64,000 bases of DNA from Muriicola sp. Z0-33 (GTDB taxonomy: Bacteria > Bacteroidota > Bacteroidia > Flavobacteriales > Flavobacteriaceae), in assembly GCF_026126425.1 (NCBI RefSeq), contig NZ_JAFMPW010000002.1:1-64000 (forward strand), in the 5' to 3' direction. The notes beneath the pieces are model-generated. The model was not told the origin of the DNA. It did no database searches and worked only from the letters and a program-made list of their open reading frames with translations. A program made the translations under genes and the position numbers. Every line of letters begins with the position of its first letter. Positions within the stretch are counted from its first letter, which is position 1. This document shows positions 1 through 64,000 of this stretch, piece after piece.

Positions 1-1
1 T

Positions 2-361
2 CTGAGTTATGCCGACGGATTGGAAGGCCTGGAAGGCGGAAATAATGTAGCTGATCTTTACGGTTGTTATGATTTTTCTAATGAAGTACGTGTTGAACGT
101 ATTTCAGGAACAACAGCTAAAAGTACTTTTACGGTTTATCCATTACCTGCCAGAGACGTTCTTAATATTGATATGGATGTTACCGCCGGTAAAAAAGTGG
201 GTATTAGGTTATTTGATCTGGCCGGAAATGATATCACGGCAACCACCGATCGAATTAACGAAAATACTCTTGATATTCAAAAAGTTCCATCCGGACTCTA
301 TTTCCTTAGTATCAATGATGGTAAGGGGAGAAGGGTCACCAAAAAAGTAATCATACAATAG
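2..361 (+). CDS. C-terminal end of a T9SS-exported protein (5' partial)
   Basis: The reading frame is open from the left edge, so the gene begins outside the window and only about 119 codons are visible. The last 80 residues form a type IX secretion C-terminal sorting domain (type A): a YPLPARDVLNI motif, which is a variant of the usual FPNPxxxxLxI, then a beta-rich stretch, PSGLYFLSI, and a basic KKVIIQ terminus. In known systems this domain sends the protein through the Por/T9SS outer-membrane machine and is then cleaved. The catalytic or binding part lies upstream, so the function cannot be named. A strong hairpin follows the stop. The sorting-domain call is solid. Confidence 0.85.
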   Translation: MSYADGLEGLEGGNNVADLYGCYDFSNEVRVERISGTTAKSTFTVYPLPARDVLNIDMDVTAGKKVGIRLFDLAGNDITATTDRINENTLDIQKVPSGLYFLSINDGKGRRVTKKVIIQ

Positions 362-425
362 ATAAACACTAACTATTAAGTATAAAGAAAAAGTAATTGG
401 TTGTTTGGTTTGTTTTTTAAATTGA

Positions 426-455
426 GAAGGCCCCGAAATTATTTTCGGGGCCTTC
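426..455. terminator. Bidirectional hairpin terminator
   Basis: A perfect 13-bp stem (GAAGGCCCCGAAA with TTTCGGGGCCTTC) closes a four-base TTAT loop. It sits between two convergent genes (T9SS protein on plus, membrane protein on minus) and can serve both strands. The U-tracts are short. Confidence 0.8.
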
Positions 456-482
456 TACTTTGCCATAACACAAGTGAATTCC

Positions 483-965
483 TTAATACCAGGAATCTAT
501 ATTTTCATTTATACTGTCAAAATTGTATGCGCCAATTTCTTCCTTTCTATGAATAAAGGTGATAAGGGTAAGAAATAATAATGCGGCTTGTAAAAGTATC
601 ATCAATAGGCCGATAGGCATAAATGTCCCCGGCATTATGTGATTTTCAAAGTCGTTATAGGTAGAAAGAATAAAAGCTGTATCGAAGATTTTAAAGATGT
701 AGACCAATACAAGGGCATACATAGCGTACTCCAGATTGCGCATTTTTGGATCAGTCAGTTCATCTTCATTAATCTTAAACCACATGACATATAAAAACAC
801 GAAATGGACTATAGAGAGTAGTGGAAATATGTAATTGTCAGGTTTTAGCAGATAGAACTTATTTGAATAAAGTCCATAGAAATTAAGAACTATAAGCACA
901 AGAAGCACTCCGATTGAAAGAAGCATACATCTTCTCCATGTAATAAAATGTAAAATATTCTTCAT
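483..965 (-). CDS. Four-helix membrane protein of unknown function
   Basis: A 160-residue protein with four predicted transmembrane helices: one after the N-terminal WRRC, one around FPLLSIVHFVFLYVMW, one around YALVLVYIFKIF and one around GLLMILLQAALLFLTLITF. The C-terminal tail is acidic and soluble. I place the start at the ATG at 965; an in-frame TTG five codons upstream (980) is possible but less likely. I recognise no domain. It is convergent with the T9SS gene and followed by the shared hairpin. Confidence 0.7.
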   Translation of the reverse strand: MKNILHFITWRRCMLLSIGVLLVLIVLNFYGLYSNKFYLLKPDNYIFPLLSIVHFVFLYVMWFKINEDELTDPKMRNLEYAMYALVLVYIFKIFDTAFILSTYNDFENHIMPGTFMPIGLLMILLQAALLFLTLITFIHRKEEIGAYNFDSINENIDSWY

Positions 966-1041
966 ATAAGCAGGTTTCAAGGATTTGGGGGCCTAGATAT
1001 TTGGGATTAAAACGCCAGCTTTTAAAAGATTATTTTAAATT

Positions 1042-1150
1042 AATCGATGAACCGCAACCAATGTTGAGTAAGTACAAAAACCTGTGGTTAACACAGGTTT
1101 TTTGCTTGTTGCTAAAATAAATTTTATCGATGAATCGTTGAACTGCAACC
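1042..1150. repeat. Imperfect direct repeat flanking a hairpin
   Basis: A 17-bp unit, ATCGATGAACCGCAACC at 1043-1059, recurs as ATCGTTGAACTGCAACC at 1134-1150 (15 of 17 identical), with an extra ATCGATGA directly before the second copy at 1126-1133. The two copies bracket the hairpin at 1076-1103. The region is intergenic between two minus-strand membrane-protein genes. It could be paired regulator sites or a local duplication. Confidence 0.5.
1076..1103. terminator. Hairpin terminator
   Basis: An 11-bp stem, AAAAACCTGTG with CACAGGTTTTT, closes a GTTAA loop and carries A and T runs on either side. On the minus strand it lies downstream of the gene ending at 1195 and would end its transcript. 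Confidence 0.75.
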
Positions 1151-1194
1151 TCATTCAGATAAGTGTCACGCTTATTTTTAACGAGATATTTAAA

Positions 1195-1635
1195 CTATCG
1201 CAGCCAGTTCTTATTGGTGGCCGTTTTTGCCAGTAAAACTAAAGCGGCCCCTATGACTATTAAAAGTATGGGCATAATCACCCCCTGAACCTGACCATAA
1301 ACCTCTGAAGCATTCGTCATAAAAAAGGAATAAGACATTTGTACAATGATACCAATTAATGAGATCAGTAAAACAGGCCTGGCCCATTTTTTCCTCAGCA
1401 GCAGGGCAATACATCCAAGAAATCCACCCCATACTGCAATCGCGAATGCTGCTGTAACCCAGGCCGGAGTATTCTCCATCAGGGCCAATTGATCCGAGGG
1501 CATTTCGGCTTTCATTTCTTCGGTGATAAAGGCACTGCCTAAATAGGCCATGACCCCCATAATATTCCATACAAGCGCTACAGCACTTACGATCCAAAAC
1601 CACATAGGTGGTTTTACACTCACATTGTCTGTCAT
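1195..1635 (-). CDS. Small four-helix membrane protein
   Basis: A 146-residue protein with four hydrophobic helices: PPMWFWIVSAVALVWNIMGV near the N-terminus, WVTAAFAIAVWGGFLGCIALLL, VLLISLIGIIVQMSYSFF, and IMPILLIVIGAALVLLA near the C-terminus. The loop between helices 1 and 2 is acidic (TEEMKAEMPSDQ). Proteins of this shape are common in Flavobacteriia and are sometimes labelled sugar transporters without good evidence; I give no function. The start is the ATG at 1635. A hairpin follows the stop on the minus strand. Confidence 0.75.
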   Translation of the reverse strand: MTDNVSVKPPMWFWIVSAVALVWNIMGVMAYLGSAFITEEMKAEMPSDQLALMENTPAWVTAAFAIAVWGGFLGCIALLLRKKWARPVLLISLIGIIVQMSYSFFMTNASEVYGQVQGVIMPILLIVIGAALVLLAKTATNKNWLR

Positions 1636-1808
1636 TTCGTTTAAGTTTAGTTAATTAGTTGTCCACAAAATACAAAAAAATCATATAGTGCTTATCATTG
1701 CAATACACACATCGGTGCTTTATAATTATTCCTAAATCGCAAATTTTGAGATAATTACTATGGATTATAACCAGGTTTAATCTAATATTGAGGGGAGATA
1801 AATTGGCA

Positions 1809-2609
1809 ATGAACTACAAAAAGTACAGGTACATAATAAGAATTCAATATCTGGGGTTTAGATATAGTGGTTGGCAAAGACAACCAGGACAAAAAACGGT
1901 AGAGGGAATGTTATTGAAGACATTAAAATTTATTCTTCCTGATACCCCTGTTAAGATACTGGGGGCCGGGAGAACCGATGCCCGGGTTTCAGCTGAAGAT
2001 GGTGCTTTTGAATTGTTTACAGGGGCCGAGATAGTCAATATCGAGGATTTTATAGTACTATTTAATGCAAATCTACCGGCAGATATTAAAATTATCAGTT
2101 GCGGCATTGTGGACAATGATTTTAATATAATTAAGGATATTTCGCAAAAAGAGTATCAATACTTTTTTGCATATGGCAGTAAAAATCACCCATACAGTGC
2201 TCCTTTTATGGCAAATATTCTGGAAGATTTAGACATTGACCTAATGAAAAAAGCAGCACCGCTTTTTGAGGGGTACCACAATTTTAAATCTTATACAGTA
2301 AAACACAAAGAGAACGCAAAGTTCCAGAGGAGTATCAAAACCTGTCACATTTCGCTGAATACAAAGTTAACGGCCAGCTTTTTTCCTGAGAAAAGTTATG
2401 TGTTAACTGTAATTGGAAAGGGTTTTTTAAGGTATCAGATCAGGTTAATAATGGGAGCCTTGATACAGTTGGGAAAGGGAGTTATTACCCTTGATCAGAT
2501 TGAGGCCTCTTTAAAAGAAGATTCGAATATCACTCAGGATTATGTGGCTCCGGGTTCGGGGCTAGTTTTGCATCGTACAAATTTTAAGAACAGTAAGAAT
2601 AACTTATAG
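1809..2609 (+). CDS. TruA-like tRNA pseudouridine synthase
   Basis: A 266-residue member of the TruA family, whose canonical member converts uridines 38-40 in the tRNA anticodon arm to pseudouridine. The N-terminal IQYLGFRYSGWQRQPG matches the family pattern YDGxxFxGWQ, and the catalytic loop is GAGRTDARVSAEDG with Asp57 as the predicted nucleophile. Canonical TruA has GRTDAGVHA, so the two residues after the core differ. The C-terminal GKGFLRYQIRLIMGALIQLG corresponds to the family's FLRxMVR motif. I chose the ATG at 1809 over a TTG at 1788. Divergent motifs suggest a paralogue rather than the housekeeping truA. Confidence 0.82.
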   Translation: MNYKKYRYIIRIQYLGFRYSGWQRQPGQKTVEGMLLKTLKFILPDTPVKILGAGRTDARVSAEDGAFELFTGAEIVNIEDFIVLFNANLPADIKIISCGIVDNDFNIIKDISQKEYQYFFAYGSKNHPYSAPFMANILEDLDIDLMKKAAPLFEGYHNFKSYTVKHKENAKFQRSIKTCHISLNTKLTASFFPEKSYVLTVIGKGFLRYQIRLIMGALIQLGKGVITLDQIEASLKEDSNITQDYVAPGSGLVLHRTNFKNSKNNL

Positions 2610-2701
2610 ATGGCATTATATGGGTATCGGATCTACCCAGATCGCCATTCTGTGTAAATAGCCATATCAATTAATTTTGTATTTTGACATAAAGTAGAGA
2701 T

Positions 2702-3571
2702 ATGCCAGGCTGGGGATACATTTTAGGATTAGTACTCGCTATTTATGTAGTGATAAGCATCCTTTTATATTTCTTACAGGATTATATCATGTTTAAACCC
2801 GAAAAATTACCGGCCGATTTTCAGTTTTATTATGAAAATCAGGAAACAGAGGAATACAATGTAGAAACAAGAGATGGAGCCATAATAAACGGACTCCGTT
2901 TTAAAGCTCAAAACCCCAAAGGAATCGTTTTTTATTTGAAGGGGAATTCCAAAAGTATCAAAGGCTGGGGAAAGTTTGCAGTAGATTTTACAAGACATGG
3001 ATATGATGTCCTTATGGTAGATTACCGGGGCTTTGGAAAGAGTACTGGAAGACGAACGCAAAAGGCCGTGAAAAGGGATATGCAGGTGATCTATAACAAA
3101 ATTAAGGAGAGCGTAGAGGAAAAGTATATTATTCTCTACGGACGTTCACTTGGTTCTGGCTTTGCTACCAAACTGGCATCTATGAACAATCCCCGAATGC
3201 TGATATTAGATGCACCATACTATAGTCTAAGTAAGGTAACAAAAAAGTATTTACCTTTTATGCCGCTTTCGGTATTGCTAAAATTTCCAATGCCTACATA
3301 TAAGTGGCTCAAATATGTGAATTGCCCAATTCATATTATCCACGGTACGGACGACAGGCTAATTCCTTATAAGACAAGTATTAAACTTTCTAAAATTAAA
3401 CCTGGAAGCACCACTTTGTATACGGTTATTGGAGGAGGACATAAGAACTTAAATACCTTTGAGTCTTATCATAAAATGCTAAGCGAAATTATCACCAGCA
3501 GACCAGTTAAAGTAGATCTAAGTGGATCTAGCATCGGCGTTCAACACAGTTCAAAAAAGGTAAATGCGTAA
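2702..3571 (+). CDS. Membrane-anchored alpha/beta hydrolase, first of a tandem pair
   Basis: A 289-residue protein with an N-terminal transmembrane anchor (about residues 6-28) and a COG1073-type alpha/beta-hydrolase fold. The nucleophile elbow is GRSLGSG with Ser149. The acid is in HGTDDRLIPY and the histidine in GGGHKN near residue 246. The oxyanion-hole segment reads FYLKGNS, where the usual motif, including that of its downstream twin, is FHGN; a lysine thus replaces the histidine at residue 80. The stop overlaps the start of the next gene by eight bases, indicating translational coupling. Substrate unknown. Confidence 0.82.
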   Translation: MPGWGYILGLVLAIYVVISILLYFLQDYIMFKPEKLPADFQFYYENQETEEYNVETRDGAIINGLRFKAQNPKGIVFYLKGNSKSIKGWGKFAVDFTRHGYDVLMVDYRGFGKSTGRRTQKAVKRDMQVIYNKIKESVEEKYIILYGRSLGSGFATKLASMNNPRMLILDAPYYSLSKVTKKYLPFMPLSVLLKFPMPTYKWLKYVNCPIHIIHGTDDRLIPYKTSIKLSKIKPGSTTLYTVIGGGHKNLNTFESYHKMLSEIITSRPVKVDLSGSSIGVQHSSKKVNA

Positions 3572-4391
3572 ATTAAAGAGAGGTATAAAAGTACTTCTGG
3601 GGGGTTATTTATTACTTGTTATTATGCTCTATTTTCTTCAGGAAAAATTAATTTTTCTACCCACAACACTGCCTCAGAACTACAGTTTTTCGTTCTCTCA
3701 ACCTTTTGACGAGATATTTCTTACTGCTGCAGATGATGCAGTGCTTAATGGGTTGCATTTTAAAAATGAAGCTCCTAAGGGTACTATCCTCTATTTTCAC
3801 GGCAATGCTGGAGATTTATCGAGATGGGGAAATATTGTAACATTTTTTGTGGATAAGGGCTTTGATGTGATAGTGATGGACTACCGAACCTACGGCAAGA
3901 GTTCCGGAACACTAAGTGAAGCTGCTTTGTATAAGGATGGGCAATTGTTTTACGACTATGCATTGGATCATTATCAGGAACAAAATATTATTCTTTATGG
4001 ACGTTCATTAGGAACGGGTATTGCTTCTAAACTGGCTTCTCAGAACCAACCTAGACAATTAATTTTAGAAACTCCATATTACAGCCTTCTGGACCTGGCG
4101 ATAAAGCGCTTTCCATTTTTACCGGTAAAATGGTTTTTAAAATACCAATTACCTTCAAATGAATATACTCAGCTTGTGAAATGTCCTATTAATATTTTTC
4201 ATGGCACTGATGACAAGGTTGTCCCATATGATTCAGGCGAACGGTTATTTAATTCGCTAAATATTAAACAAAAACAATTTATTTCGGTGCCAGACGGGGA
4301 ACATAATAATTTGGTAGATTTTGATGCCTACAGGAAGGGAATAGATCAGGTACTGGGAATTGCTCAGGCGAATAAATCTGATGATAAATAA
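3564..4391 (+). CDS. Membrane-anchored alpha/beta hydrolase, second of a tandem pair
   Basis: A 275-residue paralogue of the preceding protein with the same layout: transmembrane anchor at residues 9-28, FHGNAG oxyanion segment with His79, GRSLGTG elbow with Ser148, HGTDDKVVPYD acid loop and PDGEHNNL histidine loop. The catalytic set is complete. The start ATG overlaps the upstream stop codon, so the two are co-translated. The 3' end runs 28 bases into the 3' end of cysM on the opposite strand. The pair clearly arose by duplication. Substrate unknown. Confidence 0.83.
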   Translation: MRKLKRGIKVLLGGYLLLVIMLYFLQEKLIFLPTTLPQNYSFSFSQPFDEIFLTAADDAVLNGLHFKNEAPKGTILYFHGNAGDLSRWGNIVTFFVDKGFDVIVMDYRTYGKSSGTLSEAALYKDGQLFYDYALDHYQEQNIILYGRSLGTGIASKLASQNQPRQLILETPYYSLLDLAIKRFPFLPVKWFLKYQLPSNEYTQLVKCPINIFHGTDDKVVPYDSGERLFNSLNIKQKQFISVPDGEHNNLVDFDAYRKGIDQVLGIAQANKSDDK

Positions 4392-5248
4392 CGATCACCA
4401 CGATCGCAAACAATAGAAACAATGGTTGCATCTTTCAGCGTTTCTGCAAGACGAAGAGCAACCGCAGCCGCGCCACCACTACTCATTCCTGCAAAAATAC
4501 CCTCTTCTGAAGCAAGTCTCCTTGCCATTGCAGCCGCTTCAGCAGTACTAACTTCCAAAATCTGATCTACCTTATCAGGGTTGTAAATTTTAGGAAGATA
4601 TTCCTGAGGCCATCTCCGGATTCCGGGAATACTGGAATTTTCTGAGGGCTGCACTCCTATAATCTGGATATCCTCATTTTGCTCTTTAAGAAAGGAAGAA
4701 GTTCCCATTATTGTCCCGGTAGTGCCCATTGCAGAGACAAAATGAGTAATTTTACCGGCGGTATCCTTCCAGATTTCCGGCCCCGTACTGGCGTAATGTG
4801 CCATCCAATTATCATCATTGGCAAATTGATTGATCATTATTAATCCATCTTCTTTTACCTTGTTTTCTGCGTAATCTCTGGCACCCTCTATGCCTTTATC
4901 CGCTGATGTAAGCGTAACTTTGGCACCATAGGCGCGCATAGTTTGCACGCGCTCTTTGGTTGCATTCTCGGGCATTACCAATTCTATATTCAGGTCATAA
5001 ATACCTGCAATCATTGCAAGGGCTATTCCCGTATTGCCACTGGTAGCCTCAATAAGTTTTGAATTTTTATTGAAATCTCCTCGTTCAAGGCCATTTCTAA
5101 TCATGTTATATGCCGCTCTATCTTTAACACTGCCTCCAGGGTTATGACCTTCCATTTTAAAAAATAAACGAACATTCTTATTGGTATTGAGATTCCTGGA
5201 GGCTACCAGTGGGGTATTACCAATAAGGCTTAAAAGACTATTAGGCAT
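4364..5248 (-). CDS. cysM: Cysteine synthase B
   Basis: A 294-residue PLP-dependent beta-replacement enzyme that makes L-cysteine from O-acetylserine and sulfide or thiosulfate. The PLP lysine is Lys42 in NPGGSVKDRAA. The substrate loop EATSGNTGIALA and the phosphate-binding glycine loop GTTGTIMG follow in the expected order. Length suits the CysM branch (about 290). The start overlaps the end of the serine acetyltransferase gene by eight bases, giving a two-gene cysE-cysM operon. The C-terminal codons overlap the convergent hydrolase gene. Confidence 0.92.
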   Translation of the reverse strand: MPNSLLSLIGNTPLVASRNLNTNKNVRLFFKMEGHNPGGSVKDRAAYNMIRNGLERGDFNKNSKLIEATSGNTGIALAMIAGIYDLNIELVMPENATKERVQTMRAYGAKVTLTSADKGIEGARDYAENKVKEDGLIMINQFANDDNWMAHYASTGPEIWKDTAGKITHFVSAMGTTGTIMGTSSFLKEQNEDIQIIGVQPSENSSIPGIRRWPQEYLPKIYNPDKVDQILEVSTAEAAAMARRLASEEGIFAGMSSGGAAAVALRLAETLKDATIVSIVCDRGDRYLSSDLFA

Positions 5249-6032
5249 GCGAATTGGTTTTAATTTTAATCTCAGGAGTATGGAAGACAGTTGAATTTGC
5301 AGGTACAGATGATGTTAGCCATGCATTACCACCGATAACAGAGTTTTCACCTATTACCGTATCTCCTCCAAGAATAGTGGCATTAGCATAAATGGTGACA
5401 TTATTTTCAATAGTTGGATGCCTTTTGGTTTTCTGCAAATGCTTGGCAACATATAATGCACCAAGTGTAACCCCCTGGTATAACTTTACATTGTTCTTAA
5501 TGATTGCTGTTTCTCCAATCACCACCCCGGTAGCATGATCTATAAAAAAGGACTCCCCGATTTGTGCTCCCGGGTTGATATCCACACCGGTTTGTCTGTG
5601 GGCATATTCGGTCATAAGCCTGGGTACCATAGGGAAACCCTTTTTATACAATTCGTGAGCCAGTCTGTAAATAGCAATTGCATAAAATCCGGGATAGGCC
5701 ATATATACCTCTTCAATTGATAAGGAGGCAGGGTCACAATCTGCTATGGCCTCGGCATCTAAATTTAATTTTTCCAGGACAGCAGGTAATTGAGATAGGT
5801 AATTCTCCCATATTTTACTGCAAGGTCTTTCAATATCCCAGCAAGCCAGATCTACAAGGGTATCGAAATAGCTTTCGAGGGTATCCAGATTTCCTTCAAC
5901 TTCCGTTTCTATATCAAATAGAGTCAGAAATAGTAAATCTGTAAATACCTCGGTCTGACGCTTTAATCGGTACCTCAGGTTAGGCTGTTTCTTATTGTAG
6001 TTAATTTTATCGATGATGGTCGACTTGTCCAT
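5241..6032 (-). CDS. cysE: Serine O-acetyltransferase
   Basis: A 263-residue enzyme that acetylates L-serine with acetyl-CoA, the first step of cysteine synthesis. An alpha-helical N-terminal domain of about 115 residues precedes a left-handed beta-helix of hexapeptide repeats (INPGAQIGES, VVIGETAIIKNNVKLYQGV, GGDTVIGENSVIGGNAW). Catalytic His166 lies in FIDHATGVVIGE, and His145 in EYAHRQTGVDINPG. The long N-terminal extension matches the EpsC/SatA-like form found in Bacteroidetes. It is the first gene of the operon and overlaps cysM by eight bases. Confidence 0.92.
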   Translation of the reverse strand: MDKSTIIDKINYNKKQPNLRYRLKRQTEVFTDLLFLTLFDIETEVEGNLDTLESYFDTLVDLACWDIERPCSKIWENYLSQLPAVLEKLNLDAEAIADCDPASLSIEEVYMAYPGFYAIAIYRLAHELYKKGFPMVPRLMTEYAHRQTGVDINPGAQIGESFFIDHATGVVIGETAIIKNNVKLYQGVTLGALYVAKHLQKTKRHPTIENNVTIYANATILGGDTVIGENSVIGGNAWLTSSVPANSTVFHTPEIKIKTNSHA

Positions 6033-6127
6033 ATATGCTGCGTTTAGTCATCAAAATTAACTATTAATTACAAAGCCTATCGGTTTAAAAGGTTAACTTT
6101 AGCTTAAAATATGTTACAAAAATACTT

Positions 6128-6808
6128 ATGGCGATTACCCTAATAAATAAAGAGGCGTTACTTTTTTTAGAACAACTGAAAAAGAATAATAACAGGGAAT
6201 GGTTTACAGAGCACAAGAACCAATTTAAGGCCTTGCAAACTGAAATTAAAAAGTTCTATGAAGAATTGAAAGAACAGATGAATACCCATGATAGCATAGA
6301 AAAATTAAAAATGTTTCGCATTTACAGAGATGTTCGTTTTTCTCATGATAAAACGCCTTATCAACCTCATTTTGCCGGTTCATTTTCAAGAGCCGGGGCC
6401 AGGCTTCGCGGAGGGTATTACCTTAAAATAAAACCAGGGGAGTCTTTTATTGCCACAGGATTCTGGGGTCCGGAAAAAAATGACCTTCTTAGAATACGCA
6501 AAGAACTGGAACAGGACGCCAATGAATTCAGAAAAATTATTGGAACGGGAGATTTTAAAAAAATATGGGGAGAGCTGCAAGGCGAAGAAGTTAAAACAGC
6601 ACCTAAGGGTTTTAACAAAGAACATAAGGATATTGATCTGATAAGAAAAAAGCAGTTTATTTTTGTCAGGAATTTTACAGATAAGGAAGTACTTTCATCT
6701 GATTTCCTTAATGAGGTAAATGCATCCTTTAAAGCGATAAGACCTTATTTTGATTATATGAGTGAGGTGCTTACGACCAATATCAACGGGGAATCTATCG
6801 TGAGTTGA
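6128..6808 (+). CDS. DUF2461 family protein
   Basis: A 226-residue cytoplasmic protein of the DUF2461 family (TIGR02453). The signature segments are NNNREWFTEHK near the N-terminus, FRIYRDVRFSHDKTPYQPHF at about 60-80, and GGYYLKIKPGESFIATGFWG at about 97-116. The biochemical role of the family is not established. It stands alone, divergent from cysE and convergent with the next gene. The family call is firm. Confidence 0.88.
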   Translation: MAITLINKEALLFLEQLKKNNNREWFTEHKNQFKALQTEIKKFYEELKEQMNTHDSIEKLKMFRIYRDVRFSHDKTPYQPHFAGSFSRAGARLRGGYYLKIKPGESFIATGFWGPEKNDLLRIRKELEQDANEFRKIIGTGDFKKIWGELQGEEVKTAPKGFNKEHKDIDLIRKKQFIFVRNFTDKEVLSSDFLNEVNASFKAIRPYFDYMSEVLTTNINGESIVS

Positions 6809-6852
6809 TTTCCTTTGTTTAAAAAGGGTGGTAGGCAGGGAAAATAGCACTG

Positions 6853-7260
6853 CTATACCAACTCTTCAATTCTGAATAGTTGCAATTGATCTTTCAATCG
6901 TTCCTTCACCATATTCATCATTCGCTTATTAAGTGCGGAAGAATTAAGTATATACGCTTCGTATTCCTCAATAGTAAATTGGCCGATTATCATTCCTTTT
7001 AAAGCATTCCTGAATTTGATGTCCTTTTGAATTGCATTTTCAACAAATTCTATTTTCCCATCCATCGTCAAATCATAAAATGCTCCTTTATGTTTAGTGA
7101 TATAGTTTCTGAAAGCTGCAACTAGTAAATGGTTCTGAAATTTAATCACAGGACGCAAACACGAATTCTGAAAATATTCATCAGGGCTCATATCGGGACT
7201 TAATCTGGCATTGGGAATTTCTGGACGTAAACGCAGTAGATCTGCAGACCTTTGGTTCAT
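6853..7260 (-). CDS. Conserved small flavobacterial protein
   Basis: A 135-residue protein, soluble and helix-rich, with no signal peptide. It opens with NQRSADLLRLRPEIPNARLS and ends with MMNMVKERLKDQLQLF. Close relatives occur widely in Flavobacteriaceae and are often labelled glyoxalase in databases, but I see no vicinal-oxygen-chelate motif or metal ligands that would justify that name. Treat it as unknown. The start ATG at 7260 is the only reasonable one. Confidence 0.72.
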   Translation of the reverse strand: MNQRSADLLRLRPEIPNARLSPDMSPDEYFQNSCLRPVIKFQNHLLVAAFRNYITKHKGAFYDLTMDGKIEFVENAIQKDIKFRNALKGMIIGQFTIEEYEAYILNSSALNKRMMNMVKERLKDQLQLFRIEELV

Positions 7261-7407
7261 CGCTGGTAGTTTTCTTAAAGTTATAGATTAAAGCAAGGGA
7301 TCGGCCAGAGAATTTAAATAGTTTTTAACCGGGTTGTGAACAGTATTAAATAGCATTGTGGAGGGTGAAAATATTCAATAACTTAGCTGCCCAATAATTG
7401 CTATGTA

Positions 7408-8298
7408 ATGAAGTTTGGAAGAGTAGACCACCCGGAACTGATAGATTTCTCTTTACCGGAAGACCATGCGGATACCAAAAAGAGATTGTCAGAATCAAAA
7501 GACGGTCCTCTGAATATTTTTGTTGGCTGCGCCAAATGGAATCGACAGGATCTGAAGAACTTCTATCCCAGGGGTACTAAAGATGAGTTGGGACATTATT
7601 CTTCTCAATTTAATAGTATAGAACTCAATGCTACCTTTTACAGAATTTTTCCCAAGCATACGTACGACCAGTGGTACGATTTAACACCTGACGATTTTAG
7701 ATTTTTCCCTAAGGTGGTCAATAGAGTTAGTCATTTAAGGCGTTTAAATGACAACATCTATCCCATTATTAATGAATATCTTGAAGTTACTTCGAGGCTA
7801 AAGGAAAAGTTGGGTACAATATTTTTGCAAATGCATAGCAATTTTGGTCCCAAAAACTGGGACAGGGTAGTTAAGTTCATAGAATATTGGCCAAAAGAGT
7901 TTCCGTTAGCCATAGAATTCAGACATGCAGACTGGTATAACGATACTGTGGTCGCAAATGAAATTTATCAATTACTTTATGAAAATAATATCGCTAATAT
8001 TTTAGTCGATACCGCCGGTAGGCGAGATATGCTACATATGCGCCTAAGTAATAATGAGGCTTTTGTAAGATATGTCGGCGCTAATCATCCAACAGATTAT
8101 GAGCGCTTAGATGAATGGGCAGTAAAAATAGCCAGCTGGCGGGAACAGGGACTTAAGAATATTCACTTTTTTATTCATCAGAATATGGAATTGGCTTCAC
8201 CTTTACTTTCCGCTTATTTTATTGAAAAATTAAATGAGCAACTAGGAGTAAAGCTGCATATACCCAAGACGCTGGTGCAACCAGGAAAAGTATATTAG
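7408..8298 (+). CDS. DUF72 (YecE-like) TIM-barrel protein
   Basis: A 296-residue DUF72 protein. The hallmarks are IFVGCAKWNRQDLKNFYP (family GTSGWxxxxWxGxFYP), a SIELNATFYR strand, FRFFPKVVNRVSHLRRL, and LGTIFLQMHSNFGP. The core begins near residue 35; the first 30 residues form an extension. The fold is a TIM barrel, and proposed roles include nucleic-acid repair or phosphate-ester handling, none proven. The start at 7408 is an ATG. It is transcribed alone. Confidence 0.87.
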   Translation: MKFGRVDHPELIDFSLPEDHADTKKRLSESKDGPLNIFVGCAKWNRQDLKNFYPRGTKDELGHYSSQFNSIELNATFYRIFPKHTYDQWYDLTPDDFRFFPKVVNRVSHLRRLNDNIYPIINEYLEVTSRLKEKLGTIFLQMHSNFGPKNWDRVVKFIEYWPKEFPLAIEFRHADWYNDTVVANEIYQLLYENNIANILVDTAGRRDMLHMRLSNNEAFVRYVGANHPTDYERLDEWAVKIASWREQGLKNIHFFIHQNMELASPLLSAYFIEKLNEQLGVKLHIPKTLVQPGKVY

Positions 8299-8324
8299 TA
8301 GGGGGAGCTAACCTGCAGGGGTTG

Positions 8325-8489
8325 TTAAATATAATTCTCCGTTTCGTTACTAGATTTACACACATATAAAGTTTCCACCTTATACTGCGAACATTTTTCC
8401 GCTACCTCTTCTTTAGCAGGTTCTTCATTGGTTAGGCTTGCAAAAATAATTAAGAGCAGGCCAAATAAGTACTTTGCGAGTGTTTGCAT
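8325..8489 (-). CDS. Putative 54-residue secreted peptide
   Basis: An ATG at 8489 opens a 54-codon frame ending in TAA at 8325. The product begins MQTLAKYLFGLLLIIFASL, a good signal peptide or single membrane helix, followed by an acidic stretch (NEEPAKEEVAEK) and two cysteines at 33 and 44 that could form a disulfide (EKCSQYKVETLYVCK). It lies downstream of the dipeptidase gene on the same strand. It is too short for most gene finders. The lysine/glutamate-rich, signal-bearing composition argues for a real gene, but there is no domain. Confidence 0.5.
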   Translation of the reverse strand: MQTLAKYLFGLLLIIFASLTNEEPAKEEVAEKCSQYKVETLYVCKSSNETENYI

Positions 8490-8675
8490 GACGTTTTTTG
8501 ATTAGATCTGTGACGAAAGTATTTTTTAATACGCCAATCGAAAAACGTTTTAAGAAAATTTTATTCTAAGATTAACAAACTTTATTAAAGGGTGCTAAAA
8601 TTCTGTTAAGACCTATGATAACAGTCTTTTATGGGGGAATGGACAATTATAAATTTCGCTTAAAATGGTACAGGT
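8490..8675. other. Intergenic region with two inverted repeats
   Basis: This AT-rich gap separates the dipeptidase stop from the small secreted ORF. It contains an imperfect inverted repeat (GACGTTTTTTGATT at 8490-8503 against AATCGAAAAACGTT at 8528-8541) and a CTGTTA/TAACAG stem-loop at 8613-8634 followed by TCTTTT. Either could be a weak terminator or a regulator site. No gene is seen here. Confidence 0.35.
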
Positions 8676-9965
8676 TTAGCTATTAGGCCATTCCCTGGCC
8701 ACTTTTTGAACCTCGTCCAGTACTCTCATGAGATTTGCTCCCCAGAGTTTCGTAATTTCTTCTTCGGAATATCCTCTTTTTACAAGTTCTAGAGTTACGT
8801 TGAAAGTCTCAGACGCATCAGACCAGCCATCAATTCCGCCTCCTCCATCAAAATCTGAGCTAATGCCCACATGGTCAATTCCGATAAGTTCTACCATATA
8901 GTCTATATGATCAACTAAATCCTGCACATTGACTCCTTCTGGGACATCTTGCCTGTCCACCACAACATCATTTGCAATGGCCCTGACTTTAGGGTAATTA
9001 GTGATATATGCCTCTTTCTGAGCATCGTTCAAATTGTTGAATTCAGATCTATCGTACCAGTCGATCCCCAAAGAATCTGCTACTTCCTTGTAAACTGTGC
9101 GCATATAGGCGGCTTTTGCATCGCTTTTAGCCGTATGGAGATATGAAGTAAATGCCACAGTCTGAACCACACCGCCATTTTCTTTCAATAAAAGCAACTG
9201 CTCATCATCCAGGTTTCTGCTGTGATCACAAAGCGCCCTGGCGGATGAATGTGAGGCAATTATTGGGGCCTTGCTAATGGCGATCATTTGCTCCATTGCA
9301 GCCTTGGAAGGATGTGAAATATCTATCATTATACCAAGCCTATTCATCTCTTTAACAGCATCTTCTCCTAATTTACTTAAACCATTAAATGACCATAGAC
9401 CATCCTTTTCACCCGTATTTGAATCACAGAACTGACTATGCCCATTGTGAGACAAAGACATATATCTGGCCCCCAGTTCATGAAACTCTTCAATCCGACT
9501 AAGGTCTTCACCTATAGGGTAGGCGTTTTCGACTCCAATCATGGCTACCTTTTTACCTGTGGCTGAGATGTTCCTGACATCTTCCGAATTTAAAGCCAGT
9601 GCTATCCGCTCCGGGGCAAATTCTTCGCATAGTTTGTGGATGGCCTCGAATTTGGACATGGCATTATCATAGGCTTTTTCATAGCCCTCATCACTTAAGG
9701 TATCCTGTCCGGTGTAGACTATAAACCAGGCAACATCCAGGCCTCCTTCCTCCATTTTGGGCAGGTTAACCTGAGTATCCAGATTTTGGGTATAATTGAT
9801 ACTATCAGTAAAGTTCTTCACATTGATGTCTGCGTGAGTATCAATAGTGACAACTTTTTGATGTATCCTTTGGGCTATTTCTTGCATGCTTTCTTCTGGT
9901 TTTTTTTCAGATTCTCCGCAGGATAAAAATCCCAGTATAAAAAAGCTAATAATTATAGTTCGCAT
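8676..9965 (-). CDS. Membrane dipeptidase lipoprotein (peptidase M19)
   Basis: A 429-residue M19 (renal dipeptidase-like) zinc hydrolase of dipeptides. A lipoprotein signal ends at LSC with Cys16, so it is envelope-anchored. The metal ligands fall in IDTHADIN (His44, Asp46), GVENAYPIGED (bridging Glu), IDISHPS and SHSSARALCDHSRN, and HVGISSDFDGGGG supplies the C-terminal aspartate loop. Length is normal. The gene stands alone on the minus strand, divergent from the Hpt operon. It probably hydrolyses D-amino-acid-containing or ordinary dipeptides in the periplasm. Confidence 0.9.
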   Translation of the reverse strand: MRTIIISFFILGFLSCGESEKKPEESMQEIAQRIHQKVVTIDTHADINVKNFTDSINYTQNLDTQVNLPKMEEGGLDVAWFIVYTGQDTLSDEGYEKAYDNAMSKFEAIHKLCEEFAPERIALALNSEDVRNISATGKKVAMIGVENAYPIGEDLSRIEEFHELGARYMSLSHNGHSQFCDSNTGEKDGLWSFNGLSKLGEDAVKEMNRLGIMIDISHPSKAAMEQMIAISKAPIIASHSSARALCDHSRNLDDEQLLLLKENGGVVQTVAFTSYLHTAKSDAKAAYMRTVYKEVADSLGIDWYDRSEFNNLNDAQKEAYITNYPKVRAIANDVVVDRQDVPEGVNVQDLVDHIDYMVELIGIDHVGISSDFDGGGGIDGWSDASETFNVTLELVKRGYSEEEITKLWGANLMRVLDEVQKVAREWPNS

Positions 9966-10131
9966 TTGGTAAGAATTTTAAACCTACAAATAAAGCTATT
10001 TGACAACAGAAAATGAAGCCTAGGTAACATTTAATTGCACAGGGCAGGTGAAATGATGAGTTTTAAACAAATAATATTCAGAAACTTAGTAAACATCAGA
10101 ATATTCAATTCATCAAGTAAAAATTTACCTG

Positions 10132-11040
10132 ATGTGCCAAATAACCAAATCTATATCAACCTTGAAACTAGAAGACCTACTAACAAAATTATCCGACCTG
10201 GAGGCGACCCTTCATGAATTTTCATATGAAAGTCTCACTGCGGCTGAAGCCCAGGAACTTAAGGATACCTTAGAAAGATTTAGAACGTTGCTTCAAGACA
10301 GAATGAAGCAGGAAAGCCAGGAAGATTCCGAAAAGGAATTTAAATCCGTGTTTAACATGGAGGAGGAGACCAACAAGAGTGAAACTGACTCTGAAATCTC
10401 CACAGCCCATGGGGAACTCGCGGAGCATTCTTCCTTTGGCTCAACCCGGTTCACAGCCTATTTAAAAGAAAGTGAACTCAGCAATAGGCAACTATCTTAT
10501 ATCAATGCCATACTTGCAGCCGCGGAGATCGATACAAGGATTACCAATGATCCCATAACTCCTTTGCCTGCTAAGGAAGTTCAAAAGAACGAAGACGACA
10601 GCCGGCAAGAGAATTTAAAAACCAAAGCAATGAGTAGTACAAATAAAAAGGCGTCCAAAACCGGACACTCTTCCAAATTGGGCAATAGTGTACCGTCAAA
10701 ATTGGATTTAAATCCTATTCTCGAGGATTGCCTGGGTAAAAAAGATCTTTTAAAAGAGCTCATAAATTTATTTAAGCGAAACGCTCTGGAATTTATAGGA
10801 CAATTAAAGATTCATCTGGAAAACCATGATTTTGAAGCAGTCCGATTTGCATCTCACAAAATAAAAAGTGGCCTGCGAATGATGAATACACGAGAATTAT
10901 TAGTCATCGCAGAACAAATTGAACTGGAAAGTAGAAAAAAACAGGACATCAAACACCTTAAGTTTTTATTCAACTGCTTTGTAACCGAATACCCTGAAGT
11001 GGAAAGGGCAATAGATAAGGCCTTTGAAGAATTGAACTAG
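10132..11040 (+). CDS. Hpt-domain phosphotransfer protein
   Basis: A 302-residue soluble protein. The N-terminal 60 residues are helical and probably coiled coil. A long acidic, low-complexity linker follows (about 60-190). The C-terminal 100 residues form a histidine phosphotransfer four-helix bundle with the phospho-acceptor His242 in RFASHKIKSGLRMM. In phosphorelays such domains pass phosphate between receiver domains. No kinase domain is present, so an external kinase is needed. It is the first gene of a six-gene operon; a receiver protein starts 11 bases after its stop. Confidence 0.82.
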   Translation: MCQITKSISTLKLEDLLTKLSDLEATLHEFSYESLTAAEAQELKDTLERFRTLLQDRMKQESQEDSEKEFKSVFNMEEETNKSETDSEISTAHGELAEHSSFGSTRFTAYLKESELSNRQLSYINAILAAAEIDTRITNDPITPLPAKEVQKNEDDSRQENLKTKAMSSTNKKASKTGHSSKLGNSVPSKLDLNPILEDCLGKKDLLKELINLFKRNALEFIGQLKIHLENHDFEAVRFASHKIKSGLRMMNTRELLVIAEQIELESRKKQDIKHLKFLFNCFVTEYPEVERAIDKAFEELN

Positions 11041-11051
11041 AAAAGGTATAA

Positions 11052-11429
11052 ATGATCTTAGAAAAAAAACATTTACTGTTGGCGGAAGATGATGAATTAT
11101 TGGCATCATTACTTAATTATAGACTCGAGAAAGGGGGCTATAAAGTGCATTTAGCCTATGACGGAAGGGAAGTAAAGGAGTTTTTAAAAGAGCATACCCC
11201 TGATATCATAGTCAGTGATATCATGATGCCCTATTTCTCCGGAATCGAAATTGTAGATCACGTCAGAAATGAATTGAATTTACAAATCCCCGTAATTATA
11301 ATTTCTTCTGCCGGGAACGAAGAAAATGTCTTAAATGCCTTTGAAATGGGTGCTAATGATTTTATTTCCAAACCTGTAAGCCCTTCGGAATTACTTGTTC
11401 GGGTAGGAAGGGAGTTGGCGAAAATGTAA
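11052..11429 (+). CDS. Single-domain response regulator (CheY-like)
   Basis: A 125-residue receiver domain with no output domain. The acidic pocket is Asp13-Asp14 (LLAEDDELL), the phosphorylation site is Asp56 (IIVSDIMMPYFSG), the switch serine lies in VIIISSAGNE, and the conserved lysine is Lys107 in ISKPVSP. It must act by protein contact. With the Hpt protein upstream and the HEAT scaffold downstream (three-base gap), the simplest reading is that its phosphorylation state controls the glycan machine encoded behind it. Confidence 0.92.
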   Translation: MILEKKHLLLAEDDELLASLLNYRLEKGGYKVHLAYDGREVKEFLKEHTPDIIVSDIMMPYFSGIEIVDHVRNELNLQIPVIIISSAGNEENVLNAFEMGANDFISKPVSPSELLVRVGRELAKM

Positions 11430-11432
11430 GTT

Positions 11433-14045
11433 GTGGGCATATTAAAATTCACATATCTGTTACTACTACCACTTGTGCCGAAGATCGACGCAGATCTTTT
11501 GTGGGAGCTCACTCAGATATTTTCTGGTCTTGGAATCATTTACTTAGTAATTGCATTCGTTTTTAGAAATAGAATCTTACATAAAAACAAAGCAGTCCGT
11601 CAAAGAAAGAAGGAATTAGGCCCGATGATAAGCAACTTCCTCTTTTATGAAGACGATGTAAGCCTACAAGAGAAATACAATCATGTACAATTAAAGCTGG
11701 ATATCAGGGAATTGTTAAAAGATAATTTCAATCGGAAAGTACTTGTCGAAATACTACTAGATCTTCAGAAAGATATCTCCGGTGACGCCAGATTCAGGCT
11801 TTTTTCACTTTATAAAGACCTGGGTTTACATCTTGATGCCTTCCAGAAACTAAAAAGCTGGCGCTGGGAAATCATTTCTCAGGCGATTTTAGAACTTACC
11901 CAGTTACAGGTAGAGGAGTCGTACGGCTTTATTAAGAAGTTTATTAATCATCGCAAGGGGGTTATTCGGAAACAGGCTCAAATGGCTACGGTTAGCCTAA
12001 AACATGAAGGTATTGTTTACTTTCTCGACACCTGTAAATACAGGATCTCCGAGTGGCAGCAATTGAAATTGCTCAACGAAATTCGCAATCTGGAAGATTT
12101 CCAGCCTCCCAGATTTAAAGCCTGGCTTACCGCTAAGAATAAAGACGTGGTCCTTTTCTCATTACGACTGATAAAATATTATAAGCAAAACGATGCTAAC
12201 AGTTCTCTGATACAACTGGTAAAACACAATAATGATCAGATAAAAATTGAAGCCATTAATTGTATAAAGGAGTTTGTAGTTTTTGAAGCTCTGGATACCC
12301 TGAAAACGGTATTTTGGAAGTGCAGCCCAAGTGTCAAGTTGGTTTTGCTTGATACGGTGGCCAGCCTGGGAGAAGACAATGAGATTCCATTTCTTAAGAT
12401 GGTTGAAAATAAGGAGAATAATTTCATGGTTAAAAGCAAAGCTCTGAGTGCAATTAATACCATCTCTCCTGAAACTGTACTGCCAACACACGGCATTGAT
12501 GCTTATCCGGACTACGATGCATCCCAAGAGGTGTTGGATGAAATTCCTGCTCCAAATTCCAAAGAAATAACAGAGGAAATTGTAAAAAGTCCTGTTGCCG
12601 AAGAGGAAAATGTTCAGAAAGAGAAACCACTCTCTATTGAGGAACAAATAATAGGGTTTACCAAGGATATAGCAACGGACTGGCAGGTCAAAAAGGAGGG
12701 GCAACAACTTATTAACGACACCGATATTAATAAGACAGTAAGGTCTGAAGTTGGGGCACAGCAAGAACTGTTGTTTCCTGAATCTGAAGAAGTAGGTTTT
12801 AATCTTTCAGAAGAAAATATAATGGAACATAGGGAAGAAATAGAATTTGATAGTGATGATATTTTCGAAGCACTTAGAAAAAATGAGCCTCAACAAACAG
12901 ATCTAACAGACCTGAATAGTGAGGAGGCTTACTGGGAAGCGGTACTGGACCCGGAATATATAGATGAAAGTATATTTGAAGTATGCTTTATGGAAGAATT
13001 GGATGAGATACTTTCCATCACAGCTCCACCAAAACAAGGATGGGCTCCGGATGAGATTTTGCCGCTCGACTTTTTACCAATTATCGCTCAGGACAATGAG
13101 GAAAATACATCTGTACAAACCAGAATTACAGACCCCCTATGGAATATTGAAGTAAATGAGGAAGTTGTTCATCAGGACGAGTTGTTTGCAGAAGAACTAC
13201 AAAGGATATTGAACCGAATTAAAAAAGCGGATGATGCAGAACAGCAAGATCTAACCGACGATTTTATTCCTTTTGTTATTGATGCCGAAGCGGATAAAAC
13301 CATTCGTCCTATAGCTCAATCAGAAGAGGAATTGCAAAGTCCGGAGGTAAATGAAGACGTTCAGACCCAGGCAATAGAGGAGGAGTTAGAGGAGATTATC
13401 CTGCCCTGGGAAAACAACCAAAGCAGTACCGAAGATAAAGCAGATCAACTGAGCCTGCCTGATATTGACTTAGAATATGAAGAAGTAGTATCGGCAGCCT
13501 CGATAGGGGCATCGGCTAATGATGAACAGGAAGCGCTTTTTGAACTGAATGCCGTTTTGGAAGACCGGGTCAGTATTTTTAATGAATTGTTCAGAACCTG
13601 TGACGCAGAGTCCAAACTAATCTTGCTCGATGAAATATTAGCAGTTGGTGATGAAAGAGATCTTAAATTCCTGGATACCCTTTCAAATGATGAAGACCAA
13701 AGAGTCCGTAGAAAAGCTCTTGCTATAGCCGAAAAATTGGAAGAGTATCTGAATTCAATATCAGATAACAAACAAGAAAATTCTTCTCAGAAATCAGATC
13801 ATAAGACAACAATAGAAGGGCAGATGAACGCACAGGGCGACTTAGATTCCGACCTTGATCTCGAGGGTGGATCTACGGAAGACATCTTCGATATAGATTT
13901 TCAGTTAGACACAGCAGTATCCGATGAAGTAGATTCGGATGCTTCAGTTCAAAAAGAAGAGGAACTGACATCATCAGTGTCGAATAACATTCTAGATGAA
14001 ATTTTATCCTTCCCTGCTAAGTTAATGGACAAGCTCAATGGATAG
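11433..14045 (+). CDS. Membrane-anchored HEAT-repeat scaffold protein
   Basis: An 870-residue protein with a GTG start three bases after the response-regulator stop. A transmembrane helix at about 28-46 is followed by basic RNRILHKNK, which places the rest in the cytoplasm. Residues 80-340 are HEAT-like helical repeats. Residues 370-690 are extremely acidic and disordered. Another HEAT pair lies near 705-770 (RNELFRTC-type helices, then EDQRVRRKALAIAEKL). No enzyme motif is visible. I infer a scaffold linking the upstream Hpt/receiver pair to the membrane glycosyltransferase, whose gene overlaps this stop by eight bases. Confidence 0.78.
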   Translation: MGILKFTYLLLLPLVPKIDADLLWELTQIFSGLGIIYLVIAFVFRNRILHKNKAVRQRKKELGPMISNFLFYEDDVSLQEKYNHVQLKLDIRELLKDNFNRKVLVEILLDLQKDISGDARFRLFSLYKDLGLHLDAFQKLKSWRWEIISQAILELTQLQVEESYGFIKKFINHRKGVIRKQAQMATVSLKHEGIVYFLDTCKYRISEWQQLKLLNEIRNLEDFQPPRFKAWLTAKNKDVVLFSLRLIKYYKQNDANSSLIQLVKHNNDQIKIEAINCIKEFVVFEALDTLKTVFWKCSPSVKLVLLDTVASLGEDNEIPFLKMVENKENNFMVKSKALSAINTISPETVLPTHGIDAYPDYDASQEVLDEIPAPNSKEITEEIVKSPVAEEENVQKEKPLSIEEQIIGFTKDIATDWQVKKEGQQLINDTDINKTVRSEVGAQQELLFPESEEVGFNLSEENIMEHREEIEFDSDDIFEALRKNEPQQTDLTDLNSEEAYWEAVLDPEYIDESIFEVCFMEELDEILSITAPPKQGWAPDEILPLDFLPIIAQDNEENTSVQTRITDPLWNIEVNEEVVHQDELFAEELQRILNRIKKADDAEQQDLTDDFIPFVIDAEADKTIRPIAQSEEELQSPEVNEDVQTQAIEEELEEIILPWENNQSSTEDKADQLSLPDIDLEYEEVVSAASIGASANDEQEALFELNAVLEDRVSIFNELFRTCDAESKLILLDEILAVGDERDLKFLDTLSNDEDQRVRRKALAIAEKLEEYLNSISDNKQENSSQKSDHKTTIEGQMNAQGDLDSDLDLEGGSTEDIFDIDFQLDTAVSDEVDSDASVQKEEELTSSVSNNILDEILSFPAKLMDKLNG

Positions 14046-15465
14046 TGGTTTATTCAATGTAATTCTGGAGTACATAAACATCGTTTTTATGATGTTTACT
14101 ATTACCCTATTCCTCATTTTTACCACAATGGGTTACCTCTCTACGCGAAACTCTATTCATTACAAAAAGAAAAATAGCTTTGGTGATCTTTCAAAAATTA
14201 TGGCCTCGCCATTGGCACCAAGCATTACCATTATTGCACCGGCATATAATGAAGGACTGACCATTGTAGAAAACATTCGTTCCCTGCTTTCGCTTCAATA
14301 TGTCAACTATGAAGTTATGGTAGTTAATGACGGCAGCAAGGACGATACTTTGGAAAAAATGATTGCCGCATATGATTTGGTAAAAGTTGAGCGCGATATA
14401 GACCCGGAATGGAAATGCAAACCTATAAGAGGGGTGTATAAATCTGGCCAGCGCTCCTTTTCGAAGCTAACCGTTATAGACAAGGAGAACGGAGGAAAGT
14501 CTGATGCTCTGAATACAGGTATATATCTCGCAGAAAGCAAGTATGTTGGATGTATAGATGTAGATTGTTTGCTTATGCCAGATTCGCTTTTACATGTTGT
14601 GAAATCGTTTTTTCAAAGAAGCAAGAAAAGAGTAATTGCAGTTGGTGGGGTAGTGAGAGTCGCCAACTCCTGTAAGATTGATGGGGGGCAACTCGAAGAG
14701 ATAAGGATGCCCAAAAATTGGCTTGCGAAGTTTCAGCTGCTGGAGTATACCAGATCTTTTTTGCTGGGTCGAATGGCCTGGGGACGACTGGATAGTCTCT
14801 TAATAATTTCCGGTGCCTTTGGATTTTTCGATAGGGAAATTGCTCTGGCAATTGGGGGGTATGATACCAAGACTGTTGGGGAAGACATGGAAATTGTATT
14901 TAGAATGCGTAAATACATGCACGAAAGGAGAGAGCCCTATACCGTTGAATATATTCCGGATCCTTTGTGTTGGACCGAAGTTCCCGAAGATCTCAAAATA
15001 TTTGTAGGGCAGCGAGATCGCTGGTCCAGAGGAAACCTGGAAACACTGTTTAAGCACAAGGAAATGTTCTTTAATTCCAAATATGGAAGACTGGGATTAT
15101 TGAGCTATCCTTATTGGTTTTTTTATGAGTGGTTAGCTCCAATTTTGGAAGTAACAGGCCTTATCTCTATTCTCTTGTTTTATTACTTAGGGATTTTGAA
15201 CATAGATTTCTTTATTGCCATCACATTTATGGTATATGCTTTTGCCATAATGTTTTCTTTTTATGCCATACTATGGGAAATCTACACCTATAATCAGTAT
15301 ACCAAGACCAAGGATATAATTACACTTATGCTTTTTGCACTTATAGAACCCTTTGTATACCACCCTATAGTTACATTTTCGGCGATTAAGGGGAATTATA
15401 AAAAACTATTTAATATTAAAGCGGGCTGGGGAACCATTACCCGTAAAGGTTTCAGTAAAGCTTAG
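14038..15465 (+). CDS. Processive family 2 glycosyltransferase
   Basis: A 475-residue inner-membrane GT2 enzyme of the PgaC/cellulose-synthase type. A first helix lies at about 10-32. The catalytic domain follows, with APAYNEGLTIVENI, VNDGSKDDT, the DxD-type IDVDCLLMPD near residue 173, the GEDMEIVFRM acid, and the processivity motif QRDRWSRG near 323. Three to four C-terminal helices form the channel. It should polymerise a sugar nucleotide while pushing the chain across the membrane. No PilZ domain is present. It overlaps the scaffold gene and lies four bases before the next gene. The sugar is not predictable, although an amino sugar is plausible. Confidence 0.87.
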   Translation: MDSGLFNVILEYINIVFMMFTITLFLIFTTMGYLSTRNSIHYKKKNSFGDLSKIMASPLAPSITIIAPAYNEGLTIVENIRSLLSLQYVNYEVMVVNDGSKDDTLEKMIAAYDLVKVERDIDPEWKCKPIRGVYKSGQRSFSKLTVIDKENGGKSDALNTGIYLAESKYVGCIDVDCLLMPDSLLHVVKSFFQRSKKRVIAVGGVVRVANSCKIDGGQLEEIRMPKNWLAKFQLLEYTRSFLLGRMAWGRLDSLLIISGAFGFFDREIALAIGGYDTKTVGEDMEIVFRMRKYMHERREPYTVEYIPDPLCWTEVPEDLKIFVGQRDRWSRGNLETLFKHKEMFFNSKYGRLGLLSYPYWFFYEWLAPILEVTGLISILLFYYLGILNIDFFIAITFMVYAFAIMFSFYAILWEIYTYNQYTKTKDIITLMLFALIEPFVYHPIVTFSAIKGNYKKLFNIKAGWGTITRKGFSKA

Positions 15466-15469
15466 AATA

Positions 15470-17860
15470 ATGAATACAAGTCAGTTAGACAGCTATACAC
15501 TAAAACACTATACCAGATTAATTATAGCCTTCTTTGGCTGTCTGTTACTCTTGTCTATATATCAGTATACCACTTTATACTTAAAAGGAGTGGTAGACAG
15601 TATTTTTAGTATGAGTTTTATCATAGCACTGGTACATCAAATTGGTTTCGCCTCTGTAATTGGCCTAATTTTGGTATTTCCATTCAATTTTTGGGAGAAT
15701 TTAAGACCCAGATACGGATTCAACCTCATCTTCGGCTCCCTGATATTACTATTGATTTTAGAAGCCATGCTCATTAGCTATTACTGTACTACCCTGGTTC
15801 CACTGGGATCAGATTTACTGGGATATAGCTATGCAGATATTAAAACCACCATTTCTAACTCCGGAGGGATATCTTTTACCATGATATTTGGAATTTTGGC
15901 CATAATCTTGCTATTCTTTGGTCTTTATAAACTCACATCCAGATTCTATCATCGTATTAGTAAGTTATACCCTTTTACTATAATACTCTTCAGCCTTTTC
16001 ATTACTACCTTATTTACAGAAGGTAAGCCGATAAACCAGAATAAGACGCAGTATTTGGCTGTCAACCTGTACAACACTTCTACCGAGGACAATACCTATG
16101 ATTCAGCTGTTGAATATCCTTTGATAAAAAGACCCGAAATGGAGGATGTTCTCGGGGATTATTTCAATTTGAAAGAAGAAAAACCAAATATCGTATTTAT
16201 AATGGTAGAAGGTCTTGGACGAGACTTTGTCGGGGAAGGTGCTGAATATGGTGGTTTTACGCCATTTCTGGATTCGCTCTCTACCAAATCGCTCTACTGG
16301 GAGAACTGCCTTAGTAATACAGGGAGAACATTTGGGATCTTGCCTTCTCTTATGGGATCATTGCCCTTTGGAAAAAGCGGATTTATGGAGCTCGAAGAGT
16401 TCCCAAACAAGCTTACACTTTTTAGTATACTGAAGAATAACGGCTATCATACTTCATTTTTACAGGGCACCAATAGTTCATTCGACAACGTAGACAAGTT
16501 TCTATTAAGTGAAAATGTGGATTTTGTTCTTGATAGGTCTGGCTTTGGCAAAAACTACGAACTGCAGGCAGAAGATGCTGCTGGCTCCTCCTGGGGGTAT
16601 CCGGACAAAGAATTATTTAAGAAAAGTATGACTCTGCCCAGGACAAAAGAACAACCGAGGTTAGAAGTCTATATGACCATAAGTACACATGAACCTTTTA
16701 TTCCACCCAGACAGGAATATTATGAGGATAAGGTAGAGCAACTGCTCTCGGGAAGCCAATACGGTGGCAGGAAAAAGACTATAATAGAAAAGAACGATAA
16801 TGTTTTTGCCACTTTATTATATACCGATGATGCTATAAAATATGCTATTGAGGCGTACAGATCACAGCCGAATTATGAAAACACAATCTTTGTGATCACT
16901 GGGGATCACAGACTTATCCCCATTCCACAGAGAAATACTATCAGCAGATTTCATGTTCCTCTGATTATTTACAGTCCCATGTTAAAGGAGAGCAGAAAAA
17001 TGAGTGCGGTATCGTCACATTTCGATGTTACCCCCAGTTTGCTGTCAATGTTAAATAAGGCATATGAATTAAAGATGCCTAAAAAAGTGGCCTGGATGGG
17101 AGGTGCTCTTGATATGCAAGAGGAATTTCGCTCTGAAAAAGACATTCCTCTAATGAGGAATAAGAATGAACTTAAAGAATACATTCATCAACAATACGTG
17201 CTATCGGATGGAGAACTTTTTGAATTGGACGAAAATATGAATCTGGCTACCTCTTTTGGCGGGAGTTCTTCCAAATTGGAAAGTAAGCTCGCCGGATTTA
17301 AAGCAATGAATGCCTATGTTACCACAAACAATAAGATAATCCCGGATAGTCTGGCAATTTTCACCCTTGAAAAAACCATCTTTAATGAGAGTGAAATAGT
17401 CTGGATTAACAGCGTTTATAATGGTCAGGACTCGGACAAAGCCTATTTGACCGCAAGAGATTTGGCATTTAATGATGAATATGACAAGGCCTTATTACTG
17501 TGTAAATATGTCCTTGCAGAAGTGCCGAGTCATATAGACACTAAAATACTTACAGGCAGGGTGAATGCCTGGCAGGGCAATCATGATACTGCTATTGAAA
17601 TATTAAGGTCTTGTATCAAAATGAATCCCAACTATATTGATTCCTATTCGGCGCTGTTTGATGTTCTCTTTTGGTCTGGAAGACAGCAGGAAGGGTTTGA
17701 ATTAATAGATATCGTTGAGCAAAATTCATCAGATGCCGACCTCATAAAAGATAAGATTCAACGTGCGCGAAACGAGTACAGAAAAAAGCAGTCGACCGCC
17801 TCTGTAACCAGTAAAAAATCACCTTCTGCAGACGAGATAGCTGTTCAAAGCCACAAATGA
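15470..17860 (+). CDS. LTA-synthase-like membrane sulfatase/transferase with TPR tail
   Basis: A 796-residue protein with about five N-terminal transmembrane helices (residues 15-180), then an alkaline-phosphatase-superfamily domain (about 235-560) resembling LtaS and the phosphoethanolamine/phosphoglycerol transferases. Glu247 in VFIMVEGLGRD and Thr287 in NTGRTFGILPSL are the predicted metal ligand and nucleophile, with ISTHEPF and ITGDHR completing the metal site. The last 150 residues look like TPR helices. Such enzymes add phosphoglycerol or similar groups to glycans outside the membrane. It overlaps the next gene by four bases. The TPR tail is not standard for LtaS. Confidence 0.83.
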   Translation: MNTSQLDSYTLKHYTRLIIAFFGCLLLLSIYQYTTLYLKGVVDSIFSMSFIIALVHQIGFASVIGLILVFPFNFWENLRPRYGFNLIFGSLILLLILEAMLISYYCTTLVPLGSDLLGYSYADIKTTISNSGGISFTMIFGILAIILLFFGLYKLTSRFYHRISKLYPFTIILFSLFITTLFTEGKPINQNKTQYLAVNLYNTSTEDNTYDSAVEYPLIKRPEMEDVLGDYFNLKEEKPNIVFIMVEGLGRDFVGEGAEYGGFTPFLDSLSTKSLYWENCLSNTGRTFGILPSLMGSLPFGKSGFMELEEFPNKLTLFSILKNNGYHTSFLQGTNSSFDNVDKFLLSENVDFVLDRSGFGKNYELQAEDAAGSSWGYPDKELFKKSMTLPRTKEQPRLEVYMTISTHEPFIPPRQEYYEDKVEQLLSGSQYGGRKKTIIEKNDNVFATLLYTDDAIKYAIEAYRSQPNYENTIFVITGDHRLIPIPQRNTISRFHVPLIIYSPMLKESRKMSAVSSHFDVTPSLLSMLNKAYELKMPKKVAWMGGALDMQEEFRSEKDIPLMRNKNELKEYIHQQYVLSDGELFELDENMNLATSFGGSSSKLESKLAGFKAMNAYVTTNNKIIPDSLAIFTLEKTIFNESEIVWINSVYNGQDSDKAYLTARDLAFNDEYDKALLLCKYVLAEVPSHIDTKILTGRVNAWQGNHDTAIEILRSCIKMNPNYIDSYSALFDVLFWSGRQQEGFELIDIVEQNSSDADLIKDKIQRARNEYRKKQSTASVTSKKSPSADEIAVQSHK

Positions 17861-19155
17861 AGTATAAAATAGTACATACCGCCTTTTTAGCATTGATGCT
17901 CAGCTACTGTTCGTGGGCACAGGAACTTGGTAGTAGTGACGACCTTTCAGAAGCCCTGAATGAAGCTCATAACCTGGCTTTTGAAGGAAAACACGGCTCG
18001 GCCAGAAATACCCTAAACAACTATCTCAATAAATTTCCGGAAAACGGTTCTGCACGATTTTTATTAGCCAGGACATATAGTTGGGACGGTAATTATGATG
18101 AGGCTAGAAAACATTTTAATAAAATTACTTCCGAAGACAAGAAAAGCAGGGTCTTCTGGATCGCAGCTGTAAAGAATGAGCTTTATGCCAGGAATAACGC
18201 TACTGCGCTGGGTTTGACCAATAAGGCCCTTATTCACCTTCCAGGGGATATAGAATTGGAAAGGCTACAGGCTCTGGCCTTAGCAAATATTAAAAACACC
18301 AGCTACACTCCCTATACCAAAGATGAAACCATTCAAAAGCCGATTGGTAAACAGAAGAAGCCCGCGAAAAAATTAAATTCCAAAAAGAAAGCGACCACTA
18401 AGAAATCAGAAGAAAAGAAGAAATTGAATAATATCATTGGTTTTACTAATGCCTTTACGGTCTTTGATAAGGTTTACGAACCCACTGTATATTCTACTAT
18501 CGAGTATAAAAGACAAACCAAGGTGGGTAGCGTAATCCCCAGAATAAATTACAGCAATCGGTTAAAAACCAATGGTATTCAGTACGACATAGATTTTTAT
18601 CCAAAGTTTTCAAAAATGTTTTATGCCTACCTGAACTACGGATTTTCAAATTCTACCATTTATCCTAATCATAAGGCTGGAGGGGACCTCTATGCTAATT
18701 TACCAGGAGCAATGGAAGCTTCGGCCGGCATGAGATTTATTAGCTTCGATACTCGTGATATCTATTCAATTGCTAGTTCTATTGGCCATTACAGCGGTAA
18801 CTACTATTTCTCATTAAGGTCCTTTATCACTCCAAAACCAGGGGGTGTGGCTACTATTTCGGGTAATTTACTGGTTAGAAAGTACAGAAGAGATGGTGAA
18901 AACTACTCGGGAATTTCTTTCGGCATGGGATATGCACCAGAATTCAGGCAGCTTACGTTAGACGGAGTAGTGCTTTCAGAAACCCTCTTATATCTGGAGT
19001 CACAACGATTAAATCTGGAATATCAGTTCACACCTAAGAATGCTCCAACGGTTTATAGAACCCGAATTGGATTGGTGAGGCAAGAGCTAACAACCTCTCC
19101 CGGGAACTTCTTTTGGGCCGTTTCTGCAGGGCTTACTTACAGGGTAAAGTTCTAA
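17857..19155 (+). CDS. YaiO-family outer-membrane beta-barrel with TPR
   Basis: A 432-residue protein with a cleavable signal peptide (cut near SWAQ), TPR helices at about 25-145, a strongly basic lysine-rich linker at about 155-190, and a YaiO-type outer-membrane beta-barrel from about 195 to the C-terminal aromatic residue (LTYRVKF). It is the last gene of the operon. By analogy with synthase-dependent exopolysaccharide systems, TPR plus barrel suggests the outer-membrane exit port of the polymer made by the glycosyltransferase upstream. Confidence 0.85.
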   Translation: MKYKIVHTAFLALMLSYCSWAQELGSSDDLSEALNEAHNLAFEGKHGSARNTLNNYLNKFPENGSARFLLARTYSWDGNYDEARKHFNKITSEDKKSRVFWIAAVKNELYARNNATALGLTNKALIHLPGDIELERLQALALANIKNTSYTPYTKDETIQKPIGKQKKPAKKLNSKKKATTKKSEEKKKLNNIIGFTNAFTVFDKVYEPTVYSTIEYKRQTKVGSVIPRINYSNRLKTNGIQYDIDFYPKFSKMFYAYLNYGFSNSTIYPNHKAGGDLYANLPGAMEASAGMRFISFDTRDIYSIASSIGHYSGNYYFSLRSFITPKPGGVATISGNLLVRKYRRDGENYSGISFGMGYAPEFRQLTLDGVVLSETLLYLESQRLNLEYQFTPKNAPTVYRTRIGLVRQELTTSPGNFFWAVSAGLTYRVKF

Positions 19156-19305
19156 TATTTAGGCCCAAACCTATAAATTAACATCATTTTACAACAAAAA
19201 TTAGCGCTTACACCACAATTAATTGTGCTTCCGCCAAAGAATAGATAAGTTTACTTTGTATTTATTGATACCCAAATCTCAATAAGAACGAAACCCAAAC
19301 TTACC
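19156..19305. promoter_or_regulatory. Leader with 14-bp palindrome before tandem micro-ORFs
   Basis: A perfect palindrome CACAATTAATTGTG occupies 19214-19227. A near match to the Bacteroidetes -7 element, TTACTTTG, lies at 19251-19258, about 48 bases before the first micro-ORF. A TTG within the palindrome (19223-19225) could be the -33 element, although the 25-base spacing is longer than usual. The promoter is a weak call; the palindrome itself is plain. Confidence 0.35.
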
Positions 19306-19404
19306 ATGTTATACGATACTTATGGGGAGGAATATCTTGCATTTCTCCGCGATTTAAATGAAATTTTAAGTTTAAACGAATTAGCCGAATTGGATTATTT
19401 ATAG
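19306..19404 (+). CDS. Putative 32-residue microprotein, copy 1
   Basis: ATG at 19306, TAG at 19402. The product begins MLYDTYGEEYLAFLRDLNE and ends ELDYL. It is very acidic and leucine-rich, probably one amphipathic helix. The core YLxFLxDLNEIL is shared with a second tiny ORF 35 bases downstream, and that coding conservation is the main reason for calling it. It sits between the YaiO gene and the rpoD terminator. Function unknown. Confidence 0.55.
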   Translation: MLYDTYGEEYLAFLRDLNEILSLNELAELDYL

Positions 19405-19439
19405 TTCAATCGGCTTTTTCATTCCCAAATCCTACTATT

Positions 19440-19541
19440 ATGGCTAATATGAATCACGACAATGCGGCTTATTTAAACTTCCTTGAAGATTTAAATGAAA
19501 TTTTAATGGATTACGATATCAGCAGGCTCAACTGCTCTTAA
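19440..19541 (+). CDS. Putative 33-residue microprotein, copy 2
   Basis: ATG at 19440 (or an internal ATG at 19449), TAA ending at 19541. The product contains AAYLNFLEDLNEILMDYD and ends RLNCS. It shares the YLxFLxDLNEIL core with copy 1, while the ends of both peptides differ, as expected for diverged duplicates under selection on the helix. A hairpin terminator lies about 24 bases after the stop. Function unknown. Confidence 0.55.
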   Translation: MANMNHDNAAYLNFLEDLNEILMDYDISRLNCS

Positions 19542-19564
19542 TTGTTATTAGTGTTTAGATTGTT

Positions 19565-19600
19565 AAAAAAAGGGGAGCGAAAATCGCTCCCTTTTTTATT
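19565..19600. terminator. Bidirectional hairpin terminator
   Basis: A stem of GGGAGCGA (19573-19580) with TCGCTCCC (19584-19591), an AAA loop, an A-run before and a T-run after. It serves the micro-ORF transcript on plus and rpoD on minus. Confidence 0.85.
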
Positions 19601-19619
19601 GCTATTAAAATAAAACTCT

Positions 19620-20483
19620 TTATCCCAAATAGGTTTTCAGTAACTTACTTCTGGAGTTATGTCGTAACTTCCTAATGGCTTTTTCCCTAATCTGTCTAAC
19701 ACGCTCTCTGGTTAGATCAAAAGTCTGTCCTATTTCAGCCAATGTCATGGATTGCTGATCGCCAATTCCATAGTATAACTTAACAACATCAGCTTCGCGC
19801 GGAGACAGGGTTTCTAATGCGCGGTTAATTTCTGTGTTTAGAGATTGCTGCATCAAATCCTTGTCCGGCTTGGGAGACTCTCCCGAACGCATCACATCGT
19901 AAAGATTGGAATCTTCACCTTCTTTTAATGGTGCATCCATGGAAACATGACGCCCCGCATTTTTTATAGACTGCTTTACCTCACTCACACTCATATCTAA
20001 CTCAGAAGCAATTTCCTCAGCTGAAGGAGGCCTTTCATGAGCTTGTTCTAAATATGAGAATGTCTTTTTGATCTTATTGATAGAACCTATCTTGTTAAGA
20101 GGTAACCTTACCACCCTGGATTGTTCTGCCAATGCCTGTAAAATGCTCTGGCGAATCCACCACACGGCATAGGAGATGAACTTAAATCCTCTGGTTTCGT
20201 CAAATCTTTTGGCGGCCTTTACCAGGCCAACGTTGCCTTCATTTATAAGATCTGGTAGTTTTAACCCTTGGTTTTGATATTGCTTAGCTACAGAAACCAC
20301 AAATCTGAGGTTTGCATTGGTTAATTTCTCCAATGCAGCCTGGTCTCCTGTTCTAATTTTCTGTGCTAATTCTACTTCTTCATTTGCTGTGATCAATTCT
20401 ATTTTACTGATATCTTGCAAGTATTTGTCTAATGATTTTGATTCTCTGTTAGTTACTTGCTTGATAATCTTTAATTGCCTCAT
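19620..20483 (-). CDS. rpoD: Primary RNA polymerase sigma factor
   Basis: A 287-residue sigma-70 group 1 factor of the short Bacteroidetes type, lacking region 1.1. Region 1.2 is [20 protein letters not shown]. Region 2 contains [20 protein letters not shown] and the DNA-melting segment [15 protein letters not shown]. Region 3 includes [13 protein letters not shown]. Region 4 has the helix-turn-helix [20 protein letters not shown]. The ATG at 20483 starts with MRQLKI, the usual beginning in this group; an in-frame frame upstream to 20519 is unlikely to be used. Bacteroidetes RpoD reads TTTG/TAnnTTTG promoters. Confidence 0.96.
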
Positions 20484-20687
20484 ATATGATGTATGGATTT
20501 TAAAATTATGATTTCTCATAATACATCTTTATTCTGTCTTTTCCAAAAGGAAGCAGCTATTCTTTTACATATTTTATAAGTATTTTAAGAGTGGTTTTAA
20601 AACCCTCAAACAGTGTTCATTACACAGTATAGAATTAATGTTAATGGCTATGTGCCTTGTTAATTTGTATATCATTATATTCGGACC

Positions 20688-21197
20688 GTGAGCAAAAGAG
20701 CGTTAAAAAAATATGTATCGGAATTAAAAAAAAGGCAATTGGAGGAACAATTGCTGGATTTATATGACCGGTTTCCGGCGGTTAAATCTTATTTCGATTT
20801 CGTATTTAATCCAAAAGAAGATAAACTGCTGCAAGAGGCAAAAGCTAAAATTTCTAATGAGTACTTTCCTGTAAAACGAAAACGTGCCCGTGCCAGACGT
20901 TCTGTAGCTCAGAAATATATAAAACAGTTCGTGAAATTAGGAATGGACCCGGTTTATATTGCAGATCTTATGCTATATAACCTGGAAATTGCACAGTTGT
21001 TTTCAAAAGATAGAAATGTACCCGAAGCATTCTTTAAGAGCATGCTTAATTCTTTTGAACAAAGTGTAGGACATATAGCTTCCCACAGCTTGTTACCCGA
21101 GTTTAAAGAGCGAATTATTACCATATATGAGTTTACGCAAACACAGCAGTGGGCATATAAAGAAGGCTTTTCCAGAGCCTTAGATATGATAGACTAA
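20688..21197 (+). CDS. DUF6155 family protein
   Basis: A 169-residue, basic, helical cytoplasmic protein starting at GTG (20688). The family pattern is seen in LKKYVSELKKRQLEEQLLDL, in FNPKEDKLLQEAKAKI, and in the basic VKRKRARARRSVAQKYIKQF. The function of the family is unknown. It is divergent from rpoD and 13 bases ahead of the dehydrogenase gene, so the two are probably co-transcribed. Confidence 0.8.
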   Translation: MSKRALKKYVSELKKRQLEEQLLDLYDRFPAVKSYFDFVFNPKEDKLLQEAKAKISNEYFPVKRKRARARRSVAQKYIKQFVKLGMDPVYIADLMLYNLEIAQLFSKDRNVPEAFFKSMLNSFEQSVGHIASHSLLPEFKERIITIYEFTQTQQWAYKEGFSRALDMID

Positions 21198-21210
21198 AAA
21201 TATTCAGGAT

Positions 21211-22140
21211 ATGGGAATAGTCATATTAAGACAGGACGATAAGATTGATCTTTGGAAAAAGGCTCTTTTGGCAGCTGATCCGGAAATCCCGATTTACAGC
21301 TTTTTAGAAGAACACCCAAGAGATGAAATAGACATGGCGCTTGTCTGGAAACACCCTAAGGGTAGTCTTCAGCATTATCCAAATTTAAAATGCATCGCCT
21401 GTTTTGGTGCAGGGGTAGATTTTATATTTGAAGATACAGAACGGCCCTTAAATCTTCCTATCACCCGGGTTGTTGATCCAAAATTGGCTAGCGACATGTC
21501 AGAATTTGTACTGGGTCAGATACTAAGTCATCTCAAACATTTTAACCAATACAAAGTAGATCAACTTAAGAAGGTCTGGGTAATGCGCTCATATCAGAGA
21601 ATTGAAGATGTCTGCGTAGGTATAATGGGTATGGGAGCTTTGGGGATGGCCCTGGCTACAGACCTTTTAAAATTAAATTTCAATGTTATCGGATGGGCTA
21701 ATTCACCAAAAGAAAATATAAATATGCCCATATATACCGGAGAGGAACAGAGGAATAAATTTCTAGCCAAAGCAGATATTTTGGTTTGTCTTTTACCTTT
21801 AACAAAAAACACTACAGGCATTCTAAATGAGGAATTGTTCCGTAAACTGCCCAAAGGTGCCTATGTCATCAATGTGGCCAGAGGAGGGCATTTGGTAGAT
21901 AATGACCTTATAAAAATGTTAGATGAAGGTCATTTGTCCGGTGCCAGTCTGGATGTATTCCACACAGAACCCTTAAATACAGATCATCCATTCTGGAACC
22001 ATGCTAAAGTGCATATAACTCCGCATATTGCCAGTGTTTCAGATATTGCTTCGGTTACCCCCCAGCTCCTGGATAACTACAAAAGATTGCAGTCTGGCCA
22101 GCCACTAAAAAATGTGGTATCCGATCTTAAGGGCTATTAA
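21211..22140 (+). CDS. D-2-hydroxyacid dehydrogenase (GhrA-like)
   Basis: A 309-residue NAD(P)-dependent enzyme of the D-isomer 2-hydroxyacid dehydrogenase family, close to glyoxylate/hydroxypyruvate reductase A. The Rossmann motif is GMGALGMALA, followed by CLLPLTKNTTGILN, INVARGGHLVD (catalytic Arg), DVFHTEPLNTDHPFW (catalytic Glu) and ITPHIAS (catalytic His). It probably reduces glyoxylate or hydroxypyruvate. Exact substrate is inferred only from family. Confidence 0.87.
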   Translation: MGIVILRQDDKIDLWKKALLAADPEIPIYSFLEEHPRDEIDMALVWKHPKGSLQHYPNLKCIACFGAGVDFIFEDTERPLNLPITRVVDPKLASDMSEFVLGQILSHLKHFNQYKVDQLKKVWVMRSYQRIEDVCVGIMGMGALGMALATDLLKLNFNVIGWANSPKENINMPIYTGEEQRNKFLAKADILVCLLPLTKNTTGILNEELFRKLPKGAYVINVARGGHLVDNDLIKMLDEGHLSGASLDVFHTEPLNTDHPFWNHAKVHITPHIASVSDIASVTPQLLDNYKRLQSGQPLKNVVSDLKGY

Positions 22141-22254
22141 ATTTTATATTTCATCTCTTAAATTTCATTTAAGGACAAATTTCTGCTAGTTTTGCAAAAT
22201 TGGAGTCTTAACAACTGCCATTGAGTAAAATTTAAATTATAATTCTTTTCGTAC

Positions 22255-23766
22255 TTGGAGCTACAAACAGACAAAATAGAAAAAACACTTTACGACTATC
22301 AATTACAAGACCTCAATACAATTTTTAAGTATTTGAAAGAGTCGAGTTCGGATGTGAATTTACTTTATCAGCTGCCGACAGGGGGAGGTAAAACAGTAGT
22401 GTTTTCAGAGATTGCCCGGCGATATATCCGGGAAACCAAGAAGAAGGTGGTTGTCCTGACACATCGTATAGAACTTAGTACACAAACCTCAAAGATGCTC
22501 AGCGGATTTGGTGTCAATAACATGATCATCAACAGCGAGATAAAAGAATTGCGAGATCAGAATGAATTTCTATGTTTTGTGGCCATGGTAGAGACCCTCA
22601 ATAACCGATTACAGGAGGGGATGGTTGAGCTTGATAATGTTGGCCTGGTTATTATAGATGAAGCACATTATAATTCTTTCAGAAAGCTCTTTAAATATTT
22701 TGAGAAGTCTATTATTCTTGGTGTCACGGCTACGCCTTTAAGCTCCAATATTAAGCTACCCATGAAAGACAACTATAAAAAGTTGATCGTAGGGGAGTCC
22801 ATTTCATCCTTAATAGAAAAAAAGTTCCTGGCAAAGGCCAATGTATATAACTACGATGTTAGTCTAAGGTCTCTTAAATTGGGTATTAGTGGAGATTATA
22901 CGGTAAAATCTTCAGATGAACTTTATGGAAATCAGAGCATGCTGGGGAAATTACTCAGTGCTTATGAGGAGATTGCGAAAGGCACCAAGACCTTAATATT
23001 TAACAATGGAATCAATACCTCAAGATATGTCTACGAAACATTTAATAAGGCGGGTTATAATGTAAGGCATTTAGATAATAAGAATAGTGCCCCGGAACGG
23101 AAAGAGATTCTGGAGTGGTTTGCTAAAACTCCGGATGCCATCCTGACTTCCGTTAGTATTTTAACCACGGGGTTTGATGAACCTACCGTAGAGACCATAA
23201 TGCTGAATAGGGCAACCAGATCGCTTACATTATATTTTCAAATGATTGGAAGGGGATCCAGGATATTGCCAAAGAAATCGGACTTTACCGTTGTTGATCT
23301 CGGAAATAATGTAGCCCGGTTTGGGTTGTGGGAAGCACCAATAGATTGGCAAGAGATTTTCCATTTCCCTGATTTCTTTTTGGAGAATATCAAAAATGAC
23401 GAGGATATTGAAAAGGAGTTTGTGTATGAAATGCCAGCTGATCTCAAGGCCCAATTCAGTAAGTCCGAAAGTACCGAGTTTGATATTAAAGCGGAATACA
23501 AAAAGGTATTTGCGCAGGGCCTTAAGTCTAAAACTGTATTGGAGCGCAGTATTGAGCAACATGCACAAATTTGTGTAGAAAACAGTGAAGATGTTTTTGA
23601 TGCGCGTATCCTTGCAAAACAATTGAAAGAGGAAATAGCCTACAGGGTACGCCAATACTCCTATTGTATTATGAATAACACCAAAAACTACAAGGAATGG
23701 TTAGAGGAAGACTACGAACGAAAACTTCGCCTGAGTATTTCCCAAAAGTTTGCGGCCAGAATGTAA
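22255..23766 (+). CDS. SF2 DEAD/DEAH-box helicase
   Basis: A 503-residue superfamily 2 helicase of the SSL2/RAD25-like type. Walker A is PTGGGKT at 41-47, motif II is DEAH at 135-138 (IIDEAHYNSF), motif III is GVTATPL, and motif VI is QMIGRGSRI. A C-terminal extension of about 130 residues is rich in charged residues and may bind nucleic acid or a partner. The best start is TTG at 22255; no in-frame ATG precedes the conserved LYDYQLQDL. It stands alone and its role is not predictable. Confidence 0.87.
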   Translation: MELQTDKIEKTLYDYQLQDLNTIFKYLKESSSDVNLLYQLPTGGGKTVVFSEIARRYIRETKKKVVVLTHRIELSTQTSKMLSGFGVNNMIINSEIKELRDQNEFLCFVAMVETLNNRLQEGMVELDNVGLVIIDEAHYNSFRKLFKYFEKSIILGVTATPLSSNIKLPMKDNYKKLIVGESISSLIEKKFLAKANVYNYDVSLRSLKLGISGDYTVKSSDELYGNQSMLGKLLSAYEEIAKGTKTLIFNNGINTSRYVYETFNKAGYNVRHLDNKNSAPERKEILEWFAKTPDAILTSVSILTTGFDEPTVETIMLNRATRSLTLYFQMIGRGSRILPKKSDFTVVDLGNNVARFGLWEAPIDWQEIFHFPDFFLENIKNDEDIEKEFVYEMPADLKAQFSKSESTEFDIKAEYKKVFAQGLKSKTVLERSIEQHAQICVENSEDVFDARILAKQLKEEIAYRVRQYSYCIMNNTKNYKEWLEEDYERKLRLSISQKFAARM

Positions 23767-23781
23767 TGCACTACCACTAAT

Positions 23782-25020
23782 ATGGAGGATTTAAAGGTCC
23801 TGATAATTGGCCATACCTGGCCAGAACCTAAGGCTACTGCAGCCGGGGGGAGAATGATGCAGCTAATCCAGTTTTTTTTAACTCATGGATATAGCATTAG
23901 TTTTGGTAGTACTGCCAATAACATAGATAAGGGAGCCGATTTAGATCAACTTGGTGTCCAAAGCATTAAGCTATTATTAAATGATCAAAGTTTTGATACC
24001 TATCTGCAGCAGCTAAAACCGGATATTGTAGTTTTTGACAGGTTTATTACCGAAGAACAGTTTGGATGGCGTGTAACAGAATTTGCACCCAATGCTATAA
24101 AAATACTCGATACGGAAGACTTGCATTCCCTGCGATTAGCGCGCAAGCAGGCCCTGGAGAAGCAAACAGTCTTTACCAACAAATTGTGGAGACAACACCA
24201 ACATACCATACGAGAAGTTGCTGCTATATATCGTTGCGACCTGTCGTTGATAATTTCTGAGTACGAGATGCAATTGCTCACAAAAGAACTCGGAATTCCC
24301 GCATCTCAGTTACTATACCTTCCATATATGCTAGACCCTCTTGAAGTGGAGGAAACTAAAGATTGGCTTCCATTTGAAGAAAGAGAACATTTTGTTTTTA
24401 TAGGAACAGGAAAACATCCACCGAACGTAGATGCCATAAAATGGTTAAAAATGGAAATCTGGCCATTGATAAAAGAAGCACTGCCCGCGACCCAACTGCA
24501 TATTTACGGTGCCTATTTACCGCAAGCCGTAAAGCAATTCAACCACCAGACAGAAGGATTCATCGTAAAAGGATGGGCTGAAGATGCAAATATGTCTATG
24601 TCCCGAGCAAAAGTAAACCTTGCCCCTTTGAGATATGGGGCAGGAATAAAAGGGAAGCTTGTCCTGGCGATGCGGCAAGGCACTCCTAATGTTGCAACTA
24701 AAGTGGGTGCCGAGGGCATTTCGGGATATTTTCAAAACCAGGGATGTGCAAATGACGATGCCATGGAATTTGCAAAGCAGGCCATTGATCTATATACCAA
24801 TAAAAGACAATGGTCTGCCATACAGCTCAAAGGGCTAAATGCTATTAACCAACAATTCAACAAGTCGGTCCATTACACATCGCTTAATAAGGCAATAGTA
24901 CATTTGCAAACCAATTTATCCCAACACAGAATTCAGAATTTCACCGGGGCAATGTTAATGCATCATACCATGGCTGCCAGTATGTACCTTGCCAAATGGA
25001 TAACAGCCAAAAACACTTGA
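23782..25020 (+). CDS. Family 4 glycosyltransferase
   Basis: A 412-residue GT-B fold protein. The N-terminal half opens with VLIIGHTWPEPKATAAGGRM and the C-terminal half has FIGTGKHPPNVDAIKWL, LHIYGAYLP, KGWAEDANMSMSRAKVNLAP and the nucleotide-binding LRYGAGIKGKLVLAMRQGTP, where the family has a GxxxK and E/Q signature. It transfers a sugar from a nucleotide donor, acceptor unknown. It starts 15 bases after the helicase and may be co-transcribed. No other glycan genes are adjacent. Confidence 0.83.
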   Translation: MEDLKVLIIGHTWPEPKATAAGGRMMQLIQFFLTHGYSISFGSTANNIDKGADLDQLGVQSIKLLLNDQSFDTYLQQLKPDIVVFDRFITEEQFGWRVTEFAPNAIKILDTEDLHSLRLARKQALEKQTVFTNKLWRQHQHTIREVAAIYRCDLSLIISEYEMQLLTKELGIPASQLLYLPYMLDPLEVEETKDWLPFEEREHFVFIGTGKHPPNVDAIKWLKMEIWPLIKEALPATQLHIYGAYLPQAVKQFNHQTEGFIVKGWAEDANMSMSRAKVNLAPLRYGAGIKGKLVLAMRQGTPNVATKVGAEGISGYFQNQGCANDDAMEFAKQAIDLYTNKRQWSAIQLKGLNAINQQFNKSVHYTSLNKAIVHLQTNLSQHRIQNFTGAMLMHHTMAASMYLAKWITAKNT

Positions 25021-25083
25021 ATTTAATTAATGTGGCAGATTATGTCAAAGAATCCTATCTTTAATCTAATAAGATAATCAACC

Positions 25084-25926
25084 ATGAATACACCAGATTG
25101 GAAAGTTGCAAAGGAATTTGAAGATATCACATATAAAAAATGTGATGGAGTGGCAAGAATTGCTTTTAACAGGCCAGATGTTCGCAATGCTTTCAGACCC
25201 AAAACAACTTCTGAACTCTATCAGGCATTTTATGACGCCCAGGAAGACACTTCCATAGGTGTGGTGCTACTTTCTGCAGAAGGACCCTCATCCAAAGATG
25301 GTGTCTATGCTTTTTGCAGCGGTGGAGATCAAAAGGCCCGTGGACATAAAGGCTATGTCGGTGAAGATGGGATGCATCGATTAAATATTCTGGAAGTACA
25401 ACGATTGATACGTTTTATGCCCAAAGTGGTAATTGCTGTTGTCCCCGGTTGGGCAGTAGGAGGGGGGCATAGTTTGCACGTTGTCTGTGATCTTAGCCTG
25501 GCCAGTAAAGAACATGCGATATTTAAGCAAACCGATGCAGATGTCACCAGTTTTGACGGAGGGTATGGCTCTGCCTATCTTGCCAAAATGGTGGGTCAGA
25601 AGAAAGCCAGGGAGATCTTCTTTTTAGGCAGAAATTACTCAGCACAGGAGGCATATGAAATGGGCATGGTTAATGCCATAATTCCGCACGACGAATTGGA
25701 AGCCACTGCTTTTCAATGGGCACAGGAAATACTAGAGAAATCACCGACATCGATAAAAATGCTAAAATTTGCAATGAACCTTACGGATGATGGCATGGTA
25801 GGCCAACAAGTATTCGCCGGAGAGGCTACAAGACTGGCTTATATGACAGAAGAAGCCAAGGAAGGGAGAAATGCATTTCTGGAAAAGAGAAAACCTAATT
25901 TTGGCAAAGACAATTGGATTCCTTGA
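25084..25926 (+). CDS. menB: 1,4-dihydroxy-2-naphthoyl-CoA synthase
   Basis: A 280-residue crotonase-fold enzyme that cyclises o-succinylbenzoyl-CoA in menaquinone synthesis. The signatures are RIAFNRPDVRNAFRPKT, FCSGGDQKARGHKGYVG, the oxyanion segment PGWAVGGGHSLHVVCDLSLAS, TDADVTSFDGGYGSAYLAK with the catalytic aspartate, and the C-terminal NFGKDNWIP. Length and motifs fit MenB closely. It stands apart from other men genes and is followed by a strong hairpin. Confidence 0.95.
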   Translation: MNTPDWKVAKEFEDITYKKCDGVARIAFNRPDVRNAFRPKTTSELYQAFYDAQEDTSIGVVLLSAEGPSSKDGVYAFCSGGDQKARGHKGYVGEDGMHRLNILEVQRLIRFMPKVVIAVVPGWAVGGGHSLHVVCDLSLASKEHAIFKQTDADVTSFDGGYGSAYLAKMVGQKKAREIFFLGRNYSAQEAYEMGMVNAIIPHDELEATAFQWAQEILEKSPTSIKMLKFAMNLTDDGMVGQQVFAGEATRLAYMTEEAKEGRNAFLEKRKPNFGKDNWIP

Positions 25927-25961
25927 TTCAGTAAACAGTTAGCAATGTATGGTATAAACTA

Positions 25962-25995
25962 AAAAGAGCCCTATCTTTTGGATGAGGGCTCTTTT
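25962..25995 (+). terminator. Rho-independent terminator after menB
   Basis: An 11-bp stem AAAAGAGCCCT with AGGGCTCTTTT, extended by an inner ATC/GAT pairing with a one-base bulge, closes a TTTTG loop. It lies 35 bases after the menB stop. Confidence 0.85.
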
Positions 25996-26155
25996 ACGAG
26001 AACACTATATGAAAATGAAAAAATTAACTCCTTGATTATTACATAGTAAACTTACAATCCATAGGCCTTCTCGGGAAATTATTGTTGTGAAACGCTTAGT
26101 TTTTGTGGTATTGTTACGGTTTTGTGATATCTGAAGGGTATATTTAGCTGTAAAT

Positions 26156-26205
26156 GATACTAATAGCGGTATCTGAATGATCGGTATAGTGCAGTTTATA
26201 CCGAT
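26156..26205. promoter_or_regulatory. Two inverted repeats before the DM13 gene
   Basis: GATAC/GTATC arms lie at 26156-26160 and 26169-26173. A perfect 9-bp inverted repeat, ATCGGTATA (26180-26188) with TATACCGAT (26197-26205), lies 17 bases before the start codon. The second could be an operator or a leader hairpin that masks the start. Confidence 0.4.
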
Positions 26206-26222
26206 ATAGAGACAATGATTGT

Positions 26223-26666
26223 ATGAAAAAGAAGCTGTTGTACCTGGTACTCCTGAGTTTTATAATGGCCTGCTCCAAATCCGGATCGGATAGTGTAAGT
26301 GATACCCCTTCGGCAACGGAGATGATGAATGAACCAGCCGATAACCCGGAGGATAGCGATGCTGCTGCTCCAATAATGGGAGAATTTATGGACGGGGCGC
26401 ACCCTACAAGTGGTACTGTGACTGTAAATGCAGAAAGAACAGAATTGATGATAAAGGATTTTAGATCGGATGACGGGCCTATTCTTGAATTGTATATCGC
26501 CAACGACTTACAAGCCACCGAATATACCACTCTGGGAGAATTGCAGGGGTTAGAGGGTGATTATATTTATGATGTTCCGTCAGGGATAGATTTTGAAACC
26601 CATAACTACGTGCTGGTTTGGTGTGTAGAATTCTCTGTTAGTTTTGGCCATGCCATCCTGGAATAG
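26223..26666 (+). CDS. DM13-domain lipoprotein
   Basis: A 147-residue lipoprotein: the signal peptide ends at MACS with Cys17. A short acidic, serine-rich linker leads to a DM13 domain (about 55-147), with FMDGAHPTSGTVTV, RSDDGPILELYIANDL, and the conserved cysteine in YVLVWCVEFSVSFGHAIL. DM13 domains are proposed to carry a redox-active cysteine in electron transfer. The acidic linker and lipid anchor place it at the periplasmic face of a membrane. Its stop abuts, base to base, the stop of the convergent serine hydrolase gene. Confidence 0.85.
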   Translation: MKKKLLYLVLLSFIMACSKSGSDSVSDTPSATEMMNEPADNPEDSDAAAPIMGEFMDGAHPTSGTVTVNAERTELMIKDFRSDDGPILELYIANDLQATEYTTLGELQGLEGDYIYDVPSGIDFETHNYVLVWCVEFSVSFGHAILE

Positions 26667-28028
26667 TTAATCTATGGCGTCTACAATTCCTTTTAGAAAT
26701 GCATTTAAATCAAAATCAGGTGGCTCGGCAAGCCCCGTCCTGACTATTACCAGGTCTTTGGATGGGATAATAAACACATACTGTCCCTGATATCCATTAG
26801 CTGAGAAAAGATCTTTGGGAACCCCGGGATACTTCCCTTCAGCGTTCAGCCAGAAATGGGCTCCGTAGGTGCCATCGGAGAGTGCTGTAGGTTTGGATAC
26901 ATAATCTACCCATTCCGGGGCAAAAATTCTGTTTCCGTTCCAATCCCCCTTATGCAAATAGAGCAATCCAAATTTGGCCCAATCCCTGGTACTGGCCCAC
27001 CCGTATGACGATCCTACATAATTTCCACTCATATCTGCCTCAATCAGCATCGAATTCATTCCAATTTTATCTATCAACTCCCCATAGGGAAAGTCCAGGT
27101 ATTCCTGATACGTTTTAAATTCTTTCCTCAATATTCCGGAAAGGAAATTGGAAGTTCCGGATGAATAATTCCAAATTTCGCCGGGAGCACCAATCATGGG
27201 TTTTTTACCCTGACCAATCGTCATATCTTCATCTAAAAAAAGCATCCTTGTTACGTCAGAAATGCGGCTATAATCTTCATCCCATTCCAAACCACTCTGC
27301 ATTCTTAAAAGGTGGTTAAGCGTAATTTCTTTTTTAGAATCACTCCCGGAGTCTTCATCCAGCTTATGGATAACAAAAGGCTTATAGGTTTTGACATTCA
27401 ATCGCTTCTGGTACTCTAATATCCCATAACAGGTGGCCAGCACACTCTTGGTCATGGACCATCCCAGAATAGGTGTGTCTTTTGTAAATCCTTCCAAATA
27501 GTTTTCTGCTATGATATGGTCCTTATAGGCTATAAGAACCGTTCTGGTTTTTTGAACATCGGGCTGTGAGAAAGCCTTGTCTATCGTTTTATGAAGCAAG
27601 TTGTAATCGATATTAGCAAATACACTGTCTTTCGCTGGCCCTGATCCATAGGGGAAAGGTAAATCACTTGCCAAATGAAACCGCTGTGGTGTTAGGTAAG
27701 TAGCATCGGCAACATAATCATCATTAACGAGAACACAACCCAGGCCTTCGCGATAATTCGCTTGCCTTTTCATCAAACCAAAAACAGTAGCTGAAGCCTT
27801 ATGTTGTTCAGGGTAAACCGATGTTTTTGCCAGTTTAATTAATGGGACATTATTATCATTCTCTTCAATACTTTGTTGACTGCGGGCAGCCATAAATACG
27901 CTCGAAGCCATGTTCTTGGCTGCGTATCCGGATATTATGTTCAACTTTGGGTAATTATAGGTGGCAATGCCTATAAAAAGCAGGAGGATGGTAAGAATTG
28001 CTCGTTTTATTAATTTCTTTTTTTTCAT
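26667..28028 (-). CDS. Serine hydrolase of the class C beta-lactamase family
   Basis: A 453-residue protein anchored by an N-terminal helix (about 8-24). The penicillin-binding-protein fold carries SMTKS with Ser191 and Lys194 as nucleophile and base, and a WNYSSGTSNFLS loop supplies the tyrosine motif. HFWLN near the C-terminus may stand for the KTG box. These proteins are usually esterases or peptidases of the envelope rather than true beta-lactamases. The N-terminal 120 residues precede the fold and are unassigned. Transcribed alone. Confidence 0.84.
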   Translation of the reverse strand: MKKKKLIKRAILTILLLFIGIATYNYPKLNIISGYAAKNMASSVFMAARSQQSIEENDNNVPLIKLAKTSVYPEQHKASATVFGLMKRQANYREGLGCVLVNDDYVADATYLTPQRFHLASDLPFPYGSGPAKDSVFANIDYNLLHKTIDKAFSQPDVQKTRTVLIAYKDHIIAENYLEGFTKDTPILGWSMTKSVLATCYGILEYQKRLNVKTYKPFVIHKLDEDSGSDSKKEITLNHLLRMQSGLEWDEDYSRISDVTRMLFLDEDMTIGQGKKPMIGAPGEIWNYSSGTSNFLSGILRKEFKTYQEYLDFPYGELIDKIGMNSMLIEADMSGNYVGSSYGWASTRDWAKFGLLYLHKGDWNGNRIFAPEWVDYVSKPTALSDGTYGAHFWLNAEGKYPGVPKDLFSANGYQGQYVFIIPSKDLVIVRTGLAEPPDFDLNAFLKGIVDAID

Positions 28029-28094
28029 AGCAAATGACTAGAATGGAAGGATTAAAATATTTACCCTTAATTTTATTAACACTAAGATAGTAAT

Positions 28095-28583
28095 ATGAGC
28101 AAGATATTGCTGGTAATAAAAACATCGTCTTCGCCTTACAGTTTAATTTGTATCAGGAGAGGGTCTGTTTTGTTATTTAGTTCTTTTCTACTTCTTCTTG
28201 CCCAATGCCGTCAGCCGGAAAAAGAACAAATTATATGGCAAACTTTAGAGGTAACAGCCTCTGCCTTTAATAGTCTTCCCGGTCAGACCGATGCCAATCC
28301 GTCTATTGCAGCATGGGGAGATACCCTGAATCCTGGGATGAAATGTATAGCCGTATCCCGGGATTTGATAGGCATAGGCCTCCACCATAATGCCAAAGTA
28401 AAGATTGAAGGATTTGAAGGCATTTTCCTTGTCAAAGATAAAATGCACTTCAGATGGAAAAATAGGATAGATATCTACATGGGCAAGGATATTGCAGCTG
28501 CAAAGACCTGGGGTAAAAAAAAATTGAAGATTCAATTCGCAGTAAAAAAGGATAGCAGTAATTTGGTCCCCATTAAAGAGTGA
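28095..28583 (+). CDS. 3D-domain lipoprotein
   Basis: A 162-residue protein with an N-terminal signal ending near LLLAQC, suggesting lipid modification. Residues 50-155 form a 3D (Asp-Asp-Asp) domain related to MltA: TASAFNSLPGQTDANPSIAA, WGDTLNPGMKCIAVSRDLI, VKDKMHFRWKNRIDIYMG with the aspartate cluster. The MltA fold cleaves or binds peptidoglycan glycans. An amidase gene and a peptidase gene follow on the same strand, which supports a cell-wall role. Confidence 0.83.
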   Translation: MSKILLVIKTSSSPYSLICIRRGSVLLFSSFLLLLAQCRQPEKEQIIWQTLEVTASAFNSLPGQTDANPSIAAWGDTLNPGMKCIAVSRDLIGIGLHHNAKVKIEGFEGIFLVKDKMHFRWKNRIDIYMGKDIAAAKTWGKKKLKIQFAVKKDSSNLVPIKE

Positions 28584-28614
28584 ATTGTATTTTTGAATAT
28601 TATATTATCTGCCA

Positions 28615-29289
28615 ATGAAGCGTATATTCATCCTGTTTCTTCCGATATGTTTCATCTCATGTGCTGTAACCAAAGAGATTATTGATAAACCAATAATTTT
28701 TGATGAAGAAAGAACTGCTCTTACCCTGGAGTATATGTCCGATCGTTATGGCCTGGAACAGGACACCCCGGAAATTGAACCAAAAATGATAGTGCTTCAT
28801 TGGACGGTCATCCCAACATTTGAAGGCTCTTTTGATGTTTTTAATGACCCCAAGATTGCAGGTTGGAGGGAGTACGTACAAACAATAAGTGGCCTCAACG
28901 TCTCTGCACATTATTTGGTTAACAGAGATGGTACCATTTACAGATTAATGCCGGAAACTACGATGGCCAGGCATGTAATTGGTCTCAATCACTGTGCAAT
29001 AGGGGTAGAAAATGTTGGCGGAACCGAAGAATTACCGCTTACCAAAGCACAACTAAAAGCCAATATTTGGTTGGTAGACTATCTGAAATCTAATTACGAT
29101 ATAGATTATTTAATCGGCCATTATGAGTATACCAATTTTGTTGGGCACGAACTTTGGTTAGAAAAAGATAACAACTATAGAACCGAGAAGACAGATCCCG
29201 GGGAAGACTTTATGAAAAAGGTTCGCAAGGCATCTAAAAGACTTAATTTTAAACCCATACCAAATAATAATATCTCATATGAAGAATAA
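28615..29289 (+). CDS. N-acetylmuramoyl-L-alanine amidase lipoprotein
   Basis: A 224-residue Amidase_2-family zinc enzyme that cuts the bond between muramic acid and the stem peptide. Lipobox Cys16 (CFISCAV) anchors it. His61 in MIVLHWTVIP is a zinc ligand, HYLVNRDGTIYRLMPE and RHVIGLNHCAIGVENVG form the core, and IGHYEY and KTDPGEDF complete the site. It lies 31 bases after the 3D-domain gene and overlaps the M14 peptidase gene by 11 bases, so these three envelope hydrolases are probably one operon. Confidence 0.87.
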   Translation: MKRIFILFLPICFISCAVTKEIIDKPIIFDEERTALTLEYMSDRYGLEQDTPEIEPKMIVLHWTVIPTFEGSFDVFNDPKIAGWREYVQTISGLNVSAHYLVNRDGTIYRLMPETTMARHVIGLNHCAIGVENVGGTEELPLTKAQLKANIWLVDYLKSNYDIDYLIGHYEYTNFVGHELWLEKDNNYRTEKTDPGEDFMKKVRKASKRLNFKPIPNNNISYEE

Positions 29290-30763
29290 TGTACTAAGCA
29301 TAGGTTTATCTATTTTATTGAGCACGAGTTGTTTTGCGCAACAAGAGGACATAACCAGCTCTCTTTATGAGACTTATGATAAGTATAAGGAGGAATCTAT
29401 AGGTAAAAGAAGGATAAAGCATCTGGATCTGCAGCCCCTTATAGAGGCAATTAAACAAGATGTTGACTTTACAGTAAAGCAAGTAGGCACCTCTATTGAA
29501 GGCAGGAGTTTGTCTTTGATTTCAACAGGATCAGGGCAAACAGATGTTTTTTTATGGTCGCAGATGCACGGGAATGAACCCACGGCTACACAGGCCATAT
29601 TTGATATACTTAATTTTCTTAGAAGCCCGGATTTCGATGCCGAAAAACAAGAAATATTAAATAATCTCACACTGCATTTTTTACCCATGCTAAACCCGGA
29701 TGGGGCGGAAGTATTTCAGCGAAGAAATAGCCTTGGAGTAGATATAAACAGGGATGCCCTTAGGTTACAATCTCCGGAAAGCCGGGCATTGAAGAGGGTT
29801 AGAGACAGCCTGGAAGCCGACTTTGGTTTCAACCTGCATGATCAGAGCACTTATTACAATGCCGAGCGTACAGAGAAACCAGCAACGATCTCTTATCTGG
29901 CACCAGCATATAATTACGAAAAAGACATTAATGAGGTTCGTGGCAATGCCATGAAGGTAATCGCATTTATGAACAATATCATTCAGAAGTATGCCCCAGG
30001 TCAGGTAGGGAAATATAACGACGATTTTGAACCCAGGGCCTTTGGTGATAATATCCAGAAATGGGGGACAAGTACTATACTAATAGAATCTGGCGGGTAT
30101 CCCGGTGATGTGGAAAAGCAGGAAATAAGGAAGCTCAATTATGTTTCTATTCTATCGGCGATTTATACCATCGCCAAAGGCAACTATAAAGAAATTGCTA
30201 TTGCAGATTATGACAATATACCTGAGAACGACCGGAAATTATTCGATCTTAAAATTGAAGGGGTTACTTATGAATTACTAGGAAGTGAATACATATTGGA
30301 TCTGGGCATACATAGATTGGAAGTGGAGTTAGAAGACCACAAGGATTTCTGGTATAGCAGCAGAATCATTGATCAGGGAGATTTGTCTACTTACTATGGT
30401 TATGAAAACTTCAATGCGAGAGGGTATACTGTTAAACAGGGGAGTATTTACCCCAAAACCTTAAATTCATTAAATGATCTGGAATCATTGAATAGTATTG
30501 ATATGCTAAAATCAGGGCATATTTACGTTAGGGTAGCCAAAATTCCTGAGAAAGCATTGAATTCTCCTTCACCAATAAATGTAGTGGGGAAGGACTTTGA
30601 ATTACCCGAATTCAGAATTGGATTGGGGATGAATCCAAGTTTTCTTTTACAAAAAGACGGGGTGAATAAATATGCGGTAATTAATGGCTTTTTGATTAAT
30701 TTGTCTCAAGACGATCTTAAACGTTCTTACGGGGAGTTTAAAAATGCAATGATATATCGTTAA
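29279..30763 (+). CDS. M14-family zinc carboxypeptidase
   Basis: A 494-residue secreted protein; the signal peptide ends near CFAQQ. The M14 zinc site is QMHGNEPT (His97, Glu100), followed by MLNPDGAEVFQRRNSLGVDI and NRDA, then NLHDQST (third ligand) and the catalytic glutamate in TILIESGGYPG. About 190 C-terminal residues form an additional domain. M14 members of this class can trim peptidoglycan stem peptides, which fits the amidase partner, but protein substrates are also possible. The 11-base overlap with the amidase gene indicates coupling. Confidence 0.86.
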   Translation: MKNNVLSIGLSILLSTSCFAQQEDITSSLYETYDKYKEESIGKRRIKHLDLQPLIEAIKQDVDFTVKQVGTSIEGRSLSLISTGSGQTDVFLWSQMHGNEPTATQAIFDILNFLRSPDFDAEKQEILNNLTLHFLPMLNPDGAEVFQRRNSLGVDINRDALRLQSPESRALKRVRDSLEADFGFNLHDQSTYYNAERTEKPATISYLAPAYNYEKDINEVRGNAMKVIAFMNNIIQKYAPGQVGKYNDDFEPRAFGDNIQKWGTSTILIESGGYPGDVEKQEIRKLNYVSILSAIYTIAKGNYKEIAIADYDNIPENDRKLFDLKIEGVTYELLGSEYILDLGIHRLEVELEDHKDFWYSSRIIDQGDLSTYYGYENFNARGYTVKQGSIYPKTLNSLNDLESLNSIDMLKSGHIYVRVAKIPEKALNSPSPINVVGKDFELPEFRIGLGMNPSFLLQKDGVNKYAVINGFLINLSQDDLKRSYGEFKNAMIYR

Positions 30764-30772
30764 GTCAAAAAA

Positions 30773-30803
30773 AAATGCGCTCCGGACTATTAAGAGCGCA
30801 TTT
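30773..30803. terminator. Hairpin terminator
   Basis: A 10-bp stem AAATGCGCTC with GAGCGCATTT and an 11-base loop, with A-run before. It ends the M14 peptidase transcript and, on minus, lies downstream of the small membrane-protein gene. Confidence 0.75.
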
Positions 30804-30844
30804 ATATATATATCTTCAGGGTTAGGGGATAAGCCCCTGAACAC

Positions 30845-31012
30845 CTAGTATCCATAGCTAAACGTCAGGTTTGAAGCGTTCATGACCATGAATATGATCA
30901 TTGACATTAAAATAAACACTATTGACGAAAATACTAATAGTACTAAACTTTTGTACAACTTAGACATTGATCCTAAGGCACTTTTCTGAATAATCTCGTT
31001 GATTACATCCAT
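30845..31012 (-). CDS. Putative 55-residue single-pass membrane protein
   Basis: ATG at 31012, TAG at 30845. The product starts MDVINEIIQKSALGSMSKLY and has one long hydrophobic helix (about 22-46) followed by a short polar tail ending FSYGY. The amphipathic N-terminus plus a single helix is typical of small membrane regulators or complex subunits. The gene fills an otherwise empty gap between two hairpin terminators and has its own upstream space. No family recognised. Confidence 0.55.
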   Translation of the reverse strand: MDVINEIIQKSALGSMSKLYKSLVLLVFSSIVFILMSMIIFMVMNASNLTFSYGY

Positions 31013-31153
31013 AATTTCTCTTCTTTACATTAAACTTTGGTTATCTGTCTTTAGGATGTGGGTTGTTACTTGTTTGGTGTTTCTGTGTATAAAACAAGAA
31101 AGGTGCCAAAAACCCTACTCTGAAATGTTTTTTTACGATGAATGGCACAAAAA

Positions 31154-31181
31154 AAAGGAGGATCATGTCAGATCCTCCTTT
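31154..31181. terminator. Hairpin terminator after the VWA gene
   Basis: An 11-bp stem AAAGGAGGATC with GATCCTCCTTT closes an ATGTCA loop; the A-run at 31149-31156 becomes a U-run on the minus transcript. It lies 27 bases after the VWA gene stop. Confidence 0.8.
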
Positions 31182-31208
31182 AATATGATATTCTTGAAAC
31201 CCTGTGAT

Positions 31209-32303
31209 TTACTCACATCCTCCAGTAAAACCTTTGGCATCAAACTTTGTTTGTACTGCACCTTGCCGGCTTCCGTCAATTACCTGTATAGCCAGGTTGT
31301 TTTCACCACTTCCATCCCTTTTGGGACTGCAATACTCAAAAAGATAAAAACTATTGGCCTGTTCAGAAACTCTTAGTGAGATATCATTAAATGTAGTTTC
31401 CAGTTCCTCTTCGTTCCCGGCAAATACACTAAAGGTCTTACCAATGTCGGTTAATACCTGGGTATCTATTTCGCCACCCAGTCCTATAGTAAAGAAAGAA
31501 ATATTAGGATTTGCTTCATTTACTTTTTTAAGCGCAGAAGCCTCTGTATATCTTGATGCCTGATCTGTTCCATCCGTAAAAACCACCACTGAAGCAGCCC
31601 CGATAATTTCATTGCTATTGCTGGATGCCAAAAGATCTTCTGCAATATTCACAGATTTTATCACAGCACCATAAAGATCGGTAGATGGGTCATTACTAAT
31701 ATTTTCATCTATGCCTTCCACAGCCGCCGTAAGTTCATTCTTTGAAGTAGTCAGGTCGTTCAGCAAGTGCAGTTCATCCTCCCCGTCAAACCAATAAATA
31801 GCCATTTTAAAGGATTCGTCTGCCACTGCAGGCATTACATTATTAATAAAACTGATGGTTGCCGTTTTTAACTGGCTTAAACTACTGCTCAAGACACTAT
31901 TGCTTAAATCGAGTACCAGGAGGGTATTATTGTTGAAAATTTGAGAATTAGGGGATATTCTTGCCAGAGATTCAGAGGTAGATATGGTATTAAAGCAATC
32001 GTCATTCCTTCCCTGTTCATATATAGTGAATTGAGATGCTGATAGTCCGGGAACCGGTTTTCCCTGTGTATCGGAGACTTTAAAGAAAATGGATACCTTC
32101 CCTGGTAAAGTTGTATACTGATCCTGAATAGACAAAACCAGGTCATTTTCACCGAGATTAAGACATTCATCTACCGGTTTACCTTCCCCAAGACTGCCAA
32201 GGTTAAGATCAAAATTTACATCATCATCTGCATTGCCACAGGAGATAGCCAATGCAACAAAACAACAAATGGAAAAGACTTTTAAAAGAGATTTCATGTT
32301 CAT
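31209..32303 (-). CDS. VWA-domain lipoprotein
   Basis: A lipoprotein with signal peptide ending at AISC, then a short acidic segment, an Ig-like stretch, and a von Willebrand factor A domain. The MIDAS motif DLSNS lies in LLVLDLSNSVLSSSL, with VVFTDGTDQAS as the later metal loop. Such domains bind ligands through a divalent cation. Three in-frame ATGs are possible: 32324, 32303 and 32297. I chose 32303 because it gives a compact signal peptide, but 32297 is equally good. C-terminal residues include several cysteines. Partner unknown. Confidence 0.8.
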   Translation of the reverse strand: MNMKSLLKVFSICCFVALAISCGNADDDVNFDLNLGSLGEGKPVDECLNLGENDLVLSIQDQYTTLPGKVSIFFKVSDTQGKPVPGLSASQFTIYEQGRNDDCFNTISTSESLARISPNSQIFNNNTLLVLDLSNSVLSSSLSQLKTATISFINNVMPAVADESFKMAIYWFDGEDELHLLNDLTTSKNELTAAVEGIDENISNDPSTDLYGAVIKSVNIAEDLLASSNSNEIIGAASVVVFTDGTDQASRYTEASALKKVNEANPNISFFTIGLGGEIDTQVLTDIGKTFSVFAGNEEELETTFNDISLRVSEQANSFYLFEYCSPKRDGSGENNLAIQVIDGSRQGAVQTKFDAKGFTGGCE

Positions 32304-32379
32304 ATGGTTTTTCTGTTCAACCATCAGAACGAAGAATTAGGCCTAAAATTATCAGAGGATTTAAAAACTTTGTTAAATC

Positions 32380-32407
32380 TTGTTAAAGCCCTAATTGCAT
32401 AATTTCG
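32380..32407 (+). promoter_or_regulatory. Candidate Bacteroidetes-type promoter
   Basis: TTG at 32380-32382 and TAATTTCG at 32400-32407 match the flavobacterial TTTG and TAnnTTTG elements (seven of eight at the -7 box) with a 17-base spacer. It lies 45 bases before the deacetylase start codon. Pattern-based only. Confidence 0.35.
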
Positions 32408-32451
32408 TAGTTTAACAGCGAGAATACAAACTAGATAATCCCTGATAACTT

Positions 32452-33387
32452 ATGAGTAAAAAATGGATGTTACTTTGCTTTTTAATTTTTGTTGGCTCCC
32501 TGACAAGATCACAGCAGAAAAGTGTTGCGGAACGACTGGGATATGACGCTGATGCTAAATTGTTGATTATACATGCCGATGATCTGGGCGTTACGCACTC
32601 GGAAAATGCAGCCAGCATAAAATCCTTAGCAAATGGCCCGGTGAATTCTGCAAGTATTATGGTCCCCTGTCCATGGTTCGAAGAAATTGCTGCTTATGCC
32701 AGAAAGAACAAATCAACAGATTTAGGGCTGCATCTTACCCTGAACAGCGAATGGAAACATTATAAATGGGGCCCCGTTAGCTCGCTGGACAAAGTGAGCA
32801 GCCTGGTCAATAAAAATGGATACTTCTATGCTTTGGTAGACAGCCTTGTCACCTCTGGTGTGGCTGATGAAGTAGAATACGAATTAAGAAATCAGGTAAA
32901 GAAAGCATATAAAGCAGGAATAGATGTGACCCATCTGGATGCTCATATGGGGGCGGCAGTCAGCACCCCGGACTTCACGGCGGCATACATGAAAGTAGCA
33001 GCTGAATTTAGACTTCCTGTATTACTAGATTCCAGAATCTACAGTATAGAACATCCGCAAATAAAAGAGTTGCTTACCGAAAATACCGCAGTGGTAGATG
33101 CCATTTATTCAGCATCACCTGGAGATTTTCAAAAAGGTATGGACCAATACTATACTTCCGTTTTGGAAAAACTGCAGTCCGGACTAAACTGTTTATTGAT
33201 TCATTTGGCCTATGACGATGCAGAAATGAAGGCAGTGACAATAGATCATCCCGGCTGGGGTGCGGCCTGGAGGCAGGCAGATTACGACTTCTTCAATAGT
33301 CCGGAATGTGCCAAAATTCTGAAAGAACAAAATATTATTTTGGTTAGCTGGCGATCAATACGAGATAAGATAACACGTGCCAATTAG
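32452..33387 (+). CDS. ChbG/YdjC-family polysaccharide deacetylase, secreted
   Basis: A 311-residue protein with a signal peptide (cut near SLTRSQQ). The YdjC/ChbG metal site is seen in LLIIHADDLGVTHSEN (HADD at 41-44), DLGLHLTLNSEW and VTHLDAHMGA. Family members remove acetyl groups from chito-oligosaccharides or related sugars using a divalent metal. A signal peptide is unusual for cytosolic ChbG, so it probably acts on an extracytoplasmic glycan. It is transcribed alone. Confidence 0.87.
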   Translation: MSKKWMLLCFLIFVGSLTRSQQKSVAERLGYDADAKLLIIHADDLGVTHSENAASIKSLANGPVNSASIMVPCPWFEEIAAYARKNKSTDLGLHLTLNSEWKHYKWGPVSSLDKVSSLVNKNGYFYALVDSLVTSGVADEVEYELRNQVKKAYKAGIDVTHLDAHMGAAVSTPDFTAAYMKVAAEFRLPVLLDSRIYSIEHPQIKELLTENTAVVDAIYSASPGDFQKGMDQYYTSVLEKLQSGLNCLLIHLAYDDAEMKAVTIDHPGWGAAWRQADYDFFNSPECAKILKEQNIILVSWRSIRDKITRAN

Positions 33388-33492
33388 TATTTTAACGTTT
33401 AACAAATTGTTAAAGCCAACTGATTTCTATTGATTTTTGATAACTTTAGAAAAGATTCTCAGAGATCAATTAAAACAACAAAAACAACGCAT

Positions 33493-33954
33493 ATGCCAAC
33501 GTATCAATTAAAAGTCAATGGTACCTCAAAATCGGTAGAGGTTAGTGAAGACACGCCCCTCCTTTGGGTACTTCGGGATCATTTGGATCTGGTAGGAACC
33601 AAATACGGCTGTGGAATAGCTCAATGTGGAGCTTGTACTGTACACCTGGATGGTGAAGCAGTAAGGAGCTGTTCCCTTACAGTAGCACAGGTAGAGAGCA
33701 AGGCCATCACCACAATTGAAGGCCTGTCGGATAACGGAACACATCCTGTACAGGAAGCCTGGAAAGAAGTAGACGTGCCACAATGTGGCTATTGTCAGGC
33801 AGGTCAGATTATGACCGCTTCTGCATTTTTAGAGAAAAATGCAAGCCCCAGCGAAGAAGAGATTAAGAATGCAATGCATGGAAATATTTGCAGATGTGCA
33901 TCTTATCAGAGAATATATAAGGCAGTAGAAATTGCTGCATCCAAAATGGGATAG
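33493..33954 (+). CDS. iorA: 2Fe-2S subunit of a molybdenum hydroxylase (IorA-like)
   Basis: A 153-residue protein with a plant-type 2Fe-2S cluster site (Cys40, Cys45, Cys48, Cys60 in [14 protein letters not shown] and VRSC) and a second helical 2Fe-2S site ([11 protein letters not shown] and NICRCASY). It passes electrons from the molybdenum site of the large subunit to an external acceptor. I prefer the ATG at 33493 because it gives the standard length; a TTG at 33430 would add 21 unlikely residues. The large subunit follows after 23 bases. Confidence 0.9.
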
Positions 33955-33977
33955 CCTAATCAAAAAAATTAAAACTA

Positions 33978-36209
33978 ATGTCAACTTCAATAGCATCACA
34001 AAAATTTAGTAGGAGGGCCTTTATGCGTACCAGTTCACTTGCCAGTGGCGGTTTACTAATTGGCTTTAACCTTTTTAATGCCTGCAAACCTAATGCAGCA
34101 CCCCCGGTAGATCTTGCGAGCCTTAATTATAACGATTTCAATGCCTTTATTAAAATTGCAGACAACGGTGCGGTGACTATATTTTCACCCAACCCGGAAA
34201 TAGGCCAGGGAGTAAAAACTTCAATGCCAATGATCATTGCCGAAGAGTTAGATGTTGCCTGGAAAAATGTCTATGTAGAACAAGGAGTGCTAGACACTGA
34301 AAACTATACTCGCCAGGTAGCAGGAGGGAGCCAGTCTATCAGACATGGCTGGGAGCCCTTACGAAAAACTGGAGCTACAGCCAGACAGATGCTTGTGAAT
34401 GCTGCGGCCGCCAGATGGGGAGTAGCTCCTTCCGAATGTACTACAAGTGAAGGCATAATTACCAATAGTAAGGGAGAAACCCTGGGTTATGGAGATGTGG
34501 TTAATGATGCTGCTGCTCTGGAAGTCCCTGAAGAGGTAACTCTGAAGGAGATAAAAGATTTTAAAATTATTGGGACAGACATCAAAAATGTCGATATAGA
34601 TAAGATTGTCACTGGGAAGCCACTTTATGGCCTGGATTATAAGGTAGACGGAATGGTATATGCCGCCGTAGTAAGGCCACCTGCCTTTGGAAAGAAATTG
34701 GCATCCTATGATGATACTGAAGCCCGGGCAATGCCCGGAGTAATAGATGTGGTGAAAATCGGTGAAAAAGTTCGGGCACTTTTGGAAAAAGACCAGAATG
34801 CTTCCAGTATAATATCCGGGAGTGATAAAGTGGCTGTAATTGCAAGAAGTACCTGGGAGGCCATGAAAGCGAAGAATGCGATCAAAGCTGAATGGGTAGA
34901 CGATTCTACCATTGAAAGTACGGAAGACCACGATGAAATATTGACGGGGTTTCTGGAGGGTAATAAATTTGAAACTTTACGTAAAGATGGGGATGTAAAA
35001 AAAGCCTTTGCGGCTGCAGATCAGGTTCTTGAACGCACCTATGAATCCCCTTTTCTCCCACATAATTGCCTAGAGCCCATGAATTTCTTTGCCAATGTGA
35101 CCACTGAAAAGGTTCATCTGGTGGGCCCAATACAAACCCCAGCATGGAAGGCCGGGGTTGTTGCAGGGTTACTTGGGAGAGATCCTTCGGAGATTCATTT
35201 AGAAATGACCCGTATGGGTGGCGGTTTTGGAAGAAGATTGTTTGGAGACTTTGTTATTGAAGCCGCAGAAATTTCCGATGCAATAAAAAAGCCGGTAAAA
35301 CTGGTATATAGCAGAGAAGATGATATGGCCGACGGCATCTATAGACCTGCGATAAAATATCGTATTAAAGCGGCAGTTAAAGATGGAAAAGTAAGCGCTT
35401 ACCATTTAAAGGAAGCTGCTATTAATTCTAATATGTATGGTTTAATCCCGCATTTTTTTCCTGCCGGAGCAATTGAAAACTACCAGGTAGATGTAGCAAA
35501 ATATGGTAGTAGTATCACTACTGGTGCATGGCGAGCCCCATATACCAATTTCCTGGCCTATGCAGAGCAAAGCTTTTTTGATGAGCTGGCTGAGATGATG
35601 GAGGTTGACAAAATACAGTTCCGTCTGGATCTTTTAAGAAAAGTAGATGCAGATGCCGACGAGAATATACAATACGATCCAAAACGAATGGAAGATGTTA
35701 TTCAACTTGCGGTAGAAAAGTCTGGATGGGGTACGAAGAATGAAAACGTTTATCAGGGCTTTGTAAACTACTATTGCCATAATAGCCATGTTGCGGAAGT
35801 TGCCGATGTAGTAATTGAAAACGGCACCCCTGTAGTGAAGAAGATTACCTGTGCGGTGGACTGCGGTGTAGTTGTAAACCCGCTTGGAGCTGCTAACCAG
35901 GCAGAAGGTGGCGTAATTGATGGAGTGGGCCATGCGATGTTTGGGGATTTTAATTTTAAAGATGGTACACCTCTGGCTTCCAATTTTGATAAATACAGAT
36001 TAATTAGAATGAAAGAGGCCCCAGAGGTAGAAGTACATTTTGTTAAAAACGAATTGGCTCCAACTGGTCTGGGAGAACCCACATTACCACCTGCAGGAGG
36101 TGCCATTGCAAATGCCTTAAAAGCTGCAACCGGCAAACGATTATACAAGCAACCATTTGCAAAATACCCAGAGCTTATGACATTGCCGGATAAGGAAATT
36201 ATTGGATAA
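33978..36209 (+). CDS. iorB: Molybdopterin-binding subunit of a molybdenum hydroxylase (IorB-like)
   Basis: A 743-residue member of the xanthine oxidase family, in the two-subunit isoquinoline 1-oxidoreductase/aldehyde dehydrogenase class. A twin-arginine signal (SRRAFMRTSSLASGG) shows folded export to the periplasm. Cofactor-contact segments include EIGQGVKTSMPMI, GGGFGRRLFGD, TTGAWRAPYTN and the C-terminal GLGEPTLPPAGGAIANA with the catalytic glutamate. The substrate is an aldehyde or N-heterocycle; not decided. It is followed within three bases by moaD and then other cofactor genes. Confidence 0.88.
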   Translation: MSTSIASQKFSRRAFMRTSSLASGGLLIGFNLFNACKPNAAPPVDLASLNYNDFNAFIKIADNGAVTIFSPNPEIGQGVKTSMPMIIAEELDVAWKNVYVEQGVLDTENYTRQVAGGSQSIRHGWEPLRKTGATARQMLVNAAAARWGVAPSECTTSEGIITNSKGETLGYGDVVNDAAALEVPEEVTLKEIKDFKIIGTDIKNVDIDKIVTGKPLYGLDYKVDGMVYAAVVRPPAFGKKLASYDDTEARAMPGVIDVVKIGEKVRALLEKDQNASSIISGSDKVAVIARSTWEAMKAKNAIKAEWVDDSTIESTEDHDEILTGFLEGNKFETLRKDGDVKKAFAAADQVLERTYESPFLPHNCLEPMNFFANVTTEKVHLVGPIQTPAWKAGVVAGLLGRDPSEIHLEMTRMGGGFGRRLFGDFVIEAAEISDAIKKPVKLVYSREDDMADGIYRPAIKYRIKAAVKDGKVSAYHLKEAAINSNMYGLIPHFFPAGAIENYQVDVAKYGSSITTGAWRAPYTNFLAYAEQSFFDELAEMMEVDKIQFRLDLLRKVDADADENIQYDPKRMEDVIQLAVEKSGWGTKNENVYQGFVNYYCHNSHVAEVADVVIENGTPVVKKITCAVDCGVVVNPLGAANQAEGGVIDGVGHAMFGDFNFKDGTPLASNFDKYRLIRMKEAPEVEVHFVKNELAPTGLGEPTLPPAGGAIANALKAATGKRLYKQPFAKYPELMTLPDKEIIG

Positions 36210-36212
36210 TCT

Positions 36213-36458
36213 ATGACGATATTACTGTTTGGAATTACCAAAGACATAGTCGGAAGTTCATCTATATCCCTGCCAATTTCGAGTGCTAATAAATTGAAAA
36301 CTGTCAAGGAATTAAAGAACTACCTGGGGAATACCTACCCAGGTTTAAATAAGCTTTCATCTATGGCAGTGGCTGTAAATAATGCCTACGCCAAGGATAG
36401 CGTTAAAATTGACAACTTTGATGAAATTGCATTAATTCCTCCCGTAAGTGGTGGATAA
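36213..36458 (+). CDS. moaD: Molybdopterin synthase small subunit
   Basis: An 81-residue ubiquitin-fold protein of the MoaD/ThiS family ending in the Gly-Gly that is adenylated and thiocarboxylated (IPPVSGG). It donates sulfur to precursor Z in molybdopterin synthesis. It starts three bases after the hydroxylase large-subunit gene. The large subunit MoaE is not in the window. A MoeB-type activator is encoded four kilobases or less downstream. Confidence 0.88.
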   Translation: MTILLFGITKDIVGSSSISLPISSANKLKTVKELKNYLGNTYPGLNKLSSMAVAVNNAYAKDSVKIDNFDEIALIPPVSGG

Positions 36459-36529
36459 GAACTAAATTGTATGAACATTCCTGATACAAACATTCCGGAT
36501 GTTAATAAATGAATTATTTTTAAGAAAAT

Positions 36530-37513
36530 ATGCTGGTAGACAATCACAATAGAACAATAAACTATCTGCGCTTAGCCGTTACAGATCGTTGTAATTTACG
36601 GTGTAATTACTGCATGCCTTCTGAAGGAATAAATTTTGAGAAGAACGATAAACTACTCACCATAGAGGAACTATCGAGACTGAGTAAAATTGTTGTAGAG
36701 CAGGGGATAGACAAGATCAGAATTACGGGTGGGGAGCCATTCGTCAGAAAAGATTTGATGGTATTACTTCGCTATCTCACAGAATTAGATGGCCTTGATG
36801 ATATTTCTATTACTACCAATGCTACGCTTATTGGGCCCTATATTTCAGAACTCAAAACATTAGGAATAAATAATATAAATGTAAGCCTGGATGCTATAGA
36901 CAGGGAAACCTTTGAACGTATTACGCGCAGAGATTTATATGATACGGTACACAATAACCTTATCAGATTAATTACTGAAGGCTTTAATGTCAGAATTAAT
37001 TTCATCGCTCTGGAAAATCAAAATACGCAGGATATAATTCCCATTTTGGAACTTATGAAGCATTATCCCGTATCGGTGCGTTTTTTAGAAGAGATGCCAT
37101 TTAATGGAGGAAGCAGGAGTTTTGATGCCCTTAGTTGGAGTTACAAGAAAATACTTGAACACATAAAAACTGAATTTCCGGATTTTGAGAAATTGCCTTC
37201 ACCACCAACTTCTACTTCCATAAATTATAAAATAAAGGGACACACCAGTACTTTTGGTCTCATCCCTTCTTTTACAAGAACCTTTTGCGGTAGTTGCAAT
37301 CGGCTTAGAATTACTGCCACTGGGGATGTAATTACGTGTTTGTATGGTAAACCCGTAACTAATTTGCGAGATCTTATGAGGAGCGACAATGAAAATGAGA
37401 GCGTTCAATCCGCATTGGTTCGGGTACTAAACAAAAGAGCTAAAACGGGTTTTGAAGCACAAAAACAACACAGTAGCGTTTTTCAAAGTTCTATGACCTC
37501 CATTGGAGGGTAA
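36530..37513 (+). CDS. moaA: GTP 3',8-cyclase
   Basis: A 327-residue radical-SAM enzyme that starts molybdenum cofactor synthesis from GTP. The SAM cluster is TDRCNLRCNYCMPSEG. The C-terminal cluster contacts are FCGSCNRLRITATGDVITCL, and the protein ends in the required Gly-Gly (SMTSIGG). Length matches MoaA. Its usual partner MoaC is not nearby. It lies 71 bases after moaD on the same strand. Confidence 0.95.
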   Translation: MLVDNHNRTINYLRLAVTDRCNLRCNYCMPSEGINFEKNDKLLTIEELSRLSKIVVEQGIDKIRITGGEPFVRKDLMVLLRYLTELDGLDDISITTNATLIGPYISELKTLGINNINVSLDAIDRETFERITRRDLYDTVHNNLIRLITEGFNVRINFIALENQNTQDIIPILELMKHYPVSVRFLEEMPFNGGSRSFDALSWSYKKILEHIKTEFPDFEKLPSPPTSTSINYKIKGHTSTFGLIPSFTRTFCGSCNRLRITATGDVITCLYGKPVTNLRDLMRSDNENESVQSALVRVLNKRAKTGFEAQKQHSSVFQSSMTSIGG

Positions 37514-37528
37514 ACCACAAAACAACAA

Positions 37529-38125
37529 ATGATGAAGGAACGAGAAGTATACGGTTTGGTTTTGGCGGGTGGTAAAAGTACCCGTATGGGCAGAGACAAA
37601 GGATCTATAGTATATCATGATATCCCTCAAAGAGATTACCTCTACGGATTACTGACTTCCCTGTGTAAGAAGACATTTTACAGTATTCGGGAGGATCAGC
37701 AAGAAGAATTTAAAAGTGATGATCATCTTATTGTAGATGAGAATATATTTCGTGGTCCGTTAAATGGCATATTGAGTGCACACAGGAAATTCCCTGATGT
37801 AGCCTGGTTGGTGCTTGCATGCGATCTTCCATTTATAGATTTGGCCATGCTAAATAAACTATTGGAAGAGCGGAATCAGAATTGCCACGCAACCGCATTT
37901 AGCGTTAGCCAAAGCGGTCTTCCAGAACCACTGGCCGCCATTTGGGAACCTGAAGGTCTTAAGGGGGCAATTGGATATTTAGATAATGGCAGTAGTAGTT
38001 GTCCCAGAAAATATCTTATAAATAGTAATGTTAAGTTGGTGGTTCCTGAAAAAGACCTTGGATTACTTAACGCTAATTCGGAGGAGGATTATAAAGAAGC
38101 CTTGTCAAAATTAGTTCCGAGATGA
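37529..38125 (+). CDS. mobA: Molybdenum cofactor guanylyltransferase
   Basis: A 198-residue nucleotidyltransferase that attaches GMP to molybdopterin. The loop LVLAGGKSTRMGRDKGSIVY is the GTP-binding signature of MobA, followed by RGPLNGILSAHR and LACDLPFIDLAML with the metal-binding aspartate. Two adjacent ATGs are possible (37529, 37532). It starts 15 bases after moaA and overlaps the moeB gene by four bases. Finding it next to an XDH-type enzyme, which uses the cytosine form, is notable. Confidence 0.9.
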   Translation: MMKEREVYGLVLAGGKSTRMGRDKGSIVYHDIPQRDYLYGLLTSLCKKTFYSIREDQQEEFKSDDHLIVDENIFRGPLNGILSAHRKFPDVAWLVLACDLPFIDLAMLNKLLEERNQNCHATAFSVSQSGLPEPLAAIWEPEGLKGAIGYLDNGSSSCPRKYLINSNVKLVVPEKDLGLLNANSEEDYKEALSKLVPR

Positions 38126-39192
38126 ACTCTAAGCGATATATAAGACAGACAATATTAAAAGAGTTTGGCCCTGAAGCACAGAAAAAATTGGTCAAAGCGA
38201 GGGTACTTGTTGTCGGTGCCGGGGGATTGGGACTTCCTGTACTTCAATATTTGAACGCAATGGGGGTAGGGACTCTTGGGATAGTAGAACAGGATATTGT
38301 TGACATTTCCAATTTGCAAAGACAAGTGCTTTTCGATGAAAATGATGTGGGTAGAGCTAAATTAGCCGCATGCCTTGAAAAGCTCGAAGCTCAGAATACC
38401 GACACCCTTTTAATTGGTCATGATACTTTTCTGGTAAGAGATAACGCTTTAAAAATTATCTCGGATTATGACATCGTAATTGATGCCACAGATAATTTTC
38501 CCACAAGGTATTTAATTAATGATGCATGTGTAATCCTAAATAAACCTTTTGTTTATGGAGCACTACACGGGTTCGAAGCACAAATAAGTGTGTTTAACTA
38601 CAAAGGAGGGCCAACTTACAGATGTTTATACCCAACAGTACCCTCTGAAGATGAAATTCCAAATTGTAGTGAACATGGGGTTTTAGGGGTTGTTCCGGGA
38701 ATTGTTGGAAATCTCCAGGCTTTGGAGGCTATAAAAATTATAAGTGACATAGGCGAGGTGCTTACTGGAGTGCTTTTATTATACAATGGACTAAATAATT
38801 CATTCATAAAAGTAAATTTTCCATTAGTACCAGAAAATCTGAATATTGGCGTATTGCAGGAGAATTATGAAACACCATCTTGCCATTTTGGACTACAAAT
38901 CTCCGCTGAAGAATTTGGGGAATTATTGGCGTCAAAAGAAAATCTTCAAATAATCGATGTAAGAACAATTGAAGAATATAATTTACAACATGTGGAAGAT
39001 GCACGGAATATACCCCTGATAGAACTTAAAAACCGGCTAAGTGAAATAAATCACAATGCTGAAGTATATCTCTTATGCCAATCTGGCAAAAGGTCCCAAA
39101 CAGCCCAATTACTGCTTCAGGAAGCACTCCCAAATTGCATTACCTATAATGTAATTGGCGGAATGGACCAGTATTCACATATATATTCATAG
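38122..39192 (+). CDS. moeB: MoaD-activating adenylyltransferase with rhodanese domain (MoeB-like)
   Basis: A 356-residue E1-like protein that adenylates MoaD. The nucleotide loop is VVGAGGLGLPVLQYLNAMGV, the catalytic aspartate region is DIVIDATDNFPTRYLIND, and CSEHGVLGVVPGIVGNLQA follows. A rhodanese domain begins near residue 265, with active cysteine in LLCQSGKRS, and supplies the sulfur. Canonical MoeB binds zinc by two CxxC pairs; here these read TYRC and SCHF, each with only one cysteine, so zinc is probably absent. It overlaps mobA by four bases. Confidence 0.9.
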   Translation: MNSKRYIRQTILKEFGPEAQKKLVKARVLVVGAGGLGLPVLQYLNAMGVGTLGIVEQDIVDISNLQRQVLFDENDVGRAKLAACLEKLEAQNTDTLLIGHDTFLVRDNALKIISDYDIVIDATDNFPTRYLINDACVILNKPFVYGALHGFEAQISVFNYKGGPTYRCLYPTVPSEDEIPNCSEHGVLGVVPGIVGNLQALEAIKIISDIGEVLTGVLLLYNGLNNSFIKVNFPLVPENLNIGVLQENYETPSCHFGLQISAEEFGELLASKENLQIIDVRTIEEYNLQHVEDARNIPLIELKNRLSEINHNAEVYLLCQSGKRSQTAQLLLQEALPNCITYNVIGGMDQYSHIYS

Positions 39193-39308
39193 ACCATTGG
39201 TAATTTCAAATTGTTTAAGTAATTTAAAGTTGGTATAGCTTTAACCGGCCCATTCATATATAATAGTAATGCATTGCATATAAATGTGATGTTATAATTA
39301 GTCTGGTA

Positions 39309-40505
39309 ATGATCCCATTTGAAGAAGCATATAATTTGGTAATAAATCAGCTCAGCGATTTTGGTTCCGAAAGCGTTAATATAAAAGAAGCTTTCGGGCG
39401 TGTTTTGGCCGAAGAGATCATAGCAGACCGTCATTTCCCTCCTTTTAACCGCTCAACTAAAGATGGTATTGCGATAAATTACGGAGCAATTGAAAAAGGG
39501 GAAACCACCTTTAGTATTGCCGGTACTCTTGCTGCCGGAGTTCCTAGCATACCTCTTGAAAATAGTACAAATTGCATTGAAATTATGACCGGAGCAATGG
39601 TTCCGGATGATGCAGATACGGTAGTTATGTATGAAGACATATCAATCAAAGATGGCCTGGCTTCATTACATAAAATTCCCAAAAAAGGTGCTAATATTCA
39701 CGGCATTGGTACTGACATTAGTAAAGGAGAGGTTGTTCTTGAAAAAAACACAACTATAAGCCCGGCAGTCATAGGGGTAATGGCTTCAGTAGGGAAAGAG
39801 CGTGTTCATGTAAAAAAGCTTCCTGCTATATCAGTTATTTCTACAGGGAAGGAACTTGTGGAAATAAAAGAAACTCCTCTACCTTATCAGATAAGAAGGT
39901 CTAATGCATATACGCTATATGCGGCTCTTTCCAAGGATAATATACTGCCTTTGTTATTGCATTTAGATGATGACAAGGATATTATTAGACAAAAATTACA
40001 ATACGCCATTCAGGAAATGGATGTTTTACTCCTTAGCGGAGGTGTTTCCAAAGGCAAGTTCGATTTCATACCTGAAATTCTTGATGAGCTTGGTACTGAG
40101 AAGATTTTTCACAAAGTAAGGCAACGTCCTGGAAAACCATTTTGGTTTGGTTATCATAAGCAGGCCAATACTGTGATTTTTTCATTCCCGGGCAACCCAG
40201 TATCTACCTACGTAAATTACCATGTCTACTTTAAACCCTGGTTACAAATGGTTTTACTTGGGGAGGTACAGGATAATCAAGTAATTTTAGGGGAAGAAAT
40301 AGATTACCAGACCAACTTAACCGGCTTTCTCGGTGTAAAGATTAATTTGGAAGCAGGATGTAATATTGCCAGGAGGATAATAGGGAATGGATCAGGGGAT
40401 TTGATCAACCTATCTAAAATTGATGGATTTATAAAATTGGATCCACTGAAGAAGTACAAAAAAGGTGCTGTTGTACCTTTTATTTCAACTACAAGCCACT
40501 ATTAA
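39309..40505 (+). CDS. moeA: Molybdopterin molybdenumtransferase
   Basis: A 398-residue enzyme that inserts molybdate into adenylylated molybdopterin. The N-terminal part has DRHFPPFNRSTKDGIAINY and MTGAMVPDDADTVVMYEDI; the central MPT-binding domain has VISTGKELVE, DVLLLSGGVSKGKFDF and FSFPGNPVSTYVNYHVYF. Length and motif order fit MoeA. It lies 116 bases after moeB, a gap that may hold an internal promoter, and ends one base before the xdhC start. Confidence 0.94.
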   Translation: MIPFEEAYNLVINQLSDFGSESVNIKEAFGRVLAEEIIADRHFPPFNRSTKDGIAINYGAIEKGETTFSIAGTLAAGVPSIPLENSTNCIEIMTGAMVPDDADTVVMYEDISIKDGLASLHKIPKKGANIHGIGTDISKGEVVLEKNTTISPAVIGVMASVGKERVHVKKLPAISVISTGKELVEIKETPLPYQIRRSNAYTLYAALSKDNILPLLLHLDDDKDIIRQKLQYAIQEMDVLLLSGGVSKGKFDFIPEILDELGTEKIFHKVRQRPGKPFWFGYHKQANTVIFSFPGNPVSTYVNYHVYFKPWLQMVLLGEVQDNQVILGEEIDYQTNLTGFLGVKINLEAGCNIARRIIGNGSGDLINLSKIDGFIKLDPLKKYKKGAVVPFISTTSHY

Positions 40506-40506
40506 G

Positions 40507-41520
40507 ATGACACATGAATTAAAGAAGATAGTTTTGGCCTATCAGGCCGCAAAAGAGAAAGGCATGGCTGCAACTTTGGCCACCGTAGTTGCCTTAGATG
40601 GCTCTTCATACAGAAGGCCGGGAGTTAGTATGCTGATCCTGGAAGACGGGAGCATGGTTGGAGCGGTGAGTGGAGGCTGCGTTGAGAAGGAGATTAAAAG
40701 ACAAGCCAGCAGTGTTTTCAAAACCCAGGTGCCAAAAGTAATGACTTATGACGGAAGGTACCGGTTGGGTTGTGAAGGCATTTTATACATATTACTAGAA
40801 CCTTTCAACCCCGATGAAACCTTTATATCGTTATTTTGGAATATTATCAATATAAGAGCAGATTTTCAGATTAAATCATACTACAACAAAGAGGAAGGTA
40901 CATCCAAAGCATACGGTTCTATTCTAAAAACAAATGAGGCCACCATAGCCTTTAGAACAGCATTTGAAGCCTCCGGCCAAACAGCGGTTTTTTCTCAGAA
41001 AATGTCGCCATGCTTTAGATTGCTTGTCATGGGTGCAGAACACGATGCAGTGCAAATATGTTCTTATGCCGCATTAACCGGTTGGGAAGTAATTGTGGTT
41101 GTGCCTCCGGATGAACAGAAATCGATTAAGGATTTTCCCGGCGCTCATGAATTTTTACCGGTTGCCCCTGAAGAATTTGATACAGCAACAATTGATGACC
41201 AGACGGCGATCATTTTAATGACCCACAGCTTTGTAAAGGACCTTAAGTTTTTGCTACGTCTTAAAGATATAACTCCCATATACCTGGGGCTGCTGGGTCC
41301 GGCTTTGAGAAGGGAGAAATTACTCGGGCAATTTTTAGAGCACAGTCCTGAGGTTCCGGATGCCTTTTTTGATAGTATACACGGGCCTGCCGGGATAGGA
41401 ATTGGAGCTGAAACTCCTCAGGAAATCGCTATATCGGTGCTTTCCGAAATAATTTCGGTGGTCCGCCAACACAAACCCATTCCTTTAAAAGATAAAAAGG
41501 GTACTATTCATAGTAGATGA
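40507..41520 (+). CDS. xdhC: XdhC-family molybdenum cofactor insertion chaperone
   Basis: A 337-residue protein. The N-terminal XdhC/CoxI domain has DGSSYRRPGVSMLILEDGSM and GAVSGGCVEKEI, and the C-terminal Rossmann-like domain has LLVMGAEHDAVQICSYAALT. Family members bind and sulfurate the cofactor and load it into XDH-type enzymes, here probably the IorB-like subunit. I start it at the ATG at 40507, one base after the moeA stop; a longer frame from 40465 would overlap moeA needlessly. It overlaps mocA by four bases. Confidence 0.88.
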   Translation: MTHELKKIVLAYQAAKEKGMAATLATVVALDGSSYRRPGVSMLILEDGSMVGAVSGGCVEKEIKRQASSVFKTQVPKVMTYDGRYRLGCEGILYILLEPFNPDETFISLFWNIINIRADFQIKSYYNKEEGTSKAYGSILKTNEATIAFRTAFEASGQTAVFSQKMSPCFRLLVMGAEHDAVQICSYAALTGWEVIVVVPPDEQKSIKDFPGAHEFLPVAPEEFDTATIDDQTAIILMTHSFVKDLKFLLRLKDITPIYLGLLGPALRREKLLGQFLEHSPEVPDAFFDSIHGPAGIGIGAETPQEIAISVLSEIISVVRQHKPIPLKDKKGTIHSR

Positions 41521-42131
41521 ACAACAACATAAGTATTCTAATACTTGCAGCCGGGGCCTCTACCCGAATGGGAAAAATTAAGCAACTTTTACCCTGGAGA
41601 AAAGGCACGCTATTGTCCAATGCCATGGATACCGCCAGGGCTTCTGCGGCCAGTTCAGTTATTGTTGTAACAGGGGCCAATGCTACAGAAATTGTTAACC
41701 ATCTAGATCAGGACGGGGTAGTGATATTAAAAAATAGTGATTGGCCTTCCGGCATGGGCAGTTCAATTGGTTGTGGAATACGTTACATTAAAGACAACAT
41801 TCCTCAATGCAGCGCAGTGTTACTTATGCTTGCAGACCAGCCGCTGATAGATGCCAGTTATTTAGATATTTTAATTAGTACCTATAAACAACAGGGAGGG
41901 ATTGTTGCCACTTCATATAATTCTGGTCCGGGAGTACCGGCAATTTTTGATCGCGTGCATTTTGATGAATTACAACAGCTGAATAAAGAATATGGCGCTA
42001 AGCAGGTCATAGCCGCACATCGGTCAGCAACAATAACCTTAGACCCGCAGGGAAAGCAAAAAGATATAGACACTCTTGAAGAATATAATCAACTTATTGA
42101 ACAGACCGGAAATCACAATAAGCAGCAATAG
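41517..42131 (+). CDS. mocA: Molybdenum cofactor cytidylyltransferase (MocA-like)
   Basis: A 204-residue nucleotidyltransferase with LILAAGASTRMGKIKQLLPW, NSDWPSGMGSSIGCGI and MLADQPLIDASYL, the pattern of the MocA family that makes the cytosine dinucleotide form of the cofactor. This form is used by XDH-family hydroxylases like the one at the head of the cluster. It overlaps xdhC by four bases and is the last gene of the run. I cannot fully exclude another nucleotide specificity. Confidence 0.85.
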   Translation: MNNNISILILAAGASTRMGKIKQLLPWRKGTLLSNAMDTARASAASSVIVVTGANATEIVNHLDQDGVVILKNSDWPSGMGSSIGCGIRYIKDNIPQCSAVLLMLADQPLIDASYLDILISTYKQQGGIVATSYNSGPGVPAIFDRVHFDELQQLNKEYGAKQVIAAHRSATITLDPQGKQKDIDTLEEYNQLIEQTGNHNKQQ

Positions 42132-42352
42132 CTCTATTTCTTACTTCAAAGTTCTTCGCATCTTCGCTCACTACAATCAAAAGATAAAAACACTGTAAAG
42201 CATACTATATCAGGCCTTTGCTTCGTTTTGAACAGAACATGGAGTAATTCCACAGTGTAGTTCGTCGAAAATAGGATACCATTTGCATATTATTAGACAG
42301 TGCAATTAAACCTTGTATTGATTTCAAAGTCAAAAGCTAAAAATAAGTCCCA

Positions 42353-43540
42353 ATGAAAAATCTAATGAAATTTAAAATCGTTAAAGTATTTGGCCTGTTA
42401 CTAACTATGACAGGGATTATAACCGCTCAGGACATCACCACAGTAGATGCCGCCAGTGAAGAAATAAGCGACAACTTAGATTTAGAAGCTGTTGCTTCTA
42501 TTTTAGGTGATGCCAAGGATCTGGAAGAGTTTGAATTTAAGCTAAACGATCCTGAAACTCAAATATCAAATCTAGACCTCAATGAAGATGGTTATGTAGA
42601 CTATTTAAGAGTAGTGGAAACTGCAGAGAGTAACACCCACTTAATTGCATTACAAGCGGTCCTGGGAGAAGATATCTATCAGGATGTGGCAACTATTGAG
42701 GTGGAGAAAGACAGCAAAGGCAGTACTAGAGTACAGCTGGTTGGTGATGTATATTTATATGGTCCTTCTTACATTGTAGAGCCGGTATATATTCACCGTC
42801 CGGTACTGTTTTCTATTTTCTGGAGACCTTATTACAGGCCATACCGATCTGTTTTCTATTGGGGATATTATCCTTCTCATTATCATTTTTGGAAACCCTT
42901 CCATGCTCATCATTATAAAAAAAATGTACACATCCATATAAATGTGAAGCATACATTCCATTATACACATGTACGTTATAGCAATTCTGCTGTGCATTTA
43001 CATAGCAAGATCAGGAGAAATGATTTTGCAATAAGTCATCCGCATAGATCTTATGCTGCTCGTGTTACCAGGGTAAACAAAGTAAATGGCACAAAGAAGA
43101 AGGTAGTGGGTGTGAACCATGCAAATGGGGATAAGTACAGAGTGGCAGGTGTTAACAAGGCAGATGGTACTAAAAAGAGGGCTGTTGCTGTTAATAAAAC
43201 AGATGGCACCAAGAAACGGGCAGTAGGAGTAAATCAGGCAGATGGAGATAAGTACCGCACGGCCGCTGTTAAAGACGCTGATGGAACTAAAAAACGGGTT
43301 ACAGGTGTGAACAAGGCAGACGGCACTAAGAAAAGAGTGGCTACGGTAAAAAATACTGATGGTAGCAGAAAAACTGTTGCTGTAAAAAAGAATCCGGATG
43401 GCTCCAAAAGGGCTGTTGCTATAAATAAAAGTTCTGACGGCAAAAGAACTGTAAAAACAGCTGCTAAGAATTCTGGTAGTAGATCTAAAGGGAAAAGCAA
43501 GAGTGGCAAAAAGAAAGTTGCTAAAAGTAAAAGGAAATAG
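42353..43540 (+). CDS. Secreted protein with ten basic 13-residue repeats
   Basis: A 395-residue protein with a signal peptide (cut near GIITAQD). Residues 60-140 include a calcium-loop-like LDLNEDGYVDYLRV. A segment rich in Tyr, His, Pro and Trp follows (about 140-220: RPYYRPYRSVFYWGYYPSHY). Codons 241-369 encode ten repeats of consensus VNKADGTKKRAVG, nine of them exactly 13 residues. A lysine/serine-rich tail ends the protein. The repeats give a strong positive charge, suiting binding of acidic polysaccharide, DNA or cell envelope. No enzymatic motif. Confidence 0.8.
   Translation: MKNLMKFKIVKVFGLLLTMTGIITAQDITTVDAASEEISDNLDLEAVASILGDAKDLEEFEFKLNDPETQISNLDLNEDGYVDYLRVVETAESNTHLIALQAVLGEDIYQDVATIEVEKDSKGSTRVQLVGDVYLYGPSYIVEPVYIHRPVLFSIFWRPYYRPYRSVFYWGYYPSHYHFWKPFHAHHYKKNVHIHINVKHTFHYTHVRYSNSAVHLHSKIRRNDFAISHPHRSYAARVTRVNKVNGTKKKVVGVNHANGDKYRVAGVNKADGTKKRAVAVNKTDGTKKRAVGVNQADGDKYRTAAVKDADGTKKRVTGVNKADGTKKRVATVKNTDGSRKTVAVKKNPDGSKRAVAINKSSDGKRTVKTAAKNSGSRSKGKSKSGKKKVAKSKRK
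43073..43459 (+). repeat. Tandem 39-bp coding repeats
   Basis: Ten in-frame units of 39 bases (one of 36) encoding VNKADGTKKRAVG-like peptides. Unit sequences are degenerate at third positions, so they have been retained long enough to diverge under coding selection. Units with GDKYR replace GTKKR at positions 2 and 5. Confidence 0.8.
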
Positions 43541-43556
43541 TGAATTCTAGGAAAGT

Positions 43557-43587
43557 AAAAACCCCAACTAAAATGTTGGGGTTTTTT
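43557..43587 (+). terminator. Rho-independent terminator
   Basis: A 12-bp stem AAAAACCCCAAC with GTTGGGGTTTTT and a TAAAAT loop, T-run following. It ends the repeat-protein transcript 16 bases after the stop. Confidence 0.85.
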
Positions 43588-43652
43588 ATGTATTACAAGT
43601 AGATCATATTTTAGAAAATATAGTATTTTCATGATGCAAAATTTTTTGTGCC

Positions 43653-44741
43653 ATGAAAAACATTAGAAATACTTCCTTTTGTCTGCTTCTGTTATTAGTT
43701 AGCCTATCCCTTATTGCTCAGGACATGGGGTTTGAGGAATATAACCCTACCTCAACCCTCGTAGTACCAACCAACAAGGTAGAAAGAGCAAAATTTCCAT
43801 TTATTGACATTCACAGTCATCAATTTAGAATGGGGGAGCAAGACCTGTCCGGACTTATTGCAGATATGGATAATATCAATATGGCCGTGATGGTAAACCT
43901 TAGCGGCGGGTCTGGAGATAGATTAAAAGCAGCTTTGGAAAATGTGAACAACAATTACCCTAACAGGTTTGTTGTTTTTGCCAATGTAAATTTTGATGGC
44001 GTAGGCAATCCAGGATGGGCAGAGAATGCGGTTACACAGCTGACGAATGATGTAAAGAATGGCGCAAAGGGACTAAAGGTTTACAAAAGTCTGGGATTGC
44101 GCAATAAAGATGTCAATGGCAAAAGACTGGCGATAGATGATCCGAGATTGGACCCGGTTTGGGCAAAATGTGGTGAACTGGGGATTCCCGTCCTTATACA
44201 CGCAGCGGATCCAAAATCTTTCTGGGACCCGATGGATGACAACAATGAACGTTGGTTAGAACTTAAAACCAGGCCCAGGCGCAAGAGGTCTGACACCAAC
44301 CCGGCACCCTGGCAACAAATTATCAATGAACAGCATAATATGTTTAAGAAACACCCCGATACTAAGTTCATAAACGCTCATATGGGATGGTATGCAAACA
44401 ACCTGGGCAAATTGGGTGAATTAATGAATGAAATGCCAAATATGTATGTTGGTATAGGCGCGGTAATTGCAGAATTGGGAAGGCAACCCAAGAATGCCCA
44501 CAAGTTCTTTGTCACCTACCAGGACAAGATATTATTTGGTAAAGACAGCTGGAAACCGGAAGAATTTCCTACGTATTTCAGGGTATTGGAAACGGATGAC
44601 GAATATTTCCCCTATTACAAAAAATATCATGCCTTCTGGTCCATGTACGGCCTGAATTTGCCAGATGAAGTCCTTAAGAAAGTATATTACAAGAATGCTA
44701 TGAAGCTTCTTCCAGGTCTGGATGAGCGCTTATTTCAGTAA
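43653..44741 (+). CDS. Secreted amidohydrolase (ACMSD-like metal hydrolase)
   Basis: A 362-residue protein with a signal peptide (cut near LSLIAQD). It has an amidohydrolase-2 TIM barrel: HxH motif in FIDIHSHQFRM, barrel strands FVVFANVNFDG and GLKVYKSLG, the metal histidines in IPVLIHAADP and FINAHMGWYAN, and the catalytic aspartate in ILFGKDSW. Members hydrolyse or decarboxylate small carboxylates. The gene stands alone. A weak AATCACA/TGTGATT hairpin with T-run lies at 44822-44856. Confidence 0.82.
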   Translation: MKNIRNTSFCLLLLLVSLSLIAQDMGFEEYNPTSTLVVPTNKVERAKFPFIDIHSHQFRMGEQDLSGLIADMDNINMAVMVNLSGGSGDRLKAALENVNNNYPNRFVVFANVNFDGVGNPGWAENAVTQLTNDVKNGAKGLKVYKSLGLRNKDVNGKRLAIDDPRLDPVWAKCGELGIPVLIHAADPKSFWDPMDDNNERWLELKTRPRRKRSDTNPAPWQQIINEQHNMFKKHPDTKFINAHMGWYANNLGKLGELMNEMPNMYVGIGAVIAELGRQPKNAHKFFVTYQDKILFGKDSWKPEEFPTYFRVLETDDEYFPYYKKYHAFWSMYGLNLPDEVLKKVYYKNAMKLLPGLDERLFQ

Positions 44742-44821
44742 TGGTATATCCGGGACAAACCTAGATTAGCTTTACTTAAATTACAAGGCAAGGTGCCATT
44801 ATACCTGCAATGATGCCAGCG

Positions 44822-44856
44822 AATCACAAATTCTTTAATCATTCTGTGATTTTTTC
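44822..44856 (+). terminator. Weak hairpin terminator candidate
   Basis: A 7-bp stem AATCACA (44822-44828) with TGTGATT (44845-44851) and a following T-run; the loop is 16 bases. It lies between the amidohydrolase and the sigma factor. Confidence 0.4.
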
Positions 44857-44897
44857 CACAACTTAGTAACTAATAATAAAAATGGAAGAAATCCCGT

Positions 44898-45386
44898 ATG
44901 GGTAAAGAAGAAGAATTTGCACAGATTATAAAAGATAATGAAGGGGTCATCTTTAAGATTACTACTATCTATACCAATAATCAACAAGATCAAAAAGATC
45001 TCTATCAGGAGATTGTGTACCAATTATGGAAATCTTACGGCTCTTTTAGAAATGAAGCCAAGATAAGTACCTGGATGTACCGCGTGGCCCTAAATACTGC
45101 AATAAGACAATTACAAAAGCAAAAAAGACGGCCAAAAGGAGTGCCTATAGACCAGGTAGTAGCACATCAAACAGAAAATTATGACAAAGAATTTGAGGAA
45201 AGATTAAAACTCCTATATGGTCATATTAAGCAGTTGAATGTTTTAGAAAAGGGACTTATCCTGCTATTACTGGAAGGTAAAAAGTACGAGGAAATTGCAG
45301 AGATTACGGGACTTACACCATCTAACGTAGGTACCAGGATTTCAAGGATCAAAACAAAACTAAAAGCACAGATTAATAATAGTTAA
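44898..45386 (+). CDS. ECF-type RNA polymerase sigma factor
   Basis: A 162-residue sigma factor with region 2 (DQKDLYQEIVYQLWKSYGSF followed by KISTWMYRVALNTAIRQL) and region 4 (LLLEGKKYEEIAEITGLTPS, then NVGTRISRIKTKLK). It lacks region 3, as usual for the ECF group. The next gene begins one base after the stop and encodes a membrane protein, the usual arrangement of sigma and cognate anti-sigma. The regulon and signal are not visible. Confidence 0.9.
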   Translation: MGKEEEFAQIIKDNEGVIFKITTIYTNNQQDQKDLYQEIVYQLWKSYGSFRNEAKISTWMYRVALNTAIRQLQKQKRRPKGVPIDQVVAHQTENYDKEFEERLKLLYGHIKQLNVLEKGLILLLLEGKKYEEIAEITGLTPSNVGTRISRIKTKLKAQINNS

Positions 45387-45387
45387 G

Positions 45388-45987
45388 ATGAACTTAGAAG
45401 AAATAAAAGCAGTATGGTCTGAAATGAGTGACCAGCTGGAAAAACAAAAGAAATTAACCAACGAAATTATATTAAAAATGACTCAAGAACGCTATTCTAA
45501 TAAATTTCAAAAGATTACCATTATAGAAAGCATAGGTGCAATTGTTTGTTTTATTGCAGCCCTATATGTACTACTCAATTTTGGCAAACTAGATACGTGG
45601 TATTTAGTTGTCTGTGGTATTATTACTCTGGGATTTATGCTGATTCTGCCCACTTTGGTCCTGAGATCACTGAGTCAGCTTAAGAATTTAAAGATCACCG
45701 AAGGCAGCTATAAAGATACCATTGTTAAATTCTCCAGGGTGAAGAAGAATTTATTAATGCAACAGCAGTTTGGAATGTACGGCGGGATTATAGTTTTCTT
45801 TACTTCCCTTGCGGTTTTTGCTAAAATGTTCAATGACGAAGATATCTTTCTAAATCAGCAAGAGGTTGGGTTATATATTTTCACAGCAGTGGTATTGGTG
45901 TTATTAGTTCTTTTTACAAGATGGGGCTATAATTGTTACAAAAGCATCACCAGTTCTGCCGAAAATATCTTAAAAGAATTGGAGTAA
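45388..45987 (+). CDS. Membrane protein, likely partner of the ECF sigma factor
   Basis: A 199-residue protein: a soluble helical N-terminus of about 45 residues (LEEIKAVWSEMSDQLEKQKK), then four transmembrane helices (IIESIGAIVCFIAALYVLL, WYLVVCGIITLGFMLILP, FGMYGGIIVFFTSLAVF, VGLYIFTAVVLVLLVLF). It has no zinc-anti-sigma motif HxxxCxxC. Its position one base after the sigma gene suggests it binds that factor at the membrane; this is inference. Confidence 0.7.
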   Translation: MNLEEIKAVWSEMSDQLEKQKKLTNEIILKMTQERYSNKFQKITIIESIGAIVCFIAALYVLLNFGKLDTWYLVVCGIITLGFMLILPTLVLRSLSQLKNLKITEGSYKDTIVKFSRVKKNLLMQQQFGMYGGIIVFFTSLAVFAKMFNDEDIFLNQQEVGLYIFTAVVLVLLVLFTRWGYNCYKSITSSAENILKELE

Positions 45988-46063
45988 TTCAGGGCTCAGA
46001 ATTCCAATTTCCCGGAACTTCTGAAATAGCCAGACTAATTTACATTGCCCTCTATCCTGAATG

Positions 46064-46103
46064 TATGCTATAAAGTTCCTTAGGAACAACTTAAAATAGC
46101 ATA
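46064..46103. promoter_or_regulatory. Long imperfect hairpin in a leader
   Basis: TATGCTAT (46064-46071) pairs exactly with ATAGCATA (46096-46103), and GTTCC/GGAAC arms close a TTA loop at the centre (46075-46087), with AAGTT/AACTT between. No T-run follows, so a 5' leader element or operator is more likely than a terminator. Confidence 0.4.
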
Positions 46104-46144
46104 TATTTAAGCGTTCTTTGTCAGGACCTCTGGATAGGAATACC

Positions 46145-48328
46145 ATGCCGAAACTCGTCAATCAAAATCCACTTTTCTATATGCTCGTAATGACCATTGC
46201 GTTGTCAGCATATGGGCAAAAGAAAAATGAAGCATTTCGCTTAAATATTCGTAAAACCAATTTACCTGTAGTTATAGATGGAGTGGCCGATGATATGGTC
46301 TGGAAAACTACCGATGTCGCTAAGGATTTCTTTATGGTGCTTCCTATGGATGAGGGGAAGGCAAATGAGCGATCGGAGATTAGAATGACCTATGATGATA
46401 AAAATATTTATCTGATTGCCACTTTCTACAATACTACCAAGGGTAAGAATTTTGTGGAGTCGCTAAGACGCGATTTTAGCTTTGGTAAGAACGACAATTT
46501 CCTGCTTTTCATAGATCCTTTTAATAATAAGACTACGGGCTTCACATTTGGTTCAAATGCTGCGGGAGCCCAGTGGGACGGGACAATGTTCGCTGGTTCC
46601 AGTGTTGACTTAAATTGGGATAGTAAATGGGTTTCTGCAGTGCAGCGCGATGAAGACAAATGGGTATTTGAAATGGCACTGCCCTTTAAGTCTATCCGAT
46701 ATAAGGACGGGGTAAAGGAATGGGGAATCAATTTTAGCCGTCTGGATTTGAAATCGAGTGAAAAATCTAGTTGGACGCCTATTGGCAGGCAGTTCCCCAC
46801 CTCTTCTTTGGCGCTGGCAGGAGTTTTGGTCTGGGATGAACCCCCACCTTCCCCTAAAGTTAATTTCTCTCTGATTCCTTATACCTTAGGAACAATAGCA
46901 GAAGACATAAACGAGCAAAGTGATAATGAGTTAAAAGTTGGCGGTGATATCAAATTCAGCCTTAGCTCCTCGCTTAATCTAGATTTAACTATAAATCCTG
47001 ATTTCTCTCAGGTAGAAGTAGACAGGCAGGTAACCAACCTGGATAGATTTGAACTGTTTTTTCCTGAAAGAAGACAGTTTTTCCTTGAAAATGCCGACTT
47101 ATTTGCAAGTTTTGGTTATCAGGACATAAGGCCTTTCTTTTCCCGAAGAATTGGTTTAGGGGTACCCATCAGGGCGGGGGCAAGAGTGAGTGGCAATCTC
47201 AATGAAAACTGGCGGCTTGGACTAATGGATATGCAAACGGCCAGCGTGACATCTACGGGTCGGCCCAGCCAGAATTTTGGTGTACTTTCTTTGCAGCGAA
47301 AAGTGTTTAGCAGATCTAGTATTGGATTGATGTTTGTGAACAAACAATCTGTCAGTTATCCTCAGGAAGCAGATTCCCTAAAAACAGTGTTTCCGGAGTT
47401 TAACCGAAATATTGGGCTGGAATACAATCTGGCATCAGCAGATAATTTATGGTCGGGGAAAGCTTTTGTTTTAAAATCATTTGCACCAAATCAGCGTGGA
47501 AACGGACTTACGCAGGCAGCCAATCTTGAATATAAAAGCAGAAAATGGAACTGGGGGTTACAGGAAGAGTCGGTAGGAGAGGAGTATACCGCAGAAGTAG
47601 GTTTTGTACCGCGAAGAGGATATATTAACCTAAGTGCCTTTGCCGGACACCTCTTTTTTCCAAAAAAGGGTAAAATAGTAAGTCATGGCCCCAGTCTAAG
47701 GACAAGCTATTTTTTCAATTCAAATTTTGAACGCACAGACAATGAGAATTCTTTAGAATATGAGATAAATTTCAGAAATAGGAGTCAGCTAGAATTTGAA
47801 GGTTCTAAGGAGTTTGTTGAATTGTTATCTCCTTTTGATCCTACAAGATCTGGCAAAGATTCGCTGGCAACAGGCACCAGACACAGATGGAACACCTTAA
47901 AAATAGAGTATGATGCCAAACCCCAAAGCTTATTTACCTATTCCTTAGGGGCGCAATATGGAGGCTACTATCTTGAAGGAACCCGACTTGGTCTTATGGC
48001 CGAACTCGGATACCGTTTTCAACCCTTTGTAAGTCTTAGCTCTAATCTAAGTTATAATCACCTGGATATGCCTGCTCCCTGGAATACGACAGAATTTTGG
48101 CTTATTGGCTCGGAGGTTGATATTACCTTTACCAATACCTTGTTTTTTGCCAACCTTTTTCAATACAATGAGCAATCCAGAAATTTTAACTTAAACTCAA
48201 GGTTGCAATGGCGCTATAAACCGGCTTCAGACCTTTTTCTGGTGTATACCAACAACCAATTAATTTCACCATTGGAAGGAAGAAGTTGGTCGCTCACCTT
48301 AAAACTGAATTATTGGTTTAACAATTAG
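46145..48328 (+). CDS. DUF5916 outer-membrane protein with CBM9-like domain
   Basis: A 727-residue protein with a signal peptide (cut near SAYGQ). Residues 25-220 form a CBM9-like sugar-binding beta-sandwich (LPVVIDGVADDMVWKTTDVA, GKNDNFLLFIDPFNNKTTGF). The rest is a DUF5916 beta-barrel with alternating aromatic strands, including PERRQFFLENADLF, and an end of LTLKLNYWFNN. It is probably a surface glycan-binding or transport barrel. I start at the ATG at 46145; a TTG at 46118 would place nine residues before the signal. Confidence 0.84.
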   Translation: MPKLVNQNPLFYMLVMTIALSAYGQKKNEAFRLNIRKTNLPVVIDGVADDMVWKTTDVAKDFFMVLPMDEGKANERSEIRMTYDDKNIYLIATFYNTTKGKNFVESLRRDFSFGKNDNFLLFIDPFNNKTTGFTFGSNAAGAQWDGTMFAGSSVDLNWDSKWVSAVQRDEDKWVFEMALPFKSIRYKDGVKEWGINFSRLDLKSSEKSSWTPIGRQFPTSSLALAGVLVWDEPPPSPKVNFSLIPYTLGTIAEDINEQSDNELKVGGDIKFSLSSSLNLDLTINPDFSQVEVDRQVTNLDRFELFFPERRQFFLENADLFASFGYQDIRPFFSRRIGLGVPIRAGARVSGNLNENWRLGLMDMQTASVTSTGRPSQNFGVLSLQRKVFSRSSIGLMFVNKQSVSYPQEADSLKTVFPEFNRNIGLEYNLASADNLWSGKAFVLKSFAPNQRGNGLTQAANLEYKSRKWNWGLQEESVGEEYTAEVGFVPRRGYINLSAFAGHLFFPKKGKIVSHGPSLRTSYFFNSNFERTDNENSLEYEINFRNRSQLEFEGSKEFVELLSPFDPTRSGKDSLATGTRHRWNTLKIEYDAKPQSLFTYSLGAQYGGYYLEGTRLGLMAELGYRFQPFVSLSSNLSYNHLDMPAPWNTTEFWLIGSEVDITFTNTLFFANLFQYNEQSRNFNLNSRLQWRYKPASDLFLVYTNNQLISPLEGRSWSLTLKLNYWFNN

Positions 48329-48332
48329 AAAA

Positions 48333-48746
48333 ATGAGCAGTTCAGGTTATTCAGCTACACCACTAACGCGTAAACTAGGTCTTAAAGAAGGTCAGAGAGT
48401 ACTCCTGTGCAACCAGCCCGATTATTATTTTGAATTATTTGATGACTTTCCCAAAGTAGAATTTTTATCAAATCCCGATGAAGCAATAATAGATTTTATT
48501 CATTTTTTCTGTACTCATCTAATAGAATTGGAACAACAGTTCGATATACTTAAATCCGGATTGAAAAAGAATGGTAGTTTTTGGGTGAGTTGGCCCAAGA
48601 AAAACTCAAAAATCCCGAAAGATCTCGATGGTAACGTCGTTCGCAGGTTTGGATTGACCCATGGTCTGGTAGATATAAAAGTCTGTGCTGTAAATACAGA
48701 TTGGAGTGGATTAAAGTTTATGTATAGATTGAAGGATAGAAAATAG
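48333..48746 (+). CDS. DUF3052 family protein
   Basis: A 137-residue cytoplasmic protein with the DUF3052 opening SGYSATPLTRKLGLKEGQRV, then IDFIHFFCTHLIELEQQF, WVSWPKKNSKIPKDLDGNVV and a C-terminal VCAVNTDWSGLKFMYR. Function unknown. It begins four bases after the barrel gene. It is convergent with the phosphopantetheinyl transferase and not part of the NRPS locus. Confidence 0.82.
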   Translation: MSSSGYSATPLTRKLGLKEGQRVLLCNQPDYYFELFDDFPKVEFLSNPDEAIIDFIHFFCTHLIELEQQFDILKSGLKKNGSFWVSWPKKNSKIPKDLDGNVVRRFGLTHGLVDIKVCAVNTDWSGLKFMYRLKDRK

Positions 48747-48808
48747 AAGAACAAACTGCAACTTAAATTTGTAAAATACTGTCCAGAATTTTTTAGTTTT
48801 ATTAATGC

Positions 48809-49510
48809 CTAATTGTCAATTTCTTTCCAATTGCGATGCACAATCTTTACATTTTTATCCTGGACACATACAGCTGCAAGGTAACCATCTGCAGGAATAA
48901 ATGAAGACAGCTTCCATTGATGCCTTTCCGCTTTCTCCCATTTGGTTTCCAGCATTTCGGCAGTAAGATCATCATCCAGGCAAACACTAAAAGCATCAAG
49001 GGGAAAAGAGAGACCACTTCCTATTGCTTTTATAAAAGATTCTTTGCGGGTCCAACAGCGATAAAATGCCCTGTCCTGCTCATTTTTATTTAAGCTGTTT
49101 AGCGCTTTAATTTCCTTCTCTGAAAAATTTTGTCTGGCAAGTTCAGCAAGATCGAAATCGGACTTAATAAGTTCCACATCCACTCCAAGCGGATGTTCCA
49201 TGCAAAAACCCATCACAAGAATGTTACCTGAATGAGATATATTGAAATAAGGAGCTTTGTTATCGTCAATAAAAGGTTTTCCCTGGTCACCAAATTTAAA
49301 ATTGATTTCCGATGGATGCTGTTTTGTATAGTGCCCTAAAAGATGTCTTAATATTCCCCGTCCAATTATGAAGGTATACCGGTCTTTATCAAACCGGTAT
49401 TTTTTTGCGTGGTCTAGCTCGGCTAAAGACAAATGCTTTTGATGCAAACTTACGCTCTCGATTAAACGTTGATCGATAGTCCAGACCGCAATGGTGTTTT
49501 TCGAAAGCAT
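48809..49510 (-). CDS. Sfp-type 4'-phosphopantetheinyl transferase
   Basis: A 233-residue enzyme that moves phosphopantetheine from CoA to the serine of carrier domains. The magnesium site is HPLGVDVELIKSDFD and the second signature FYRCWTRKESFIKAIGSGLS (WxxKEA type, with S for A). ILRHLLGHYTKQHP and FNISHSGNILVMGF match the N-terminal half. It is the last gene of the minus NRPS arm, 46 bases after the thioesterase-bearing gene, and would prime all carrier domains in this cluster. Confidence 0.92.
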   Translation of the reverse strand: MLSKNTIAVWTIDQRLIESVSLHQKHLSLAELDHAKKYRFDKDRYTFIIGRGILRHLLGHYTKQHPSEINFKFGDQGKPFIDDNKAPYFNISHSGNILVMGFCMEHPLGVDVELIKSDFDLAELARQNFSEKEIKALNSLNKNEQDRAFYRCWTRKESFIKAIGSGLSFPLDAFSVCLDDDLTAEMLETKWEKAERHQWKLSSFIPADGYLAAVCVQDKNVKIVHRNWKEIDN

Positions 49511-49556
49511 TGTTTGTAATGAAGCCTATAATTTACAAAAAGTATAAACCATTGGC

Positions 49557-51956
49557 CTATACACACTCTTCTTCTATAATTTCAGCTAAATGTTTAACAT
49601 TAGGTTCTTCAAATATGCTGAAATGATTTCCAGGAGCATAACGCACTTTTAATTCAGCTTCCGCCCAAAATTCCCAGGAAGCCACTTTCGCTTTCTTTAA
49701 TTCCGGGTGTTCTTTATCTGCGAGAATAAGGGTGCATGGTGCATTGATCTTCTCCCATTGGTACTTATAGTAGATTGCACTAAGGTGATGCCTTATATGC
49801 CTAAGCTGCATTTGTAACTTGTTATTACTCCATTTCAAATATAATGGCTCCAGAGACTGTCTGTATCTGGAGATAATAGAACTTCTTATGGTTAAAACAG
49901 GGCTACGACTAAGAGTTTTCAGGTATTTACCAAGGCGTTGGTAATATCCTGGCTTTTTCTCCAAAGTTTTGGGTCTGCCCCAGCTGTCTATAATAATAAG
50001 ATTAAACTTTTTATCCAGTTTTCTGAATTGTTTGGCCATTTCAACAACTATAGCACTGTAACAATAAAAAACAAGGTTATATGATTCAACATCTGGTACC
50101 TCTAAGATCTCAGAAATATAGTCCTTACTCATTTGTTCTATACTATTGTGCATTGGGCCGTCACCATGAATTCCTTTTGGCTGAACCAAATAGACCGGTC
50201 TGTCTTCATCCAGAAGGGTAGACATTTTCTTATAAAACAAAACATGCCCTTCACCTGCATGTATACAAAATACCGGACTTTTTTTGCCTTCGGGCTTTAA
50301 AGGGATTAGGAATTCCCAGGGTTTTTTACCCTCCGGAGTTTTCTGATGGTGTATTTCCTGAGCAAGGCCTTTGATTGTTGGATGAAGCAATAAAGCAGTC
50401 ACTGGCAATTTAATATCAAACTGTTCATTGATCCTTGCAATCATTTTTAACGCCATTAATGATTTGCCCCCCAGATCAAAATAATTATCGTTTACCCCAA
50501 TTTCGTTGTGCCCCAAAATATCTTCCCAAATAGCAACTAATTGTACTTCCAAATCATTCTCAGGCGCAACAAAGGTGGGTTTTGCTTTAGTTTGAATGGG
50601 TCCTGAAGTATTGTCTACTGCGAACTTGGGGGGAGCAATACTGTTAATAATCTCTTGTACGGTACTGTTTTGCTGAACTAAAATGGTATCGACTAGCTTT
50701 TGCAAATTCCCGACCAGCCAGTTTTTTGTCTGAGAATTTATTTGATCATTTTGAAAAATGAAAGTAAAAACAATTTCCGAATGTGGAAGTACCATTAGGG
50801 ATAACGGATAATTTGAGGTAACCCCGCTTCTGTATCCTTGTAATTCTATATCACCGCTTTTTGCTTTTTTAGAGGGATAATTTTCAAAGATTAATATGCT
50901 ATCGAACAAGTTCCCACTGGTAATGTCTTTAAGTAGGTCAGAAATTTCATTCTGATTTACGTGTCCATATTTTAGCGCACTAAGTTGCTTTGACTGGTAT
51001 TTAGTCAGCCATTGATCTAGCGTTAGTTCCCGAACTACTTTACCACGAATAGGCAGAATATTGGTAAATACTCCACACAACATTTCCATATTTGGAAAAT
51101 CATTTGAACGCCCGGATATGGCCGACCCAAAAATTATGTCGTCATGATTAAAATATACACTAAGTAATAAGGTCCATACGCCCTGAATTAAGGTGTTCAG
51201 GCTTATTTTAGATTTCTGGGATAATCTGTTCAGTTCTTGTGAAGTTTCAGCTGTTAAACGAATCTTTTCAACAGACTTATTTGATGGATCATTGTCTGAA
51301 GCCCCGGATTTATTAAAAAGATGAACTTTCTGAAAGCCTTCGAAATAGCCTTCCCAGAACTGGCTTGCCTCCTGAGGGTTTTTCTTTTTGATCCAGTTAT
51401 AATAGGACTTAAGCGATGGCAGGGGGCCTAAATCTATAACTTCATTCTTGCAAATTGCATCGTAAAAAGCCAATACATCCTTGATGATATTGCTACTAGA
51501 CCATCCATCTAATAAGAGATGATGGCAGGGCCAAAGAAAATAGTGCTTGTTTTCTTCGAGGGCAATAAGATGGAAGTTATTTGAAGGGTTTTTTTGGAAA
51601 TCTAATCCATCAATCCTGTTTTGTTTTTTTTGTAGTTTAATTTTCTCCCTTTGTGCTGTAACATCTATATTATTCCAGTCATCAAACTGCCATTTTGCAG
51701 CTATATCAGAATGGATTACCTGTAAAGGTTTTTCTATATTTTCCCAATGAATTGTTGTTCTGAGAATTTCGTGCCTGGCTATCACCAACTCCCAGGCTTC
51801 TATTAACGCTTCTCTGTTCAGCTTTCCATTGATGCCAAACTCTACATGCAAGAAACCTTCATCCCATTGGCTGTGCAGGTGATGTATAAGAATTCCCTCC
51901 TGCATTTCTGAAAGTGGAAGAATGGCCTCTATTTTTGATTTCTTTGCTGTATTCAT
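49557..51956 (-). CDS. NRPS termination protein: C-PCP-TE without A domain
   Basis: A 799-residue protein. A condensation domain fills about 10-440, with active site HHLLLDG (His145, His146, Asp150). No adenylation domain follows. The carrier domain has FDLGGKSL with Ser499. A type I thioesterase fills about 555-799: Ser634 sits in FYCYSAIVVEM, where the usual elbow is GYSFGG, and His778 is in APGNHFSIFEE. The condensation domain receives the chain from the epimerising protein encoded seven bases upstream, then the thioesterase releases or cyclises it. Its carrier must be charged in trans. Confidence 0.9.
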   Translation of the reverse strand: MNTAKKSKIEAILPLSEMQEGILIHHLHSQWDEGFLHVEFGINGKLNREALIEAWELVIARHEILRTTIHWENIEKPLQVIHSDIAAKWQFDDWNNIDVTAQREKIKLQKKQNRIDGLDFQKNPSNNFHLIALEENKHYFLWPCHHLLLDGWSSSNIIKDVLAFYDAICKNEVIDLGPLPSLKSYYNWIKKKNPQEASQFWEGYFEGFQKVHLFNKSGASDNDPSNKSVEKIRLTAETSQELNRLSQKSKISLNTLIQGVWTLLLSVYFNHDDIIFGSAISGRSNDFPNMEMLCGVFTNILPIRGKVVRELTLDQWLTKYQSKQLSALKYGHVNQNEISDLLKDITSGNLFDSILIFENYPSKKAKSGDIELQGYRSGVTSNYPLSLMVLPHSEIVFTFIFQNDQINSQTKNWLVGNLQKLVDTILVQQNSTVQEIINSIAPPKFAVDNTSGPIQTKAKPTFVAPENDLEVQLVAIWEDILGHNEIGVNDNYFDLGGKSLMALKMIARINEQFDIKLPVTALLLHPTIKGLAQEIHHQKTPEGKKPWEFLIPLKPEGKKSPVFCIHAGEGHVLFYKKMSTLLDEDRPVYLVQPKGIHGDGPMHNSIEQMSKDYISEILEVPDVESYNLVFYCYSAIVVEMAKQFRKLDKKFNLIIIDSWGRPKTLEKKPGYYQRLGKYLKTLSRSPVLTIRSSIISRYRQSLEPLYLKWSNNKLQMQLRHIRHHLSAIYYKYQWEKINAPCTLILADKEHPELKKAKVASWEFWAEAELKVRYAPGNHFSIFEEPNVKHLAEIIEEECV

Positions 51957-51963
51957 AGTACCA

Positions 51964-53931
51964 TTACATTCCTTTCAATAGATTATCCAGATCTTCCTGA
52001 CTAATATTTGCTTCTGGGAAATCGGAGGGGGTATACTCACCCGAGTCTTTATTTTTACAATATTCAATTATATTTTTGATGTTTGCCTCAAATTCAGCAG
52101 TAAGGTTCTCCATGGTATCAGGCTTATACTTATCAGCAGCAAAACTCCAGTTTAAGTGTAGTTGTCCTTCAGAGATAAAAGCATTGATCTCTATACTGTA
52201 ATTACGCTCACTGGAAGGATGCCGTATATCTTCAGGCCTTGGAGTAAATATTATTTCCCCTGGCAAATTTGTACTTTTTTTATTCCCCAAATAATTAAAT
52301 ACCAGTGGGGGATTGCCTTGTAATTGCTGGCCATCCGAAAGGTATTTTAAAACGCCATAACCAATACCATTATTAGGTATATTTCTAATTCGTTCCTTTA
52401 CGCCCTTAATTTGTTCTCCTATGTCTCCGTCTGAATTAAGATCAATTCTGACAGGGAAAAATGAAGTAAACCAACCAACAGTGTTAGAAACATCCGCACT
52501 TAGTAGCTCTGCTGTCCTTCCATGACGTTCCATCAAAAAGCAAAATTCTTTAATTTCTTCCCAGGAACATATAGTGGCAACCAGAGCGGTTATCAGCAAA
52601 TCCTCTGTTTTTGTATTGTAAAGCTCATTTGCCTCCTGCATTAAGAATGAAGTATCGTTCTCATTCAAAACCCATTTTAAAACGTGAATCGAACTTTCTT
52701 CAAATATACTTTGCTGGCTTTCAGTATCTGGGGGGAATAAATCTTGTGCGCAGACTTGCGATTGCCAATACGAAACTTCTTTATTTATGTCGGCAGATGA
52801 CCTAAGTTCAGAAAGCTGTTCTGACCAATCTTTAATTGTTGCAATTTTATTTTCCAACTCCAGATGTTCACGCTGCTGCTGTTGTCGCAATAATTGTCTA
52901 AAATCATTTTGCAGAATGTTCCAGGAAACCATATCCGTGACAAGATGATGCCCTATGAGAAAAATTCTATTTTCCCCGGCTTTACCACCCTCAAAAAAGA
53001 CACATCTGAAAAGACCGCCATTACTCATATCAAAGGCAGTTTGATGGGCAATGAGTTGATTTCTCACCTCTTTATCTTGCTCTTTCTGATCTGTGAATTG
53101 TTTTATATCGATATGGTAAAAGAAGTGGATATCCTGCTGGTTTAAAACACGAGCTCTCCAATCATCACCCAACTTCTTAAAACTTAATCTTAAGGCATCG
53201 TGATGACCGATGATTTCGCCGACAATCTCTTTCAAAATAGACGGTTGTGTAATCCCCGTATTCCTGACCTCCATTATTTGATTCCAATAATGAGGAGCCG
53301 ATTTATGCAGATCAAAAAACCAATGTTGAATAGGAGTTAATGGTATATCACCTTCAACGGTTGCTATTTTAATTTGGTCATTCTCACTTTTTGCAAACAG
53401 TGCAAGCTCTGCAATGGTTTGATTTTCAAATAACTGATTTGGACTTAATTGAATGCCCAATTTTCTGGCCTTGGCTACAATTTGAATACTAAGAATAGAA
53501 TCTCCTCCAATTTCAAAGAAATTATCGGTGGTAAGGATAGGAGAGAAAGCCAATACATCTTCCCAAATCGCAATTAGTTTTTTCTCAACTTCTGAAGTTG
53601 ATTTCCTGGCTTCTTTTGTCTTCTTAGTTACTTTTAGTTTCGTCTTTCTCAGAGCGCCTTTGTCTATTTTCCCGTTGGGTAAATAGGGAAAATCTTCAAC
53701 CAATTGCACCGTAGACGGAATCATATGTGCCGGCAATTGTTCTTTCATGTAGGCCTGAAGGTTTTCCGGCTGATAAGAATCATGAGGCCTTATATAAGCC
53801 ACCAGACGTTTGGAGCTCTTTCTTTGGGAAGAACCACCTCCTTTGTCTGTAAGGCTTTGTAGCTTATACAGCAATAGTCTACGCTCTTCAGCTGTAAATG
53901 TCTCTATTGTTGTCTTGATAGATTCTGTCAT
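51964..53931 (-). CDS. NRPS protein: A-domain C-terminal part, PCP, epimerisation domain
   Basis: A 655-residue protein (ATG at 53931; a TTG at 53961 is less likely). Residues 10-28 form an amphipathic helix (FTAEERRLLLYKLQSL). Residues 40-95 are only the tail of an adenylation domain: motif A9 LPAHMIPSTVQLVEDFPYLP, then A10 NGKIDK with Lys88. The carrier domain is EIGGDSILSIQI with Ser145. An epimerisation domain follows: PLTPIQHWFFDLH, HHLVTDMVSWNIL (His328, His329), NTVGWFTSFFPV and FNYLGN. The front of the same adenylation domain ends the upstream gene, so the module works only as a pair. Confidence 0.9.
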   Translation of the reverse strand: MTESIKTTIETFTAEERRLLLYKLQSLTDKGGGSSQRKSSKRLVAYIRPHDSYQPENLQAYMKEQLPAHMIPSTVQLVEDFPYLPNGKIDKGALRKTKLKVTKKTKEARKSTSEVEKKLIAIWEDVLAFSPILTTDNFFEIGGDSILSIQIVAKARKLGIQLSPNQLFENQTIAELALFAKSENDQIKIATVEGDIPLTPIQHWFFDLHKSAPHYWNQIMEVRNTGITQPSILKEIVGEIIGHHDALRLSFKKLGDDWRARVLNQQDIHFFYHIDIKQFTDQKEQDKEVRNQLIAHQTAFDMSNGGLFRCVFFEGGKAGENRIFLIGHHLVTDMVSWNILQNDFRQLLRQQQQREHLELENKIATIKDWSEQLSELRSSADINKEVSYWQSQVCAQDLFPPDTESQQSIFEESSIHVLKWVLNENDTSFLMQEANELYNTKTEDLLITALVATICSWEEIKEFCFLMERHGRTAELLSADVSNTVGWFTSFFPVRIDLNSDGDIGEQIKGVKERIRNIPNNGIGYGVLKYLSDGQQLQGNPPLVFNYLGNKKSTNLPGEIIFTPRPEDIRHPSSERNYSIEINAFISEGQLHLNWSFAADKYKPDTMENLTAEFEANIKNIIEYCKNKDSGEYTPSDFPEANISQEDLDNLLKGM

Positions 53932-54051
53932 TATTTTACCGCATTTAGCCGTACTTGGCAAAGAGGCGCAATGGTGAAATCACGCCTAATTGCGATGTAA
54001 ATTTTATAGCTGTCGGACCTTCTTATTTTTTTTCATTACCCCAGTATGCTT

Positions 54052-56988
54052 TTATTCCTGCAATTGTTTCAGTAAATATTTCTTTTCATCGTCAGTAAGG
54101 GCCTGAATAGAGGCAATAAGTTCTTCTATCTGGGTTTGATCATTAAAATTTTCCAGATATTCAACTATGCTATCTGTATCTAGTTCAGAGATATGTTCTC
54201 CAACTTCTTCTCTGGCAGACTCTTCAAGAAGTACCACTACCTTGTCCACATCGGCATTACCTTCAACGGTCTTTTCAATCTCACCCAGTTCTACCCGAAA
54301 TCCCCTAATCTTTATCTGTTGGTCGGCCCTTCCTAAAAATTCTATTTGACCATATGTATTATATCTTCCTAAATCTCCAGTTTTATAAAGCTTCTTTGAC
54401 GCATCTTTATCAAATGGGTGATTTATAAACGATTTCGCAGTTCGTTCCGAGTTGTTCAGGTATCCACTAGTTAATAACGCACCTCCTATATAGATTTCTC
54501 CAACAGCTCCTACAGGCACTAATTGAAGTTCCTCATTTAAAATATAGATTTCAGCATGTCCTACAGCTTTGCCTATAGGGATCGGAGTATTTCTGTTCTG
54601 ATCTTCAGTTATCTGATGTGCAATACACCAAACAGTTGCTTCGGTTGGCCCATATTCGTTATATAAAGCAACCCCGGGTAATTTTTTAAAATGAGCAACT
54701 ACTGTAGAAATACCACAGGCCTCTCCGGCAACGGCAACCGTATTTAAAGATCCAAGCTTAGAAATATCGCTGTGGTCCAGAATAGTCTTATAGAGCGAGG
54801 GTAGCATTAATGTATGTGTTACAGAATTCCTGTAAATGACCTCTTCTAATTTTGTTATGTCTTGTTCTAATCTTTTTTCGGCAATGACCAGGTTACCTCC
54901 CGTGCAAAGGCTCCAGAATATTCCTGCTTTGGAACTGTCAAAGGAGATAGAGGAAAGTAATAAAAAAGCCTTGGGATGATTCGGGTAAAAAGTAAGTCTG
55001 CCTTCGGTAGAAAGGATAATATTTTTATGGCTTATCGGCACCCCTTTCGGTTGCCCGCTACTACCAGAGGTGTAGATCACATAAGCAAGATCATCTCCGC
55101 TCGCTACTGGTAAGCTAACAGGGTCATTGACTTCGGAATCTACCTGGCCATCTATTAGATGAACCGCACCTTCATAGGTATTAAATAAAGCAGCTAGTTT
55201 ATCCTGGGTAAATACCAGAGGTACTTTAGAATCTGCCAGCATATAGTTTATTCGTTCCTCAGGGTATTCAGGGTCTATAGGAAGATAAGCACAGCCTGCC
55301 TTTAGAATTGCGAGTATGCCAACAATCATTTCTATGGAACGCTCTGTACATAAGCCTACAATTTCATTTCTTCCTTCTGTTTGAGAAATAATATTCTTCG
55401 CAATAATATCCGATCTCTGCAGCAGTTGTCTATATGAAATACTTTGGTCATTAAAGGTTACAGCGGCATTATCAGGATATTGATTTCCTATTTCTGTAAT
55501 GATTTCATGGATGCCATTATAATTGCTGAAAGGACCCTCATTTACAACTTTTCCCGGCATTAATATGGCTAGCTCCCTTTCATTGAGCATTGAAATGTTG
55601 CAAATTTTCTCATTGGGGTTATCAAGAATATGCTCTAATAATGTTCTGTAATTCTCATGAAACCGCAATATCGTTTCTTCTTCAAATAACTCTTTTGAGT
55701 ATTCAAAAGAGGAAGATAGAAGATCATTTTCATTAGAGATAAACATAGTAAGGTCAAATTTGGATACACCGCTGTTGAGCAATACGTATGTCATCTCTAC
55801 TCCGGGTCCAAAAGAGGGGGTTTCAGGGATGTCATGATACATAAACATACCTCTGAAAAAAGGAGTTTTGCCTGGAATTCTCTCTGGCTTCAATTCTTTT
55901 ACCAGCAAATCAAATGGTACATCCCTGTTTGAAAAAGCTTCCAGGACCGTTTGGTTGACCTTTTTCACCAAATCTAAAAAAGTGTCCTCGTGAGAAAAGA
56001 TGGTTCTCAAAACTATGGTCTCATCGAAAAAGCCAATAAGATTTTCCAGAATCTTTCCTTTCCGCAGCGCAATTGGTGCCCCGAGCAAAATATCTTTTTG
56101 ACCGCTGTACTTGTGCAGCATAAGATGGTAAACAGACATTAAGAGAACGTAAGGAGTTGTTCCCAATTCCTTGGAGAGATTTAATATTCTTTCAGATTGA
56201 GATTTGCTAAAAGGTTGTCTTAGAGGTTCGCCTTTGAAAGCCGTGCTTCCTGTAAAAGCATAGTCGGTTGGCAAATTAAGTGTGGGTAGTTCCCCCGAAA
56301 GTTTTTCCTTCCAGTATTGCAATTGTTCAGGATCTACCTCCTGGCTTTGCTGCCAGTAGGCAAAATCAGAAAATTGTATGGGAGGTGCTTCAACTGCAAG
56401 GGGTACATCAGAGATCAGGTTTTTATAATGCTTGGCCATTTGCTCCCTAAATAAGCCCATAGACCATTTATCCGTGATGATATGATGTATTGTGACCAAC
56501 AAATCCCATTCGGAGGCCGCAACCTTTATTAGTGAGACTCTCATTAAAGGAGCTTTATCCAAATCGAAGCCACTTCCTGCATCTTCTGCCAGAATTTTTT
56601 GCTTTTGTTCATCTCTTTCCGATTCGGTAAGCTGACTAAGATCAAATTCTTTGATCTTAAGACTGCTAACAGGGGAAGTTTTTTGAACAAGCATTCCATT
56701 TTCAAGTACAAAAAAAGCTCTTAAAACTCTATTGTTCGCAAAGATTTTATGCAAGCTCAACTTAAGAATTTCAGGCTGTAGATCACCTTTAAAAGTATAT
56801 AAATCAGAGTAGTTATATACCGGATTCCTGGGATAGAGTTGCTGCAGAAACCAAAGTCGTTGCTGACCATGAGATGCTGGTATAACGGCATCCAAGGGAG
56901 CACTTGGGATGCTAGAGGTCAACGACTTCTTCTTATCGCTTTCTTTCCATTTGCTTAGAAGAGATTTCTTTTGACTACTGTCTTTCAT
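54052..56988 (-). CDS. NRPS protein: C domain and A-domain N-terminal part
   Basis: A 978-residue protein. The condensation domain (about 33-460) has HHIITDKW with His168, His169 and Asp173; Lys replaces the usual Gly. The adenylation domain runs from about 490, with A3 YTSGSSGQPKGVPISH (near 641), A4 SFDSSKAGIF, A5 YNEYGPTEATVW, A7 YKTGDLGRY and A8 GRADQQIKIRGFRVELGEIE. It then stops: A9 and A10 are in the next gene. The C-terminal 50 residues are acidic and end in an amphipathic TDDEKKYLLKQLQE. Pocket residues by eye are D-S-A-M-A-A-E-V-W; I do not recognise the substrate. Confidence 0.9.
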   Translation of the reverse strand: MKDSSQKKSLLSKWKESDKKKSLTSSIPSAPLDAVIPASHGQQRLWFLQQLYPRNPVYNYSDLYTFKGDLQPEILKLSLHKIFANNRVLRAFFVLENGMLVQKTSPVSSLKIKEFDLSQLTESERDEQKQKILAEDAGSGFDLDKAPLMRVSLIKVAASEWDLLVTIHHIITDKWSMGLFREQMAKHYKNLISDVPLAVEAPPIQFSDFAYWQQSQEVDPEQLQYWKEKLSGELPTLNLPTDYAFTGSTAFKGEPLRQPFSKSQSERILNLSKELGTTPYVLLMSVYHLMLHKYSGQKDILLGAPIALRKGKILENLIGFFDETIVLRTIFSHEDTFLDLVKKVNQTVLEAFSNRDVPFDLLVKELKPERIPGKTPFFRGMFMYHDIPETPSFGPGVEMTYVLLNSGVSKFDLTMFISNENDLLSSSFEYSKELFEEETILRFHENYRTLLEHILDNPNEKICNISMLNERELAILMPGKVVNEGPFSNYNGIHEIITEIGNQYPDNAAVTFNDQSISYRQLLQRSDIIAKNIISQTEGRNEIVGLCTERSIEMIVGILAILKAGCAYLPIDPEYPEERINYMLADSKVPLVFTQDKLAALFNTYEGAVHLIDGQVDSEVNDPVSLPVASGDDLAYVIYTSGSSGQPKGVPISHKNIILSTEGRLTFYPNHPKAFLLLSSISFDSSKAGIFWSLCTGGNLVIAEKRLEQDITKLEEVIYRNSVTHTLMLPSLYKTILDHSDISKLGSLNTVAVAGEACGISTVVAHFKKLPGVALYNEYGPTEATVWCIAHQITEDQNRNTPIPIGKAVGHAEIYILNEELQLVPVGAVGEIYIGGALLTSGYLNNSERTAKSFINHPFDKDASKKLYKTGDLGRYNTYGQIEFLGRADQQIKIRGFRVELGEIEKTVEGNADVDKVVVLLEESAREEVGEHISELDTDSIVEYLENFNDQTQIEELIASIQALTDDEKKYLLKQLQE

Positions 56989-57011
56989 TGGTAGAATATT
57001 TCTAAAAAGAT

Positions 57012-58271
57012 TTACCTAAGTCCAAGTAAGACTGCTAATTTGAAAGCTTCCTTTCTTAAATAATTGTCGAATAAGAGATCAATCTCAAGGGAGCGTTCAA
57101 TAAACCAATAAAGTGATATAAAAATAAGAAGAACAGATAAAACTGTCAGAAAAATAGGATACAACTTTAAATTTCGTATAAAATATAGCATTGGAAAAAT
57201 AAGTGCTATAATAGCTACTTGTCCAATTTCAACACCAATATTAAAACCAAGTAAAGAAAGAGTCAAAAATTCCCCATTGAAACCTAATTCTGACAATACG
57301 GTAGCAAATCCAAATCCGTGAAATAATCCGAAAACAAATGCGATTACCCAATCTCTGCCCCTAAATATTGGTCGTATGTTATGATAGGCGGCTAATCCGA
57401 TAGATAAGGCAATTACGGACTCTACTATTCTGGAAGGTAGACTTATCAAATTTAAGGAGGCCAGACTCAGGGTGATTGTATGGGCAATAGTAAAAAATGT
57501 AATCACTTTTAGTATATACCAAAATGCCGGCCTGAATTTCTTTACAGGCTCCCAACTTGACAACATGAAAAAAGCTGCTATCTTATTACCTTTTCCAGGC
57601 CCATGGGGATCTTTTCTTCTCCTTACAACAGAAGGAAGAATAAGTGCCAGTATAAACAAGATATGATCCAGACCTATCCAAATGTGCCATATACCCTGTC
57701 TTATCATTTCTACAAAACCCTTCCATAGCGAAGTATCTGTTAAAGAAAGTGTTTTGGTTTTGTAGCTCTGGGTAAATTCCAGTGCTATAATTTTTTCGTT
57801 GTTTATTAGTCCCGCTTTCCAGTTATATTCCATCCCAAGTCCATTACTATGGGCAGGGTTTTCATCCAAAAAGACAGAAAATGTTACCTCTAAATCATCT
57901 GGGGGTGGATTGGTATTGTCGAGTTCAAAATGAAATGCGACAAATGTTCCTATATTAATTTTCAGCAAACTTATTTCTCCAGTGAAAATTATTTTGTGAT
58001 CTCCGTTTATTGAAGAAAAAGCCGCATTCTTTAGAATATATGCCTGCAGTTGATCTTCATACTCTTTTACTTCCTCAACGGTAGGGTGTTTAGGAAGGTC
58101 TATACCCAAATAGGTGCTAATATCCACAGCATTCATCTCAAAACGCCCTTCAATAGTAGCAGATTCGTAGACTCTTAAATATATAAGACTCCTGTCTGGC
58201 CTATGGGCAAAAATACTTATGGGAATCAAAAGGAAGATAATGAAAACGAGTTGAACCAGTGTTCTTTTCAT
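57012..58271 (-). CDS. HupE/UreJ-like membrane protein
   Basis: A 419-residue protein with a signal peptide (cut near ISIFAHRP), an extracytoplasmic domain of about 170 residues, then about seven helices. The core WHIWIGLDHILFILALILPS and FGLFHGFGFATVLSELGF are the HupE/UreJ_2 signature. Related HupE/UreJ proteins are nickel or cobalt permeases; the longer type has no proven function. It is the first gene of the minus NRPS arm, 23 bases before the first NRPS gene, so it probably serves the product, for instance in transport, or metal handling. Confidence 0.83.
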   Translation of the reverse strand: MKRTLVQLVFIIFLLIPISIFAHRPDRSLIYLRVYESATIEGRFEMNAVDISTYLGIDLPKHPTVEEVKEYEDQLQAYILKNAAFSSINGDHKIIFTGEISLLKINIGTFVAFHFELDNTNPPPDDLEVTFSVFLDENPAHSNGLGMEYNWKAGLINNEKIIALEFTQSYKTKTLSLTDTSLWKGFVEMIRQGIWHIWIGLDHILFILALILPSVVRRRKDPHGPGKGNKIAAFFMLSSWEPVKKFRPAFWYILKVITFFTIAHTITLSLASLNLISLPSRIVESVIALSIGLAAYHNIRPIFRGRDWVIAFVFGLFHGFGFATVLSELGFNGEFLTLSLLGFNIGVEIGQVAIIALIFPMLYFIRNLKLYPIFLTVLSVLLIFISLYWFIERSLEIDLLFDNYLRKEAFKLAVLLGLR

Positions 58272-58645
58272 AGAGGTTAGGTTTTACTTATTTTATATTG
58301 ATTAATAGCGAATTTTCAAAAACAATTTTGTTTAATCATTTTCCCCTTTGACAAAAATCGGAATATCTCTGAAGTCCCTAAATATAAAGGGATGTAGCTA
58401 ATTATCAGTGTTTTAAGCTGATTAAACAAACTCTTTTTTTGTTATAAATATGACATATTTTTTCAAATCTTATCAAGATAGTACTGTTTTTTCGATGATC
58501 TTGATTTAATCTTAGTTCAGCGGTAAGTTATTAGTTTGAATAGCTGAATATCTTGATATACCTTTATATTTCAGAAAATTAAGCATTTTTTGACTGAAAA
58601 AACCAATATAAAAAGGGCAATTTTTTACGCCTTTCCCTAAGTAAA
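58272..58645. promoter_or_regulatory. Divergent NRPS control region with repeated operator-like sites
   Basis: This 374-bp AT-rich gap carries no gene and must hold the promoters of both NRPS arms. An eight-base word occurs three times: ATCAAGAT at 58472-58479, and its complement ATCTTGAT at 58498-58505 and 58550-58557. The first and third are exact complements over ten bases (TATCAAGATA and TATCTTGATA). This is the sort of pattern expected for a shared regulator site. No clean TTTG/TAnnTTTG promoter is seen. Confidence 0.5.
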
Positions 58646-60217
58646 ATGATCTATAATCTAGCACAATTAGTAGCAAAATCTGCTTCACTTTTCCCCGAAA
58701 AGGATGCCTTTAGATGCCTGGATGACTCCATTACTTATAAGGAGTTAGACACCAGGACCAACCAGTTGGCTGCTTATCTTATTGGTGCCGGATTACAAAA
58801 AGGAGACCGGGTTGCTATATATATGAACAGATGTTTGGAAACATGTATTGCGGTACATGGAATTCTTAAAGCCGGAGGGGCCTTTGTGGCCATCAACCCT
58901 TTTTCTCCGCTCGAAAGAACAATGACTATTATGAAGGATTGCGATATAGCTTTCCTATTGAGTACTCCTTCACAAATGCGCAAGATTAAAGCGATAGCCA
59001 AAGCCGCTAATTTTTTGAATACGATAATTGGGGTTTCGGAAATAGAAGGTACTAACACCATTACATGGGAAGATATTTCGTCACTACCTCTGGATGATTA
59101 TAATCCACCGGAAATTTTAGGAAAAGATCTATCTTCCATATTGTATACTTCTGGGTCAACTGGGATTCCTAAGGGAATAATGCACACCCATTACAGTAGT
59201 TTAAGTCTGGCCAAACTGGAGGTAAAGCTTCATGATTCGACGCATGAAGATCGCATTGGAAATTTTGCCCCCTTACACTTCGACCAGTCTTTGTTCGGTT
59301 ATTTTTCAGGACCCCTGGTAGGAGCAACTACGGTGATTTTTCCCGATGCATATGTAAGACTGCCTAAAAGTTTATCTGCTTTGGTAGCAAAAGAGCAAAT
59401 TACACTTTGGTTTTCCGTACCGCTTATATTGACACAGGTTCTGCTTAACGGAGATATAGACGATCATGATTTCAGTTCTTTAAGATGGGTACGTTTTGGG
59501 GGAGAAGTCTTCCCGGTAAAACAACTAAGAGAGTTGATGCAAAAGTGGCCTCATGCCAAGTTCATTAATTCCTATGGCCCTTCAGAGTTATTCAGATGCA
59601 CTTATTATATACTGGAGGAGCCTCCAGAAACAGATGACCCTATCCCTTTGGGTACCGTATGGGGTAATACAGAATATAAGATACTAGATGAGAATGACCG
59701 GGAAGTTACCAAGGGAATACCCGGAGAGTTGGTGGTACGAACAGATACTTTAATGATTGGATATTGGAACAATCAACAGCTTACAGAGCAATCTTTCTAC
59801 AAAGAGCATGTGGCCTCTGGCTATGATTATGTTTTTTATCGCACCGGAGACCTGGTTGTGGAGAACGAGAATAATGAAATTATGTTTCTGGGGAGAATTG
59901 ACAGACAGATTAAATTACGGGGATACAGAGTAGAACTTGACGAGATAGAAGCCACCTTGTTGAAGCATGAAGGTATTGAGGAAGCTGCAGTAATTGTAGT
60001 TGAGAAAGCAGATGAAAACAAAGAACTGGAAGCTGTAGTGCGTTTGTCCAAAGGAGCAGAGGTAAGTACCAGGGATCTGATGCTCTTTTGCAAAAAAATA
60101 ATTCCGTCCTATGCTGTTCCTGAACATATGACCATAATAGAAGATTTTCCAAGGACGGGAACAGGAAAAATAGACAGGAACGAGATATTAAAATTATTGG
60201 AGACCAAAGTAGTATGA
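58646..60217 (+). CDS. Stand-alone NRPS adenylation enzyme
   Basis: A 523-residue complete adenylation domain without fused carrier: A3 ILYTSGSTGIPKGIMH (near 167), A4 APLHFDQSLFGYF, A5 NSYGPSELFRC, A7 YRTGDLVV, A8 GRIDRQIKLRGYRVELDEIE, A9 IPSYAVPEHM and A10 GTGKIDRNE. The conserved Asp in HFDQS favours an alpha-amino acid; pocket residues read by eye are D-Q-F-F-V-F-S-R-C, which I cannot match. A stand-alone carrier overlaps it by four bases and is its likely target. It could also charge the carrier of the A-less C-PCP-TE protein. Confidence 0.9.
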   Translation: MIYNLAQLVAKSASLFPEKDAFRCLDDSITYKELDTRTNQLAAYLIGAGLQKGDRVAIYMNRCLETCIAVHGILKAGGAFVAINPFSPLERTMTIMKDCDIAFLLSTPSQMRKIKAIAKAANFLNTIIGVSEIEGTNTITWEDISSLPLDDYNPPEILGKDLSSILYTSGSTGIPKGIMHTHYSSLSLAKLEVKLHDSTHEDRIGNFAPLHFDQSLFGYFSGPLVGATTVIFPDAYVRLPKSLSALVAKEQITLWFSVPLILTQVLLNGDIDDHDFSSLRWVRFGGEVFPVKQLRELMQKWPHAKFINSYGPSELFRCTYYILEEPPETDDPIPLGTVWGNTEYKILDENDREVTKGIPGELVVRTDTLMIGYWNNQQLTEQSFYKEHVASGYDYVFYRTGDLVVENENNEIMFLGRIDRQIKLRGYRVELDEIEATLLKHEGIEEAAVIVVEKADENKELEAVVRLSKGAEVSTRDLMLFCKKIIPSYAVPEHMTIIEDFPRTGTGKIDRNEILKLLETKVV

Positions 60218-60441
60218 AAGAGAAAATTATTGCATACCTCAAAGAGGAAATTTCCAGTGAACCTTTAGATGATATCGATATAAACGAAGATCTTCTTGGA
60301 AGTGGCATTGTAGATTCTCTTGGAATGATGCGTCTTGTAGTATTTCTTGAAAAGGAATTTCAAAAAAAGATCGGGCCGGAGGATATGACGGTAGAAAACT
60401 TTAAAACAGTTCAAAGTATTTCTGATTATCTCACTCAATAG
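60214..60441 (+). CDS. Stand-alone peptidyl/acyl carrier protein
   Basis: A 75-residue carrier protein with the phosphopantetheine serine Ser35 in GSGIVDSLGMMRLV. The four-helix bundle pattern and length are normal. It overlaps the adenylation gene by four bases, a tight pairing typical of a loading A/PCP couple in which an amino acid is tethered and often modified before entering the assembly line. The NRPS gene follows 43 bases on. Confidence 0.93.
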   Translation: MKEKIIAYLKEEISSEPLDDIDINEDLLGSGIVDSLGMMRLVVFLEKEFQKKIGPEDMTVENFKTVQSISDYLTQ

Positions 60442-60484
60442 TTTGATATATAACAGATAGTGTAGGCCATTAATAGGAGAATAC

Positions 60485-63400
60485 ATGAAGTTTAAACTTA
60501 CAGCTAGTCAAATGTCGTTATGGGTGGGGCAAAAGTTGCATCCTGATGTTCCGCTATACAATACAGCGGCCTCTTATGATATTTCGGGCTCGGTTGATGT
60601 AGTAGTATTCCAAAAAGCCTTTCAAAAACTAATAGATACCACAGATGCCCTGAGAATGCAATTCACTGAAGAAAGTGGTATTCCATTTCAAAGTGTAAGA
60701 GCACCATTTCAATATAAGCTGGAAGTTATAGATTTTACTGAAGCTATATCTGAGAAGCAGGTTACGGATTGGCTTTCTACTCGCACAAAACGCATGTTAG
60801 ACCTTTCTGATCAGGTTTTTGACACCGCACTACTTAAAGTTGAAGAAGACAGGTATATCTGGTTTCTTAATCTTCACCATCTGGTTACCGATGGTTCTTC
60901 GAGAAAGATAATTTTCTCCAGAATGGCCCAGCTTTATTCTGATCTGACCAATGGTCAGGGGCAACAAGAGGAAGTCTGCATACCTTCATATCTGGAATAT
61001 GTTAAAAGCGAATTAGAAGGTGCTAATAAGCATGCTTTCGAAGAAAATTATTGGTCTGGAAAAATTAAAGAAATAGAAAATTTACCTGCATTTTATGGTC
61101 AAAGGGCGAAAGATACAACAACGGCTTCTACCCGGATATCAATTCAACTTGGAAAACAAAGAAGTGAGCAACTAAAAGCTATTGCTCAATACAGCGAAGA
61201 GAGAAGTTTTAGTTTGCAATTAACGCTTTTCAATATATTTTCAGCTATACTGCTGGCTTATCTTCATAAAGTCAGTGGTCAGAACAACCTGTCAATAGGT
61301 ACAACAAACCACGGTAGAAGCAGCAGAAAATTTAAACAGACTGTTGGCCATTTTGTCAAAGTGTTTCCCTTGGTAAGCGAAGTTTTGGAGCAAGATACAT
61401 TTGCAGCGCTTCTCAGGCGGGTTACCTATGGAAATAACGAGAATCTAAAACAGGGTTTATCGGCCTTGGTAAGTCCGGAAATTAACCGCAGTTACAATGT
61501 GATTTTTAATTACATCACTTCTGTTTTCACGGATTTTGCCGGGTTCCCGACTACTACTGCATGGCTTCATAATGGCCATATGGACACCGCTCATTATTTT
61601 CAATGCCATATTACCGACTTTAATGATAGCGGTAATTTTAATTTGCATATCGACTTAAATAATGAAGTGTTTACCGAGGATAACAGAAAGTATATTCCTG
61701 AACATTTTATAAAAGTAGTGGATGCTTTTATTGCTGATCAAAACACCAGACTTGGTGAAGTAAGTATTATTACAAAGGACGAAATAGCAAAAATTGAAAC
61801 CTGGAACGATACCTCAGCAGTATTTAATCAAAACGAAACACTTCTTTCTAAATTTGAAGCTCAGGTAGAAAAATCACCAGATGCTACAGCACTGGTCTTT
61901 GGAACAGATACCTATACCTACAGTGAGTTTAATGTAAGAGCCAATCAGCTGGCGCAATTTCTGATTGAAAACGGAACCAGGACTAACGATATCGTTGCTG
62001 TTAGTCTGGAAAGGTCATTAGACATGATGGTCAGTATCTACGGTATTCTTAAGGCAGGGGCAGCCTATTTACCATTAGATACAGCCACACCAATAGAACG
62101 GTTGCGTTTCATTGCTGAAGATGCTGCATTTAAAACAATACTGTTTAATCATGATGAAATAGACCCGGCGCAAATACCACACATCAACTGTTATCATGTT
62201 AAACAGATAGAAGATCAGGTCTTTTCACAAGATAATTCCCAACCAAATGTAATAACACATCCCAATGACCTGGCGTATGTCATATATACCTCGGGTAGTA
62301 CCGGAGAGCCCAAGGGTGTTAAATGCCATCATAAAGGAATAACCAATCGTTTAAATTGGATGAATCGTGATTATCCGATCACGGCAAAAGACACCCTGAT
62401 ACAAAAAACGCCCATCACTTTTGATGTATCACTCTGGGAATTGTTTTGGCCTTTACAGCAAGGAGCTAAGTTAATTATCGAAATTCCTGAAGGCCATAAA
62501 GATCCTGACCAGCTCATAACAACCATAGTAAGAAATAATGTTTCAGTTATTCACTTTGTGCCTTCAATGCTTAGTGTTTTTATTGCCAACACCAGGGCCG
62601 CATCTTGCTCTGGCTTAAATCGTATTTTTTGCAGTGGTGAAGCCCTGCCATTAAATACCGTAAAACAGGCATATGAGAAATTAGATCAGACAGAGATTTA
62701 TAATTTATATGGCCCTACGGAAGCCTCAGTTGACGTTAGCAGTTGGCATTGTGCAAGAAATGATTTGGATAATGGTATCCCTATAGGGTTTCCGGTGGCA
62801 AATACACAACTCTACATTTTAGATGAGCAACTTAAACAGGTGCCCATTGGAATGAAAGGGGAGCTTTTTATTGGAGGAGTTCAGTTGGCTTCAGGATATT
62901 TAAATAGAGAAAATCTAACCAACGAGAGATTTGTCAAGGATCCTTTTTCTGATACCCCTTCGGCAAAAATTTACAAGACAGGTGATGTTGCAAGGTATCG
63001 TAATGATGGAGCAATTGAGTATTTAGGCAGGACGGATAGTCAGATAAAAATAAGAGGTATTCGTGTAGAACTTGGCGAAATTGAAAATGCAATTGAGCAA
63101 CATTGCAAGGTATCGCAGGTTGCAGTAATTGTTGATAAAAACGAAGTACTTATTGCCTATTACACAACGGAATTCAATAACGACATTAGATTTAAGAGCA
63201 TACTTCTCGAGTGGCTGCCAGAATACATGATACCCACTCATTTCATAATGCTTGAAGAATTACCCTTATCAAAAAATGGAAAAGTAGATAAGAAAGCATT
63301 ACAAGCATTAGATACCTCTCACATACATGAAGTGGATTCCTATGTAGCTCCTGACGGGGAAATTGAAGAACTATTGGCCGGTATTTGGAAAGAGGTTCTT

Positions 63401-63592
63401 GGATTAGAAAAAGTAGGGGTACACGATAATTTTATAAGCCTGGGAGGGCATTCTTTGGCCGCTATCCGCGTCACGACAAGAATTAACGAGGAAATTGAAA
63501 TCAACTTTAGATTGAATAAAATATTTGAGCATCCTACAATTGCCGAATATGCTGACTATATAGAAGAAACCCTAACAGAACTTTTGAGTTAA
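60485..63592 (+). CDS. NRPS module C-A-PCP with a serine-type pocket
   Basis: A 1035-residue single module. The condensation domain has HHLVTDG (His131, His132, Asp136). The adenylation domain has YTSGSTGEPKGVKCHH, TFDVSLWELF, YNLYGPTEASVD, YKTGDVARY and GRTDSQIKIRGIRVELGEIE, then A9 LPEYMIPTHF and A10 NGKVDKK. Specificity residues read by alignment are D-V-W-H-F-S-L-V-D-K, a known serine code. The carrier has SLGGHSLAA with Ser990. No thioesterase is fused, so the chain passes to another protein, probably the minus arm. The next gene starts eight bases after the stop. Confidence 0.92.
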   Translation: MKFKLTASQMSLWVGQKLHPDVPLYNTAASYDISGSVDVVVFQKAFQKLIDTTDALRMQFTEESGIPFQSVRAPFQYKLEVIDFTEAISEKQVTDWLSTRTKRMLDLSDQVFDTALLKVEEDRYIWFLNLHHLVTDGSSRKIIFSRMAQLYSDLTNGQGQQEEVCIPSYLEYVKSELEGANKHAFEENYWSGKIKEIENLPAFYGQRAKDTTTASTRISIQLGKQRSEQLKAIAQYSEERSFSLQLTLFNIFSAILLAYLHKVSGQNNLSIGTTNHGRSSRKFKQTVGHFVKVFPLVSEVLEQDTFAALLRRVTYGNNENLKQGLSALVSPEINRSYNVIFNYITSVFTDFAGFPTTTAWLHNGHMDTAHYFQCHITDFNDSGNFNLHIDLNNEVFTEDNRKYIPEHFIKVVDAFIADQNTRLGEVSIITKDEIAKIETWNDTSAVFNQNETLLSKFEAQVEKSPDATALVFGTDTYTYSEFNVRANQLAQFLIENGTRTNDIVAVSLERSLDMMVSIYGILKAGAAYLPLDTATPIERLRFIAEDAAFKTILFNHDEIDPAQIPHINCYHVKQIEDQVFSQDNSQPNVITHPNDLAYVIYTSGSTGEPKGVKCHHKGITNRLNWMNRDYPITAKDTLIQKTPITFDVSLWELFWPLQQGAKLIIEIPEGHKDPDQLITTIVRNNVSVIHFVPSMLSVFIANTRAASCSGLNRIFCSGEALPLNTVKQAYEKLDQTEIYNLYGPTEASVDVSSWHCARNDLDNGIPIGFPVANTQLYILDEQLKQVPIGMKGELFIGGVQLASGYLNRENLTNERFVKDPFSDTPSAKIYKTGDVARYRNDGAIEYLGRTDSQIKIRGIRVELGEIENAIEQHCKVSQVAVIVDKNEVLIAYYTTEFNNDIRFKSILLEWLPEYMIPTHFIMLEELPLSKNGKVDKKALQALDTSHIHEVDSYVAPDGEIEELLAGIWKEVLGLEKVGVHDNFISLGGHSLAAIRVTTRINEEIEINFRLNKIFEHPTIAEYADYIEETLTELLS

Positions 63593-63600
63593 TACAAACA

Positions 63601-64000
63601 ATGAATAATAAAGGTCGATATACCGATATGAAGACGTGGCTGATAAAGCGACTGGCCTTTATTATAGCTGTATTCTATTTGTTAAGTCCTTTCCAGCAAC
63701 AATTAAGTACTGTTTTGCATAACCTTTCACATGATTTGAGTTTACCGGATTATGTGATGACACATGCTTCGGAGTTTTCTGAAGAAGGAGTATATAGCCA
63801 TCAGTATGGACAACACAGAACAAGTAAAATAGTACATGAACATCAGATTATAGATTTTGTTCAAAGTTTGCTACAGAACACCAGTGAAAATAATTCACAA
63901 TCCGATCCACTGGTGCCGGGTAAATCAATTGATAAACATTTGGTTGCTTTTAAATATACACTCGAAAACCAATCTGTCTTAGAACTAGAAAATAGTATAC
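63601..64000 (+). CDS. His-rich membrane-anchored protein (3' partial)
   Basis: ATG at 63601 opens a frame that runs off the window after 133 codons. A basic N-terminus (KTWLIKR) precedes one helix at about 17-31. Residues 40-81 contain seven histidines, including SHQYGQH and VHEHQ. The remainder is polar. No family recognised. It lies eight bases after the NRPS gene, so it is in the operon. Histidine clusters suggest metal binding, but with only the N-terminus visible this is a guess. Confidence 0.6.
   Translation, partial: MNNKGRYTDMKTWLIKRLAFIIAVFYLLSPFQQQLSTVLHNLSHDLSLPDYVMTHASEFSEEGVYSHQYGQHRTSKIVHEHQIIDFVQSLLQNTSENNSQSDPLVPGKSIDKHLVAFKYTLENQSVLELENSI

Follow-up and report, generated by a model that had tools for sequence, protein, structure and literature searches.

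A naturally split adenylation domain in Muriicola sp. Z0-33 and its probable origin from a three-gene arrangement with a free guanidinoacetate methyltransferase-like protein

Interrupted adenylation (A) domains of nonribosomal peptide synthetases (NRPSs), in which a methyltransferase lies between motifs A8 and A9 (A8-M-A9; KtzH, McyA and ColG), are single domains with insertions, according to the cited portion of PMC11355689. A different arrangement is found in corallorazine biosynthesis, where, in the sections of PMC11342130 drawn on here, the second A domain of Crz1 stops after A8 and carries a fused nMT, and Crz2 begins with A9-A10; with Gly, Crz1.2 gave no turnover alone and was active with Crz2. 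The same sections call the Crz split unique, the nMT being conventionally embedded. Phrase searches of the open-access literature, which could miss others, found corallorazine as the one published split A domain, and a functional split A domain is, as a kind, already known. A further point of reference is provided by the class 2 docking pairs of polyketide synthases (PKSs), 4MYY (CurG/CurH) and 6TDN (Bamb_5925/5924), in which each partner contributes two helices to a dimeric bundle of eight, as described in the relevant part of PMC9113145.

The locus reported here lies in a window of 64,000 nucleotides, the whole stretch of DNA that was analysed, from Muriicola sp. Z0-33 (contig NZ_JAFMPW010000002.1, positions 1 to 64,000). 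Like Crz1/Crz2 as described in those sections, it divides the A domain between neighbouring ORFs, A1-A8 on one and A9-A10 on the next, with a methyltransferase at the break, which is fused to the N-terminal half in Crz, reduced to a remnant in the gap in the window, and a separate gene in Bacteroidota relatives. Unlike Crz1/Crz2, whose substrate is given as Gly, the present family has a predicted His-like substrate, a separate guanidinoacetate methyltransferase (GAMT)-like gene or its loss, conserved helices at both new ends, and a break that recurs across the family. In the window, no methyltransferase domain lies inside one A-domain polypeptide.

Both halves are encoded on the minus strand. 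The upstream protein (A-N, 978 amino acids, 54052..56988) consists of a condensation domain, motifs A1-A8 and a helical tail, with Pfam matches to condensation (residues 35-474) and AMP-binding (residues 501-844) domains; the motif names A1-A10 follow general NRPS usage. Motif A8, GRADQQIKIRGFRVELGEIEK, spans residues 886-906 (54271..54333, minus strand), and the C-terminus lies 72 residues past it. The tail has three predicted helices (residues 938-945, 951-962 and 966-977; 54058..54177, minus strand) and is kept in many split relatives. The downstream protein (A-C, 655 amino acids from its ATG, 51964..53931) begins with a head of two predicted helices (53845..53931, minus strand), followed by A9, A10, a peptidyl carrier protein (PCP) domain and an epimerase-type condensation domain (TIGR01720 match); in Pfam terms these are AMP-binding_C, PP-binding and a second condensation-type domain. 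The AMP-binding_C match falls under the Pfam cut-off (22.5 versus 24.5 bits), and the motifs are plain nonetheless: numbered from the ATG, A9 (LPAHMIPS) occupies residues 66-73 and A10 (LPNGKIDK) residues 84-91, within an A9-A10 subdomain (53647..53811, minus strand) whose catalytic lysine is residue 88 (53668-53670). The preliminary description of this DNA had placed the break after A8, with A9, A10 and the catalytic lysine on the second protein, and both ORFs and their motifs were found as it reported. The A-N half alone matched the whole of the A-domain model TIGR01733 (1-409 of 409), so annotation can miss split A domains of this kind.

Between the two ORFs lie 120 bases in which all three frames contain stops, and A-N and A-C are therefore not joinable by any single frameshift; a single frameshift as the origin of the break was excluded on these grounds. 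For A-C, the ATG at 53931 is the more likely start and a TTG at 53961 is doubtful, since the ATG overlaps by one base with the stop of the old methyltransferase frame, as do the A-C starts of four other loci (L076, L094, L098 and L104). The gene order continues downstream with an NRPS protein of C-PCP-thioesterase type (49557..51956, minus strand) and a 4'-phosphopantetheinyl transferase (48809..49510, minus strand); directly upstream of A-N is a HupE/UreJ_2 membrane protein (57012..58271, minus strand). A divergent operon on the plus strand encodes a stand-alone A domain (58646..60217) and a C-A-PCP module (60485..63592), both unsplit, with A8, A9 and A10 together in one ORF for each; the same cluster thus also makes A domains whole. 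Past this operon and beyond the window end (L139, 602-3458), a short His-rich protein and a protein resembling a TonB-dependent receptor by eye were also observed.

For the two halves as one enzyme, a combination of structure modeling and specificity-code analysis was used. An AlphaFold2 model of the window pair, read through the stops, had a mean pLDDT of 78.5 and a pTM of 0.66, and in Foldseek it matched whole A domains along their length (4d56: TM 0.80 by target length and rmsd 5.9, alignment of 622 columns). The model shows that both halves together make a complete A fold and says nothing of their binding; in its alignment (A3), where the A9-A10 part of the A-C rows was well positioned, 10 of the 47 rows are the query itself in trimmed form, and the head helices of relatives were aligned with the query tail, so packing of the head in the model is not evidence. 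The motif-anchored specificity residues in the window are DSAMAAEVW, with code positions following PheA numbering. DSAMIAEVW occurs in 32 of 67 rows, with most others close, and the DSA[M/C]IAEVW kind is the commonest in split, intact and fused rows alike. A His-like substrate is predicted from the likeness to DSALIAEVWK, which appears among the codes for His domains in the part of PMC12283262 used here. It is the second protein that supplies the tenth code residue, namely the A10 lysine. A-N and A-C probably work as one two-part enzyme. A His-type A domain together with HupE/UreJ_2, His-rich and TonB-receptor-like proteins suggests a metal-binding peptide.

To place the break within the family, 397 genomes of Flavobacteriaceae were searched, of which 58 gave a match at E 1e-100 or better; 35 regions were taken, and removal of one as non-orthologous (L075, genome G158) left 34 orthologous loci for all counts, the genus of the window being represented by one genome. 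The A domain is broken between A8 and A9 in 18 of the 34 loci, under 13 genus codes, so that homologues with the same break, a check proposed in the preliminary description, comprise 17 other orthologous loci and extend to other genera. In 15 loci the A domain is intact without insert, and in L066 (genome G011) a single chain carries an insert of ~100 residues between A8 and A9 and no methyltransferase. A HupE-like ORF precedes A-N in 33 of the 34; the exception, L073, lies near a contig start, comes from a metagenome-assembled genome (MAG) and has frame breaks in A-N and at the methyltransferase start. The split is, with near certainty, real and conserved. In four loci of the intact type (L044, L055, L063 and L064), an ORF of 433-449 amino acids after the A module looked glycosyltransferase-like by eye, and the peptide there may be glycosylated.

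Eleven of the 18 split loci have a gene of ~262 residues between the halves (its start disrupted in L073), which often overlaps A-C by four bases. The preliminary description had proposed an A domain that occurs naturally in two parts, with the break where methyltransferases are inserted; this is supported, although the description missed both the gene between the halves and its remnant in the window. The middle gene is GAMT-like (phmmer against the PDB, 3orh at E 1.7e-24), with no Pfam match above cut-off and none at all in NCBIfam. Compared with GAMT (3ORH, 1XCJ), it is homologous over residues 71-213, the SAM-binding region, and has an extra N-terminal region of ~70 residues.

An intact methyltransferase is absent from the other 7 split loci, the window among them. 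In the window, one open frame of the gap (53934..54032, minus strand, read from 54032 to 53934) keeps ~33 codons of the methyltransferase start as a decayed remnant. This frame was the top match of a 38-sequence methyltransferase profile over the whole window in six frames (9.5 bits, E only 0.07), aligned to profile positions 2-31, and of 5000 dinucleotide-shuffled versions of the 120-base gap none reached its score. A second, internally deleted gene was found in L062 (6931-7191), where an ORF of 87 amino acids joins the first 55 and last 35 residues of the methyltransferase; this miniature is still open and in frame, and is possibly a structural filler between the A halves. No remnant was found in L046, L058, L059, L065 or L068. 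Genome-wide, seven genomes whose loci are split or re-fused without a remnant-sized or full ORF, that of the window included (G000, G219, G389, G235, G354, G180 and G011), gave no methyltransferase match at E 0.01. No second copy was found elsewhere in the window genome, and relocation of the gene was rejected on this basis; in G253, the genome of L062, the one genome-wide match was its remnant. A smaller methyltransferase profile (A1) consists of 8 of the 11 family methyltransferases.

The methyltransferase loci were then collected more widely by scanning 84,980 species with two conserved methyltransferase peptide patterns, which returned at least 63 loci (the scan was not exhaustive); these are not 63 species, since L081 and L100 come from one genome. 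A9-A10 sits on a separate following ORF in 49 of the 63, comprising 39 three-gene loci in which A-N is separate too and 10 in which A-N is fused to the methyltransferase, the latter Crz-like and in phyla other than Bacteroidota. All parts in one ORF, the state of the interrupted A domains as described, which share the A8/A9 methyltransferase point but are one polypeptide, were seen in 0 of 63. The remaining 14 loci had no A-C within 900 bases: 9 were without an A-N or A-C match, L115, L125 and L136 lie at contig ends, L112 was unassigned, and L131 has a complete A domain upstream. One of those 9, L133, comes after an NRPS gene that itself encodes A10 and a carrier. In L131 (7308-9798, Micromonospora orduensis), the GAMT-like gene comes after the complete A domain and can therefore exist beside an unsplit one. 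The 49 loci fall under about ten phylum names (28 Bacteroidota, 21 outside), those outside Bacteroidota being mostly MAGs in which binning errors are possible, and a HupE-like motif is nearby in 28. The earlier view that such splits are rare has to be qualified: one functional example is published, and among the methyltransferase loci found a separate A9-A10 gene is the rule.

We next consider how the halves may be held together. Based on conservation, and in the window also on the structure model, A-N tails have two to three helices and A-C heads two; the model has both head helices, in a block of pLDDT about 56-76, the first of them beginning in the read-through linker. Similar amphipathic helices at both ends had been proposed beforehand. 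The two strings are present, and hhalign relates the profile of the tail to that of the head (probability 83, E 9e-6, 24 columns; profiles A4, of 24 rows, and A5, of 20, are selections from the 49 loci), but the two helices named then were the least amphipathic and not so above chance, since 1349 and 2981 of 5000 shuffles reached their hydrophobic moments. Amphipathicity above chance was seen for tail helices 1-2 and head helix 1 (19, 112 and 81 of 5000).

Searches with the head profile gave a match to the CurG/CurH docking fusion 4myy (E 0.0015) at residues 56-73, which we take to be the N-terminal docking part, and weak matches to 6tdd (E 0.12) and 6tdn (E 0.42), presumably the same docking system; the top match was a de novo repeat protein, and Pfam returned weak scattered matches only. 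With the tail profile, no docking domain came up at E values to 10; the top PDB matches were OspC. Matches to OspC and HeliScrew4 were discarded as short-helix and repeat artefacts. In comparison with class 2 PKS docking domains as described in PMC9113145, the A-C head may be a similar two-helix N-terminal element, with the pattern I..LS...R..L, and the A-N tail has predicted helices as the C-termini of their partners have short ones, but its profile is without a docking-domain match; the pairs described there join subunits, whereas the site here is inside one NRPS catalytic domain.

It is fairly probable, from sequence comparison, that A-N and A-C are docked through these end helices. The contender of some weight, although clearly the less probable, is that the helices are leftover linkers and that the halves meet via the normal A-core/A-C interface and neighbour subunits and by co-translation. 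Consistent with this are the lack of a docking-domain match for the tail profile, the lack of amphipathicity above chance in the two named helices, and the weaker constraint on the tail: between L058 and L059, split loci without methyltransferase, dN/dS was 0.46 for the tail and 0.28 for A9-A10 (few changes). One tail helix is also dispensable, helix 3 being absent by eye in 4 of the 5 split rows that have no trace of the methyltransferase, as well as from several loci of the three-gene kind outside Bacteroidota, so it is not the universal link. The latter loci also weaken the idea that tail helix 3 is a dock for the methyltransferase, which had come from its loss, by eye, in most of the methyltransferase-less clade and in L066. 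Against leftover linkers stand the relatedness of the two profiles, a head-like pattern before A9 in 37 of 43 extracted A-C ORFs (a loose pattern of our own, with no background control), a head dN/dS of 0.12 beside 0.13 for the A core, and the insert of L066, which by eye keeps tail helices 1-2 and the head.

The order of states was examined on a quick IQ-TREE tree of 67 A-N proteins. It leaves off L073 and L075, the 14 loci in which A-C had not been found and eleven duplicates, together with L101, which is short, and three loci in which the pattern gave no A8 (L107, L114 and L132). Split loci with methyltransferase occupy Rhodothermota, Cytophagales and the first Flavobacteriaceae branches. 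Those without an intact methyltransferase lie in three places, and four of them form a clade across genera with the re-fused L066 inside. The intact rows need 8 changes, 6 of them forced by starred branches. Intact homologues, which the preliminary description had regarded as a sign of artefact, do exist, L066 with its helical insert beside the 15; they are nested inside the split group and for this reason look derived. Mean A-C distances were near equal for intact-split (0.550) and intact-intact (0.555) pairs, which makes the intact genes look like rejoined versions of the same gene.

At equal costs, a split ancestor takes 9 changes versus 11 to 12 for the alternative. The tree favours the state with split and methyltransferase as ancestral and the intact genes as rejoined, on outgroups that were picked by having the methyltransferase and so are biased towards this outcome. 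That bias leaves room for the opposite course, in which the methyltransferase was inserted many times independently into intact A domains and the split is derived; at the Bacteroidota node the two courses tie when a loss is charged three times as much as a gain, and the outcome is reversed at five times. We regard repeated insertion as unlikely: distances between A-N proteins agree with those between the methyltransferases (Mantel r 0.886 for 34 rows and 0.762 for 26 rows, 0 of 2000 permutations), and deletion remnants persist in two lineages, those of the window and L062.

Somewhat more improbable still is that the window copy is a decaying module, which has lost the methyltransferase and whose split A domain has ceased to function. 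The methyltransferase is indeed only a remnant there, in the single genome of its genus, but both ORFs are open, the A8, A9, A10 and carrier motifs are kept, and six other orthologous loci retain the split without an intact methyltransferase, with low dN/dS between L058 and L059. For the family, a pseudogene or local mutation was rejected, as the break is common to relatives. A sequencing error or recent local mutation of an intact gene is barely credible even with 15 of 34 loci intact, since 17 other loci break at the same place, 11 have a gene between their halves, every frame of the gap contains stops and the site lies inside a 657-kb contig.

Our preferred reading, to which we assign a probability of about 0.8, is a naturally split A domain that comes from a three-gene "interrupted" A domain made of A-N, a free GAMT-like methyltransferase and A-C. 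The ancestor would have had A-N (A1-A8), the methyltransferase and A-C (A9-A10) on adjacent, often overlapping genes. The halves would re-form the enzyme: ATP and a histidine-like amino acid would be bound by A-N, and the A10 lysine and the PCP would come from A-C, the two being held together in docking-domain fashion by the C-terminal helices of A-N and the N-terminal helices of A-C. In relatives, the methyltransferase would join this complex, where it would methylate the amino acid; in the window the methylation step would have been lost and the split would have stayed, and intact genes and L066, re-fused with its helices kept, would be derived states. As far as the literature searches show, the separate GAMT-like gene, the family-wide break, the conserved end helices, the lost-methyltransferase states, that of the window among them, and natural refusion are new.

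A8/A9 domain splitting and methyltransferase insertion are engineering targets, for which the family offers candidate docking pairs to split A domains and, where the module is of His type, methyltransferase subunits that are removable. The corallorazine authors, in the sections of PMC11342130 used here, could only ask how their split arose; the related genomes described here present a series of states, from three genes through a deleted methyltransferase and two genes to a re-fused chain with helices and a clean intact gene, which are natural tests of how a broken enzyme stays together. More broadly, and with the odds only a little in its favour, evolution may keep a catalytic NRPS domain as two or three proteins with a docking-domain pair inside the domain, the GAMT-like methyltransferase being a removable A8/A9 subunit. 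Such an arrangement would be old, with examples under about ten phylum names; its lineages would drop the methyltransferase and either keep the split or reseal it, once with the helices as an insert.
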